In this document: in pieces, positions 1-64,000 of the stretch
Layout: each line of letters opens with the position of its first letter
Numbering within the stretch: position 1 is the first letter of the stretch
Origin: Russula earlei
Taxonomy: Eukaryota > Basidiomycota > Agaricomycetes > Russulales > Russulaceae
Length of the DNA: 64,000 nt
Assembly: GCA_025769875.1 (NCBI GenBank)
Contig: JAGFNK010000047.1
Span: forward strand, 1-64,000
Direction of reading: 5' to 3'
Made by a program: the position numbers and the translations under genes
Notes under the pieces: model-generated
Database searches by the model: none
What the model was told of the DNA's origin: nothing
The model's input: the letters and a program-made list of their open reading frames with translations, nothing else

Positions 1-1671
1 GGCGTCCTAAGTGTCACAATAAAGTGTTGAGGGGTAGACCGCCAGATGAAGTGAGAAGAGTAGGAGTGATTGGGAGTCAATCGGAGATGACGATGATGGG
101 GAATGTAGTCGGCGGTTTCGAATCACAGCTCAGGGCCCATAACCTATTGGCAGATAGGTAGTGGTAGTGGTTAAGTTGTTATTGTACCGTACGAGTAGGG
201 CCTTAACCCTATATACATACATTTGGAATGTGTATCTATCTATGGTTATGACGTTGAACTACTGAACTCTAATATGTAGGACTTGGTTAATTCAAGGAAT
301 GGTGACAGTCAATCTTGTTCGACGTACAGGTGAGAGCTCATCAGTGAGGATGTGGTGTCTGGGGAACCCATCTTATGAGTAGCTAGGTACTAGTAAATGT
401 GATGAAAAGCGCCCGTCGCCCCATGCCCTTGTACTACGGGATCAGGTAATAAGTAATGGGCCACTCTGTATTTTATGAGCTTTACAGAGTATCTTGGATA
501 TCTTTTTTGTTGGGATGGGTTACAATATCAATATACTGTATTGCCTGAAGCAAAACTTTGTCTGTCCATACAATTACGAAGCAGTAGTAATAGGTCCATT
601 CTTGTTGCCAAACCGGTAATCTGACCAATTCGGAAGATCCCCAGTACCACCGAATGCAGATGGGTCGAAGGTGGATGGTCTGGGGGCCGAGGTGATTCAA
701 TTCAGGGGGCATGTGTTGATGACCATCAGCAAACCATAAAAAAAATTCCCGGGTTTTTGTTGGTTTCCGCTGGTTTCCCAGTTTCTGGAAACCGAAAACA
801 CAGAAACTGGGAAACCTGGTAGACATCATGAAGCACACTGGAAAACAATTCAAGTTTTCTATGGTCACATCGACTGTCTGAGTGAGCAACACTGGCACCT
901 TGCACTGGAATGTGCAGACAACGATGGTGATGATGAATCCCTTCATCGTGCTGATGCCTCGATGATATCTGCATTCCATGCTGATCCGTATATACCTGAG
1001 AGTCCCCTCAAGGCTTAGATCCATACCAGCTCGAATCGACTTCCAATTACAAGTAGAAATGACGTATACCCTATTTCTGACCATTTTCAGTGATTTTTTT
1101 CCTACTATACTATAGTTCTACCAGTTTCCAAACTTTCGACAGGTTTCTGTTAGTTTCTTAGGTTTCCATGAAAGATACTCTCAGGTTGTTTCCGGGAAAC
1201 CAGACATGGGTTTCCCAGTCTCCCGGTTTCCCGGTTTCCGCTGGTTTTTTTCGGTTTCCTGAGGTGAGAAACCGACGGAAACTAAAATCCATCTTTACTG
1301 ATGACTGCTGCGTCATACATACTTGCCGCGGCCGAGGCGGCGGGGACATCGCCAATTCGGATTGGCAGACTTGATGACCCGCTCCCTAGCGCTCCTGCTA
1401 GTGTGTTTATCCGAAACCGAAATATGCTGTGTGATAGGAACGCGTGTTCCGCTCACGAGGCTAACTGCGTTCGATTGGCCTTCGGTCAGGCGGTATAGTG
1501 GGTGACGGGCGCCTCTTCATCACATCATTCACCTCACGTCACACCCAAGTGTGCCGTTGTTGGTGGTCAAACGACCATCACATCCTTACTGATGAGCTTT
1601 CTCCTGTACGTCGAGCGAGCTTCATTGTCGCCATCCCCGAAGTAACTACTAATGGCTGTTGCACAGCGTCC
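1..1671. other. intergenic, no supported gene; GTTTCC-rich repeats
   Basis: No recognisable gene. The longest open frame (482-1084, minus) resembles no family I know and runs through GTTTCC-rich repeat sequence, so I do not call it. The stretch holds several direct and inverted copies of GTTTCC-type words around 745-816 and 1130-1285, with the 15-mer GGTTTCCGCTGGTTT present in both clusters. The 3' part (about 1300-1671) must contain the promoter of the F-box gene that starts at 1672. Confidence 0.5.
772..816. repeat. 16-bp perfect inverted repeat with 13-nt spacer
   Basis: GGTTTCCCAGTTTCTG at 772-787 is exactly complementary to CAGAAACTGGGAAACC at 801-816. The hairpin sits inside a longer GTTTCC-rich zone whose second cluster lies at about 1185-1285. 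This could be part of a MITE-like element. I found no target-site duplication. Confidence 0.7.
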
Positions 1672-3095
1672 ATGACGACCACTGACCAATCGATCTTGAG
1701 CCGGGCGACAATCGACACGCTCCCCAATGATGTACTCCTGGAAATATTTCATTTCTATGTGGATCACACAGAGAGAAATGGATGGCATACACTGGTCCAT
1801 GTGTGTCAAACATGGCGATATGTCGTGTTTGCATCGCCACGTCGCCTGAACCTGCAACTTGAGTACACAGGAATAAGACCGGTGTATGAGATACTGGACG
1901 TCTGGCCCGTCTTGCCGGTGGTGATAAGTCTCACGACACATTCACCCTCGACCTGTGGAAACATAACCGCCTTGATCGATTCGGAGCACCACCATCGCAT
2001 ATGTGGAATCAACTTGTTCCAACATCGCGCTGGGAAGGATTGGCGCCGGCGATGCAGAAACCATTCCCGGAGCTGACATTTCTGAACATTTGGGTGGACT
2101 CGGAGGAAGATACGGTGATGTCCCTTCAGGATTCGTTCCTAGGCGGATCAGCTCCGCTTCTGCGACATCTCTGGTTGGTAGATTGTCCATTTCCAGGACT
2201 GCCGACACTACTTTTATCTGCCAATCACCTTGACAGCCTTCACCTTTGGAATATTCCTGATTCCGGTTTATTTTCGCCCCAGGCTTTGGTCACCGCCCTG
2301 TCGGTCATGTCCAGGCTTGAAATCTTTGACTTTCAATTCCAATCCCCTCGATCTCGACCCGATCCTGCGAGTCGATCCACACCTCCGCTCACACGCACTG
2401 TCCTCCCAGCTCTCGCCCGTCTCGTGTTCCAAGGCGTTCACGAATATTTGGAGGACTTGCTCGCCCAAATCGAGGCTCCCCTTCTCAACAAACTCAAGAT
2501 AACATTCTTCATGGACCTCCACTTTGTCGTCCCACAACTTCACCGGTTGATCAGTCACGCAAAATCGTTCAAGACCTGCCACAGAGCCTTTGTGTACACT
2601 TCCGATCGTACAATCCGATTTGCAATTTTCAGCGAAACACATTGGTCTCCGGAGCTCACCTTGGAAATCAGGTGCAGAGAGCTGGATTATCAGCTTTCAT
2701 CGCTGGCCCAGGTCTGTGGCTCCTCCTTGCTCCTCCTTTCCACTTTGGTCCAGCTCGACATCGTGGATCCTCTTCCTCCGACTCTGCCATCACAATGGAA
2801 AGATGACATGGAAACCACTCAATGGCTGCAACTCTTGGACCCGTTCACTGCTGTGAATGACCTACGCCTATCCGATCAAGTTGGGCGGCATGTCTGTCAA
2901 GCGCTGGAAGAGCTCGCCGAAGAAAGAGTAACAGAAGTGTTACCCTCTCTACAGAACATCTTCTTGAGCGACCTCGGGCCATTGGAATCTGTTCCGAAGT
3001 TTATTGAGCGATTCGTCGCCGCGCGACAACTCTCTGGCCATCCTGTGGCTGTCTACTCTTGGGGAGACCGGGGAAATTATGAAATAATTATCTAG
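1672..3095 (+). CDS. F-box/LRR-like protein, with an apparent frameshift
   Basis: Probable substrate-recognition subunit of an SCF ubiquitin ligase. The start at 1672 is the Met shortly before the F-box (LPNDVLLEIFHFYV, about residues 20-33), followed by W..LVHVCQTWRYVVFASPRRL, the usual agaric F-box arrangement. A leucine-rich region follows and ends in LSGHPVAVYSW, a common C-terminus of this family. The F-box half reads in the frame of 1672 to about 2015. From there the family pattern (PAMQKPFPELTFL) continues in another frame to the stop at 3095. No intron with GT-AG ends fits, so this is a 1-nt loss (or 2-nt gain) at about 2010-2030: either a real lesion or an assembly error. If real, the gene is a pseudogene. 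The substrate is unknown. Confidence 0.7.
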
Positions 3096-3437
3096 TACCC
3101 AGCCAGGATCGATGAGTTCTTTATACTTCCAGTCCAATGAACATCTAGTATCATCTATCCTTTGCGTCATTTGACTCCTGCGCGCCCTGGTCGCGGCACC
3201 ATTACTCACGTACCCAATTCGGAACACAGTTCCCGTTATACGGACTAGTCCTTTCTTGAAGTTTCCTCCATATGTGAGCCGCGCGAAGTGCAGAAAATGA
3301 ATGCATTACAGTATTTCAACCGTTGCAAGTCCATGGCTAGGTCAATTCCAGCAGCAGGTCATACTAATTCCGCTCTCTCTCGACCGGGGGCCTAAGTATT
3401 TGTCATTACGAACATGTTATGAAGAGCCCTCTCCTCT
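3096..3437. other. intergenic between convergent genes
   Basis: Short spacer between the stop of the F-box gene and the stop of dienelactone hydrolase copy 1. Both 3' UTRs should lie here. I see nothing else in it. Confidence 0.5.
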
Positions 3438-4587
3438 TCACGGCATGTGTTTGATGAACCATTCCACCGTTCTCAGGAATGCGTTTTCCTTGGCAGCCTG
3501 AATCACTGGATCCCTCTATGTGTGGGCATAAGTATCGAGCCTCACGAGAGTCGGGCGTGTAAATAAAGTAACGCACCAAGTCACCGCGGGTCGCAAACCC
3601 ATGGTGGACACCCTCAGCGTGATTTCGAAGATATCCGGGTGCGAATTTTGCAAATTTCTCATCCGCCGTCTTGCCCAACGACAACGGGAACAGCTCGTCA
3701 AACTCGCAGCTGTTGATGAGGAGAGGCGCCTTGCTCTTCGCGATGTAGATCTGCGACGCAACAGCTCAAGGAGGAGACAGGTGCATGGGACAGGCACCAG
3801 GGACTCACGTCGAAATCTTCAGCTTGGATTGCGAACGGATGCGCGACGGCTACTGCCTTGATGACGTTGTCGAATGCAAGGTCGAAAGCAAGGCGGGCTG
3901 CGCAAACAGGCTCAGCATGATGCGGCTCGCACAGCCAAGGGGGGAGGTGCCCCTGTACGTACCGCCGTAGCAGTAGCCTGTAGCACCGTAGATAATTACC
4001 CCCTGCTCTTTGAGACCCTCTATGAGCTTGCGCACGCGCTTCCCTGTGTGTTCGGGGGTGTGCTTGGGAATCCACGCGTAGAGATCAAAAGTCGATCCCT
4101 GGTAGGTAGGGGTTATCAGCGGAAGCGTTGGAATGTGGGAGTTGACGCACAGGGTTGAGAGCATCTGCGGCAACAGGATCGCCCTCGAAGAGGTCTGGCG
4201 CATACACCTTGAAGCCATTATGAGCAAAGTCGTCACAAAGGAGCTGAGGTGCATTGTCAGCAGGACGAACACTGGAGGGGGAAGATGACGTGCGGGGTTG
4301 TTCGGAAGCTCAAGGCCAAACACGTCTGTCAGGTAGAGGATGGCCCTGTCCTTCGGGTAATCTGTCTTGGGAGTAGCGACGTATGTCTTGATGCCGTTGA
4401 TCACCTCGTAGGTCCCTCAAGTGGCGGATAGATCACAAATCGGGAAGGTGAAGATTGGAAAGACGAGTTTACCTTCGGCTGTACCCTCGTGACGAGCGCC
4501 TGCAAAGGAATACATCATTATTTACGATTACGACGATATAGACCACAATGAGTTCGTACCGCTGATGCAGTCCTTGCAGAAGCTCAT
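3438..4587 (-). CDS. dienelactone hydrolase family protein, copy 1
   Basis: Alpha/beta hydrolase of the dienelactone hydrolase family (fungal AIM2-like branch), cytosolic, substrate not known. Eight exons can be joined in frame. The protein begins MSFCKDCISG and ends with VEWFIKHMP. The family triad is visible: nucleophile Cys in GYCYGG, Asp in SCEFDE, His in GVHHGF. All seven introns match those of the second copy at 18225-19415, so the two are paralogs in opposite orientation. The intron after ELPNNP starts with GC (GCACGT) where copy 2 has GTACGT, so it is a probable GC-AG intron; if it were not spliced, the frame would be lost. A TATATATA box lies 77-84 nt upstream of the start. Function in aromatic or lactone breakdown is only inferred from the family. 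Confidence 0.85.
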
Positions 4588-4663
4588 ATTTGTGCAAAGT
4601 GGGGAAAGAATGGGAATTTGGACAGGTGGATGTGAGTGGGTGCTCGAAGAACTGTCGACACGA

Positions 4664-4671
4664 TATATATA
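4664..4671 (-). promoter_or_regulatory. TATA-like box of dienelactone hydrolase copy 1
   Basis: TATATATA lies about 77-84 nt upstream of the ATG at 4587, a usual distance for a pol II TATA element when the leader is short. Transcription start not shown. Confidence 0.4.
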
Positions 4672-5439
4672 CTCCAAGGAAAAAGTCAGTAGAGTGACCG
4701 ATACTTATAAATCCAAGTCAGTGAAGGCGAGCAATCTCGGGCAGGGTCGGCGCGTCGCATTCCCTTGTTACGACTAAAGGAGTAATGAGAGGTAGGTTTT
4801 TTCGAAAGGTGTCGCTTCCATTTCCAATCGGTGGCCCCAATGGACTGGTTGGAGCACCCAAGATAATGTGTAGGCACGGTTCGCTCGTGAATCAAAGACG
4901 TTCAGACACGTATTTCTCAACACTGGAACGTCGCGCCTGGACCAGGACTAGGCTGGGATTCGGAGTTTGGACAGGCCGACGACATGGACGAACGATTTCG
5001 TGATTACCGATCGAGGAGGCCCATCATGAATCGAGTCAGTCAGCAAATGAGATATGCGGCGGTGGTAGGAGGAAAGAATGCGACCACTGCCAATAGCAGT
5101 TGGCCGAACTTCGGATGTATAAGGCGGGCGCTCAAATTCATTAGGTCAGTCCGATCAATTTGCCACAAAGTACTCGAAGGGCAAAGTCACCCCTCGGTGT
5201 CGTACACTTGATGGCCGAAGACGCTCTCGCCGAGTACGGCAGTTCAAGTTGACAAGCCACGCCGCCCCCATCATATGAGTAAATGGGCGGCCACACCAGG
5301 CAGCTGTTCGCCGAACTGGCCAAATCTCCGCAGAAAGTATTTCAGTTCAGATCCTAAGGTTTCCAAGTTGACCGTCACAAGGTCTGTTAATTTATTCAAG
5401 GGATTCACAACAAACTTCTTCTGCTGCACGTACTGTGTT
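4672..5439. other. intergenic, nothing recognised
   Basis: Spacer between the start of hydrolase copy 1 and the stop of SRP19, both on the minus strand. It holds the upstream region of the first and the 3' UTR of the second. The open frames are short and without recognisable motifs. Confidence 0.5.
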
Positions 5440-6443
5440 TTAGCCTCGTACCCTCACCACTTTCCGTTTCCCTTTTCCACCTGGGATACCGCCAATCGCT
5501 CCTTGTCCATCAGTGGAGTTCATGCCAGCTCTGACGGTGTCGATCAGCACGCCAGATGGTAAAGCCGGGGAGTGTGCCGAAACGCGGGACTTGAGCGTCG
5601 GTAGGGGTTCTGGAGGTGAAGGTAATGGGCGGCCCGCAAGATGAGGACGTTGGGGTCGCGATTTTGCTTTGGATGTTTGGCCACCCGCCGTTGACTTACC
5701 CACACCGGTCTTCGATTTCGTAGGCTTCGAGGTGGGCGGGGAAACAGGCTGAGAATACGTGTACGGTTCGCGAGGGACGTTGTCCGTCTTTACTCGCTGT
5801 ATTTGGAACGAGATTGTCTCAAGGAGTTGCTTCTCTGCGTAGAACATGTCTCAGAGGGCTCATAGGTGCAAAACAACAAACACACTTGTTCTGATATTGG
5901 CATTGACCGGTCGTCCGTCCTTCTTCCATTGTACACGTACACGTCCCGGGTTATCCCAATCTGACGGGTGCATCTTGTTAACCTCGTGTAGCGTGCCAAA
6001 TCCTAAGCGGGAGCAGGCATCTGCGATATCTTTGCTGAGAGGCCACCATACACTCTTGGATCGCGATATCCTTCGAGCACCGGTTCCATAAGGTCTCTTT
6101 GCGTCGATGTAGATTGGATAAACACACGTCCACCTAGATACAGGACGGGCGTGGGAGCATGAGCAGAGCAACGGCTTATCGTGTAAGACTCGCGGTTTGC
6201 GTACTTCTTATACGGCGTGATGTCTGTCACTCTGCCATCTCGAGCGCCGGACGACAGCGCTAGACTGCCACTTGCAGAGTGATCGAGCAGTTCTGGCGCC
6301 CCGTCGCTGTCTCCATCCTCGTCTGAGTCCGCTATCTCCTCGAGAATCGCGCCACGCGACCCGGTGTCTGGCAGGGACCGCGAGGGAAGTGGCAAATCAG
6401 TGTCGTCATCAAATTCCTCAACGATTGCAGCGCGACGGGACAT
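5440..6443 (-). CDS. SEC65: signal recognition particle subunit SRP19 (Sec65)
   Basis: RNA-binding subunit of the signal recognition particle, which targets secretory proteins to the ER. Three exons (6205-6443, 5886-6133, 5440-5834) with introns of 71 and 51 nt give 293 residues. An acidic, disordered N-terminus precedes the SRP19 domain, which begins at KWTCVYPIYIDAKRPYG and contains the signature GARRI...SVWWPLSKDIADA and MHPSDWDNPGRVRVQWK. The long Pro/Ser/Lys-rich tail ends in the basic GGKGKRKVVRVRG, as usual for fungal Sec65. The start was chosen at 6443 because an intact frame runs from there into the domain. It is divergent from the JTB-like gene, with 109 bp between the two ATGs. Confidence 0.93.
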
Positions 6444-6552
6444 GTCGACAATAGAGGATATTTTGTTTAGGTAGAGGCTGTGTTCCCTTCGACTTGGTTG
6501 CTTGGGGGTGCATTATGTTCCCACGCCCTCAATGATTATTACCGTCCACTGC
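6444..6552. promoter_or_regulatory. shared bidirectional promoter region, SRP19 / JTB-like gene
   Basis: Only 109 bp separate the start codons of two divergent genes, so both core promoters and 5' leaders must fit here. Both products act at the secretory pathway or membranes, which makes co-expression plausible but unproven. Confidence 0.5.
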
Positions 6553-7237
6553 ATGCACCTTTCAGCGCTGTGTCCAACGAGAACGACCGCATCTTTATTG
6601 CTGTGAGCACGCCTTTTTCCTGACGCTCTGTGAACGGTGTGTTGATTTGTCGCAGCCTCGCCACCCTATGCCTTGCCCCCGTCTCAGCGTCAACTCAACC
6701 ACCCCCCCGCTTTGCCAACGACACCGAATCGATCTGCCGCCCTTTCGGGGAATGTGAACCCTGTCCACACGAGGTTGTACGTCGCACTCATTCCCGCTTC
6801 AGAGGTGAAAATGACTTTCCTAGCTGAGAGAGCCATTCTGCCAACCGTTCGGTAATCGTCGTCTTTTACACTGTCTCCCGCCATCACCTGCTTCTCGTCC
6901 TGACTCGACACATCCGGACACGAACTCGCCTCCTCATAGACCTGACGGCCTCTCACGACCGACATCGGTAGACCGGCCGCCAGAATCCCGCGTCGTGGAC
7001 GTGAATTCGCAACACAGCCGTCCGGACGGAAACCTCTTACAAGGCGAGACAATCGCGTGGGAGTCCTGCGGCCGGATCGTTGTACAAGAGCGTGCGGATT
7101 TTTGGGAGTTCATTGCGTGCAATGTTCTCTTTGTTTGCCTCGCGTTGACCCTTGTTCTCGTGCGTTCAAGGCGCATGAGCACTATGCAAGCACGGCAACT
7201 GGCGGCACGAATTGGGCTTGGGCGAGGATACGGCTGA
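6553..7237 (+). CDS. JTB-like type I membrane protein
   Basis: Three exons (6553-6602, 6656-6776, 6824-7237), introns 53 and 47 nt, 194 residues. The first intron splits the signal peptide: MHLSALC...LLLLATLCLAPVSA, with cleavage expected after VSA. The ectodomain carries Cys pairs in ICRPFGECEPCP and PFCQPFGNRRLLHC, a disordered Pro-rich stretch, then ESCGR and ERADFWEF. One membrane helix (NVLFVCLALTLVLV) and a short basic tail follow. The order C..C.PC, FC..GN, SCR, FWEF, membrane helix matches the JTB (jumping translocation breakpoint) family, whose role in mitosis and mitochondria is described in animals; the fungal role is unknown. The exon joins were chosen because they restore the Cys pattern and signal peptide. 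Confidence 0.75.
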
Positions 7238-8013
7238 CTCCTGTCTTTGTTTTTCCGAATTTCCCTTCAGACATTCTGCCTGTAAGTGTATTAAGCACCC
7301 ACATTTATCACGGCTGCGGAGCTAACACACCTCTTTGTCACCCCCAAGTACTCTGTATTAATTCAATCTGGATCCAGGTACATTGAGGAATAGAGCCATA
7401 CTTTGCCATAAGAACTAATCCTTCTAACTGATCGATCTGAGATGTTGTACGCCACGCGAAGACCCTTCCTGGGGCGGGCTTGGGAAGAATAGAGGTTATT
7501 TTCACCTAGGAACAGGCACCAGGTATGCGCGCTGGACTTCCTGTTCGGTTTTCCGGAGGTTTGCCCTTCCTAACTGCTCTCACTCCTATCATTGGTTTCA
7601 TGTGCTTCACACAGCCGATATAACGTTGCGATCTTAAGCGGACTGCGGTGCGCTGCGGTTCTGTTATAATCTCAGTTCCACGGTTGATTTCGATCTCAGT
7701 GACGTTGGCTCCGTCGTTGCTACATCATGCCACGATTGTTTTTGCAATTTTTGGATAAAGACAACCTCAGCGCAGCTGGCACGTGACCGGGACACGTCGC
7801 GATATACCGAGGGCCTCATCACCTTACTGACTGCGCAACCAAGGCATAATTTTGGCTAAGAAAAAATGCACATGAATGTTCCTCGTGCTATGCTTGGGCG
7901 GCGATCTTGGCATGGCGGGTCGCTTGGAACTGCCCCACGTATTCATGGACTCCGACAAGTCAGCCAGGGATCCTCTTTATTTGTTCGAAGCCAAACAGCT
8001 CCCCGATGAAGGA
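7238..8013. other. intergenic, nothing recognised
   Basis: Starts with the 3' UTR of the JTB-like gene. No long open frame with family motifs, no tRNA-like box pair and no repeat noticed. Its right end leads into the TATA box at 8014. Confidence 0.45.
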
Positions 8014-8020
8014 TATAAAA
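8014..8020 (+). promoter_or_regulatory. TATA box ahead of a putative noncoding transcript
   Basis: TATAAAA in the context GGATATAAAAGACA, followed by a pyrimidine-rich stretch (8028-8055) typical of fungal transcription start regions. The first ATG downstream (8074) opens only an eight-residue frame before TGA. Confidence 0.45.
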
Positions 8021-8044
8021 GACACGCTCTTTCCTACTCTCCTA

Positions 8045-8970
8045 CCATCGCCTCTTGAGCTCAGCCCACCACCATGTCCCCTGCCTCAGAGCTTAATTGA
8101 CTCCTTCCTTTGCGTTCCATCGTTGCCCGTGACTATCCATCGCGCTGGTGTCCATCTCTCCCACCTGTTTCGTACAAGTACGTGCCATGCTCTTTTATAT
8201 CTCTTCACGCCCTTTCATAATTCGTTATTATTCCAACCTCCAAAGTCGTCATCAGCCTAGCGGTACGTCCCCACACTTTGTGGTTCTTGTTCATTTGCTG
8301 GGTGCGACCCCTGCACTTCCTGCGCTACTATATGGATATTTTCGCCTGAAGGGCGCCTCGTTCTTCTAGCCTTCGTTCCTTCACTTGCATTGGGAGTTGA
8401 GTTCCAGAAAGAGCGGACGAGATGGTGCCGCCACTCCCCGTTTGGGTAAACCCTGAAGGGGTTGACCGCAATGGGTGTATGGGGCGTTCGTGTAACTGCT
8501 GATGCAGCATTGGTGTTGGTTGGGTTTGTGGAACGGTCCCTCAAGGGGATCTTTTATGGCAACACCTAAGGGGGTGAGGTGTCCATCGTGCTGGCAGGAC
8601 CCAAGCCATGGTCCAATACATTTGGACTGGCTCGTTGGGCTAGACCACTAGGGACTGGCAGCACACCTCTAGTGCTACTCACTCTTGGTTAGAAAAGACC
8701 TCTTGTAACCATCGCATTCAAGAGGTTATCACATATCCGTCGTTGGACGGCGCAGAACGATGGGATGGACTCTAAAGGAGTCTTTGTCGATGCAATGCTA
8801 TGGCAGCTAACATTTAGTTGATTGGCGTGGTTGCGAGCAGTTGGACATTTACTCGAGTGTAGCATTTGATGGATGTTGAAACGAGTTGGCTTTGCACCCT
8901 GAAGGGGTCAATTATTGTGTGACCTTGTGTGATGTAAATTGGCACAGTGTGGGGATGAAAGAATGAGTTA
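8045..8970 (+). ncRNA. putative structured noncoding transcript
   Basis: A canonical TATA box is followed by about 0.9 kb with only short, unlike-protein reading frames. The region contains many small stem-loops. Five share the loop TNAAG closed by C-G but have different, still complementary stems: CGCC/GGCG (8343-8355), AACCC/GGGTT (8449-8463), GGTCCC/GGGATC (8535-8551), GACTC/GAGTC (8768-8782), ACCC/GGGT (8896-8908). Longer hairpins lie at 8601-8638 and 8698-8726. Stem variation with constant loops suggests selection on RNA structure. I could not match it to SRP RNA, RNase P/MRP, telomerase RNA or snoRNA. It could also be an untranslated leader or a degenerate element. Ends and splicing are unknown. 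Confidence 0.3.
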
Positions 8971-9046
8971 GAAACGTCAACGGTAAGACGGGCCGGGTTG
9001 GCCAGGAAAGAAAAAGTGACGGCGAGACGTGGGACGCGTGACTGTG

Positions 9047-11336
9047 ATGGCTATCCTTGTGCTCGTCAGGCCGAGAACGACACTCGGCCACCTGCTGCTC
9101 ACTCGCTCTCGCGCTCTTATCTCCCTCCCCACGAGGAATAATGGTGAGTGCCTATGCACCACCTAGTATTCTTGGTCATGAATCCTTGTTACAGCCATTC
9201 CTTCATTCACTCTTTTATCCCGGAGATGCAGCCATGCCCTTGCCCCTCAAAAAGATGAACACGAGCATCATGACTCAAAGAATGACATGGTGGAAGACTC
9301 ACCCGAGGATTCCCCTCGACTAGAGTTCTCCAGCCTTCGAACCAAAATCAGCCCCGACACGTTGAGGGCAATCACAGACAGACCATTCAAGCACACCCAT
9401 ATGTCTACGGTACAAGCTGCCGTGCTGCCTCTTCTTCCCGACCTGGCTCGTCCTTATAATAAGGATGAGTCACAAGGCCCACCGCGTGACCTTCTTGTCA
9501 AGGCGAAAACCGGCACCGGAAAGACCCTAGGGTTCCTTGTGCCTGCCATCGAAGCTCGAACCAAGGCAATCGATAAAGCAGGCGTCGACGCCCTCGAAGG
9601 AACAGGTGGCCGTCCCGACGCTCGCGTTGTTGAGAATGCTAAGCGTTCGTTCGCACGAAAGACAGTTGGCACAGTCGTCATCAGCCCCACTCGCGAGCTC
9701 GCAACGCAAATTGCAACGGAGGCGACCAAGCTCACTCACTGGCACAAGGGCTTTGAGGTCAAGCTGTTCACAGGTGGTTCTAGCAAGCGCTTCCAGCTGC
9801 GTGAATTTCAACGCGGTCGTAACGATATCGTCGTCGCAACACCCGGTCGCATACGGGACGTGTTGGAGAACGAGCCCGACGTCGCTCAGGTGCTCAAGAC
9901 AGCGACTCATGTGAGTGCTCGGTATATTTGACATTTCTCTGACCCTGAAACCCGTTTTCAAGCTTGTTCTGGACGAGGCAGATACTCTCCTCGATATGGG
10001 CTTCCGCCCAGACATTGACGCAATCGTCGACTTCTTCCCTAAGACTCCCATTCGTCAGACCTTCCTCTTCTCCGCCACCGTCTCACCAGCTATCAGGCAG
10101 ATTGCACGTGAGGTGTTAGATAAGGATCATGTCTTCATTGATGTCGTCCCAAAGGATTCTTCGCCGGTGCATGCCCACATCCCTCAACACTTCACCGTCT
10201 TGCCTAGTGCGAAAGACCAGCTCCCACATCTCTTCCGTCTCATTGCGCACGACCAACTTTCAAACACTGGCAACTCAAAAGTCATGGTTTTCCTGAACAC
10301 CACAAAGCAAACACAGCTCTTCGCGACTCTCCTTCGCCAACTATCCAAATCGACACTACCGTCGTGGTCTCAAATTTACGAGATCCACTCAAAGCGCACT
10401 CAGACAGCGCGCACAGCCGCATCAGATGCATTCCGCCGCGATCGTTCTGGAGCTGCGATCCTTGTTACGTCGGACGTATCAGCCCGTGGGGTCGACTATC
10501 CTGGTGTCACGCGAGTCATCCAAGTTGGCATTCCCGCATCAACGGAACAATACGTCCACCGCGTTGGCCGCACCGGTCGCGCCGGCAAGGGTGGACGTGC
10601 AGACCTCCTCCTCCTCCCCTTTGAACAGGACTTCGTTCGATACCAACTTTCCGACGTGCCGATCAAGCAATTCTCCCACGACACATTACTGAACGACGTC
10701 ACCGCACTCGCTGAGAATTTGGATGGTGCCAAGGAAGCGGAGCCAAGCTCGAATGTGTCTACCAGCAAAGCTCGCCGCCTCCGCGACAAGCCCAGCACCA
10801 CCCTCGCCAACTTGGACACCGAGATCTCTGGCCTGCTTGACCAAGTCGACAGGGAGGCGATCGAGGAAGTCTTTGTCTCGCTCCTTGGCTATTACCTTAT
10901 CAAAGCGGAGGACATACGCGTCAAGCGGCGGAGCATTTTTGAGGCCCTGCAAGCCTGGACGACCGAGGCATGTGGCCTACCCAAAGCACCGTTCGTTTCG
11001 GACGCGCTCCTTGCCAGGTTGGGTGGCCTCGACGATGGCTCGCCCCCACATAGAGCGCAGCGCCGGCCGCAGCGCGGGAACTTCGGGCTCAAGCTACCCG
11101 CGACGCGGTATGTCAATAGCGAGCGGAATCGCTCGCGGAACGAGCGTACGGATCGTGAGGTTGCGTTTTCACGGCAGCGCTGGGAAGGAAACGAGCACGA
11201 TGGTTCTCGTTCGCGGTGGACGGGACGGGATTCGCGCTTTGGTCGAGACCTTGAGCGTGCGCGCCACGTTGACGAACGGCGCAAATCCAGCCGATACGGG
11301 TGGAGTCGTAATGACGATCGCGCTCCGTGGTCCTAG
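9047..11336 (+). CDS. MSS116: DEAD-box RNA helicase, mitochondrial MSS116-like
   Basis: ATP-dependent RNA helicase, probably a mitochondrial RNA chaperone for splicing and translation. Three exons (9047-9143, 9195-9910, 9963-11336) with introns of 51 and 52 nt give 728 residues. The start at 9047 was chosen because exon 1 joins in phase and adds an Arg/Ser-rich, acid-free presequence (MAILVLVRPRTTLGH...). Motifs in order: Q-motif region, AKTGTGKT (motif I), SPTRELATQ (Ia), TPGR (Ib), VLDEADTLLDMGF (II), FSATV (III), MVFLNT, SDVSARGVD (V) and HRVGRTGRAG (VI). The C-terminal tail is rich in Arg, Asp and Ser, as in MSS116/CYT-19-like proteins, and probably binds RNA. Exact orthology to MSS116 rather than a sister helicase is likely but not proved. 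Confidence 0.88.
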
Positions 11337-11721
11337 GTCCCACTCCGGCATACTGGAAAATTAATGTATAGTTCGCATAATGAATTGCTTCTCTAACCTC
11401 CTCTCATCTCCGTATTACTCACTAGACACGTAAATCATTGTGTATGCGTTTTAGAGTAGGGTTCATGGTTATCGTTATCCGAGTATTCTTGCATCCGCTG
11501 ATGCATTGACATGAAGGGCGTAGCCACTCCAGATCGTCGTTGCTTGTAACTTGTGTCGCAAGATCCTCAGCCGAGTACTAAACGCAGGTTGTGACGACAT
11601 ATGGGAACCAATCCTTTTGTTTACAGAAGTTGACTAGACACAAATCAAGTCGTACATGGTAGGCAGACGCTATCAGAGAGAGATAAGCATCAACGTATAT
11701 AACAGCCTCAATCCCAGATTT
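11337..11721. other. intergenic between convergent genes
   Basis: 3' UTRs of the helicase (plus) and the 2-hydroxyacid dehydrogenase (minus). Nothing else recognised. Confidence 0.5.
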
Positions 11722-13327
11722 TTACACCCGTGGCGTCAGGCGGGCAAGGCGGGCGGCGACATCGAGCTCTGCCGGCATATCCACCTCGTCTAAACCTGCG
11801 AGCGCATTTGTCGCGGCAGTCCTCACCATCCCCAGTCGGGTCTCGAAGGTTGCGCTGCCGATGTGAGGAACGACCACGCATCTAGCATAAGACGGGTACC
11901 GGACGGCATTCGTCAGCGACACCGGACGCTTGTCCCAAACGGCAGCAACAAAAAAGGGGGGCGCGTGACGATGACTGACCTGGGCTCCCGCACGAGCGGG
12001 TGGTCCGCGCCGACCTGGGGCTCGCCTTCGACGACGTCGACGGCCGCGCCCCAGATCCACCCCTCGCGCAGGGCCTTGGCGAGCGCGTCCGAGTCGACGA
12101 GCGTGCCGCGCGCGACGTTGACGAGCACGGCGCGGCTGCCCATCTTGCGCAAGAAGGCCTCGTCGATGACGTGCCGCGTGGCGGCGCCGCCGGGCGCGAG
12201 CAGGATGAGCACGTCGCTGTCGCGCGCGAGCGTGTCGAGGTCGACGCGGGCGACGGCGCGCAGCTTGAGCTGCTCCGCGAGGGCCGCGTCGCGCTCGCGG
12301 TCGTGCGGCGAGGACGGGTTGGTCGAGTAGATGCAGTGCGTGACGCCGAAGGCGGCGAGGCGCGCCAGCGTCGCCTGCGCGATGCGCCCGAAGCCCAGGA
12401 AGCCGACCGTGCGCGTGGTCGAGATCGACGGGACCGGGCTCAGTTGGGGCCCGACGAAGTGGAAGGGGCCGAAGTTGTGGGCGGGCCACTGGAAGGGGCG
12501 GAATTTTTTTACGTTTTTATTTTTCACCCTCAGTCGGGTGTGGTGCGTTGTCTCTCTCTCACCTTGCCTTCTTTGACCAAGGTGACGCCTTGGTCCGCGA
12601 GGCGGCCAGCCATGAGAGCGAGCATCACGGCCACATCGGCCACTTTTGGGGTACGATTTTTAAACCCGAGGTGTGTTGAACCGCGCAGGGAAATCGTTCT
12701 TACCTGCGTTGTTGAGCACATCGGGGGTATAGCCAAGTCGGATTTTTCGTCTATACAGGCCTTGCAGATCCACGTGCTCTATAGAACGCATGTACTGCAC
12801 CGTGTCGAAGAACAAAGGCGATCGTCTTACCGAAGCCAACAGAGGTCGTTGATATGACTTTAAGATTAGGGCCCGCTGTAAATCGTCGTCGATGTGCTGA
12901 GTTGCCATGACGGCCTCATATACAACCGGGATTCACCTCTCTCCAAGACCTCTTCGTCAATCTAGAAGGAAGGTTTCGATTTGATCTATTATCGGGCGAG
13001 GGGATGAACGTAATTCCAACCTTTTCAGTCACCATCACAATCGCGCCGGCAGCCCCAGGGACGTTATCCAGTAACCAGCTGCGTTCACAATCTCTGTCCT
13101 CCGGCCACGTTACAACCTGAAGTCCCATGGAGTTTGGGCGATAGCCTCGATTAGACGAGTGAGGAAACCTTTACCTCGAGGTCTTCCCTCGCATATAGGA
13201 GAGACATCGTATCTGGCCCGAGGTCTCGGGTGACTAGGAGTTTACGCTGGCTACACACCGAAGTAGCACGGGTCAGACGGCGCACTGAAGATGCGAGAAA
13301 AGTGGTTAACCCAGGTATTCTTGTCAT
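11722..13327 (-). CDS. D-isomer-specific 2-hydroxyacid dehydrogenase (glyoxylate/hydroxypyruvate reductase-like)
   Basis: NAD(P)H-dependent reductase of 2-oxoacids, GRHPR-like. Eight exons can be joined in phase, with segments KLLVTRDLGPDTM, VVTWPEDRDCERSW, AGAIVMVTEK, AGPNLKVISTTSVG, IRLGYTPDVLNNA, VADVAVMLALMAGR. The Rossmann motif is GFLGFGRIAQA. The catalytic set is present: Arg in VNVARG, Glu in VVEGEP, His in VPHIGSAT. The N-terminus upstream of KLLVTRD is rich in Arg/Ser/Thr and could be a mitochondrial presequence. The start at 13327 is my preference; an in-frame ATG at 13387 is possible. Exon 7, which carries the cofactor domain, is strikingly G+C rich compared with its flanks. The substrate is inferred from the family. 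Confidence 0.88.
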
Positions 13328-13711
13328 TTTACTGGGTGCCGGGGCCTTAGCACTCTGCACGCAGGAGAAAAGAAGGGATGGGATCAAGCGCCAAAGCCGA
13401 GGAGGTCCGTCCTAGGACACGTTAGGCGCTTCTTGATTGAGCGGTGTTTCTTCACAGAGACATATAATACAGTCGCGGCGTCATATCGTCTCTTTGTTGA
13501 GTGGTTATTATTTGTCCTCAAAAACAGTGAACATCGTCGACCATGCGGGCATGAGCATTAGCATTGACGTGGCTGCTCTGCGGCTTACATGGCAGCCTCG
13601 ACGCTTGCACTCCGTCCTTGGGGAGGCACCTTCAGGACGGGTCGGCAATCTCCACTTTTGAACTATATAAGCTCTCTAGTTACAATCAAACTTAAAACAG
13701 GCGGCTTTGAA
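13328..13711. promoter_or_regulatory. divergent intergenic region with TATA box at 13664
   Basis: 384 bp between the divergent dehydrogenase and glutamine synthetase-like genes. TATATAA at 13664-13670 lies about 42-48 nt before the ATG at 13712, suggesting a short leader for the latter. I see no clear TATA for the dehydrogenase side. Confidence 0.45.
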
Positions 13712-15315
13712 ATGGCTACGACATCGGCATCTCAAGTCGCGTTTGGCCTACAATATCGCCCAGCTTCGGTTGAGCTCCCGACATCTGGGCAGGGTGATGT
13801 ACTCAATTTCCTGCAGTCATGTGGGGTCGGGTACATTCGTCTCCAATGGGTTGACTACACCAACATCACCCGCTATCGTGTCATACCCCTTTCTGCCTTT
13901 CGCGACCTCATGTCGGCCCCACGTCCTGGGATAGGGCTTACCAAGGCCACGCTCGCCATCGTTGGAGCATCTATTGCGCCTGGGTTCTCAGCAACCGGCG
14001 AATATCTATACGTCCCTGACCTGAGCTCCGCCCGCCATTGCGGTTACGCTCGTACACATGCCAGCCTGATGGGCTGGTTCGAGGAAAAATTACCCACTCC
14101 TGAAAATGCAGGAAGAGAGGATGCTCTGAAGGTGCCTCTGTGTCCTCGAGGGCTCCTCAGAGACATTGTAAAGTACGGGTGTTTGACGTCCGTCATTCCG
14201 CTTTGTTGACAATAGGTGACGTTAGCAAGGGCAAAGAACTAGGCGTGGAGTTTCTCGTTGGAGTTGAGACAGAATTCATTCTATTGAAATCAACAGAACT
14301 TATCGTGCCTGTGAACGATGCTCCTTGGTCGGCATCTCGTGCGCTGCTGTCGGGTTCACTTGCTGAAAAATGCCTCGAGGAAATTGCCGAGTCCCTCAGG
14401 GTTGGTGAAATAGAACTCCTGATGTATCATTCCGAGGCAGCTCCTGGACAGGTATGAAATTTACGGTCAGCAGTCAAAGTGTGGTTAACATAGATTTCGA
14501 CCGGACAGTACGAAATAGTAACAGGACCACTTCCACCTTTGGAAGCTGCCGATGCCGTGGTATTCACCCGTGAAACAATCGTCAATGTTGCAGCAAAGCA
14601 CGGGTTACATGCTACATTCTCTCCTCGAGTTTATACCAATAACTGTAACCTTTCCGCTTTCCTTCTCAGGGCTTGATTTAATTGAGCTGTGTTGGCCATA
14701 GGCGGTACTGCAGCCCATGCACACATATCCGTACATCCCACGGCACGGCCTCCCGCACGTCCCCCTGCTCCAAATCCAAACACAAACAAGAGTACCACTA
14801 TGACGCCTCTAGAGCGCTCCTTCTTGCAGTCTCTTGTTCGAAATCTTCCATCTAGTGCCGCGTTCACATTGCCTACCGCGGCATCGTATGACCGCGTCCG
14901 AGATGGCATATGGTCTTGTGGCACATATGCTTGCTGGGGCCGGGATAACCGGGAGGCAGCCGTGCGCCTCACAGGCCCACCCGGCGCCCATCATTTTGAA
15001 GTGCGCACGATCGACGGGACCGCAAATCCTCATATAGCCTTTGCAACATTAATTGGAATGGGCCTCGTTGGCATAGAAAAAGGCTTGGAGCTAAAGATTG
15101 AAGAAGTAGAGGGATCCGCGGTGGATTTGAGGGCCGAAGAACGCGAAAAGAGAGGTGTTGTAGGGCGACTTCCGTCTACGCTCAGTGCAGCAAGACATGC
15201 CGCGAGGATCGATTCAACCATCAACGACGTCCTTGGGAAGGAATTCGTGCGAGGTTACCTGAGCGTAAATGAAGTCTGTGCTCTATTCCACGAGTTTACG
15301 AAAGTAGTAAGCTGA
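13712..15315 (+). CDS. glutamine synthetase-like (GS catalytic domain) protein
   Basis: Member of the glutamine synthetase catalytic family, related to the GS-like domain of FluG, not the main GS. Four exons (13712-14172, 14226-14451, 14509-14644, 14702-15315) give 478 residues. An N-terminal beta-Grasp part (YIRLQWVDYTNITRYRV) precedes the ATP-grasp-like catalytic core: VGVETEFILLKS, MYHSEAAPGQYEIVTGPL, CGTAAHAHIS, NREAAVRL and HHFEVRTIDGTANPH. The acceptor of intron 1 was set at 14225 because only this keeps the frame into KELGVEFLVG. The start has no earlier in-frame ATG after the TATA box. The acceptor substrate is unknown; such proteins may act on polyamines or other amines instead of ammonia. 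Confidence 0.88.
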
Positions 15316-15845
15316 CTTTTGACAGGCCATGGAGAACTTCCTGAAAGGCAGTACTCCCTCGGAAGAAAAATTGAAGAATATACTTACTTACTGATCAAGC
15401 CTCGTAAAATCCAATGTTAGCTTCAAGTTTGTTGTGTATCACAGACCGATTTCTTCGCAGTCAATCACATCATGATCTCGGATTGCCATTAATGGGACTT
15501 CAGGGCGTGTGGTTCACTTCCTCATATTAGGCGAATGCTGAGCGAACCCTCTTGGAGTGACAAGTAACGAATACTATGTCATAGATCATCTCCAACACCT
15601 GAGTGGTTCGAGCTGTGGACCGCGAGGGAGTTGGCTTTGGGAGAATACCATGTGGACTTATCTGCATGGGATATCTAAAAGGGCGATTGATTGACGTTGG
15701 ACGCACAACGCACATAACGAGAGCGAGACTGGTTTCAGGCGATTCAACATGATTGCATTGCATGAAGAATATCACCGATATGATAGTAAAAGTTAAACGG
15801 CTGCCGGCCCGGATTCTTGTACCCTTTCTTGTACGGACGAACATC
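15316..15845. other. intergenic, nothing recognised
   Basis: Downstream region of the GS-like gene and upstream region of snurportin. An antisense open frame (15527-15901) overlaps the first snurportin exon and shows no family motif, so it is not called. Confidence 0.5.
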
Positions 15846-17415
15846 ATGTTTGCAGACAGGAAGGCGTCTTTCAAGCAGCCCCCTCGACACGTCGTAGACA
15901 CGGCGTTATCCCAAGAAGTCAGGCGCAGAAAGGTCTGTCCATGCGTATGATCATGCTCTACTCACTCGATCTAATCGCATGCAGGCGTTGGAGGAGCAGA
16001 AACGTGTGCGGCACCCTACCTGTCGCATCACAGGAAGTCCAATCCAACTGATATCGTAAATATAGAGACGGGCGAAGCTCGTGGAAAGCGAACGCCATAT
16101 TGACCTGTTCGCCGGCTTGCATCTCGGATTGTCAGACGACGAAGCGGAAAACCACGACTCCCCAGATATTGTCCGGGGTGGCATCGCCCAACTAGCCCCA
16201 TTGCTGCCACGACCAGAACCAGCTCCAGCTTCTGTTAGAAGCCAACCGTCTCATGCAGAGTCGAACGCAGTCGTAGCGCCCGAGAAACCTACCCCTTCCA
16301 AACGGAAAGGAAGATGGAAGAAGCCTGCGAAGCCTTCAAACAAAAAGACGAGTCCATGGGCCAATAAGTGCATGTATGCTGAGTTGTTGGAGATGCAGGA
16401 ATCGGAGCTGTGTAAAGAGGATGGGCTGCCCAGCGATCTCGAGACTGGCTGGGTAGTACTGGCCCCCGTTCCTCTCGGGAAGAGATGCCTTGCAATCTCG
16501 CACCAAGGCGGGGGATTGATTGGCGCTGGTGCGTCTATCGCTGGCCTGTCCCACGACTACTGAATCAAGTCGTGATCAGTGCCGAATACGACGATCCGCT
16601 CCCGCGTCTTGGGCAAACCTCTCATACCTCGTTTCCCATCTCCGCTGCCATCGGATACCGTATTGGACTGTATCCTCGATCGAAATTGGATGGAAAATGG
16701 CGTTCTCCACGTCCTCGACGTTATCAAGTGGAAAGGACAGGATATCGCGGATTGCGAATCATCTTTTCGGTCAGTCAGCGCTTCATTCCTGGTAACTGCT
16801 GCATACGCCCCTAACGAGTGGAACATAGCTTCTGGTGGAGAGATACGCGTTTGTCCGAGCTACCACCCTCGCGCCCTCCAAAAATGGCCGCATCTCACAT
16901 GCCTTCACACGGTTCAACCCAAGAATGTCCCATCGGATACCGCTTTCCTTACCCCACTACATTCCTGCGAATCCCGTATTATACAAATACGACTTTCGCC
17001 CATTTTCTCACCACCATCATTCCGCGAGCCCGCTCGTCTTATCGTGCCCAAGTGTCCATTCCCACTGCATCCAATGAGCAGGATGCGATGGATATCGAGT
17101 CATCGCAATTCACGGGCCCCGCACCTCGCACTGCGCAGGTTGAAATCAACCCAGATGGGCTGTTGCTATATGTGGCTCAAGCAATTTATGAACCGGGGAC
17201 GAGCCCTCTGAGCAGCTGGGTCCCGCTGGTTGCCCCTGTCTCTGACGAGATGGCTGGTACCGAGCAGCTATCCCCGCTGGTCATATTCGAGAGGTATGTT
17301 CTCACAATTCTCGTGCACATTCCTATTCCTCATCGTCTCTAGACTTATACAAAGAAGGCTGGCCGGAAACGTTCGCTCGATCAATGAAGTGGATATGCTC
17401 CCTGCTATCATCTAG
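15846..17415 (+). CDS. snurportin-1-like snRNP nuclear import adaptor
   Basis: Adaptor that binds the trimethylguanosine cap of spliceosomal snRNPs and carries them to importin beta. Six exons (15846-15932, 15985-16005, 16066-16528, 16580-16769, 16829-17293, 17343-17415) join without frame loss to 432 residues. The N-terminus is a basic importin-beta-binding helix (QEVRRRKALEEQKRRR), which only appears when the 21-nt second exon is included. A Lys/Pro-rich linker is followed by the cap-binding domain: WANKCMYAELLEMQE, GWVVLAPVPLGKRCLA, RSRVLGKPLIPRFPSPLP, VLDVIKWKGQDIADCE and FWWRDTRLSELP. Snurportins are present in animals and many basidiomycetes but absent from baker's yeast. The start at 15846 fits the family; a further in-frame ATG exists at 15753. 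Confidence 0.85.
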
Positions 17416-18172
17416 CGTTCTCGATCACCCCAAGTGTGATCAAGCTACCGCCGTCTCATTAGTCCCTATGATTCACCGTCTTTACTGCGATTTCAGATCT
17501 CTGGCTAGATCGGCATGCCCTGATTGTAAAATGCTGCATGTAACTCAGGTATATTTGTGGGCTTGTATAAAGATACGTGTCATATGTGCATGCCGATCGG
17601 TCCGGACTTTGAGGTGCTTCGACATCCAAACATTGGAGTTCTACAAGTTTTAAACGTTCGAACATCCCATGCTCATATTGAAAGTATTGCAAGAAAGAGC
17701 ACCCCGGTGGTCATTCAAACTAGATGAGTAACATCCAGAGTGCAGAACGCTCAATCTTTAGCCAGTTTGGAGGCGACAATTTCGCTTCGGAGTTCGGACA
17801 AAGACAAGTGGCCTAATGTTCATTTTGGTGCGCTTGCGAGCAGAAATTTAAGTGTACAGCTCAGCTTGCCGGCCGAACACAAAAACTTTAGAGGTCAGTT
17901 GACCTGAACGGTGACGCAACAATGCTCGCTTGCCAATCTTGCTTACAAATTAGGCAAGGACACACTAATCTCGACAAAGAATCGGCCAGTCGATTTGGAG
18001 GGTCTCTATGGAAAAAAGGCAGAAGGCTGCATGTAGCCCGAAGCAACGCAGACATCAGGGGGCTAGTAGTACTGACTGAGGAGGGAGGAACAGAGAGCAT
18101 TATTCGGCTGCCGTGAGAGAGCGCGCCGGTTCACACGTGTGGTGACGTGTGAGGTTCGGAATCTCTGGCGAG
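17416..18172. other. intergenic, nothing recognised
   Basis: Downstream of snurportin and upstream of hydrolase copy 2. Short unlike-protein frames only. Confidence 0.5.
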
Positions 18173-18180
18173 TATTTATA
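18173..18180 (+). promoter_or_regulatory. TATA-like box of dienelactone hydrolase copy 2
   Basis: TATTTATA about 45-52 nt before the ATG at 18225, preceded by the palindrome CACACGTGTG at about 18133, a possible bHLH (E-box) site. Confidence 0.4.
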
Positions 18181-18224
18181 CCGTACCATCAGATCCCAAA
18201 TTTGCGTTCTTTCCTCCCACAATC

Positions 18225-19415
18225 ATGAGTTGCAAGGATTGCATCAGCGGTATGAAGTCGTGCATATCATCGCGGTCATCAGTAACTCTTCCCCCTCGCA
18301 GGCGTTCGCATTGAGGGCACACCAGAAGGTGCTTGCTTATCTCCCCTTATCTAATCTTTATGTCTCGTCGCCTAATGCTTCCACTTCGTATGCTTCCACT
18401 TCGAAAGGGACGTATCAGGATATTAACGGCATCAAGACATACGTCGCTACTCCCACGACCGATCATCCAAAGGACAAGGCCATCCTCTTCGTGACTGACG
18501 TCTTTGGTCACGACTTTGTGAACAACGCTGTACGTTTACTCCCGCTCCCTAATGCGCCTCGGGCTCTGTACATCCCGCTGATCAGAACCGCTCAGCTCCT
18601 CGCCGACGGCTTTGCTCGTAACGGCTTCAAGGTATACTCGCCAGACCTCTTCGAAGGCGATCCGGTCCCCCCAGATGCTCTCAACCCCGTGTGTTCTAAA
18701 CATTCCATCTATCGCTCCCGCTTATGAGGACGATTCTAGGGATCAAATTTCGACCTCGGCAAGTGGATTCCCAAGCACGGCCCTGAACACACCGGAAAAC
18801 GGGTCCGCCAGGTCATTGAGGCTCTCAAGGGGCAGGGGATAACCGTCTACGGTGCCACTGGATTCTGTTACGGTGGTACGTACCCTACCTGCGTCCGTGC
18901 CGTGCGATCCCAAGGCCCGTCCTCGCATTCTATAGCCCGCCTTGTGTTCGACCTTGCGTTTGAGAACATCATTCAAGTAGCGGTCGTTTCTCACCCGTCG
19001 TTCGTCGAAGCTAAAGATTTGGATGTAAGTGATTCGTACTGCACATTCCCGCCGTCGAAATGCCACCTGATCGGGAGCACCGGGCCGTGACGGCAGATTT
19101 ACCTCGAGAAGAGCAAGGCTCCCCTCCTCATCAATAGCTGCGAGTTTGATGAGCGGTTCCCACCGTCACTCTCCAAGACGGCGGATGAGAAGTTCGCAAA
19201 TTTTGCTCCCGGGTACCGCAGGACTTATTTTGAGGGCGTCCGCCATGGATTCGCCTCTCGCGGTGACCTTGTGCGTTCCACTTTATTTTCACTTGGCCAT
19301 CCCGACTCCCGACACATATTCTACGTTCCGGCTCCAGAGCGACCCGAGGGTAAAGCCTGCCAAGGAAGGCGCGTTCAATGCGTCCGTCGAGTGGTTCATC
19401 AAATATTTGAAGTAA
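18225..19415 (+). CDS. dienelactone hydrolase family protein, copy 2
   Basis: Paralog of the gene at 3438-4587, on the other strand about 13.6 kb away. Eight exons: 18225-18249, 18302-18328, 18408-18529, 18596-18688, 18740-18875, 18936-19024, 19097-19270, 19338-19415, giving 247 residues, the usual length for AIM2-like dienelactone hydrolases. The protein starts MSCKDCISG and carries the triad Cys in GFCYGG, Asp in SCEFDE, His in GVRHGF, and ends VEWFIKYLK. All introns start with GT, unlike copy 1. The substrate is unknown; the family hydrolyses dienelactones and related carboxy-esters. The short first exons were joined because the CKDCISG plus EGTPEG pattern is typical of the family. Confidence 0.88.
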
Positions 19416-21834
19416 TGCGGCCAGATTTGACCTTCAAGTTGACGTGATAGTGATGTAATGTACCTAGGTCACCGCTGAGAGCCAAGGTGTAAATCTGCGT
19501 GAAGTATGTATACGACTCGGATGTTGTTGCAGTTTGAATAAGTTTGACATGTATGCCCTTGCAATTGTTCGAAAAGACAACTGAGGGGGGATCAAGATGA
19601 TACGTTTCCACATCACCAGTGGAAGTCACTCTCACATTCCGTGAGTCACGGACCGTGACATTCCGTAGTCCTCGAGTGATGTCAGAATGATTCGGGTTTG
19701 TGTCCCCACATTTTAGATGATATTCCAGAGACACCATTCATGACCATATAATGAAGAATATTCGCGCCCTGGTGGACCCAAAAGAATTCGAGAAGCGCAA
19801 AGAAATACCATCCGTTCACTTCGAGCGACCTCCCTCCGAGTCAGCCTCCCACGCGGCGGCATTCCCCAACGCTCCTTCACCCCATTCTCGAGCATATTGT
19901 CGATGACTGCAAAAAATCACGTTCCGACCGAGTATAATATCTTCCGTCGTCATCTCGCATTGGACCTGCGTTCCGGGTATAGCGTGTCAGGGGACGCGCG
20001 GGTGAGATCGTGGGGTTGGCCTGAGCGTAGAGAAGAGGAAGAGAGAATAAGAAATGCGACGAGGGCTTTCGAATTGCTTTCCTGGGACAGGCAGGGGAGA
20101 GATGGGTGCACTCTGCATACTGCTGTGCCAAGCTTGACCCCCCAGAACCGAAGTATCCGAGTCAGCCTGAGCCCGGTTTCCTCCCCAATGCAGTCCATTC
20201 CCTTCCTGATGGGTCGAACGGCACCACGCGGGATTCATTCATGGCGACGTGCGCACGATCAACGCGATGGTGAAGAAAGACGAACTGTCTGACTTTGATT
20301 TTTGCAGGGAGGAGAATTGGAGAAGGCGACCAACTAGTACCAGTGACACGGTGGACTAATGCACGCAGAAAATGACATGGCAATATGTTTTCGCGTTTTC
20401 ACTCGCCGCGCTGACCTGAAATAGTAAAATCCGTTACCATTCAAGCTCATGTAAATTGTTTCCACAGCAGGGTCAGAAATTACGGCGACGCAAGTCATCG
20501 AAAAGCAAGCGTGCGATGGGAGGAGTCTGATGAGAAACTATGGGTAGAGTCTGAGGGCGAAACTTTATCATAGGCCCCTTCAAATTTTACCAACTTGAAC
20601 TTGAACTTGGATTTCCGGAGTGACTGAACAGGCGTGATGTAAGTGATATGATGAGTGCTTTTTCTGTGTGATTTGGATATTCCCATACATGGGGTTAGAC
20701 ATGATGTGTCGGCCTCAAACTTGGAGTTGAGCTCAACAACCTGGGTGCTTGCAGCCCCATCTGCACAAGAGCTGCACATATACAAGTTGCACGAGCAGGT
20801 GAACCAACATTTGGTGACACATGTGCTGCCTGATGACGAAGTGGGCTAGAAAAAAAGATTTCACATATCACGTGTAACCCCACATACAAATCAGGTTATC
20901 ATGTCAATGACACGTCAATGACACCTGTCATTCCTGTCACTCCCGGAAAATCCCGAAAACCAAGTTCATTCATATTCACAAGAAATCTCGGAAATCTCAG
21001 TTGTGGTAGGGGTTATTACTCTTTCGTTGGCTCGTTTCCAGAGCCTCTTAAGTACATTTTTCGTCGGCCACTATTTGTAAATACTTATCGTAGTTTCCGA
21101 GAAACAATGTCAAGATTATTTTGTAATTTGAAAGTCGAGTAAAAATGAAACTTTGCCTTTGGCCTTTAGCCGTGGCATTGAGCTTGCACTTGGTGAGCTC
21201 GATGGTGTCCTTGAGACATTTGGTTTAATGCGCATTTGAGACACGCAAAAATTTTACGAGTTTCTACACGCGCATTTGTAAGTTCGCGTAAGTTCGCGCA
21301 TATAGTTTAGTCTAAACAAATTTTTAGGCTTTTGGTGTGAGCGAACTAAAAAACTTATCAACTGATCACAAGCAAGATCGAAACAAAGTAAAACATTCAG
21401 GCAATGCCCCCGCGAAGGGGGAAGTCACCAAAAATTATGTCCCGAGTCGACCCGGAGGCGTAGCGCATCGCACCGCGAAGGCGCTTTGCCCTGCGACGAT
21501 ACTTCAAAAGAAGGTTGATCGCTCGATGTCAAAAATCCGGAATCGCCCGGCCCGGGGAGACTTGATGGTCCCTCGTGTCGGATCAAGACGAGACTGTGTT
21601 AGACGTCGTGTGATCGGTACTACAGCATGCATGTGCACACCCCTAACTGTAGTTGTGCCTGGCCCAAACTTGATCTTGTCGCACCCGCACCTGGACCCTC
21701 GCCCATTGCAACGGCGGGGCATATATATTTGGAGACAATGTGTGTCCCGAGTCCTTTGAGCGACGTTGCAGTTACCCAACTGAAAAATCGACTCAGGCTT
21801 CTCGTCCAACGTACTGTAACTACTACCAGTAGCG
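19416..21834. other. intergenic, 2.4 kb, no supported gene
   Basis: Several open frames up to 140 codons exist (for example 19897-20292 and 21337-21759, plus), but none shows a domain, signal peptide or consistent splicing. An 11-bp tandem GTCAATGACAC occurs twice at 20903-20924, and TAAGTTCGCG twice at about 21282-21299. The last part must hold the promoter of the membrane protein gene. Confidence 0.45.
20903..20924. repeat. two tandem copies of an 11-mer
   Basis: GTCAATGACAC repeated twice without spacer. Each unit contains the near-palindrome GTCAATGAC, and the junction reads TGACACGTCA, which resembles a bZIP (CRE-like) target with a two-base insert. Too small to decide whether it is functional. 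Confidence 0.5.
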
Positions 21835-23640
21835 ATGGTCAACTTCCGTGACCCTCGTGTGGTCGATGAAGCTTTCGGTGCGTACATCGCTTTTGCCTCG
21901 CTCTGAAACTTTGAGCCTTCCTAAACGCGGCTTCTTACAGTGGCATTCGTCAAATTCAATCACGTCGTGGACGGTCTTTACCTGTGGGTCTGTCCTGCGA
22001 CCACTCTCCCAGAGATAGTAGTACACACCACTCAATCTCGCTGTCAGATGGGAGTTCCTCACCACTCTCGACTACGAGTGGAGCGTCATAAGAGGACAAC
22101 GCCCCTATCGGTGGACGATATGGGTCCGTGTCTCGCATCCCGGCGGTCCCCGTCTAATGTCATCCCATCAACAGATTTATTCCGTTTCGCGTATTGCTGC
22201 CCTCTTGACCGTCATCCTCAACCTGCTCGGCCTTGATCTTAATCGCGAAATAAACTGCCAAGTGAGTGCATTTACGGCCATGTCCGCATGCACTGATCGG
22301 TCAAAATCCCAAGGCCTGGATCACCTTCGTTTGGGCGAGTGTCTCGTCAGTCAGATACTGCCCGATCTTTGATGAATAATTCCGTTGTGCCTCCTTGTTC
22401 ACCTCTCCATAGATCTTCGCGTTTATAGGTATTTCTGGGGGTTCACTGTTGATCGTGCTTCGCGTGTCAGTCTTCAATGCCTACGTGCTATGATCATCTT
22501 CTGGAATTCGTGCTCATGGGGCGAACCAGTTTTGCCATCTGGTCTCGGAACAAAGCGATTATGGTTTTCGTCACCAGCGTATGGGGAGCCAACGTTGCGT
22601 TTCTGATCCAAGGCAAGTCCCTCCCTCATCCCCAGAATTCTAACAGACATGGCATTACATCAGGTGTCGCCCGGGTGAGCAATCAATCACAACTCTTCGA
22701 CCATCTCGACTTATCCGCGTGTGGCAGATCCGCGCCGCATGGGTGCCTGTCAGAGGCACTTGTGCCATGCTCAATATTCAGAGCACCAAGTCTACTTTTA
22801 TCGTGTTATTCGCCACCGACACCATTTTGCTACTCACCATGCTCGTTGGGTTGCTCCACATGCGCCATTCTGATGGCAGTACGTTCTATCTGCCGAGACT
22901 GCTTTGGAAACAGGTGGGGGACCTGGCGGTCTCGCTGGCCGTGGTGTTGTCAATCTGCTGATTTTTTGTTTCCCTACTTTCGCCAGGGCGTTATGTGGAT
23001 CTTGCTTGCTACCATCGCAGATCTCCTTCCAATGGTCAGTCCGGCGTGCTTTCTTGCAAATATTCTTTTCGCTTATCCCTGTTTTGTGCCAAAGATTTTC
23101 ATCAGCTTGGATCTAAACGGTAGTCCTCTCCCAAATCTCACGATGAGGAATGTTGATTTTACCCTTGACTGCAGATGTGTTCAGCGTCGTATGTTCTCGC
23201 TTGCTGCTGTTGCTGGATGCAGTGCCGATGGTTTATGCCCTTCTGTAACATAGATGTTCCTGATGCCTTGCCTGATCGCCATGACAATTGGCCCGACTCG
23301 GATGTATCGCTCTCTGACAAATGTAAATGTTGTCAACTCGCAGCAGTACGATCTCTTTCCCTTCCGCTCTTCATTGTGCTCACTGCGGTCCGTGCCATAT
23401 AGTAGCGGACAGGGAATGAACACTTTCAAAAGCAAACCGATTCGCTCGATGCTGGAACCCAAACGCAACGTCTTGGTGATGCCCACAAGTCGGTTGGAGG
23501 TGTCCGTCCAATCGGCCACTGAGGAGTATCCGGGGTCGCAGGATAGCTCGTACCTTACCAGCGTGAACACGGAGCCATCGAAATGTGGCACCTCTCAACG
23601 TCACCTGTGTTCCGATCTGGAGGACGTCGAGAAGCAATGA
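21835..23640 (+). CDS. multispanning (7TM-like) membrane protein of basidiomycete type
   Basis: Integral membrane protein without known function; the family is expanded in Agaricomycetes. About a dozen small exons can be followed: MVNFRDPRVVDEAF, then VAFVKFNHVVDGLYLWEF, TTLDYEWSVIRGQRPYRWTI, RIAALLTVILNLLGL, INCQAWITFVWAS, GGSLLIVLRVFAIWSRNKAI, VTSVWGANVAFLIQG, RIRAAWVPVRGTCAMLN, VLFATDTILLLTMLVGLL, GVMWILLATIADLLPM, IFISLDLN, and MFLMPCLIAMTIGPTRMYRSL. These give six to seven hydrophobic helices, then a hydrophilic tail of about 110 residues. The conserved YEW...RPYRWT and INCQAW segments and the final R.YRSL fit the family. The intron after FLIQ starts with GC (GCAAGT), so it is probably a GC-AG intron. 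Exact exon borders are by eye. Confidence 0.75.
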
Positions 23641-24388
23641 GACCCTCGGTAGAGCGCAGCAATTATACCCACCCGTTAACCCACGCTGACACAGGTGCAC
23701 AGGAAACGCGGCACCGGTGCTACTGGCCGCAAGATTTCGAATGTTCAGACTGTCACCAAAGCAGTGTTAAGTTTCTCTGTGGGGTGCTCGGCCACGTACC
23801 GGATGCCCTGAAATTTTCAGGTGACGAGGAAAACACAACTGGACTCGTAAAGTTAATAGTGAACAGCTCGTTGTATAATTTATGCCTCTTCTCTTGCTTG
23901 TCATCGTATCTACTGTGGATGCGTAAAGGAGGAAAAGATTGCCGATACCTAACAGAGATGTGCACACTAGAAAGGTTCCGACCGTTTCGAATCGCGATCG
24001 GTGGTGGCAGCAGCGGGAGCGCCTCGGACATCCGGCCCGACCGGTCATGAACCGTGCATACGCCAGCGCAGCACTTCGAACAGGCTGTCAATCATCGCAT
24101 CGGGCGTGGTCCAGACGCGAGAGAGCTGTCGAGGCCACCATCTCCTGCGCGCCGCCCTCCTACCCCGCATCCGTCCCCTCGAATCGTTCTTCTCAGGTGT
24201 ATTCATGCAGATGGCGGCAGACGCAGTCCCATAGTTCAGCCCTCCGTGTCCTCCTCCCATGCCCACGAGCCGCTGGGCCCACCGCCTGGGCATGAAAACC
24301 GTAGGAAACAGTCCTTTGTGGACGTCCAGAGCCCATCAACAGAATCGCTTCCAATCACTTCTTCACCAACTCGGACTGATCCAAAATT
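23641..24388. other. intergenic, no supported gene
   Basis: Downstream of the membrane protein gene. A Pro/Ser-rich open frame (24054-24518, plus) may be the 5' remnant of the WW-like pseudogene that follows, but it is in another frame and lacks motifs. Confidence 0.4.
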
Positions 24389-25101
24389 GACCGAGGAACC
24401 ACTCGCCATGGACCCCACTGATTCGCCCCCTGTCTGCTCTGTCGGAATTACTCCCCGAACGGCCTCCAATTTCTCCTATGACCTCTTCATCCTCGATATC
24501 AAAATTCTTCTCACGTGAAGGACGCATCATTCAACTGATTCATTCTGAACAAGTTCCACGATACGCGAAGGACTCGGACAACACGGTGTAAGTGGGTTGT
24601 ATCATCATACCGACCCGCCGTTTACCGTAACTGTCACATTATTGGGTCTAATAAAAGATCTCCGCAGCTTCTAGGAGACAGACGTTCCTCGCCGGGCGGG
24701 CAAGCTTGTAGTCCCTGGATCCCGGCTACTCATCCGGATGGTGGCCTGTATTTTTACGATCCGGAGAGGGTGCATCAGTGACGTTGAAACCCACTTTCCG
24801 CAATTAAGCCGTCATTGCAGAGGATATTTACTGACACAGACATGCACAATCTGACATTAATGGAAGAAATGGTGGATTTCTATTCGTACCTGCAGAACAT
24901 TCACCATGCGGAACAATTGATTATTCCCTCAACAAATTATGACTTGGTCCTGGACATTATGCCAACGCACGCATGACGAGGATACAATGGACGGGGTCGA
25001 GTCACCTGCGCATATCAGTGAGTCGCAGTCGTCTGAAAGTCACTTTTTTGCTGTCCCCACTGATTTGCTTAATAGAGCATCGTCAGGAAGCGCTGTATTG
25101 G
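24389..25101 (+). pseudogene. decayed WW-like 'LDIMP' family gene
   Basis: Remnant of an Agaricomycete family whose members carry a WW-like module and the phrase THPDGALYF / LVLDIMP. Visible pieces, joined over two introns: ISKFFSREGRIIQLIHSEQV, SPWIPATHPDGGLYFYDPER, RIFTDTDMHN, LQNIHHAEQLIIPSTNYDLV and LDIMPT, then a stop four codons later. The tail GVESPAHI and HRQEALYW follows 30-150 nt on, but the stretch that normally lies between (with the CLFWLD core) is missing and the frame is lost. Upstream, the frame is interrupted by a stop at about 24389. The function of the family is unknown to me. The decay is inferred from comparison with the family pattern held in memory, not from an alignment. 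Confidence 0.55.
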
Positions 25102-25559
25102 TATATTAGCCGCCTTCTGGATTGGTTTCGCAGCTGTCGATATTATCTTACAGGCATCGGTAAGCTCAGTCCACTATTGGCCATGCAGCATTCGAGGGTG
25201 GTACTAGGATGATTCTTCCCGCGGTTCGAATAATTAGAGGTATTTTCAACTGTATTGGACTGAAATCCGGAGATGTAGCAGCGTCCGACGCTGCTACATT
25301 CTACGAAATGATTTGAAAGGGGCGACGGCGCGGCGTGATTTCACGGAAATGGATTCCGTCTCATGTCAAGCCATGCAATGCAGCTATCCAGCAACTTACT
25401 TCCAGCATCCCGCTCAGCCTTGTGTGTCCCTTCCTGCGGTCTCTCCACCAGGCTGAGGTTGGTATCTCATGCAGCTCTTAACGTTTAGTTCAATCTCAAC
25501 TTTGTCCAGGTTAGTGTTCAGTCGTAGTATCCCTAAGTTGATGTCCAACTTCGTATCAG
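25102..25559. other. intergenic with a 13-bp palindrome
   Basis: No gene seen. Contains the perfect inverted repeat at 25273-25299 and the region upstream of the small repeat protein. Confidence 0.45.
25273..25299. repeat. 13-bp perfect inverted repeat, 1-nt spacer
   Basis: ATGTAGCAGCGTC (25273-25285), one C, then GACGCTGCTACAT (25287-25299). Both arms match fully. It could extrude as a cruciform, bind a dimeric regulator, or be the footprint of an excised element. Confidence 0.75.
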
Positions 25560-26018
25560 ATGTCCAACGTCACCTTTATGAATAATTCTGGTGTCCACAT
25601 CACCTTAGTCTTGTCGGATGGTCAGCAGAAACACGTTCCCAACCGGGAATGATAGAACCTATGTGGACTTTGGAAGTTATACTGTCAAGAGCGGCGCGGA
25701 CACAAATTTCTCCTTCACATACGAAAGGGGTTTTCTCTCCACGACCATTACTGGCATTGCGGTCGTAAGTATCATAGCCTACGCTTGTCAGCCCGTCGAT
25801 TAAAATTTGATCACCTATGAGGAGGAAGTGTCACCTTCTACAATGAGTGTGGAAACCCCGTCGACGTGAGCAAAACAGGCAGTCTAGACAGTATGCAAAG
25901 TGGGAATTTTATAACCTTTATGACCCCCGAAACGTATACTGTCCGTGACCCCGCGGGGAACAGTCTTTGTATTCAAGTACGTAGGGGTACGGCCGCTACC
26001 ACCATAAATACTAGCTAG
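25560..26018 (+). pseudogene. small two-repeat beta-type protein, frame-broken
   Basis: Two exons, 25560-25768 and 25822-26018 (intron GTATCA...GAG, 53 nt), would encode about 134 residues made of two similar halves: VTFMNNSGVHI...YTVKSGAD...SFTYERG and VTFYNECGNPV...YTVRDPAG...CIQVRRG. The frame changes by one base between HVP and TGNDRT (around 25645): the start frame reaches a stop at about 25650, while the matching part continues one frame over. No intron explains it, so this is a 1-nt insertion or an assembly error. I do not recognise the family; the alternating hydrophobic pattern suggests a duplicated beta-sandwich, and no signal peptide is seen. It lies between the WW-like remnant and the NLR gene in the accessory part. 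Confidence 0.45.
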
Positions 26019-27245
26019 TCAAGTGTGGCGGCGAAGTTCTTAAGTCGTCATGCTGACATCAACCCGTCAAGTCTAATCCATGCACAACTCTTTTGGGCCC
26101 AGAATTGAGGATGGGAAGTTGACGTTCCGCTGCGCACAACTGTACAGACGCGGTCACAAACTACATAGTGGGTAGGCTGGGTCTGACACGGTGACACCGC
26201 CTGCTACCTGGTAAGACTAAACTAGTAACCGATGCCGTTCCTTACGAGCCAAAGACAGTGGGCTAATAAATCAACTGAGTGTGCCTCTTCGTAGGCCGCC
26301 AACAGTCCGAAGAAAGGAGTAAGTACTGGGGGGTTTCATACAGGATAGCCAAGTCTAGGGGGCAAAGAAATTGGGGGCCTGCTTGTGAATAGCCGGCTTT
26401 TATGAACAGGGCCATGTTGGGTGTTGGGTGGGCGTTGGGGGCTGAGGGTTGACAAGCTGAAAAAAAGGAAACCGGCGTAGGGAGAGGGAGTTGTTGTGAC
26501 GGGCGCCGGGCGCCACCGCCGCGGCGTGGATAGGTATTACTTTGTTAAGGGGCCCCCCGGGGGAAGGCGCCTTCTCTTCGAGCCCTGATTGGGGAGGGTG
26601 AAAAGGGTGAGGGAGAGTTGGGTCTTGACAGAAAACGCGCCTTTGAGCACACGGCCTTATGACTTGTAAGTAACGGGATCGGATGAGCAGCACCTTTGCT
26701 ACTCAGGATCACATGATCTCCCCAGCGCGAGTCGCCAAAATTATAATCATGCATCTCCTTTGAAAGCACAGGCTCGGGGCTTCCACCACTGGCAGAATCT
26801 TATCTCGGACGCTTATTTCTCACAATCGCCCACGTTGTTCGTGCACTGCAACAGTCTCACTCGTTATTTGTCATTCGGAACTCGCCCATGCTCTCGTTCC
26901 GCGTTCTCCATTCTCGCCCGATTGCCACCCCGCCCAGTCGCTCACAGCCCCGACTCGACGCAGGCCCTTTTCTCGCCTGTGTTTTCCCTCTTCACATCTG
27001 TACCAAGTCTACTCGTTCCCCTCGAGCGAGCAAACCTTTCCTCTTGACAGCACCGCCATGCTACAGTGCCGACCTACACAGTCGCACTGGTAAGCCTAAT
27101 CCGGAGGGCAGACAATTACACTTGCAACATTTGTCCTCTCTTTCACAAGAAATGGAATTATATGCGTTGTAAGTAGAACTGGCACGTAAGATGCATTAAA
27201 TAAGGGCGCAGCGCCAGAAGCCAATGCGAATGTCATCTTAGCCAC
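26019..27245. other. intergenic, nothing recognised
   Basis: 1.2 kb between the small repeat protein and the 3' end of the NLR gene. Short open frames on both strands around 26400-27170 have no motifs. G-rich and T-rich blocks at 26400-26530 are low complexity. Confidence 0.45.
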
Positions 27246-30200
27246 TTAAGACAGCTGCAATAACTGACTGGGTGGGAAGTGCAGGATAACGGTGCGACCT
27301 CGTAAACATAGTACAAGACTAGACTTGTATGAATCTTGACGTTCTGGCCTGAAAGACACGGGGACCCAACAGAGTCTCGTGGTGTGAGTGCCATGAGTTT
27401 TAAAGACCCACCCATCAATACTGCAATACAAACCATGTATCGCAATGGCACGAACTGATGTCGAGTCGCTCTTGAGTGTCTGGATGGCGGCACCAGTACC
27501 CGTGTCCCAGATCCGGAAGATCCGGAATTCGAGATACTGTTGGCCAGAGACAATCCGGGTGCCGTCTGGCGAAAACGCGACGGCTCTGACCCAATGTGTG
27601 TGGCCCTTGAGGGTCTTGATGGTGGCGCCTGTTCTCGTGTCCCAGATCCGGACTGTGCAATCCTCTGACCCAGAGACAATCCGGGTGCCGTCTGCCGAAA
27701 ACGCGACGGCGTAGACCGGTCCTGTGTGGCCCTCGAGGGTCATGACGGTGGCGCCAGTATTCGTGTCCCAGATCCGGGCTGTGCGATCCTCTGACCCAGA
27801 GACAATCCGGGTGCCGTCTGCCGAAAACGCGACGGCGAAGAGGGAATTTTTGTGGCCCTCGAGGATCTTGACAATGGCGCCAGTACTCGTGTCCCAGATC
27901 CGGACTGTGCTATCCCTTGACCCATAGACAATCCGGGTGCCGTCTGGCGAAAACGCGACGGCTGTGGTCCAATCTTTGTGGCTTTTTCGGGTCTCGACGG
28001 TGGCGCCAGTACTCGTGTTCCAGATCAAGACTGTGCCATCCTTTGACCCAGAGACAATCCGGGTGCCATCTGGCGAAAACGCGACGGCAAAGATCGAATC
28101 TTTGTGGCCCTTGGGGGTCTTGACGGTGGTGCCAGTACTTGTGTCCCAGATCCGGACTGTGTGATCAAAAGACCCAGAGACAATCCGGGTGCCGTCTGGC
28201 GAAAATGCGACGGCTGTGACCCAATCTGTGTGGCCCTCGAGGGCCTTGACGGTGGCGCCAGTACTCGTGTCCCAGATCAAGACTGTACGATCCTCTGACC
28301 CAGAAACAATCCGGGTGCCGTCTGCCGAAAACGCGACGGCTCTGACCCAATGTGTGTGGCCCTTGAGGGTCTTGATGGTGGCGCCGGTTCTCGTGTCCCA
28401 GATCCGGACTGTGCAATCCTCTGACCCAGAGACAATCCGGGTGCCATCTGCCGAAAACGCGACGGCGAAGACGGAATTTTTCTGGCCCTCGAGGGTCTTG
28501 ACGGCGGCGCCAGTACTCGTGTCCCAGATCCGGACTGTGCGATCCTCTGACTCAGAGACAATCCGGGTTCCGTCTGCCGAAAACGCGACAGCGTGGACCG
28601 GATCTTTGTGGCCCTCGAGGGTCTTGACGGTGGCGCCAGTACTCGTGTCCCAGATCCGGACTGTGCCGTCCTCTGACCCAGAGACAATCCGGGTTCCATC
28701 TGGCGAAAACGCGACGGCGAAGGCGAAGACCCAATCTTTGTGGCCCTCGAGGGTCTTGACGGTGGCGCCAGTACTCGTGTCCCAGATCCGGACTGTGCCG
28801 TCCCCTGACCCAGAGACAATCCGGGTGCCGTCTGGCGAAAATACGACACCACTGACCGAGTCTCTGTGGCCCTCGAGGGTCTTGACGGTGGCGCCAGTAC
28901 TCGTGTCCCAGATCCGGACTGTGCCATCCTCTGACCCAGAGACAATCCGGGTGCCGTCTGCCGAAAAGTTGGCCGTCAACACTCCACCTTTGTGACCCTC
29001 CATCGTTCTCAGCTCCGCATTCCACGATTGTTCCCCATTCAAGACCGTAACAGATTCCTCCAAGTCTCCGCGGAAGTGTGCACAGATTTTGGAGCCAAGT
29101 GGGGCGAATGGAAGGGCAGAGTGGTAGACATGCAGAGCTGCGACGCTGATGGGATCAAAGAACATAAGCGTAAACCGTTCAAGATCATACAGCATGTCAA
29201 TGATGCCAATTGGAAGCCTGACGCCGGCCAACATCTATAATGATGTAATGAACGGTCCACACCAAAATCAAGACAACTCACTGATAATCTTTGTTGAGCA
29301 AGTCGCAGTGCCGGAATGGCCACATCTAGCGAGTCCATCAGACTCAGAGCCTCAACCCAGTACAAACTGTGATTGAAACAGAATGTTTTCAAGACGTCAA
29401 ACAGCTCGTCCGATGGCGGCGAATTTGCCAAATGATCCGCCCAATGACGGCAGGCGTATTGCATCGCGAGCGGAATGTTTTCTTCGATTCTTTTTGAGAT
29501 ATCTCCAATTTCGTTGTTCAACTTTGTATAGTCTCCGATCTGGCACATATCCCGGTGAAGCCTGTTTAGTTTCTTCAGACAATCGATGGCGAGATAGCCG
29601 TTGTGCACTGAGGAATCAATTCGATATTCTGGCTCTTTGCAGCGGTTCGGATCAACGATAAAATCTGGGAAGGATGCATGCATCACTTGGACGACCCCAG
29701 GGTCCGAAGGAATGATGACGATTGAATGCAATTGCTGGAGAATGCTTTTTATCGGAACATCTTTGCTTAGATCGTCGCAGAGCAATGATGATATCGAATG
29801 TTCAGAGAGAGGGTTACAGAGTACAACAACACAACCAAGAACCCTTCGCAGGCGACCCAGTGTGTCTGGATGGGATGATGATGGTGGAAATGCATTATGC
29901 AAGACAGTGAGGTACAGCTGGTCTAGATGGTGATAAGGAGACTGATTCGACTGCCCAGGGATTTGTGTGGCAGAGACCAGTTCACGGAGCTGTCCCCACG
30001 GGTTAAGGACATTGCGATCTTCGATAAATCGAATTGCGGTGGCAGCAAAGATAAATGATCCACCTGACAGTTGGACGAGTGTGCGGACATCGTCCTGAGT
30101 AAACCAATCACGTCCTCGGAGGCCATGGTCGCGGGACCCAACATGAGTGAGCTCATGCAACATGAAGATTTCGATGTCATGGTCTACAGACGATTTTGGA

Positions 30201-31866
30201 ATCTCGTGATGGAAGAGCGCATGTGTATGTGACTGGAGACGGAGAGAGGGATGGCACGTGCAGTTTAGGCTCGGGTCGACTGGTGAGGAAAATGGAAAAC
30301 GGAAGGTGATCGATGTGGGCCGAAAGCACCGACACGATGAATGAGGTCGCGTCATCATCTTTGCACTCATCGAGGGCATCTAACACGATGACAGCCGGTG
30401 ATGGAAATGCTTGCCCCGTATTGATGGACTTTTGGATTGGTTCGATGATGAGCTTTAGTAATTGGTTTGATGGATCAGAATACCAAATGTCTGGATTGGC
30501 TTTGAACGCCTCTTGCATAAAACGCGCGAGTGGTTGGTGGAATGTCGTGCCCAGTTGGTGAGCAATTGAGCTGAATACAAGCTTTGGATTGTTTCGCTCG
30601 CTATCGTTACCTGAGAAGAAGAAACTCGCGGCAAGCCAATTGTTGCTGTCACAATACTCGGCAACGCTTTGTGCGATGGTGGACTTGCCGGTACCGGCCA
30701 CACCAGACAACCAGAAGATGCGGGGCCTGTTTGGATTGACATGAATAGGATCAACCGTAGCAGTGACAGGGCATTGTTTTTGTATAGCCTCGGTCGAGTC
30801 ATTGATCCATTGATACACGGTGGCCAACAGATCCTCGCGTGTGTCTTTAAAACATGCATGCCTCTTTCTCTCATCGGGACAATTAAAGCGTGCCTTGTGA
30901 GCCCGAGGAAAGTTTAATAGATCATCGTGAACTAAAATCAATGATGAATGATTTTCAGTGTGCTATAAGAGTTTTCTCACCTCGGACATCGTGGAATGAT
31001 TGCTGGGTGACCTATCAGCCGAAGATATCCAATCGGTCATGATGAGACAAACGCACCATCGCCTCCAGAACCACGCGCTGGACTTCCTGATCCCCCTCCC
31101 GAACCTCGCGCCGAATGTCCCGAACCTCGCACCGAATTTCCTGAGAGATTGATTCAGATGAACGAGACACATCTGGCATTTCGGAGAATAACGCACAATG
31201 CCTTGGATTTGGGCGCTCACGGCCGCTTCAGCCTAGACTCGCGAATGATGTCAGAACTAATCAAGCCGTATGACCAAGAAGGAGGAAACTTGCAAGAAAG
31301 TCTTCGATGAGGCCCGTGATCACTTGTATCTGTCCCTGGATAGAGGCCGCATCTTCTCTACTACGGAAAAATCGGGACAACCTTCCACGCGACGCGATCG
31401 TTTGCAGGTAATTCGTGATGGTTTCAAGAGACCTGAATCGGGATCAGGATCAGCTCGCCACGATTGCACCCAATTTGAGGGCAAGGCCGAAGAATAATTA
31501 CTTGGAAAACTTTGTGACGAAATCGACGACAGATTCCGGGATATCTTGTTTGCCTTTGAGCGGCCTGAAAACGGATTGTTCCAGGGTGTTCACGCGGCCG
31601 ATCAGCTCGTCGATGTCGTCGATGTTGTTGGTCGTGGTCTGGGGTATGACGATATCAGATCATTTCCCGGTTTTCGGAGTGGCATAAATTACCTGGACGA
31701 TGTCAACGACTTGAAGTAGTCCAATCAGGGTTCCCTTGATAATGGAACCTGCTGGAGGAGGAATCGCAACTGCGGTCTCCTTGAGGACGGAGAGCGAAGC
31801 GATCAATCCAGCGACGGCAGTTGAGCGTACATTTCTCTTTTTTCCTGTACGTTTAGAGGTCGGCAT
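27246..31866 (-). CDS. NLR-type receptor: N-terminal helical domain, NACHT, WD40 array
   Basis: Fungal NOD-like receptor, probably a signal-transducing NTPase of non-self recognition. Nine exons by eye: 31694-31866 region, 31502-31638, 31294-31432, 31197-31232, 31057-31140, 30981-31002, 30258-30931, 29282-30232, 27246-29234. The N-terminus (MPTSKRTGKKRN, then an Ala/Val/Leu-rich helical stretch) and a coiled coil (EIRCEVRDIRREVREGDQEV) precede NACHT with Walker A GVAGTGKS and Walker B VIVLDALDEC, then a helical linker. The last exon holds 12 WD40 units of 42 residues plus a degraded 13th, almost identical to each other (FS.DGTRIVSGSEDGTVRIWD). The intron at 31233-31293 starts with GC. NACHT and the linker are in different frames; only a 25-nt GT-AG segment (30233-30257) or a frameshift joins them, so the gene may be broken. 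Confidence 0.8.
27470..29012 (-). repeat. array of twelve 126-bp WD40 repeats
   Basis: Twelve in-frame units of 126 bp (unit 3 is 6 bp longer) code for the WD40 propeller(s) of the NLR. Units are nearly identical in the FSPDGTRIVSGS and IWDTSTGATVKTLEGH parts. Units 5-6 and 11-12 share a block of more than 100 nt with a single difference (for example 27584-27690 against 28340-28446, exactly 756 bp apart), a sign of recent duplication or gene conversion. Confidence 0.9.
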
Positions 31867-32663
31867 GGGATGTTATGGTAGTAGTTGGGATGTTGCGTTG
31901 CGAGGCGAGGACAGGAACTACTCGGATATCCGATAAGTCGGAAATACCCGCAGTGTGGAAACTCTGTTGCGACGCAAACCATAAAGTATATTACATAAGT
32001 GATAACATAAGTAGAGCACGAAAAATGTGACAAAAAAGGTTAATGTCAGCACTTGGAATATTTTACTTTTACTGTCTGCTAAGTCGACTTGACTTATCCC
32101 TTCCTGCCTCCCCGGGGAGATAGGAGAGGGGGCGGATGAAGACAAGGATCGAATCGAAAACACGGAAAACACGGAGGATGTGTCGATCGCCGTTGTGCCT
32201 TGTCGGTCGGGATTTCATTCATATCGGTGGTCGCTGGCCATGGTCCAGCGCACGGTGCCGATGGCCAAGTCGACGAACGGTGCGTCGTCCTGGCATGGTG
32301 CCCGTTCCTCGTATCGTATTATCTATGAGTTTCCCCCACTTTGGGGGTCAGTAGCGGATTGCAGGAAAGCAACGAACAAGCCCTTGAGAAACTGCCACGC
32401 CCCTCTCCTACCTGTGAGGTCGCCCCTGTCATTGATCCCTTCCTGGGCCCCGAATTGCCTCTCAGACCTTGTTCTGACAACCGAGACGAGGGTTCCTGGC
32501 TACCCAACGTCGCTGGGTTACCATTACTACTGGCATGTACCTTCAATTTCGTTAGATATCATATCACATCATGACTATATACAGCGGATGTCCAGGATCC
32601 ATCTCCATCGTAACGACATGAACAATCTCCTTCCGATCACGATGTTATTGCCTCTGGCTGCTC
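31867..32663. other. intergenic, NLR upstream region
   Basis: Upstream region of the NLR and downstream region of the MATE gene. A 209-codon plus-strand open frame (32180-32809) overlaps the MATE 3' end and is not protein-like. Nothing else recognised. Confidence 0.45.
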
Positions 32664-35185
32664 TCATGCGCTCACGGCCAGGCCATTGTGCGTCATGTGC
32701 TCATCTCGATTTGCCTTGTCCACCTCGAGTCGCTTCCGTACCTTTTCCACCTCCCTGTTCCAATCCGTCTTCAACGCAATCCACACGCCTGCCGTGGCGC
32801 AGTATATGAGCGACAGTGTCAGGCCGTACCATAGTCCATGGAGCCCCATGTTGCGCCGAAATGCCAGCCAGAGGCCCACCGGAATACCTGCAAAACGAAC
32901 TAGTCGAACTTCAACCTTTCCTGGTGCAACAAGGGCAACCCACCAAGCATATAATAAGCGCTAGGAGACGAGGTCTTGCCTTTAGTGCATTCGTTAAAAA
33001 ACATGACATAACGGCGGACACACCTTAAATTCAAGAGAGCGCCGGTAAACTGCCCCATGGCGACCATCAAATCAAGTTCACTTAGGGCCAACCTGAAGTA
33101 CCCACCTGCTTTCCTCGGGCTCTCAGGATCCCTGCAGTGACACCGCTAAGGCCATCAAAAACTTGGAAAAGGGCCGCAAGAGGGAGAATCGATGCGACGA
33201 TCCTGACGACATCTGAGGCAACCATGAGACGATGCGATCATCTGCGGCGGGGACATAAGAAAGGACAAACTCGGATCGTTGTTGAACAAGTAGCCCCACT
33301 TATTTCTGAATATTAAGAACATTGAACTGATTGGTATCCTTAGTGACCAGCTCGTGAAGCGTGTTGAGAGTTTTTCCAATACCTAGTGAATCCTGCAATG
33401 CCGAGCGCCAAAATCATCGAGACATTCGCAACAACTCCCGCACGGTATGCGTTTTGCTCTCCCAGGAGATTCCCAATTCTACAGTAAAATTAGAGTGGAC
33501 TCCAGGTCACAACCGCGAACGGCTACCTGACAGAGGTGGCCACACTCAGGGCGAAAGGTGCTTGGTAAGTTGTTGACGCGGAAACTAACAACACAGATTG
33601 TGCCGCTAGAGCCGTTGGTCCAAGGCTGGTTGATGAGTGCATAGCTGTGAGCAAAACGTGAAAATCGGAGCACTTGGGTCTTACAGGCTGGCGGCCACTA
33701 GAGATCACCGCATCAGCGCGACCAAATAGATCGTCGAGAGAAAATGCCTTACAGCCGATAAGTTCCCAAGACCACCATTCAGATGCAGTTTGCCCTGCAA
33801 GCGACCACAGGTTGTCAAGAGGAAGGAGTTAAGGATCGACAGTTACGGACCAACGCCCCCCATGCCTAATCTAACGAGAACACCAAGGCTTGTGAAACTA
33901 CGGCGGGAGAACGGATGCCAGGCCGTGCTGGGAACAAAAAAAATCCCATATACGATGGAGGAAATTGATATCAAGTTGAAAGATATGGCAGTGGCTAGCG
34001 GTGCGCCTATGAAGCCAATGGCGAATGGTTTGGGGCCCCACACTGCGTAACGTCGAGGTCAGTGATGAGTACTTTACGTCATGTATGGGCGCGCTGATAC
34101 CAAGAAAGTAATTGAGAATTGCGTTAATGGGCGCAATGACGAGAATAATTCGGGTCGGGACTGTGAAGAGACCCTGCGATTGGAAATATCGCCTCGAAGA
34201 CTGTCAGGAACTTTCCGTAAACGAGTCATGGGACGCACCGGGATATACAATTGAAGGCATAGGCAGGCAGACCAATAGAAGCACACTTGAGATAAACGGC
34301 AGCAAGGTGAGCGACATCCGGGTCTTGGTGCAAAAAGAGTAATATTGATTCGGCGTTGAACCAAAGAAAGTAAATCGGCTATAGAGGGATGTGTCATCCA
34401 TGTTCGAGGCCAATGCCCCAAGCGAGAAAGTCTTACAATCAAAAATCCGGACATGACGACAGCTAGGAGGGGGCCAAACGAAGCATCTGCATGGGATGAC
34501 GGTAGGAGGTACCTGAGCGGATTGACTCACCCATGCGCTGTGTCCAAAGGCCAACGAGGTGTGGCTGCGGCGACGTCCAGGCACCGGGCAACATCGTGTC
34601 TAGGGTGCTGGCAAGACCTTGAACGATACTGTAACCAGTGACGCTGGCAGTCATCGTGCCAAGAGTGGAAGCGGCTAGAGCAACGGTTGAAAGATGACCT
34701 ATGGACACGACAGAAGCAACGACGAGGGAGTATTCAAGGAGGTGAGTTCTGCATGCAGGACATGAGGTCAAAGAAACGTTATGCAAGGACGAAGCATACC
34801 CAAAAACTGGGACGGTGTACTTGAATAGAATCCGAAGCTCATCACGGTAAACCCTGGCGGTGCTCTGGGAATCGGTTGATTTAATGTTTGGACCGACCTC
34901 TTCGTCGATTCGTGGGACGAGAAGTGGGGTATATTCGTCAGGGACGGGAACCCTGGAAGCGAACGGTTCGGGTAGTTTGGGTTGCAAAGGCGTCAAGTAG
35001 GGAGAGGGAAAGCTAGTCCGTCTGATGACTGGTCGATAGGGGGTCATATCATCTTGGGTATCGTCTGGTTCAAATGTGTCGTGAAGATCGTCAGCGGGTT
35101 CGTTGTCTCTGGCAGTAGCGTAACGAGAGAGAAGGGCATAGTCAGAAGGAAGAGAAGAGGGAGTTCCGTAGTGCATCGAAGCCAT
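32664..35185 (-). CDS. MATE family multidrug/toxin efflux transporter
   Basis: Cation-coupled efflux carrier with two MatE halves (about 12 membrane helices), probably in the plasma or vacuolar membrane. A cytosolic N-terminus of about 110 residues (MASMHYGTPSSLPSDYALL...YTPLL) leads into the first MatE half: SIGHLSTVALAASTLGTM, SIVQGLASTLDTMLPGAW. Further exon pieces: WGPKPFAIGFIGAPLATAIS, LVRLGMGGVG, LGPTALAAQSVLLVSAST, SVATSVRIGNLLG, ILRARG, and the last helices YGLTLSLIYCATAGVWIALK, then a basic tail ending NGLAVSA. Many short introns separate these pieces, and some joins remain uncertain. The start at 35185 gives the usual fungal N-terminus. Substrate unknown. Confidence 0.82.
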
Positions 35186-35272
35186 GGCAGAGGAAAGGTG
35201 AATTCGCCCAATCAGAGAAATGAGTTTAAATATATTTAATAATCTTTCTCCCTTTCCTTTCTTGGTTCCCCC
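35186..35272. promoter_or_regulatory. shared bidirectional promoter region, MATE / SAM50
   Basis: 87 bp between two divergent start codons. The stretch is A/T-rich (TTTAAATATATTTAATAAT around 35224-35242) with TATA-like words readable in both directions, followed by a pyrimidine-rich tract on the SAM50 side. Confidence 0.5.
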
Positions 35273-36976
35273 ATGGACGACTCTCTCCTCCACCAACACG
35301 CCTCCATCGCCGCCGTTCGCGTCGATGGCGCAAAAAATACCCGCAGGTCCTTTCTCGCCTCACTCGTATATCCAAATCTTCCCCACCCATCCCCTCATTC
35401 TTCCTTCGAATCCGTTCTACGAGCCACCCGTGACATCGGTCATTACCTCGTCCAGTCTGACCTCTTTCAATCCGTCCATGCACGTTTAGAGCCTTCCGCA
35501 GACCCCGCAGCAAAGCCTGGTGACGTAAATGTCGTCTTTTCTACCAGAGAACGCCCCCGCTTCTTTCTCAAGACCTCCACTGAGGTCGGGAACAGTGAGG
35601 GCAATGCCGTGCGTCATCTTGCGTAAAAATTTCCCGTCGCGTTCTGATCCTTCTCACTATTGCAACCGCCCTTTTTCTCCCGCGCAGAGCGCGACAAGTA
35701 GAATAAGAAACGTCTTCGGCGGCGGAGAAACGTTCGAAGCAAACGTCTCCTTTGGCACCAAGACGCGCCGCTCCTTCCATGCCACATTCACCGCACCCCT
35801 CACGCGCACTCTTGATACCCACGGAGAACTGTCCGTCTTTGCGCTCGACCGTGACAACACGTCCTACATGAGCGCCACCGAAACCCTCCGCGGCGCGCGA
35901 GCCGTCATCCGCGTACGTCGCGTCCGTGTCAGCACGCCATAGATTGACCCTTGCGAACGCGCCGCCGCCAGCGAGGCGCGGTGGGCGCACGCGCAGGACA
36001 AACCGAGTTTGGCTATGAAGCGATGCTGCGCCATATCGGTGGCCTCAAACCCACGGCGTCTCTCAGGTTCGCCTCATGTCCTGCCCTTCCCGCTTTCCCG
36101 TCCTTTCTCCCCGCTGATTTTAGAGTTTCCCCTTGCGCTTCCGACCTCAACTCGACGCGTGTTCCCTCACCCTCAGCGTGCGCACGGCTGCAGGCATATC
36201 CACAAAGTCATCACTCTTCCACACATGGACTCGCGACACCCGAGACCACCCGATCCTAGGTACCCGCGGCGCACGAGTACAGCTACGACACGAGCTCGCA
36301 GGCGTCGGCGGCGGCGCTGCATTTTACAAAGCGGAGGGATCTCTGCACGCGTCGCGCGTGCTACACTCGGGTCTCGTCAGCTAGTCTCCGCTGGAATCGC
36401 CTCATAGCTCACCCGTCGCCCTCTCAGCTCCTCTCACTGGGCGCTCGAGCCGGATTCTTACATCCACTCAACGATGCTGACGGTAGCACCGCCCCGACGT
36501 TGTCCGATCGTTTCCAGCTCGGCGGGCCGACGAATCTACGCATGTTTCGGGCAAATAGCCTCGGGCCACGCGATAACGGTGTGCCTTCATCCACCTGTCC
36601 ATACCGTATATATGACGCTCCCTCCCCTCTCTTCCCACCCACAGTGGACTCTCTCGGCGGCGACGTATTCTGGGCCGTGGGCGCAAGCCTCATCACGCAT
36701 CTTCCGCTTAAGCCGCACTGGCCCGTCAAAACACACGCGTTCCTCAATGCCGGCCAGCTCGAGCCGCTCCACAGGCACGAAGGCGGCGCGAGCTCGTCGC
36801 TGCGGTCCAGCGTCTCGGCTGCGCTCTCGCAACCGTCCGTGTCAGCTGGCGTCGGCCTGATCTACCTTTTCGACCCCGTGCGCGTGGAGCTCAACTTTGG
36901 GGTGCCGCTTATCGCGCGCGCTTCGGATGGCACGCGGAAGGGCGTGCAAGTCGGCATCGGGCTCGAGTTTTTATGA
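35273..36976 (+). CDS. SAM50: SAM50/Omp85 mitochondrial outer membrane assembly protein
   Basis: Core beta-barrel of the sorting and assembly machinery that inserts beta-barrel proteins into the mitochondrial outer membrane. Several exons join in phase. The N-terminal part (MDDSLLHQHASIAAVRVDGA..., about 110 residues) matches the single POTRA region. The barrel follows: ATSRIRNVFGGGETFEANVS, TKTRRSFHATFTAPL, SVRTAAGISTKSSLFHTW, RVQLRHELAGVGGG, SDRFQLGGPTNLRMF, FWAVGASLITHLPLK and FLNAGQLEPL. The C-terminal strand VQVGIGLEFL fits the beta-signal pattern (polar-x-Gly-x-x-hydrophobic-x-hydrophobic). The 66-nt intron after LGPRDN is a multiple of three, so it can be overlooked. The start at 35273 is the first ATG after the shared promoter. 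Confidence 0.9.
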
Positions 36977-37159
36977 ACCGCGCGTGGACGCGGAGAGTAT
37001 GAACGGGCCAAAAAAGTATAACTCTTCTTATTCGTTATCTAGAACACATACAGCTACGGCTATTGGATACAGTCATGCATAGTCAGAAGAGGGAGGGAGG
37101 GAAGCCCGCGTGACTAGGCGGGCGAGGAAGATTTTTAAACGCCTAGAGGGAGCGGGTCA

Positions 37160-40100
37160 TCATGCCATTGGCTTGCCCCGCCGTGACTTGCCGGTGACGC
37201 TGCCAGTACGCTCCAGTACAGACTTGAGACCCTTGACAGTCTGCACGATCTCGTCTGTCGTGCGTGCGCCAACGCCACAACCAAACACACAGTCAGTCGT
37301 CAACGCAGGCAACAAGACGGACGGTATAAATAAACGGATTGGTGAATAAGCGACGTGCACGCACTGGCAAGCTTGGCGTTCTCCGCCTCGAATTCGTACC
37401 GCTTGTTCCCGCCGTCGCGATGCACGACGATGCGGAACGCGGAGGAGGACGACTTGGCGGACTGGCACGAGACGACGCTGTTGATGTGGTATGACGACGT
37501 CTTGCCGTTGTCAAAGACCGCCTTGGCGGCTTTGTTTGCCGGCATGATCTGCGCATTACACACGGGCACAAAAAGTCAGAGGGGGGGGGGGGGGGGGGGT
37601 GTGGCGGGAAGGAGAAGAAAAGCAAACTCGGAAGGACACGCACGTGGATGTATGGGCCGTCGATCGCCAGCGTGCGTTCGTGCTTCCCGACGATCATCGG
37701 CATCTTTCTGTAAACGGTGTATTTCTGCGACAGGAACGGGTTCAATAATCGAACGACGACGGAGATGAAGAAAAAAACAAAAAACTCTTGCTTGACTACG
37801 GACCTTGTACGCCGCCGTGAAATCTTGCGAGGTGTCATAGTCCAAGTCTGGCACATCAGACACGCGCTTGAAGATCGACGCTATCAACGAGGGGAGGGTT
37901 CAAATTCAGAGAAGTCAGGGCTCAACGTAACGTTGATGGGAGTGTTTGATCAGGGCCTACCGTTCGGATCGCTTGACCGCCCGATCGGTTTCACGTCCAC
38001 GTTCAAGTGGGGCAGCATCGAGCGCTTCACCAGCCTGAGGTCCGACTCTCCCTGCAGACTCGCGACGGTGCGGTCCAGCGGGATGAGGATGCTCATGTCC
38101 GAGAGCAGGAGCGCGTACTCCTTCGCGTGGAGCTTCCGCCGCCGGCACACCATCTCCAGTGCCTCTTGCATATACATCGTCGCAGACCTGTTTTATTTAT
38201 ATATAAATATATATATTGAATGTCACCCAGTCGACGCTCGGTTAGCAAAAAAAAAAAAAAAACCCCTCCTTCGAGAAATAAAAATCATGACGTACACGGA
38301 GATCGTGGTGTAGAGGTGCGCCGCGTCCACGGTGTCCTGGATCCTGATCCGCAAGAAAATCTGCGGTCCCGATGAGCTGTACGAGCCTGGAGATATTCCG
38401 TTGCTCAGGGTTGAGGGAAGCAGAGAGCTCGAGCTGGTGCTCTGCGGGACCGCGGCGGGAGGTGCCAGCGAAGAATTGGACGTGTCTGCCCGCTTGGTCT
38501 TGGCGACGCGCGATGGGCTGCGCTGTATCTGTCCTTCCAAAACCTTATTTTGTTGCACTGGTGGAGGTAAGAGGTGGAACCATCGTCGTTATCATCGCGA
38601 AAGACGGGGGAGAACGAACGAACGGACCTTGGGTCGGGTTAGCCTCCAGCACGGCGTACGCGTCGAAATTGAACTTGGAGATTTTTGTCTCTCTGTTCGG
38701 GGCTGGAGTATTCAAACAAGACGAGGCGAGGAGTCAGTTTTATTCGCGAAGAACGAAAAAAGAGGCCCGGATGAAATTTCTCGGACGACGACCTACGGGG
38801 AAAGTCTTCGTCCACTTCGCCATCGTCCTCGGCGATCTTGAGCACCCATCCGACCGCGCTCAGCCTCTCCTCCGGCGCGTCGGGATCCTCGTCCAATCGA
38901 GAAAGCCACCCGGCCTCCCAATAGCTCCACAGCGCGAACCCGAGCACCTCCTCGACCGTCGCGTCCTTCCTGACGCTCAGCTTCATCGGTTCCCCCGCCG
39001 GCTCGCGCGCAAAGGGGTAAAAGACGGTGACGATCATGGACGCCGCGGGCGAGACGCCGCGACCGGAGATGGACGAGTACAGGTCCGAGAACGGGTTCGT
39101 CGTGTTGGACGCGGCCATCATGCTGCTGAGCGCCGACCTGGCCGCCGCGCGCACGGGCGGCACCTTTTGGCGCGCGAAGAGGTCCTCCTCCGCGGGGCTC
39201 GCGTGCGGCGCGGCGGCCATACCACCGCCACCGCCACCAGCGCTGGCGGTGCCGGCGGCCGTGCTCGTCCCGTGCGACGCGCGCCTGTATTTGCTCGGCT
39301 TCAAAGGCGCGACGACGGAAGGGGAGGCGCCGGCGGGGGCATGCGCGTGCTCGGACGTCCGCGGATGGAGCGGGGTGACCATCTCGAAGCCTGGCTCGCT
39401 CGGTCGCGCGGAGGGGTACGACGCGGACGACGTGCCGGTGACGGCGATCCTGTCCTCCGTGACGGGGCTGAGGCGTGCGCGGCTGCGGACGTGCAGGGGG
39501 AGCGGAGAGGAGACGTTGAACGAGTTGGACGTGGAAAGGCTGGCGCTGACGCCGGACAGGCTGTCCGAGACGACGCTGTCCGAGTTCATACCTCCCAGCC
39601 TTGTCGTGGCGAACTCGCTGGCGAAAAACGACGAACGTTGCGTGCCGCGGTGAGCGAAAGCAAAAAAAAAAAAAAAAAAGGGCGCATCCGTGTTGCACGA
39701 CAGAAGCCGCACACCCGGGTGGCGAGGAGGAACATGACAACTCACGGATCGAACTCGTCCCCGTCAATGTCGACGCTGACGCCAACGCCGACGACGTCAA
39801 AGTCCTCGTCACCCACGGGCGAGAACGGGTCCTCTTCCTCCTCTTCCTCCTCGTCCTCCTCTTCGTCCTCCCCTCCTTCCTCCCCCGAAGACGCCAGCTC
39901 GAGCGCGACGCCGTTGTCCTGCGAGGTGACGACCCTGATCTCGGGCGGCGCGGCAGCACCGGCCGCCGCCACGGCGCCACGTCGCGCCAGCAACCTGAGC
40001 CTGCGCCGTTCGTCCATCTCGGCGGCGCCCTTGAACTTGGGTACGAACGCGGGTTTCAGAGGAGGGGGGGCGTCCGTGGCCGCGGCAGAGGCATGCTGCT

Positions 40101-40630
40101 GCGGCTGCTGTTCCTGCCGTGGCGGCGACGTGGGCGTCGTCCCCACAGTCGTCGCCGTGGTGCTCGCATCATCGCCCGCGCCGCGATCGCCGCTGCTGCG
40201 CTGCGCCCGCGACAGCTTGGACGCGCCGCGACGGCGTCCGCTGACGCTCATCCCCAGCGCGCCCGTGCGGGACGGCCCGAGGATCGTGTGCGAGTATTTG
40301 AGCCCCGTGGCTCCCGGGAACCCCGACACGCTGCGCGGGCGCGGCGCTGGGCCCTCCGAGTAGTCCGGCGAGAGCGGAGGGCTGGGGGGCGTGATCAGCT
40401 CCGGCCATTTGGTCGCGTCGGCGAGGGAGGCGGCGGTGACGTATGGGTTGGTGGAGAAGGAGGGGTTGAAGGAGATGAGGCGGGGTCCGTACGGGTCCTC
40501 CACGTTGCGAAGATACCCGAGGCGTAGGCTGTGTATGAGCAGGCTGGGCAGATCGCGGTCACGAAAAGGTTAGCTGCACGGCGTCGTCATGATAACGAAT
40601 CACCCACTCCGGTTCACTTAAGAGCGACAT
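37160..40630 (-). CDS. AVO1: TORC2 subunit SIN1/AVO1 (CRIM and PH domains)
   Basis: Scaffold of TOR complex 2, which recruits AGC kinases such as Ypk/Akt at the plasma membrane. The start at 40630 opens MSLLSEP; exon 2 continues DLLIHSLRLGYLRNVEDPYG when a 66-nt intron with GTGGGT donor and CTAAC branch site is removed. A disordered Pro/Ser/Glu-rich part with an acidic run (EDEEEDEEEEEEED) follows. The CRIM domain is clear: NPFSDLYSSISGRGVSPAAS, VTVFYPFAREPAGEPMKL, VLGFALWSYWEAGW, SAVGWVLKIAEDDGEVDEDF and KISKFNFDAYAVLEANPTQ. Later exons give a Ras-binding-like stretch (LRIRIQDTVDAAHLYTTISV) and a C-terminal PH domain (YTVYRKMPMIVGKHERTLAI ... NKRYEFEA ... EIVQTVKGLK). Introns carry long homopolymers. 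Confidence 0.9.
37581..37599. repeat. G19 homopolymer inside a SIN1 intron
   Basis: Nineteen consecutive G on the plus strand (C on the coding strand) lie upstream of the acceptor of a SIN1 intron, where they extend the pyrimidine tract. Length variation is likely in the population, and sequencing error is possible here. Confidence 0.8.
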
Positions 40631-40889
40631 CTGCCCTCGCTGGTGAAGGATAGAGGATGGCAGAGAGGGTTGAAATCTGAAATTCAGGTCAGGGACGCCG
40701 CAGGGCACCTGATACTAGGGGTAGGGGATTGTGACGGGGGGACGTAAACGACAGCTTAGTTTAGAGTCTGTGAGGGGATATTATTGCATTGCGGTGCATA
40801 GCATGTGTCCATCGTGAGATGAGTGAATAGATTAGGCTCCTAGATGAAATCGACAACATCTGCAACAACTGGAAAATACACATCTCAGT

Positions 40890-43800
40890 TCATCTCCACT
40901 CCGGCCTTCCATCCTTCCTCGTCCTCATCACGCCAGTCGTCGCACCGGCGGCCAGCCGCCCCGCGCTCCTCTGTCTCCGTAGTTCCAAAGCACGGGCATC
41001 GATCTCTCTCGATCGCTCCATGTCTTCAAAGCTGCTCACAAGGTCCTTCACGCTCCCACCACTGGTCCTCCGACTCTCGGGTATCTTTATTGCACCCGAA
41101 GCCGCAGGAGGTGGAGACACGGGCCGTAGATCGACCATTCGCTTCGGTACTCGCGGTATCATCGGAATTCGGCTAGGTTGGGGAGCTTGCTGCAGATGAA
41201 CGAGCTCCTTTGGGTGTGCCGGGCGCGGCGCCGGTCTGGGCTGCGGCGTTATCACTGGGCCACGCGGCTTCTCCAACAACTCGGGTGGAGGAAGAGGTAA
41301 GCCCGGACGAACGGGCTCGTGTTTCTTCTGCGCCGGCGTCTTCTTCTTGAGAGTGGGAAGGTACGAGAAAATAAACCCTTTCATCCGACTACCCACTGAA
41401 GGCGTCGACGGAACCTCCTGTACCGACTCATCTGGTATCGTGTGTGATGTCGCGCCAGTCACGACTCCATTATTATCAGCAGCAGGACTGGGAAGCGCAG
41501 CAAGTTCGCCTGGAGTACTGGATCCTGGATTGTCGTGCACGCTCAGCGACTTTGCCTCTTCCAATAAGTGTGAGTAACGTGGAGCCATGAGCGAAGCCGG
41601 GAGTCGTGGGGCAGGCTGGGTCTCGAAAGCAGGGGCGGCGAGCCTGGGCTGTGTTGCACCGACTCCATGCCGTCGCGCGGGATGCACTGGCGTGAAGTCA
41701 GGGACAGTAGGAGTGGATGAGACTGACGAGAAGCGCAGGGTCGGTGTGGCTGGTGCACCTCGTCCGTCACGCTGCTTCTTCTGCAGAGCCTTGGCGCGTT
41801 TCAACAGATCCTCCCTGCATCTAGGTGAGTAAATGAGGGAAAGCGGAAACACCCTGAACCTACCATTCGAATGCTGGTCCGAGACCAGCAACAAACTCTT
41901 CACCGCCAAAGATATCCTCGAATCGCCGGACAACGTCCTCGAGCTCAACCGCATCAACGTCACCAAGGACTCCCTCGCTACCCCATCGTGCACCAACTTG
42001 GAGCCTTGCGTCAGTAAAGCATGCGTCAAGCAACTTCCAATCACTGCGTGACCATTCACGGGGCCCATCCGTGTCGATCACCAACGGAGCCTCAGGTCGC
42101 CGAAAATATGAGGGTGCAGGAGAAGGCGTCCTGAAAGCTGACTGAGGACGGCTCAAGAATGTCGGGGAATCCAGCTCGGATTCAACCTCATGCAATAATT
42201 CAGGAAGCGTCATAGACGGACTGCCGGCCATCACGACGCGCCCGTCGACCACGACACCAAACGAACGACGGGGAGAACGCGAAGACTTGGAAACACCGGC
42301 GCTTGTGAGGTTCCCGCGCCGGGCTTTGCGGATAAGAGACTCCACCGAACGATTCTTGCGAGCCTTCATGACAAGGTCCCAATCATGCTACGGACAAAAT
42401 TAGAAGGAAAAAACACAACTATGGGTGCTGGAACATACCTGTTTCAGGATTGCAGCGGCCCGCGCAGCAGCCCAGGGGTCATCGCTGACAACCTTGATCA
42501 CGCCAAAATCGCTCTCGTCACCGCTGTCCCCTTCAGATTCCGCGTCCGCTGCTTCAACCATGGGCTCGTCAACTTCCACGGACTCTTCGAGTAATTGGGG
42601 CTCGGCGGTCCGCTGTCGCGGCGACGTGAAAGGTCCTGGTTCTTCGGACAACGCACGGTCCACGATCTCTTCGTCCGTGCGCTCCTCTCCGACGAGTTCG
42701 CCATCGCCGCTGTCAAGCTGGACACCAAAATTTCGGTGGAAATGATATCCTCGTGTTGGGCGACAACAGGATGGAAATTGGCAACCGTTTCGTCTCGTTC
42801 TTGGGACGGCGTATTTCCGTTCTGATTCGAGTTTTCATCTCCGGGTTCACAGTTCTCCCTCATATCCTGTTGGGGATAAGTAGGTATTTCCCCGAAATTG
42901 TCGAGCGCTTCATCGCTGCCATCTTGGACAGAAGGCGCGGCCTCGATATGGGAAGTGACCCTAACGTGATTGTCGTTGGCAAGAAGAACACTCGGTGGCG
43001 TGATGAGTCCCATCTCCGATGTTTCCGTAGCCTTGGCATGTTCTTCCTGCACTTCAATCTCACTTCCTTGCACGTCCTCGAGGGCTTCTGGAACACGGCG
43101 ATCCTCGATCTCTTCCACGCGGAATTGGGGCCGCGCAGGTGAGAGATCCGTGTCACTGCTTCCGTCGGCGCCATTGTCCATTTCATCCTCAAGGATGGGA
43201 TCGGCTCCGTGAGGGAAGGGGCTGATCGGGCGACCCCATTGCTCAATTCTCTCTCTCGTAGTACTGGTTGGGGGGTCTGCCTTGGTCGGTACATGCACCA
43301 CGCGAAACCGGCCCGTATATTCGCCCTCGTGCTCCAAGCCATCGCCGTCAGACGAACTCGAAAAGTCTTCGCCATCTGCGGCAAAGTTGAACACCGGTTG
43401 CTCAGGAAGATCGGGGTCCTCGTGATCATCAACATCAGAGGGGATGCCCGGGAGGGGAAAATCAAGTGCGCAGCGATTGATGGGCGACGACTGCCTCCCA
43501 GGGCCGGGAGGTGTGCTCTCGAGAAGGGGAGTTTCGCGTGCGTTCGTCGGGACTGGTGGCCGTGGGCGTCGTGGACGACCATGGAGCAGGATGGGGTCAT
43601 CTGTGGGCGACGGAGGAGGAAGACGAGACAAGTCGATCTCGGGGGGCTCCTTCTTGATCGTGACCTTGAGGGTCTTCTTGCGCTTACTCGACTTTGAAAC
43701 GCGTGGACTGGAAAGGAATACCTCACGGGGGGGCGTGAACCGTTCAGCCGGAGGCTCATAGGCGGGAAGGGGCGTAGAAGATCGGGCGCGCGCGGACAGG

Positions 43801-44657
43801 TGCTGACGGGTATGCGAAAGGACGGGAGGAATGTAATCCGCCTTGTCGTTCTCGGCGTGAGGTGAACGGAGGAGGGTCGGACTCCGCCCGAGCTTGGTGG
43901 CTGGACTGACGGACAGAGCACGAGAGCGTGCAAGGCGATCGGGTTTGATACTCTCAGGAGGGGGAGCGTTGCTCTGGCGCGGCTTCCTCGCGACGGCAGA
44001 GGCGTTTGCAAAGGGATGCCCATCGTTCCCGGCGTCGCCCTCCTCCTCTGATACGCATCGGCGGCTGTTAAAAAGGGCGAATCGAACGACAGCTGACAGA
44101 GATCGACTCGCCTGCATCCGATCCGACGCGAGATCTACGCGTCTGTTTACGCGCTTTCGGATTGGGACTCGCCTCTGCGACCCGCTGGGACCGATCTGGC
44201 CCGTCGACGTCGTGTAAGGGGTGCGATGGGAACGCGGGGCGTTTGCGCTTGGATGAACTACTGCCGGCGTCCGCGACGTGACGCGGAGGTGAGGCGGACT
44301 CCGAACCAGCTCGTGTCCACGAGGACTGGCGTCAAGATCGGTCGGTGAGTGAGGGGGGCCAAAAACGGGAGGAGGTATGGGGCTGTAACGCACAGACTGG
44401 CGGCTGGTCCCCGTCCGCGCAGGGTCCTCTGGAGGAGGGCTTATGAGAGACTTTGCGGCGTCCGAGTCGACCGCGAACTGGGACGCTTGCGGGGTCAAGA
44501 GGCCTGTGTTGAACACGTCTTGGAAGGGAGCAGGTGGGTGAGGGGTGAGGACTCGGGTGGTGTCGCGCTTGGTGGGGGAAGATTTCGAAGGAAGGGAGTG
44601 CATAAGAGAGGAGGGACGGGCGAGACGGACGACGGGAAAAGGCGGCGTATTCTCCAT
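40890..44657 (-). CDS. large, mostly disordered protein of unknown function
   Basis: About 1,150 residues over at least four exons. The start at 44657 (MENTPPFPVVRLARPSSLMH) was preferred to an upstream ATG at 44951 because the extra part reads like a leader. Most of the protein is Pro/Ser/Arg-rich with basic patches (SKRKKTLKVTIKKEP) and many S/T-P sites, typical of a CDK-regulated nuclear protein. A folded-looking helical segment lies near 41860-42100: EWSRSDWKLLDACFTDARLQ and VRRFEDIFGGEEFVAG. The last exon ends with VKDLVSSFEDMERSREIDAR and a basic tail. I cannot name the family; the SDWKLLDACF block is the part most likely to be conserved. Inner introns (for example about 42700 and 44060-44110) were set by frame change only. 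Confidence 0.6.
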
Positions 44658-45482
44658 AAGGTGAGACTTGGGCTCGCTCGCTCGCTCGAGGGTGGTGAAG
44701 GCAACGGATTCTAATTGTGGTCGGTCAGTCGGTCGGTCGTTCAAGGCCAAGGCGAAACCAAAAAAGTTGAACGGCAAGAACACACCAATCACGTGACATA
44801 CACGTGACTCTCGAAACCAACCGACAAAGGACCTTGTCTGCTGGGATCTGGAATATTCATTGACCTTGATGATCACCCTCTCACTCCACTCCGCAGATGC
44901 GACCCCATTTCTGATGTCACCTCCAATCGCATGTTGCCTGATTGCCATCATAAAGTGGTTTGCGTGTGTCCGTCCCCCGGGCCGCTCATGGCAGCAACGG
45001 GGGGCCAGCTGACTCTCTCTTCTTCCCTGTCGTTCCGGTCAAGATTGCAGTATTTGGGCAGCTGATCGCCCTGCCACAGTTTCCGCGCCACTGGCGGAGG
45101 TTTTACATCTAAGGTATTACATCTCACCACCTTCCCTCCTTATCTCTACCCCCCCTACCCTCGTGACCACTTGGTGTACACCAAAAGCGCCTTAAAATTA
45201 TTTTCCGATTCGATCTCAAACTCTATCGCCGACACATAACACCACCTAGCATCCCTTTTTCATCGTATATCGATGTTTCCTACCAACTCGACAATCCTTA
45301 TGACCGTATACGACGACCAAAAATTTCCACCCGGGTGCACACTAGTGATAGTCATCGAATCATATGACAAAGCCCGTCTTCCCACCTCCGTCAGCCTCCT
45401 GCCCGAAAGCGACTAGTATGGTTATGTCTACATCGTCATGCATCTAAGACATACTAGTCCTGTACACACGCGAACCACGACC
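44658..45482. other. intergenic, nothing recognised
   Basis: Upstream region of the disordered protein and downstream region of the small gene that follows, both minus strand. No further gene seen. Confidence 0.5.
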
Positions 45483-46198
45483 CTACTTCTGCTTATCTGA
45501 ATTCGAATCTTCGACGTGGCGAGGAATGGCGCAAACGAATTCAACCTCCTCCCCAAACGCCGTTTCCAAACCTGGCGCGCCCATTGCGCTCCCCAGAGTG
45601 ACTACCGGAACCCCGTGTACATGTACGGAAGATTGCTGCGTGATCTCAAGAGCTTGTGCTCGAAAGATGTTCGGCCGAGATGCCCCCGTCGGGTTTGCTG
45701 TTCGCACCATGTGCCGCGCTTCTGCATGTATTGTGTCTTCTCTTATTACCACCAGTCCCAGATCCAACGAAACTCGTCCTCGCCTGGCCCCCCGTGGGCG
45801 CGCCCTGGGTGTCATCAAGCCGAAAAATGATCACAGCGTCTTGAGCCATGATAAACCCATTCGTCCACACATCACCTGGTTTTGATTGAGGAAAAGAATA
45901 AGAAGAAAGAAGAAGCTGGACGCCAGCAGGTGGGAAAGGGGCGTCGCGGCCAGGCCACGCTGCAAGTGTCCCTCGCGACTGCTGCGCCCCAGAGGCCAGC
46001 TGGCACTGCCTTACCATCCGGGCGCTGTGGTGTCATTTCACTGCCGACAGCGGCGGCCTTCGCCTGGGCGCGTGTTGCGACACGTGTGCTGAGCGGCGAA
46101 TTGAGCTCTTGCCGCAGGCGGGGGCAGCGCGATACTGTGATGTATGGAGTGGGGCCCACTCCGACGTGCAGGCGGTCGGCTCGTACGGCATCTGCCAT
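45483..46198 (-). CDS. small protein of unknown function
   Basis: Three exons (46015-46198, 45750-45875, 45483-45652) with canonical introns of 139 and 97 nt join in phase to 159 residues, starting MADAVRADRLHVGVGPTPYI. A start at 46216 would add six residues. Visible segments are WTNGFIMAQDAVIIFRLDD and VHGVPVVTLGSAMGAPGLE, which alternate hydrophobic residues like beta strands, and a charged end EDSNSDKQK. No signal peptide, membrane helix or known motif. The model rests on splice phase and on the protein-like look of exons 2 and 3; a conserved homolog would be needed to confirm it. Confidence 0.4.
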
Positions 46199-46602
46199 GC
46201 GTGCGCGTTCATTCATGGGGATGCGGTGCCTTTCCCATCACGTTCCCCCACAAAATGCTTCCATTGACTTGAAACCTACACGAGGTGGAGAGAGGCGCAT
46301 CGCCTTATTTCGAACTGAATTCAAAGTGCTGAGGCGGATAGATTCGCGTTGAGTGGCGCGGTCATCGCCCCATATACGTCAACACCGATTATACAAGGAT
46401 CGAGCACGGGGACAAGGCGAGGGTGGGGAACATGTATGGTACGTGGTAGGTAAACGGAACGAGAGAAATGAAAGCAGTCCTTTAGAGAGACCAATCTCTA
46501 GGTTACACACAGCGTGAGAAAAAGCGTAAAAAAAAAAAAAGGTACGTTATCATGCGGGACCAGAGCTTCTCACGGCCTGGGCCAGCTCGTGTCGTTGCAC
46601 TT
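46199..46602. other. intergenic, nothing recognised
   Basis: Upstream of the small gene and downstream of the P450. An A13 run lies at about 46528-46540. No gene seen. Confidence 0.5.
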
Positions 46603-48737
46603 TCATAATTTCATCAACGTGACTTCCTCCTCCGCGTCAAGCAATGCATGCACTCGGTCATGCCTTGGCGTAAGAGTGATCCGATATGGCAGTGGCGTGC
46701 GCCCGGACTCGCCCTCGTATTCCTCCAGGGAGATGGGCTCGTCCGGCAACGATCGGATGTCGAATGCCCAGAGCAACCGTGAGATGGCGAGCCACAGCTC
46801 CCGCTCTGCGACGTGCATACCCGGACAGATTCGACGCCTGCGGCGCAAACAAATTAGTAAAAGCGAGGAGAAAGAAGGTCGGCAAAGAGAGCCGGTGACG
46901 GCGGACTGGAAGAAGGGAAATACTTTGTACGTACCCAGCGCCGAACGCCCAGTGGTCTCGATCCATTGCGTTGGGGAGCTTGCTCGATTCGGCACAGGTC
47001 AATGTGTCGCCCAGGTAGCGATCAGGGTTGAAACAAAATCTGGGGCAGGAGACCTTCTCAGTTTCGAATCGAAATCAACGGGAGGACGGTGTGTACGCAC
47101 GAGTCCGGATATTTTTCCTCGTTGTGATGAATGTCGTAGCAGTTTAGAACGAGCGCAGTGTTCTTCGGTATGTACATCCCATTGTATACAAAATCTTCGG
47201 TCGAAAAATGCGGCGTCGCCATCCAAAACGGCGAATGGATGCGCCCCGTCTAAACGAGTCACGGGACGGCAGGTGTTAGAAGCGACGGACGACATCGCCA
47301 ATATTCGTATCCTTACCTCCTTGATAATGGCCCGGATGTACGGCAGGCGTTGCTCGTCTTCTGCTCTCGGCCAATGTTCCCGACCGATGACCCTGTCAAG
47401 TTCTTCATGGGCCCGCGCTAGGACCTCCGGATGAGATGCGATGAGAGCCAGGAACCACAGAATGACGCCCGAAGTCTATAAATGGCAGTGCCTCGTTTAG
47501 TCGACGATTCAGGATGGATACGGTTAGACCTCCTTACGGAGTGAACGCCGCCGAGGGTGAACACAGCGGATAGCATGCACAAGTCTTCCCAGTCTAGCTT
47601 TTCTTGCTCTTGCGTCAGAAGGAGCGTCTTGACGAGACAGTCGGGCACGTCCTCCCCGGCGTCCATGCGCGCTTTCACCCGCATGATCATGGCACCGTAA
47701 ACGTCCATGATCCCGTCATGTAACCTTCGGCCACGTGATCGCGTGGGAGTGGGAATCCACTGAAGTGGTTCGATAAAGTCGACAATGTTTGACCAGGGAC
47801 CTGGGGGCACCCTCGGTTAAGGTTCCTGGCCTGTCATATAAAAGGAGTTTATTACCTGTGAGATCCATGAACTCGGTAGCCATCGCAAGCGCGCGCTCCG
47901 TCAGTGGATCTAGGGTGGAATCGGTCCGCGTTGCAAATGATATCGTCAACATGTTGCTGCAGGTGACACGTCGTAATCTATCAGACCCTCACGTCGACGC
48001 AAAGATGAGAGATGTGGCCACCCACTTCAAGGCATAACGACCGGCAAAGTGCGCTGGATTGATCGGTATCGCGCCCATCTTCGTCTCGTAATACATCGAT
48101 CGGATTAAGATGTGGGCTTCATAATCCAGAACGGAAGCGTATCCCTGGATAGCCTTTGGGGTAAGCAGCTGCATGGCGATTCTTCGGTGCTGTCGCCTGT
48201 GGAGAAAACGTCATTCGCCTGGCCCGGCAGATAGTCGCTCTCCCGGAGCTTACCACTTGTCGTTATACGGACTCGCGGTGATGGCACGGCCATGCAGTAT
48301 CGTCTGATTTTTCATGAAGAATCGCTTGCGACTGGAAAAGATTGCTCCGTTGGAGACCAGCAAGTCCTTCGCAACACGCGCGTCCGAAATCACGACAAAG
48401 AGTTGGTTGCCCATCCAGACTGAGAAGAGTGGCCCATATATCCTCGACCAGGCCCGAAGAGCGCGCTCAGGATAGCGGCGAAGGAAATAGTAGCGAAGCA
48501 GTGGGCCGGGAGGGATGGGGTAGCCATCTTTATCTTCGATGTTTCTCCGAAAGATGTGGGGATAGATGAAAGAAATTGCTAAAACTACAAGTAAGACGGA
48601 AAACCTCAAGACGGACAGTGGGGTAGTCTGTGAAGAGAAGCCATTTGTTAGCGGTGTAGGCCATCCAGCGAATGAGGACTTACAGAGAAGAGGGCGAGAA
48701 GACCCGTGTCCGGTAGGTTGTACGTGAGATATACCAT
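46603..48737 (-). CDS. cytochrome P450 monooxygenase
   Basis: Membrane-bound heme monooxygenase of the O-methylsterigmatocystin oxidoreductase-like group common in basidiomycetes. N-terminal hydrophobic anchor (SVLLVVLAISFIYPHIF), Pro-rich hinge YPIPPGP, SVWMGNQLFVVISDARVAKD. The I-helix lies in the exon pieces ending MLSAVFTLGG and beginning TSGVILWFLAL. ExxR is formed across an intron (KE plus TGR). Then PFWMATPHFSTEDFVYNGMY, and the heme loop FGAG plus RRICPG, also split by an intron, with Cys as the fifth heme ligand. It ends EEEVTLMKL. The start is uncertain: 48737 is the first ATG in the frame that leads into the anchor, but an additional upstream exon cannot be excluded. The substrate is unknown, and no biosynthetic cluster genes are nearby. 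Confidence 0.85.
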
Positions 48738-51700
48738 GAGTGGGGAGGTCGTAAGGATAAAGTACACAGAGATTTTACAAGCCCGGTCGATAGGCCAGGG
48801 AATGAGAGTCGGGAGACTGCTCTTAAGGTCTGGATTGTCATCCTCGCGCCATTTAAATCGTCCACGAGCACACCTTCTGTGAATATTTATTTTTCATACA
48901 TTCCGCGGCGTAGGTGCCTGAGACGAATTAATGGATTCAAAGTCGACCGATGCATCTAAAAGGAAGGTTTGCAAGTTGGGAATAGTGCGAGCGATCGGAC
49001 CCGAAAAGATGGTCCACGGTCGCTCTTCGTTCGTTTCGATGTAGTGGTGATAACGTGCATTTGAATTTTTTTTCGACAAGGTCGGCTAAAAGGTGGTGTG
49101 GGTAAGGCAACGTGCGCAACTGCCTAATCCTGCTGAGCTGGTCGTCATCACTCGGCGCCTAGTGGCGATGTCCTGGAAGATCTCAGCCCTCATGTTTCAC
49201 CGGAAGCTGTGGGCGTTTATGGCCCCCATAATGGGGTCCACAGTTTCTCCGAGAGGGAACTGGGCTGATGAAAGGTATGTCCACCAACCAATTACTCAAC
49301 TTGGCGCCACCTTCACGCACCGTTGTTCTCGGGACGTGAGAGAGATCACTCAGCTGCAATTATTCGAAAGAAGTTATCCCAACAGCCAATCAGATGAGAC
49401 GCATTTACCAAACGTACGACAAATCGTGCTGCCGTGGCCAAGCGCGCGAGGGAGCCTGAGGGCTACTCGGAAGAGCTACACACAAGCAAAATTGTCGGCA
49501 ACTCGATTGAAAGACGATTCCACATGAAAGAGGGTTTGGGGGAGGTATTGGTATGGTGTGGGTATAGGCACCAGCCACCGTGGCTATTATGACTAGCCAA
49601 GTGCCAGGGCCGTAAAGAATAAGTAAGGCAAGATTGAAGCGAGGCGGTGTTGTGTGGCGGGCAGGGAGCACGTGCCGCTGGACTGACGTATGATGATCGT
49701 GATCGATGATGTCCTTTGGAGATAATACTGCTGAACAAAAGCGAAAGATGATCGCTGCTCGGACAAAGATACGCGCACAACTTTGCACGAGGCAACTTCT
49801 CATCTTCGTTAGCAGTCTCTACCAGTCCCAGTGAGTTCCATCTCGCAGTCTTTGACCCTTGAGGTCCGCTCCACTACCGGGGTCTACATATTGAAGATCG
49901 CACCGTGGCGTTCCATCACTTTGAGCGTCCGACGCTCAAACTTTGAACGTAGAACCCTGGAAATCTGCACCCTCCAATTTATTTTATTTTTACTAGTCTC
50001 CAACCGGACAACGGCCTGACTTTGTCATGTCCTTGTCCTTGGCGCGGATCTCTCTCCCCCTTCCACTGCCATCCCATCTCGACACAGCTCGCCACCAACT
50101 GGCATGATAAAAAGTGCTGTCCACCTCGTCCCGTTCCTGGTCTCAATACAAATGTTGCGCATTTGGGCAAGCATCGCGGAGTATGACGGGGGCTGGGACT
50201 CGATGGTCCATATCCATTGTCTGTCATCCATCAGGGGCTATCTATCATAACGCGGGCTGCGCCCAAGTGCGTGCTAACCGGAACACTTCACCGGTTTACG
50301 ACAATCCTTTGACAACAATACCACTTCGTTGGGCATTCCAGTCCTCTGCCGTCTCGTCCCGACATGTTTTCCACGCGGTATCATCTTGCCTCCGGTCACG
50401 ACCTTATTGTTGGCTTACGCTGTTTGGCATTTTTGGGTAGCTATTTTTGTCCTGCTTCGAGCTGTGCGCCGAAGCCTGTCGCAGAAGCCTTACAGATTAG
50501 GACTCGGTTGAATCTCTTATCGGGAAACACTATGCTTCTCCTGAGCCGATCCTGGTCTTACCGAGGATCGCAGTAGGGATGCCCACACGCAAGGAGAGAG
50601 AGGCTAGTCTGTCGATAAACGGAGATACGCCGTCAACGTGATACCACCAGAACTGCGCCTTGTCACCACCTGCTTCGTATGACTGCGTTCCACACAGGGC
50701 TACAGTTCCAAACAGGTACTGATGCTGATATATTCCGACCTATACCCTGATTGAGATGGCAGACCACGCTCACACTCACTAGTACACACACGCCGCCCAC
50801 ACCGCGCTCGATGCACAGCCCATATTAATCTTCCCATTCTCTGCCGTCTTTTACTTCTCCCCCGGTGAGCACGCGTGATTAGATTGATTAGATTTGGGAG
50901 ATCGCTTTCCGGCTTATCAGTACTTCCACGGTACGATTCTTATATATTTTTCTCATTCTTTTCGGGTCTCTGTCATAGACAGAACTGATCGCCTTGTACC
51001 CGGACCTTTGCAAGGGCAGTCTCACTTATTAGGCGCTGATACAGCCAGCCGTCCACCGTCGACGATAAGATGTGGTGTCCCGAATGTAGGTGCTAGTGCC
51101 GCTCACTCATCGGCGTCCGTGGATCCCCTACATCACTCATCCAGGGCTTGTCTAATATGTCATTTAACCTGAGGGCGTTGTGTGGCTGCTGATACGTTCA
51201 TTCATTCATACACACACACATACCTACATTCGTCCCTTCTGGCCAGCCCTTAGCGGTCTTACGTGAATACTGCGCATTCGTGCAATCCAGTTACGCGCGA
51301 GACTAGACGCAAGACAAGACGCACGGCGCACGATCACGAGAGACGATATCTCACACCGCTAGGCCTGCTGCTAGCGTGTGCTCGCGCTTCTTTTCCAGCC
51401 CGAGAAGCGACCGTTTCACGGCCCTCTTCGAAGTTGGATCGATCTTCACGCGGTCACGGAAGCTCAGTCTTGCCCGCGCGTGAATAAACAAAAGTGGATG
51501 CCCTGACGGGACCATATCGATGGCAAACGCACACACGCCGTGCTACAATACAATACAATGCAACGCAATACAATACAATACGGGGGGCGACCGGCAGTGC
51601 AGGCAGAAGAGAGGGGGGCGACGGAGACTCGGACATGTGTCAACTCGTCGCTCGCTACCAACGCACGGCACGTCACAGTCAGGCCCCAGGTCGGGTCGGA

Positions 51701-52581
51701 CAAGAGAAAAAAACCCAAAAAATAATGATGATGATGATAATAATGATAATAATGCCAAAAATAATACCCCGCTGCTGGTCAGACTCGGAGTTCACTGACA
51801 GTCCCGGGCCTGTCAGGCCTGACAATTGGCAGCACGGGGCCAGCACGGGGCGACTTGAAATAAATTGGACCGGTCAGCTGACTTTGCCCGCACCGGAATT
51901 CCTAACCGTCCCCCCATGGATGGACCGGGTCGGGAAAAAGAAAAAAAAAAAAAAAGGGCGACAGGTGTCAGTGAGGGGTGCTAACAAAACTGGCTCTGGG
52001 CTGGGCTGCTGGGAAGCTTCGCTTCGGAAAGAGCAGCCGACGGAGGGCCGAACGGTCATTCGATCAAGATCATCATCATCACACAATCACTTATGTGGTG
52101 GTACAGTGGTCGTCTTGCTTGTTTGCCGTGCATCCCGCGTGCTTTACCACATACTGCATCCCTCGTTCGGCCACCTTGTGCAATCGGGTTATGCTCCACC
52201 GCCCTCGTCTCAGCACTTGCCCTCCTTTGGGATCTCTCTCTCACGGCAACCTTTATCTTTGCCGAACAGACAGATTGTCTGTTCGGCTGATTCATTGGAT
52301 TTTCGGAGATCCAGTTCCTGACTGACATGATGACAATTTTTTTAATTGTGCCATTAACGGAAGTCGGTTGTACGGTGCGTGGGCCGTCCACATGACCGAC
52401 ATAACCGTACACGTACTAACTAGCGTGAATGGTACTGTACTATGGCACGGTTAGTAGAAAATAATACAACACCCAGGCCAGAACCCATTGACAGTCGAGT
52501 CCAGTGCAAAACAAGCAACCCAGGACCAAGATAGAGGACCTGCCCTCCCCTGTCCAGCCAGAGATCGCCTCGCCCCCTCAT
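48738..52581. other. 3.8 kb without a recognisable gene
   Basis: Only short frames on both strands, none with motifs or consistent splicing. Contains simple repeats: about seven CAATA-type pentamers at 51546-51581 and a GAT/AAT stretch at 51724-51754, plus an A15 run near 51942. It may be regulatory space, remnants of old elements, or hold noncoding RNA that I cannot see. Confidence 0.5.
51546..51581. repeat. CAATA pentamer microsatellite
   Basis: Seven imperfect units of CAATA (with CAATG and CAACG variants) in a row. A second simple repeat of ATG/ATA triplets lies at 51724-51754. Confidence 0.8.
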
Positions 52582-54759
52582 TCATTCTGCCTCGGCTTCA
52601 TATTCCGACTCGTGGTCCGAGTCCCACGCCGAAATTCGGGTCCGTAGTGCCATTCCCTCTCCGTCTTCATCTATGTCAAGCAACGCCTCCAGCCTGCGCC
52701 CCAGCTCACCCCCTCTCCCCCCGCACTCGTCTCCCGTACTGGCGAGAAGACGCTCGCGTTCTTTTTCCTCTGCCGTCACACGCGAGACTGGGCGACGCTT
52801 CCGTCGAATGCCCTGAGGTTTGATAAGATCATCGGCCGTCGGACATGCGTCTCCTTCCTCATCTTCACTACAATTGTCTGGCGCTGTTGCGAGGGCGACC
52901 ACATGTGCCTCGTGTATCCAGTCCTCTTCCTGGTCTTCTGGCCCGAGCATGCTCTCAACGAGGCCTTCCTCCCATCCGTCCCACTCAGCGCACCGATGAG
53001 CGTGTCGCAAGTGTGCGCCGACCGCCTCGTAGTGAATCCATTCGGCTGCAAGAGTTGGAAGGTCGGTGTGTGGCGATTTCATGATGTGCTGCGAGGCTTG
53101 TGGTAGCCGTTCCGTGATGCGCCTCACGGCATTGCGAAAGTGTCTTGCAAGGAACGGACTGGCTTGAAGGAAGGCAGGTAGATGCGCACACTGCCAGAGG
53201 GGGCGGATCGTGGTTGACTCCCAATCAATGATGCATGTCTGCAAATGCCATTGAGTACGGCTCAAGGGGCTAAGAGCGGACGGAGACTTACGATCTTGGA
53301 ATGATCCTTGCTATCAACGAAGATGTTCTCCAGGCTCAAGTCATGAAGATCCAAAGCGAATTGATCAGGCCTTCCATTAGGACTCTGGATAAGCGACATT
53401 AGTCTCTCCATCATGCTCTTCCACCTCTTCATTTCTTCTCGCACGATCTCCTCCCGTTGGTTCAAATGGGCAACTAAAAAGGTGCTCCGCTGATGCCGTC
53501 GATAGTCACGGTACATCCGATCGCCAGGTCCATCCCACTCTTCCTCGCTCTCCTCAATATCCCACTCGTCACTATCATCACTACGGTCACCAGGGACGGC
53601 TTGCAAGCGGTGGTGTCGTGAGGACTGGATCTCGTCCGGGTCGAGATGTATTCGGTGAGGAGCAGCCTTGCCCTCATTCTCCCGGATGACGCCTTGAACC
53701 TCACGGTCGACGCAAGCCTGCAGATACGCCCGAGCGGTGGGCCAGGGACCAAGGTCTATCTCCGTCGGGTGAACAAGATCGCCCCTGTTACTACCGAAGA
53801 AAGGCCACGAGACGATGGGGCCGACGTGGAATTCCACAGATGATCTATGTGGGGACGAATAGCTACCGACGCCTTTGGAAGTGGGAGTTAGAGGGGATGA
53901 GAAATGAAATGCCATGGAAGCAGGGGTGGGAGTGGGCATCGAAGAAGGCCTAGCGGTCACACAATGCGGGAATGTAGGCACGTCGCCATCTGGCTGGGGT
54001 CCATTATACAGTGAGCCTATGCTTGAGAATCGATGGGCAAAGAGGGGTATAATAATCGAAGCAAGATTATCCAGCAAAGCCAAAAGACTTTTATGCGACA
54101 TGGACTGGTATACGGAGGACAGGGGACTGCCTTCAGCCTTCAAGGAATCAGATCACGTGATTTTGCAGACAGGGTGCGAAGCAGACCGACCTTGGACATA
54201 ATGATATATTCGCCCCCGAGCCGGTTGTATGGGTCAGAGTCGTAGAGATACACAGCCGGGATAGGAATAGATGTGTACGTGCGGATGTATTCCATAGTGG
54301 CCACCTCTGATTCGGTTTTGCGTCGCGGCATGAACCGGCGAGCAACACGCGCAATGACGACACGACCATCGCTTAATGTGACAGAGTACGCCTGAAGGCG
54401 CGATAAGCACCACCTTCCACTTTGACAAAACGGAAAAGCGGAGAATGAACGCACCTTATGGAAGGTGCCTGCGGGGGCACCCAGGGCACACCAAACAACC
54501 AACCCCCTTCTCATCACTTTTGGCACAGGGAACAAGAGGGAAAGGAGGACGCACCGGAGCTCAGAAACACGATCCTGCCCACCCGACAGTCGAGCTTTTC
54601 CCTGATCACATCTCTCAGAACGTTCCGGTCTACGTGAAAGGGTGGGGCGCCATGGATTGCGGAATCCGCCTTGGCTTCGCGCTTACGATCCGCGTGCTCC
54701 AGGTCCCAGTCCCACTCGACAGCGGCGAAAGCGGACTTGTCGTGGTTTCCAGAGGTCAT
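52582..54759 (-). CDS. aminoglycoside phosphotransferase-fold (APH) protein
   Basis: Kinase-like phosphotransferase of the APH family, very frequent in agaric genomes and of unknown substrate. The start at 54759 gives MTSGNHDKSAFAAVEWDWDL. Exons join as RIVFLSSG, then FHKAYSVTLSDGRVVIARVA (beta-lysine strand), EYIRTYTSIPIPAVYLYDSD, GGEYIIMSK, a large middle exon, the catalytic loop LHDLSLENIFVD (H-D-x(4)-N pattern), and TCIIDWESTTIRPLWQCAHL (metal-binding Asp in IDWE). The intron between SKI and TCIIDW is canonical. The C-terminal third is acidic and disordered (DSDHESEYEAEAE). An insert rich in Asp/Glu (SDDSDEWDIEESEEEWDGPG) lies before the catalytic loop. Confidence 0.82.
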
Positions 54760-56272
54760 GTTGGGGGGGATGGACGAGGAAAGAGGGTGGGAGAATTGGG
54801 GTTTTGGGGTTTGCAGAGATGAGGGACCGTCCACGACGGCAGAGCAATCATGTAACATTGGGGGTGTCAAGGGGAGGTGAGGTCAAGGGGAAGCTCGCAC
54901 GGAGCTGATGGCACGGGTCTGTGGGCTTTAAGATCGTTTGAGGAAATATGCAAAGGGGACGGGGGATTGGTACAAGGGGTAGGAGGTTGTGGATGGATGA
55001 TGGTGGTGGGGCGGAGAGAAAGGACGGGTGGTCAAAAGGCTTCGGCTAAGCCACCCGCCGGGGAGATACGAGTCAAAGTCAGATCGCTGCGGAGACCGAC
55101 GCGAATCACGGCGCAGGGATGAAAGTGGGTGTTGGTCAAGCGATCAAGTAGGGCCCGTAGCTGGGGCCGTCGGGGTCACCCGCTCGCTATTTGGGCATTG
55201 GCAACTAAATGCGGCTATTTGGAACGTCCTTCACCCCACCACCCACCCGTCAACAACGCCAGTGGCACCACCCCGGCACCATCACGAGGACGAGGACGCG
55301 CGTCCGAGGGTGCTGTTGGGGCGTGAGTAATCAACCGCCGTCTCACAGCCCTTCCTCCCTTCGCGTTGAGCGCGTGAGAAGGACTGCGTTCGAGAAGGAC
55401 AAAGTCGTCGCTCACTTGACTCCATCACATGGGCCTGTTCCTTATCTAGCTCAGCCCGCCTAAAAACTCTTATCAAGTCAAGTCAGTCCCGCCTTTCGGG
55501 TGCTCGCACTCCACTCCGTCTCCCTCTCTCTCTGCCCCATCCTCACCTCGGGCCCTTCGGGGCTCGTATCGGACGGTGGTGCTTTCTCGACAGCCGGCCC
55601 TCGAGAGAGTAATGGAAGCCTGAAATTTTTTTAGTGATCTGTGACCTTATTGGACTTTTGCTAAAGCAAAAGAAGAAACTGCGGAAGATGTCTTGGCGGC
55701 TCTGGGACGGTGATTAAGCGCTCCTTGCTCTTACCTGTGCGGCGGGAAGGAAGCGTTTCCAGCGCTTGGCCTGGGGGACGTGTGCTTAGAACGAGCTGTG
55801 GCACTTCTTTCCTTCGTAGCTGAGACCTCAAGATGCTTATTAGCATGGCTTCCATCTGTATACGCCACGTTGGCCCCATGTTGCCAAGAGAGAATCATTA
55901 CCGAAGGTCTTGGGCATGCAATCCCACTCGCTTATTTCTTCCATTGATGACGATCGGATTCACTATCTTTTGATCAACACCGCGATGTTCGCCAAGTATC
56001 GTGTCTTGGCATTCAAGCAAAACAAAAATAAACACAAAAACAAAACACAGGAAATTATAGAAGTGTTTAAAAGATACAAGATGGTATAGCGGGCGTGAGC
56101 CCAGCTGAAGAGAAGTGCTACAAATACCCACATGGAATCAAGACGGATACTGTACACATCCACTCACCCATCATCAATGTGGATGACAGACGCTCATAAA
56201 TAAGCATAAGTAGGACTGTGGGGGACCCTACGCATGCAAAGCAAGCAATGGCATACAATCAACGCCTATTCA
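54760..56272. other. intergenic, nothing recognised
   Basis: 1.5 kb between the start of the APH gene and the stop of the second F-box gene, both minus strand. No gene-like frame, no obvious repeat. Confidence 0.45.
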
Positions 56273-58669
56273 TCACCAGTGACATGCAATAGAATATTCG
56301 CACCGTTCAAACGGGGGGTCGACGCACTCCACGTCGTCGATGCGGCTCTTCAGCCACGCCACGACATCCTGCCCCAGTACTGTGCACTCATACATCTCCA
56401 GCCGACGCATCTTTACTGGTGTTGCAGATCCACCAAGGGCAGACGTTGGAGCCGAGGGTGGTGCGCTATCCGGGTTTCTTGCGTCAACCATCTGGACGAG
56501 CTTCGTGATCCCATCCGAATGGGCAGGGCAACCGCGCAAGGCGAGGTGCTCCAGGAACGGGCACATGACTCCGAGAACGTCCTCTTCCGGGGCGCCGAGC
56601 ATGGCGAACAGTGGATCGAGAGGGGTGCCGCCAACTTGCAGCATACGCAAGTGATTGAGGTCGTTCAAGAACCCCCACGAGGCGATGAGGCCCCCATAGA
56701 ATGGTGGCCCATTAGTGCAGTAAGCGATGGAGAGCGAGTGGATAGCTGGATGGCTCGATCGCGCAACGAGGTTCGTTATGCTGTCGTCGATTGGATCACG
56801 AGCGTCGATGTTCAGTGTGAGGCTGCAGAGGCTGGGGGTAACAAGTGAGTCGATGAGAGAAGCCATGAGGTAATGTCCGCCGAGGCTGAGCGTTTTCAGC
56901 TCAGGAAGTGTGGTCTGTGATAACGGAAGTACGGGATTGAGCACTGTCGTGACGTGGAGCGATAAATCTTCGAGCGATTTGTTATTCGACACTATGTGGA
57001 GGACGCGGTCAACAGGAATGCTGGTGGTGGGCACGGTCCTCAGATTCAAGGATCGTAGATTTGTTCTTAGCATTGGCGATGACCATTTGAAAGGGGTGTA
57101 TTGCAGGGTGACCGTCTCGAGCTTTGGTAGAACTACTTCCGCGTTTGGGTTGGCACTTGGAAGCCACGGCCATTCGCTGTGGTACATTGGCTCAGCGCAT
57201 GAGACTTCAAATTCCCTCAGCAGCGGGGCGGGCCCTTCAGCATGGCGTGTTTGTTAGGACCGATTCGTTGAACCTGATGTGCAAAGGCCGAGACGTACCA
57301 GAAACCGACTTGAGCGCCTGCCATGAAGGGAATTGCCTGTCGAAGCGGAAAACAAATCGTTCCCATCTGTGCATTTGTTCGACCAAGTAATAGATGGCGA
57401 TATGTCCCCAGTGAGAGCTGGCTCGTGATTGGCCCGTTACACTTAGAACTGATGGGAGTGATGGTGGCGGAGGTGGAGGGCTAAGACCACCAGACCAGTC
57501 ATAGTGCGGAGGGGAGTGAGGAATGATGATGGGGGGAGTCGACGGGACGATCTGAATTGAGGTTGTAGGTTGCGAGGCTTGAATTTGCACGTAATGGGTG
57601 GTTGTTGTTGCGTTATTTGACAAAAAGGTAGGCCACTGGGGTGGTGAGCGTGTGCGGGACCGCGGAATGGGGGCGCTCGCTACGGCATCTGGTACATGCA
57701 AGAAAATCTCGACATCGAGTGGGATACGGCTGCCAGAGCGTTCAAGCCACAATCGAATGGTATCCGCGGAAGCGTTCGGGGTTGTGACGAGGCGGATCTG
57801 TTAAAGTGGGGAAAGTTAGCGACAGCGAAATTGAGGGTAAGTTATGGAGCAAAGGCACGCCGGAAACATGAGGTAGAAGCGAATGGCAAGTCCTCCCGAG
57901 GGGGAGTCCAAAGAATGGCCGAGAACATGAGAGAAACATGCTCTTCACGTGTGTGTGGGCCTGCAATTACTGCATCGGGACAGAAGTCGTCAAAACAGGC
58001 AGGACGACTGTGGTCCTCGGCCATCCGTCGAGAGAGAGCCAAGAGACCGTTCTGCGCCGACAGTCAATGGCTAATAAGCCAGGTCGGTGCACGACCATTG
58101 GTGGCACATTGGCAAATGATTTTCAATGAACCGGGAAGACTGTGAGACCGTTTGGTGGGAAGAACCCGAACAGACTTGAGATAACGCGATAGAAGGGTGA
58201 GGGAATGAGCGGAGATGTTCTAGAGATGCCCAAGCTTGGCCACCAAAGCTCCCACGAAGAAAAACCCGGGGTAAAAGCAGAGAGGGTACCACACCTTTGA
58301 CCATAGTTTCGGCATCGACAATGCCAGACGCCTCCATTGCGAGCAGACCGATGAGAGGATCCACGCACAACATGGATACTCGTCAAAGTTCATGATGAAG
58401 ATATGGCGGAGCAGTTCGGCGGGGAGCCTCCGGATGGGCGCAATGTACGCGAGGGTACGGGCAATCTTCTCCTCCAAGGCTGCGCGTTCACGCTCGAGTT
58501 GCTTGATAGCACAGCGGGAGTCCGCCACAATCTGAGCTAGTTGAGATTCGGCAACTTCAATCTTGTGGTCGAGGGCGGTGAGGGAGGTGTTGCTCGTATC
58601 AAGGACACGGCGGGCATCAGCGAGAGAGGAGGCTGTGGGTGGCTCACATGTAAAGGGGGGAAAGGACAT
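56273..58669 (-). CDS. F-box/LRR-like protein with N-terminal coiled coil
   Basis: Probable SCF ligase substrate adaptor of the type expanded in agarics. The start at 58669 gives MSFPPFTCEPPTASSLADAR, then a coiled coil (DHKIEVAESQLAQIVADS ... RERAALEEKIARTL), then the F-box IRRLPAELLRHIFIMNF...SSVCSQWRRLALSMPKLWSK. An unusually long intron (about 0.5 kb) separates this exon from the next, which starts IRLVTTPNASADTIRLWLER. The rest has leucine-rich repeats (LETVTLQYTPFKWSS, LRSLNLRTV, LEDLSLHVT, LKTLSLGGHYLMAS, LEHLALRGCPAH) and ends CEYSIACHW. It shares only the F-box layout with the gene at 1672-3095; the two belong to different subfamilies. Confidence 0.8.
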
Positions 58670-59157
58670 GATGGACAGATGAGAGATGGGCAAGGGGATC
58701 AAAGAAAGAAGATTGAACCGAACGAGGTGACGGTGGGGGCCTTGAAGCTCGAGGTTGAAGACTGACCGGGTCAGGGGCAACTCGTCAGCCCATTCAAGTT
58801 TCCTTTCCCGCGGCTCCCTGCTTCCCTTGCCTTGTCCCCTTGTGTTTTCCACTCGCTGTCGCTGCAACTGCACTCCCCGAACAACCATTGTTGGATCCCC
58901 TACCAGGTGGACCGGGTCATCATTTTTTCTTTTCTTCTCTTGCCAATCCTTTCACCCTTCGCAACCAAACGAGCGCTGAGCGGATTGCCCCAGGAGATAA
59001 AAATATATATACAGTTGGCAGAGCAGAGTAGAGCAAGGCGGTGGATGAGTGGGAGTCCGTGAAATACATAGAATATACGGTATGCACAGCACGATGGCTG
59101 GCTTTGGCTAAGTGGAGGGATCTAACGGCTCGGCGCGCTCCGAGTGACATCCGGTCT
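58670..59157. other. intergenic; TATA-like stretch
   Basis: Contains the 3' UTR of the TFIIA subunit and the upstream region of the F-box gene. AAAATATATATACA at about 58999 reads as TATATAT on the minus strand but lies some 330 nt from the F-box start, so its role is open. Confidence 0.4.
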
Positions 59158-59667
59158 CTATTTCTTTCCAGCTTCAATGGCGTCCCCGTTCTTACATGCG
59201 ATGATCTTTATCTTCGGGGCAGTGATATGCTCATTCGACTCCATCTTGAAGGACGCATTTTTCACCAGGAATGTCCAAACGTCATCGCACAGTCGGTACG
59301 TGTGGAGATGACCCTGTTCATCGTGTGGGCAGCTGGGCCATAGGAGTAGTGAGACGACGTACCTTCAAAGTGGTCTTTGTCTTAACTTGCTTGACCATGA
59401 TGTCTGCAAGAGACTTGTCAAACTGGAAAGAGAAGTTATACTATGACGGCTCAGAGAGCGGGTTAGCCTCGAGCACCTGCTGCAAAACCTTCATTGCAAG
59501 CTGGGGAGTGATCGCACCACTAGTGATGAGCTCGTCAAGGGAGTCGGTAAGGGCCATTCCGATGCTAATCCGAGAAGGAGTTTTCTGCAACTGCAACGAC
59601 ATGGGGAGCGATGAACAGGAACGACGTACGATGAACCACGGTAAAACTCATAGTATGCGGAGGCCAT
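59158..59667 (-). CDS. TOA2: transcription initiation factor IIA small (gamma) subunit
   Basis: TFIIA-gamma, which stabilises TBP on the TATA box together with the large subunit TOA1. Four exons and three canonical introns give 113 residues, the usual length. Sequence: [46 protein letters not shown] (helical half), then [20 protein letters not shown] and [14 protein letters not shown] (beta-barrel half). All conserved parts are intact. The start at 59667 is four residues longer than the core YYEFYR and is the only ATG available. Divergent from the FAP1-like gene, 240 bp apart. Confidence 0.95.
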
Positions 59668-59907
59668 GACTCGGAAACTTCAGGGGTCCAAAAAGTGGAC
59701 AACGGCGGTGAAGGGGGTTCCTTTACTATAAGATCGCGATGGCGATGATTGCCAGCGCTGGCAAGGCGATTCTGTGGCGGTGCCGAGAAAGTTGTGACCC
59801 AACGTGACTCGACGTCGACGTACGTGATTAGTCAGCAACCGTCCGTCATAGCGATCCGTCGCGATATAAAAGTAACATCGCTGGTCTAACGAGTCTTTGC
59901 TCTTCCC

Positions 59908-62900
59908 ATGTCCTCTTCCGGTTCAAATAAGCCACCCGATCAAAGTTTGGAACCCACAGAGATGCAGAATTCGAATTCACATCGTGATCGAGACTCCAGG
60001 CCTATCAACGGCGGTGCCAGTGGCTCCTATGACAGGGATCAAGTCGGAGGAAAACGACAAACTGCAGATCGTCGGCGTCGCCACAAGTCGAGAGGGCCGA
60101 ACGTGAATGAGCCACGCACATCCGCCTCCGCTCTGACCTCAGGCTCTGGTCTCGACCACTCTGACCGATTGACGTCCACAGGTTCTTCACCTGCTCCGGC
60201 TCGCACACTGTCGAACAACCGCAATCGTGTCCCTCATCCAGCTACAAGTCGGCCTGTTACCTCACACGTCCAGGACCGAAGGCCACAGGGTTCAGGCCAA
60301 TCGGGACAGCAACGTCGTGCGGTCCGACCCAATCCGGCCCTGAGTTTACCCAAGGCGGACGCTACTGTGTCACCTAGTGACGCTAGTTTACCACGCAAGC
60401 GTGGAAAAGCACCTTCCGGAGATGATCTTACGTCCATACTCATATTCTCACTCTCCAACCCACCATTTCCGGAATGCATGATCTGTTTCAACCCCATTCG
60501 ACCGGAACAACCTACGTGGTCGTGTTCTCCAAGGGAAGAGAAAGAGGCACAGTCATGTTGGAATACATTTCATCTAAAGTGCATTCAACCGTGGGCAGAT
60601 AAAAGCGTGAAGGACATAGAGGAGGCTTGGAGATCACGCGGGGAGGAGAAGAAAGGTGAATGGAGGTGCCCAGGATGTCAGTCGAAGCGCGAGATTGTAC
60701 CGCGTAAATATTGGTAAGTTTTTACTAGGCTGCGCGCGCACACCGTGCTTATACGATACCATGCGCAGGTGTTTCTGCGGTTTGGCACAAGACCCTAATC
60801 CTCCCCGATCTGCGACTCCTCATTCTTGCGGGAATTCGTGCTCACGTGCTCGTATCTGTGGTCACCCTTGCCCTCTTCCTTGCCACCCCGGACCCTGTCC
60901 TCCATGTATGATCACGGTTCAGAACCCGTGTCATTGTGGCAAGGACGTTGTCGCGCTTGTGTGTTCCCGTGCCAACCCAACAACTGGTGGAAGAGTCAAT
61001 CTCCCCGCCAGTCGTTCTTGTGGCAGTAAATGCGGGAAGCCCTTGTCTTGTCAAAACCACGTTTGTACGGAAGTTTGTCATGACAGCCAATGCTCTCCAT
61101 GCACAGTATCTGATCTGGCGAGATGTTGGTGCGGACAGGAGAGGAGAAGGCTCGCATGTGGTGAAGGCGATGCCAAGGAATGCAAAATTCTTACGGCGGC
61201 TGGAGAGGAATCGTGGACCGGAAAGTTTGGCTGCGACAACCCGTGTGAGAGGTTTGTGCTTCTTCTCTTGTCATACTACCGCAACTCTTACACCATATTC
61301 AGACCCTTCGACTGTGGTATTCACAAATGTTCAAAGACGTGCCATCCACCCTCATTCATTAGCTCCCAAATGTCCTTATTCTCCCTCTGCGGTCACTCGC
61401 TGTCCATGCGGCAAACACCCATTTTCTGGGTCAGCTGACCCGTCTCATTTCAGTCACAACGCAAAGCTCATTCGCACTGCCTGCACCGATCCGATTCCAA
61501 CATGCACATCTCTGTGCGAGAAGCCACTCGAAGGCTGTTCGCATTCCTGCCACGCATCTTGCCACACTGGTCCATGCCCTCCATGTGCAGTAACACTTGT
61601 GCGACCATGTCGTTGTGGTGCAACGACCCGCTCTGTCACATGCAGTACAGAGAAGGCCGAGGCGGAGGCTTATCTATGTAATAAGCCTTGTGGGGCGCTG
61701 CGTGCATGCGGACATCATCAATGCACTCGCCTATGCTGTCCACTCGCGAACCTTGCCAACGTCACCAGCAAGGGAAAAAAAAAGGCCAGTGGTAACATCA
61801 TCCCGGCAGAGTTTGCAGACGTGGGCGGTTGGCACCTATGCGATGTCGTGTGTGGAAAATTGTTGAGCTGCGGGAACCATCCTTGCGAGGAGCGCGACCA
61901 TAGAGGGTCATGCCCGCCGTGTCTCCAAAGCTCATTTGAAGAGGTATAATTCACGATCCCTCCTCACGAATCATGTTCACGTCGCCTACAGATTTCTTGC
62001 CATTGTGGGCGCACTGTACTGGAACCCCCAATCTCATGTGGGACGGAGATAACATGCCCGTATCCTTGTGTTCGGCCCCCTCCACCGTGTGGACATCCGA
62101 GGGCGCCCCATCTTTGCCACGAGGATCCAACGTCGTGTCCCCCCTGCGTCTTTCTCACGGAAAAGCTTTGCGCATGTGGAAAGACGATGGTTGGCAACAT
62201 TCGATGTTCGCAAGAGAAGGTTTCCTGCGGCAAGCCATGCGGGCGTCTCCTCGAATGTGGTTTCCATACATGTGAACAATTATGCCATACCGGTGCGTGT
62301 GCGTCATGCACGACAGATTGTGGGAAGCCACGCAAGCTGTGGTACGTACTCTCTTTGTTATTTGTGCCTTGACTTCTGGAGGACACATCGACTCTTTCAG
62401 CCTTCCCGCGCACCACCCCTGCACCCGCCCTTGTCACGCTCCCTCCGCCTGCCCGGAGGTCGAGCCGTGTACCGCGACATCAACAATCACCTGTGCGTGT
62501 GGACGCATTCAACAGTCCGTGCAGTGTGGACAGACCACTTCAAGTTCTGCCAAACGCGAAGACGTTCTTGCTCCTCGCTGCACAAATGAATGCGAGCTTG
62601 CGAAGCGCAACGCACGCCTCGCAGAGGCGCTCGGCATCAATCCTGACATACAGAAAATGCAAGGCACCGTTGTGTATTCGGACGAGCTGGTGGCATTTGC
62701 CCGACATAACGCGAAATTTGTTGGGCTGGTAGAAAAGACGTTTGCCGAGTACGTGTGATCGAAATTTGACAGTGCTAGGTTTAAAAGGACGCTGACACGT
62801 TCGGCTGACGCAGATTCGTGTCGTCCGATAAGCGGGTACAGGTTCTGCCGTCTATGCCCGAGACCAAACGCAAGTTTGTCCACGACGTGAGTTCCCCCTT

Positions 62901-63388
62901 CCTTCCGAAGCTTTCTTTTGTGGCGATTCTCACTCTGAGCTCCTCTCCAGCTCGCAGCCGTTTACCGCATGGACACGCATATGGTTGACCGCGAACCTCA
63001 TCGCAGCGTGCAGCTCATCCGCCGCATTGACACACGCATTCCCGCGAACCTCCTCTCGCAATCTCCTGCCACGAACGGCGCGCCCGGAAAGCTTGTCGAC
63101 TTGCGAGCACCGGCTCGTGCTCCTCCTGCGGTCGCGTCTGCGGGCTCTGGCCCACTGAGAGTTAGTAGGGGGTGGAATTCAGTCGTCACAACACCGCGTG
63201 CAAGGACACCCCCGTCTGCGGCTCCGAACACCAATGCCCTTTCAACGTGGACAAGCCCAATGGTATCGGAGCGCATATCTCGCTCGTCTACCCCCTCCCA
63301 GTTGCTTACTCAACCTACGGTGGCAGAAGCAGCAGCAGCAGCGTCCAGCATTGAGGTGGTACCTGACAGCTGGGAGGATGATTTCTAG
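59908..63388 (+). CDS. FAP1: NF-X1-type zinc-finger protein, FAP1-like
   Basis: Homolog of the NFX1/FAP1 family (transcription repressor or E3 ligase in animals; Fap1 binds FKBP12 in yeast). A disordered basic N-terminus of about 180 residues is followed by a RING/PHD-like finger (CMICFNPIRPEQ...FHLKCIQPWA...WRCPGCQ). Then come serial NF-X1 fingers spread over several exons: CGNSCSRARICGHPCPLPCH, CGKPLSCQNHVCTEVCHD, CGIHKCSKTCH, CEKPLEGCSHSCHASCH, CNKPCGALRACGHHQCTRLC, CGKLLSCGNHPC, and CGKPCGRLLECGFHTCEQLC. A C-terminal R3H domain is visible in KFVHD plus LAAVYRMDTHMVDREPHRSV, and the end reads EVVPDSWEDDF. The start at 59908 is the first ATG of the exon. Intron joins within the finger region were followed by eye. 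Confidence 0.9.
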
Positions 63389-64000
63389 CGTAGTTCTGAG
63401 GTTTGTAAGGCATTTACGTCGAAACCTGATGTTTCGTAAATCTTTTGTGAGTATTTGTGGCGTCTGCGACTGTGACGGGAATGTTGCGGTGATGTTTAGT
63501 ACTAAAGGCATTCACGAAGAATAGATGCTCCAGTATTATCTGGCACCTCTGAACGTGATTCCTTTCGGCTAGGAGGATGAGAGCGAAGATCGGTCCTGTT
63601 CTGTTGTGCAATTGTGAACGCATCACTAAGTTCAAGTCGAAGACGGGCCAAATGGGATATAGATTCACAGCCCCTCGGATGTATGTATTATCGAACGAGA
63701 TCGTCCGCCGAGTCATGGACCGCTTTTGCCACGCCTCGACTTGAGTCGTGGTCTTGCCGGTCACCTAATGCCTTGTTTGCCCCAATAATACTTTCAGCTT
63801 ACTAGACTGATCATCTCTAGTAAGACGTAATTTTGCTGATGGCTCCAGTCCCCTGGCATGAACATACGACCCGATAAACCTTGACCGAAAGAGCGGGCCC
63901 AAAACAGTTACATTCGTCACTCTACATGATGACAGTGCTACGTGGCATTTGTACCCGTGTTGGAATTAAAAAACTTGACATTGATGCACTCCGCGATCGT
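63389..64000. other. downstream region, nothing recognised
   Basis: 3' UTR of the FAP1-like gene and sequence to the window end. A minus-strand frame (63414-63764) has no motifs. Another gene may begin beyond the window. Confidence 0.5.

Follow-up and report, generated by a model that had tools for sequence, protein, structure and literature searches.

An array of 12 WD40 units on a Russula earlei contig is very likely the ligand-sensing beta-propeller domain of a NACHT-WD40 NLR from an expanded agaricomycete family, of which this copy would be a decaying member. The array lies in a stretch of 64,000 nucleotides (contig JAGFNK010000047.1, positions 1 to 64,000), which we refer to as the window, and its features are collected in Table 1. 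As read from the sequence, the array is the C-terminal sensor of a NACHT-WD40 NLR (STAND protein). The receptor kind is already known, and Russula earlei provides a new, well-resolved example of it. Variation between the units is concentrated at a few positions, five of which carry a diversifying signal across the related loci of the same genome.

Gene structure around the WD40 array

The array is held in an ORF of 662 aa, in which Pfam finds 12 WD40 stretches (E 1.9e-150). The units follow one another at a spacing of 42 aa throughout, save one spacing of 44 aa that reflects a 2-residue insertion in unit 3, and unit 12 has a degenerate tail. At the DNA level, TRF reports a period of 126, 11.3 copies and 85% matches. 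These results and the unit alignment confirm the twelve 42-residue WD40 units of a preliminary description of this DNA, which had further proposed that they belong to a receptor like HET-D, HET-E and HET-R of Podospora. The latter proposal is partly borne out, in the form of a NACHT-WD40 sensor domain, as the exon upstream of the array matches NPHP3_N (E 2.3e-26) and NACHT (E 2.4e-07), both above the Pfam cut-offs.

Table 1 Features of the receptor gene in the window
Feature	Positions	Strand	Source or remark
ORF of 662 aa holding the WD40 array	27246-29234	minus	ORF list
C-terminal cap, 84 aa and stop, pattern DGWV...RLCWVPV...GRTVILHF	27246-27500	minus	conserved in paralogs and some other fungal NLRs
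Array of 12 WD40 units	27501-29018	minus	TRF, Pfam, unit alignment
Unit 12	27501-27626	minus	
Unit 1	28893-29018	minus	
Pre-array segment, 72 aa, start of WD40 exon	29019-29234	minus	conserved in paralogs
Probable intron, 47 bp, GTGAGT...TAG, at junction of NACHT exon and WD40 exon	29235-29281	minus	by-eye alignment with intron of paralog L036
NACHT/NPHP3_N exon, divided between two reading frames (ORFs 30177-30941 and 29039-30379)	29282-30941	minus	ORFs, Pfam; upstream end provisional
Departure of the frame from that of seven compared paralogs	30240-30270	minus	position estimated from alignment
GVAGTGKST, presumed Walker A motif	30678-30704	minus	sequence read
Putative N-terminal exons, start codon at 31866	31250-31866	minus	exon ends placed by eye

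The N-terminal part of the gene is probably helical. The 150 aa of the joined putative N-terminal exons match MLKL_N at E 0.033 and 14.1 bits, below the curated cut-off of 27. This weak match fits the excerpts of PMC9815663 that describe basidiomycete NLRs as lacking HET and the Goodbye/HeLo/MLKL-like class as their most frequent annotated N-terminal class. Unlike in Podospora HNWD proteins, no HET domain was found in the parts tested, namely these 150 aa and three further ORFs; a whole-genome search with PF06985 (HET) gave 0 matches but was likewise silent in the control genomes (0/14), so that it does not bear on absence.

At the other end of the gene, the C-terminal cap is the probable closing blade or blades of the propeller. 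When 240 proteins listed by two protein searches were searched for the cap with phmmer (E up to 10), some match was found in 22, part of these through ordinary WD units only, and the consensus of the 22-sequence alignment contains the pattern GW...RLCW.P...GR..I.DF. Compared with solved structures, the array matches the highly repetitive propeller 2ymu (E 7.2e-142) and APAF-1 (3jbt, E 3.4e-79), and the likeness to both is a sequence match of the WD40 array. APAF-1 is a STAND protein with two propellers.

Variable positions of the units and their codons

In the window array, the six columns of highest entropy are 14, 32, 11, 12, 30 and 10 (unit 3 put in register, odd ends of units 1 and 12 excluded), and their summed entropy was reached by 0 of 100,000 random six-column sets. 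Mean pairwise unit identity is 87% outside these six sites and 28% at them; 16 of the 42 columns are invariant, and positions 13, 20 and 40 are also variable. The concentration of variation at few positions, pointed out beforehand, is therefore real and concerns mainly 11, 12, 14, 30 and 32. Position 10, which had been included among the variable residues, is only a weak site in related loci, where Lys occupies it in 291 of 325 units (a set in which haplotypes and one place, L021 = L050, are counted twice). The wording "near-identical" stands for the 87% outside the six sites. On this measure, only six of the 29 arrays with at least 8 scored units in our sequence comparison set (29 family places and the window) are less uniform than the window array.

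These positions match the sites reported for HET-D and HET-E, as had been suggested. According to excerpts of PMC1805685, four Podospora codons, 7, 9, 25 and 27, which flank the conserved codons 8 and 26, are under strong positive selection. Their spacing equals that of 12, 14, 30 and 32 around 13 and 31 in the window array, and it is from this spacing that the two registers are taken to be equal. In excerpts of PMC12222747, Podospora units are classed by positions 10, 11, 12, 14, 30, 32 and 39, and the six most variable window columns all fall within this list. The strongest sites are 12, 14, 30 and 32 in Podospora and 11, 12, 14, 30 and 32 here.

Selection was assessed by pairwise piN/piS, with bootstrap over loci. 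The set comprised 254 units of 25 related loci, without the window, L031, L021, L050, L029 and L027 (second haplotypes and one truncated place among them) and without the two end units of every array. At codons 11, 12, 14, 30 and 32, piN is 0.450 and piS 0.194, a ratio of 2.32 (bootstrap 1.96-2.83), whereas the other 37 codons have a piN of 0.058, a piS of 0.119 and a ratio of 0.49 (0.43-0.56); these pairwise counts do not model recombination between units, and recombining units bias selection tests. Each of the five codons has a piN of 2.6 to 5.0 times the array-wide piS, with lower bounds above 2, and the next codon, codon 7, reaches 1.21 (0.95-1.51). For the window array alone, piN/piS is 1.19 when taken over the six sites and 0.64 over the other codons. 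The codon-wise dN/dS comparison that had been proposed thus yields a diversifying signal in the related loci but a weak one in the window array itself.

Silent differences are also raised at the variable codons, which would be expected if these were mutational hot spots (targeted hypermutation) without selection. The piS is 0.37 at the six sites of the window array against 0.13 elsewhere, 0.208 against 0.148 at the six sites of the pooled 325-unit set with its double-counted haplotypes, and 0.194 against 0.119 at the five sites of the cleaned 254-unit set. However, where codons differ at several bases, counting the paths between them is expected by itself to raise pairwise piS, and the probability that the same residue is encoded by a different codon is 0.017-0.215 at the five sites, inside the range of the other codons (median 0.078, range 0.008-0.530). 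Because the ratios are 2.32 and 0.49 and silent variation at the five codons is ordinary, selection on the five sites is the better reading, and we consider hot spots quite improbable.

To place these residues in the fold, we used two AlphaFold2 models of the 662-aa ORF, both of middling quality (model 1, pLDDT 73.8 and pTM 0.50; model 2, pLDDT 73.3 and pTM 0.58). In model 1, the stretch that matches solved eight-bladed propellers runs over residues 250-580 and does not take in units 1-4, and in model 2 the best matches slide (240-580, 114-450, 72-450 and 154-493). The models disagree on the propeller split, and neither backs a split into 7 + 7 blades. In unit 6 of model 2, the strands are 286-291, 297-302, 308-313 and 317-322; positions 10-12 (294-296) lie in the loop between strands one and two, position 14 (298) begins the second strand, and positions 30 and 32 (314 and 316) lie in the turn between the last two strands. 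The d-a and b-c loops of a propeller lie on its top surface according to excerpts of PMC1805685. The modelling thus places the variable residues in d-a and b-c loops, and their predicted clustering on one face, which had been raised as a point to check, follows from this loop membership and the literature. Together, these residues may make up a surface for recognition on a single propeller face.

The pattern extends to other fungi. The homologues among the matches listed include proteins of Phlegmacium glaucopus (46% identity over 94% of the query), Mycena galopus (42% over 95%) and Tetrapyrgos nigripes, all of which combine NPHP3_N/NACHT with WD40. Among the 120 listed of 1376 homologues, 52 are repeat-uniform (core identity at least 0.80), with unit numbers centred on 12-14, and their most variable columns are 12, 30, 11, 14 and 32. 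These are the same top five columns, which suggests that the pattern is general in NACHT-WD40 proteins of this kind. The array also matches WD40 proteins of many kinds, including bacterial ones (120 listed of 7994), as would a common WD40 scaffold protein that carries an internal duplication but does not serve in recognition. Such a scaffold is extremely unlikely in our view, since it is at odds with the NACHT exon upstream of the array, with a diversifying pattern confined to five sites across the family, and with the recurrence of these columns in the 52 homologues.

The receptor family and the turnover of its units

A comparison of the NACHT ORF with the same genome (66.6 Mb, 1374 contigs) gave 106 matches. 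By pairing pre-array and post-array segments we count at least 79 WD40 arrays over both haplotypes; 82 of 93 pre-array and 83 of 90 post-array matches entered the pairing, short second pieces and weak far matches being excluded, and 3 pre-array and 4 post-array segments were left single. Twelve units are found in 39 arrays and 13 in 19, so that 58 of the 79 arrays have 12 or 13 units; the others have 10 or 11 (four arrays each), 19 (three), 4 or 9 (two each), and 3, 6, 7, 15, 16 or 17 units (one each). Both flanking segments stand in open frames of equal length, which we take as one frame, in 50 of the 79 arrays. Frame-breaking unit spacings occur in 7 of the 29 compared arrays and may reflect decay or assembly error, and the arrays of L022-L030 may be incomplete at the locus end.

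Several places depart from the usual arrangement. The pre-array and post-array segments are 5 to 9 kb apart at C195:61522-70321 and C355:1633-7146, and L050, at the C195 place, has only one readable unit, as if its array had received an insertion. On C191, the flank of L036 recurs on the same contig in three long matches of 88-93%, which suggests a tandem cluster. A search for a second haplotype copy of this flank gave no match above 93% besides itself and pieces shorter than 340 bases, and for the flank of L046 no match above 76% over at least 300 bases was found. The L036 and L046 genes may be lacking from the other haplotype or collapsed in the assembly.

The family resembles Podospora HET-D, HET-E, HET-R and the NWD family in its NACHT domain with C-terminal WD40 units of high internal conservation, in repeat-number differences between alleles, and in pseudogene members whose arrays are largely open. 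It differs in size, since Podospora has ten genes and the family here at least 79 arrays when both haplotypes are counted, and in the usual array length, 12-13 units against 11. Among basidiomycetes, it is of the same architecture class as the NLRs in excerpts of PMC4986451 and PMC9815663, the latter of which deals with BaMLKL N-termini. In the former excerpts, WD repeats prevail in basidiomycete NLRs, 21.6% of WD repeats are highly conserved (in Laccaria bicolor, up to 58% of repeats), and the unit number drops above 14, with a maximum of 21. The highly conserved class is defined there with T-reks as above 85% identity over at least 100 aa, whereas the window array is characterized here by other measures (85% DNA matches in TRF, 87% identity outside the six sites). 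Compared with that survey, the site pattern, the turnover and the length differences between haplotypes are measured here within one genome.

Close paralogs share almost none of their unit types. In 11 paralog pairs with an upstream alignment identity of 94.3-97.2%, no unit type, as defined by the five sites, is common at the same index in any pair (0/9 to 0/13 each), and over all 11 pairs a single type is common at any index. Outside the variable sites, the core distance in 13 paralog pairs is about the same at the same index as at other offsets. Across 307 units of 28 loci, no two non-allelic loci had an identical 126-base unit in common; recent unit exchange between genes, as in Podospora, is in this respect not seen. 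Within one array, five unit sequences recur. Homogenisation within arrays is weak, with the nearest neighbour in the same array for 17.7% of units vs 3.4% in shuffles, and mean core differences between units of 7.93 within and 8.39 between arrays.

Haplotype pairs allow array length to be compared between alleles, allelism of the four pairs being based on the identity of flanks or upstream parts. Two of the four differ in length. L027 (9 units) and L028 (13 units) show 99.88% identity over the 2500 bases upstream; they agree in unit 1 and, at an offset of four, in six further units. C16 and C673 have 19 and 15 units with a 96% identical downstream flank, and the C673 copy is broken into pieces. 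L023 and L029 have 13 units each. Four further, putatively allelic contig pairs, C590/C768, C96/C1237, C584/C126 and C171/C572, agree in length within each pair. The repeat number, which had been suggested for comparison among strains, therefore differs between haplotypes in two other pairs of the family but not at the window locus (12 vs 12).

A possible reading, to which we give rather less than even credence, is that unit content is fully rewritten from one close paralog to the next but array length stays at whole-propeller counts, with selection acting on five residues per blade and on blade count. In this length-held reading, 12-13 units and the conserved cap would make two propellers, and 19 units (12 + 7) would add a third. 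Three of the six arrays with more than 13 units have 19, a weak, post hoc pattern. The 19-unit arrays L034 and L039 are unpaired in the NACHT tree (no support values). The abstracts and excerpts searched did not describe units turning over at constant array length in one basidiomycete genome. The constancy of length despite full unit turnover is the part worth following. Having 79 arrays and two haplotypes in one assembly makes it possible to measure diversification, turnover and any limit on blade count side by side.

State of the window copy and possible function

The window locus has a second copy, L031, with 99.46% identity over 6141 bases. C754, the contig of L031, also carries copies (98-100%) of three other window segments, and one more window segment has a 99% copy on C276. 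From these near-identical copies the assembly appears to hold two haplotypes, with the frame break common to both. The reading frame of the NACHT exon is broken both in the window haplotype and in L031. In the window copy, NACHT and repeats do not form one continuous coding sequence; intact paralogs exist, for example L036. Eleven of the 12 window units are present letter for letter in L031, whose unit 11 carries a frame break. As the two haplotypes agree in repeat number and in 11 of 12 units, active diversification at the window locus, as the preliminary description would imply, is not supported. L031:1-2480, opposite window 26741, holds about 2.48 kb of extra DNA with inverted terminal repeats that is absent from the window haplotype.

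The break in the NACHT frame of both haplotypes makes it probable that, in a family that is otherwise live, the window copy is decaying or a pseudogene. It is somewhat more probable than its opposite that the window array is a functionless relic whose variation is old divergence. The broken exon, the extra frame break in unit 11 of the second haplotype, the low rank in uniformity (7th least uniform of 29) and the piN/piS of only 1.19 are all in line with a relic. On the other hand, the array stays open across 1.5 kb in the window haplotype and keeps its 16 invariant columns, and the break could be recent or the copy could serve as a unit donor. By analogy with Podospora NWD pseudogenes, the window copy may still donate or receive units.

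For intact members, we propose that the variable residues on one propeller face would bind a ligand, that binding would release oligomerisation of the NACHT domain, and that the N-terminal helical domain would then set off a cell-death or defence response. The observed basis of this mechanism is the architecture and the variation pattern only. As for the ligand, the preliminary description proposed an allorecognition role. Such a role is a candidate by analogy, and recognition of other organisms fits equally well. We note that incompatibility in Podospora is known genetically, with HET-C as the partner locus, whereas the family here is known from sequence alone.

We give an even chance to the possibility that the ligands of the family come from other organisms (bacteria, viruses, competing fungi) and that its sites track these moving foreign targets rather than conspecific non-self. 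Haplotype arrays that differ from each other (9 vs 13 and 19 vs 15 units) coexist in one assembly, presumably that of one dikaryon or diploid, which suggests that those alleles are not mutually exclusive in one cell and counts mildly against simple allelic antagonism. The size of the repertoire also fits surveillance, an idea raised in excerpts of PMC2873952. Against this, the variable sites are those of proven allorecognition genes (excerpts of PMC1805685 and PMC12222747), and coexisting alleles need not be mutual antagonists, as the partner in Podospora is another locus. Specificity change in basidiomycete immune-type receptors has been little tested, and functional work can draw on intact members whose arrays differ in length between haplotypes.

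Other features of the window include an ORF with a DEAD/helicase C-terminal match at 9915-11336 on the plus strand, whose surroundings have a 99% copy on C276, and an inverted pair of segments, 72% identical, at 3557-4417 and 18406-19292. ORFs of 663, 392 and 817 aa at 38372-44951, without a Pfam match at E 0.001, overlap in part the region of highest GC content in the window.
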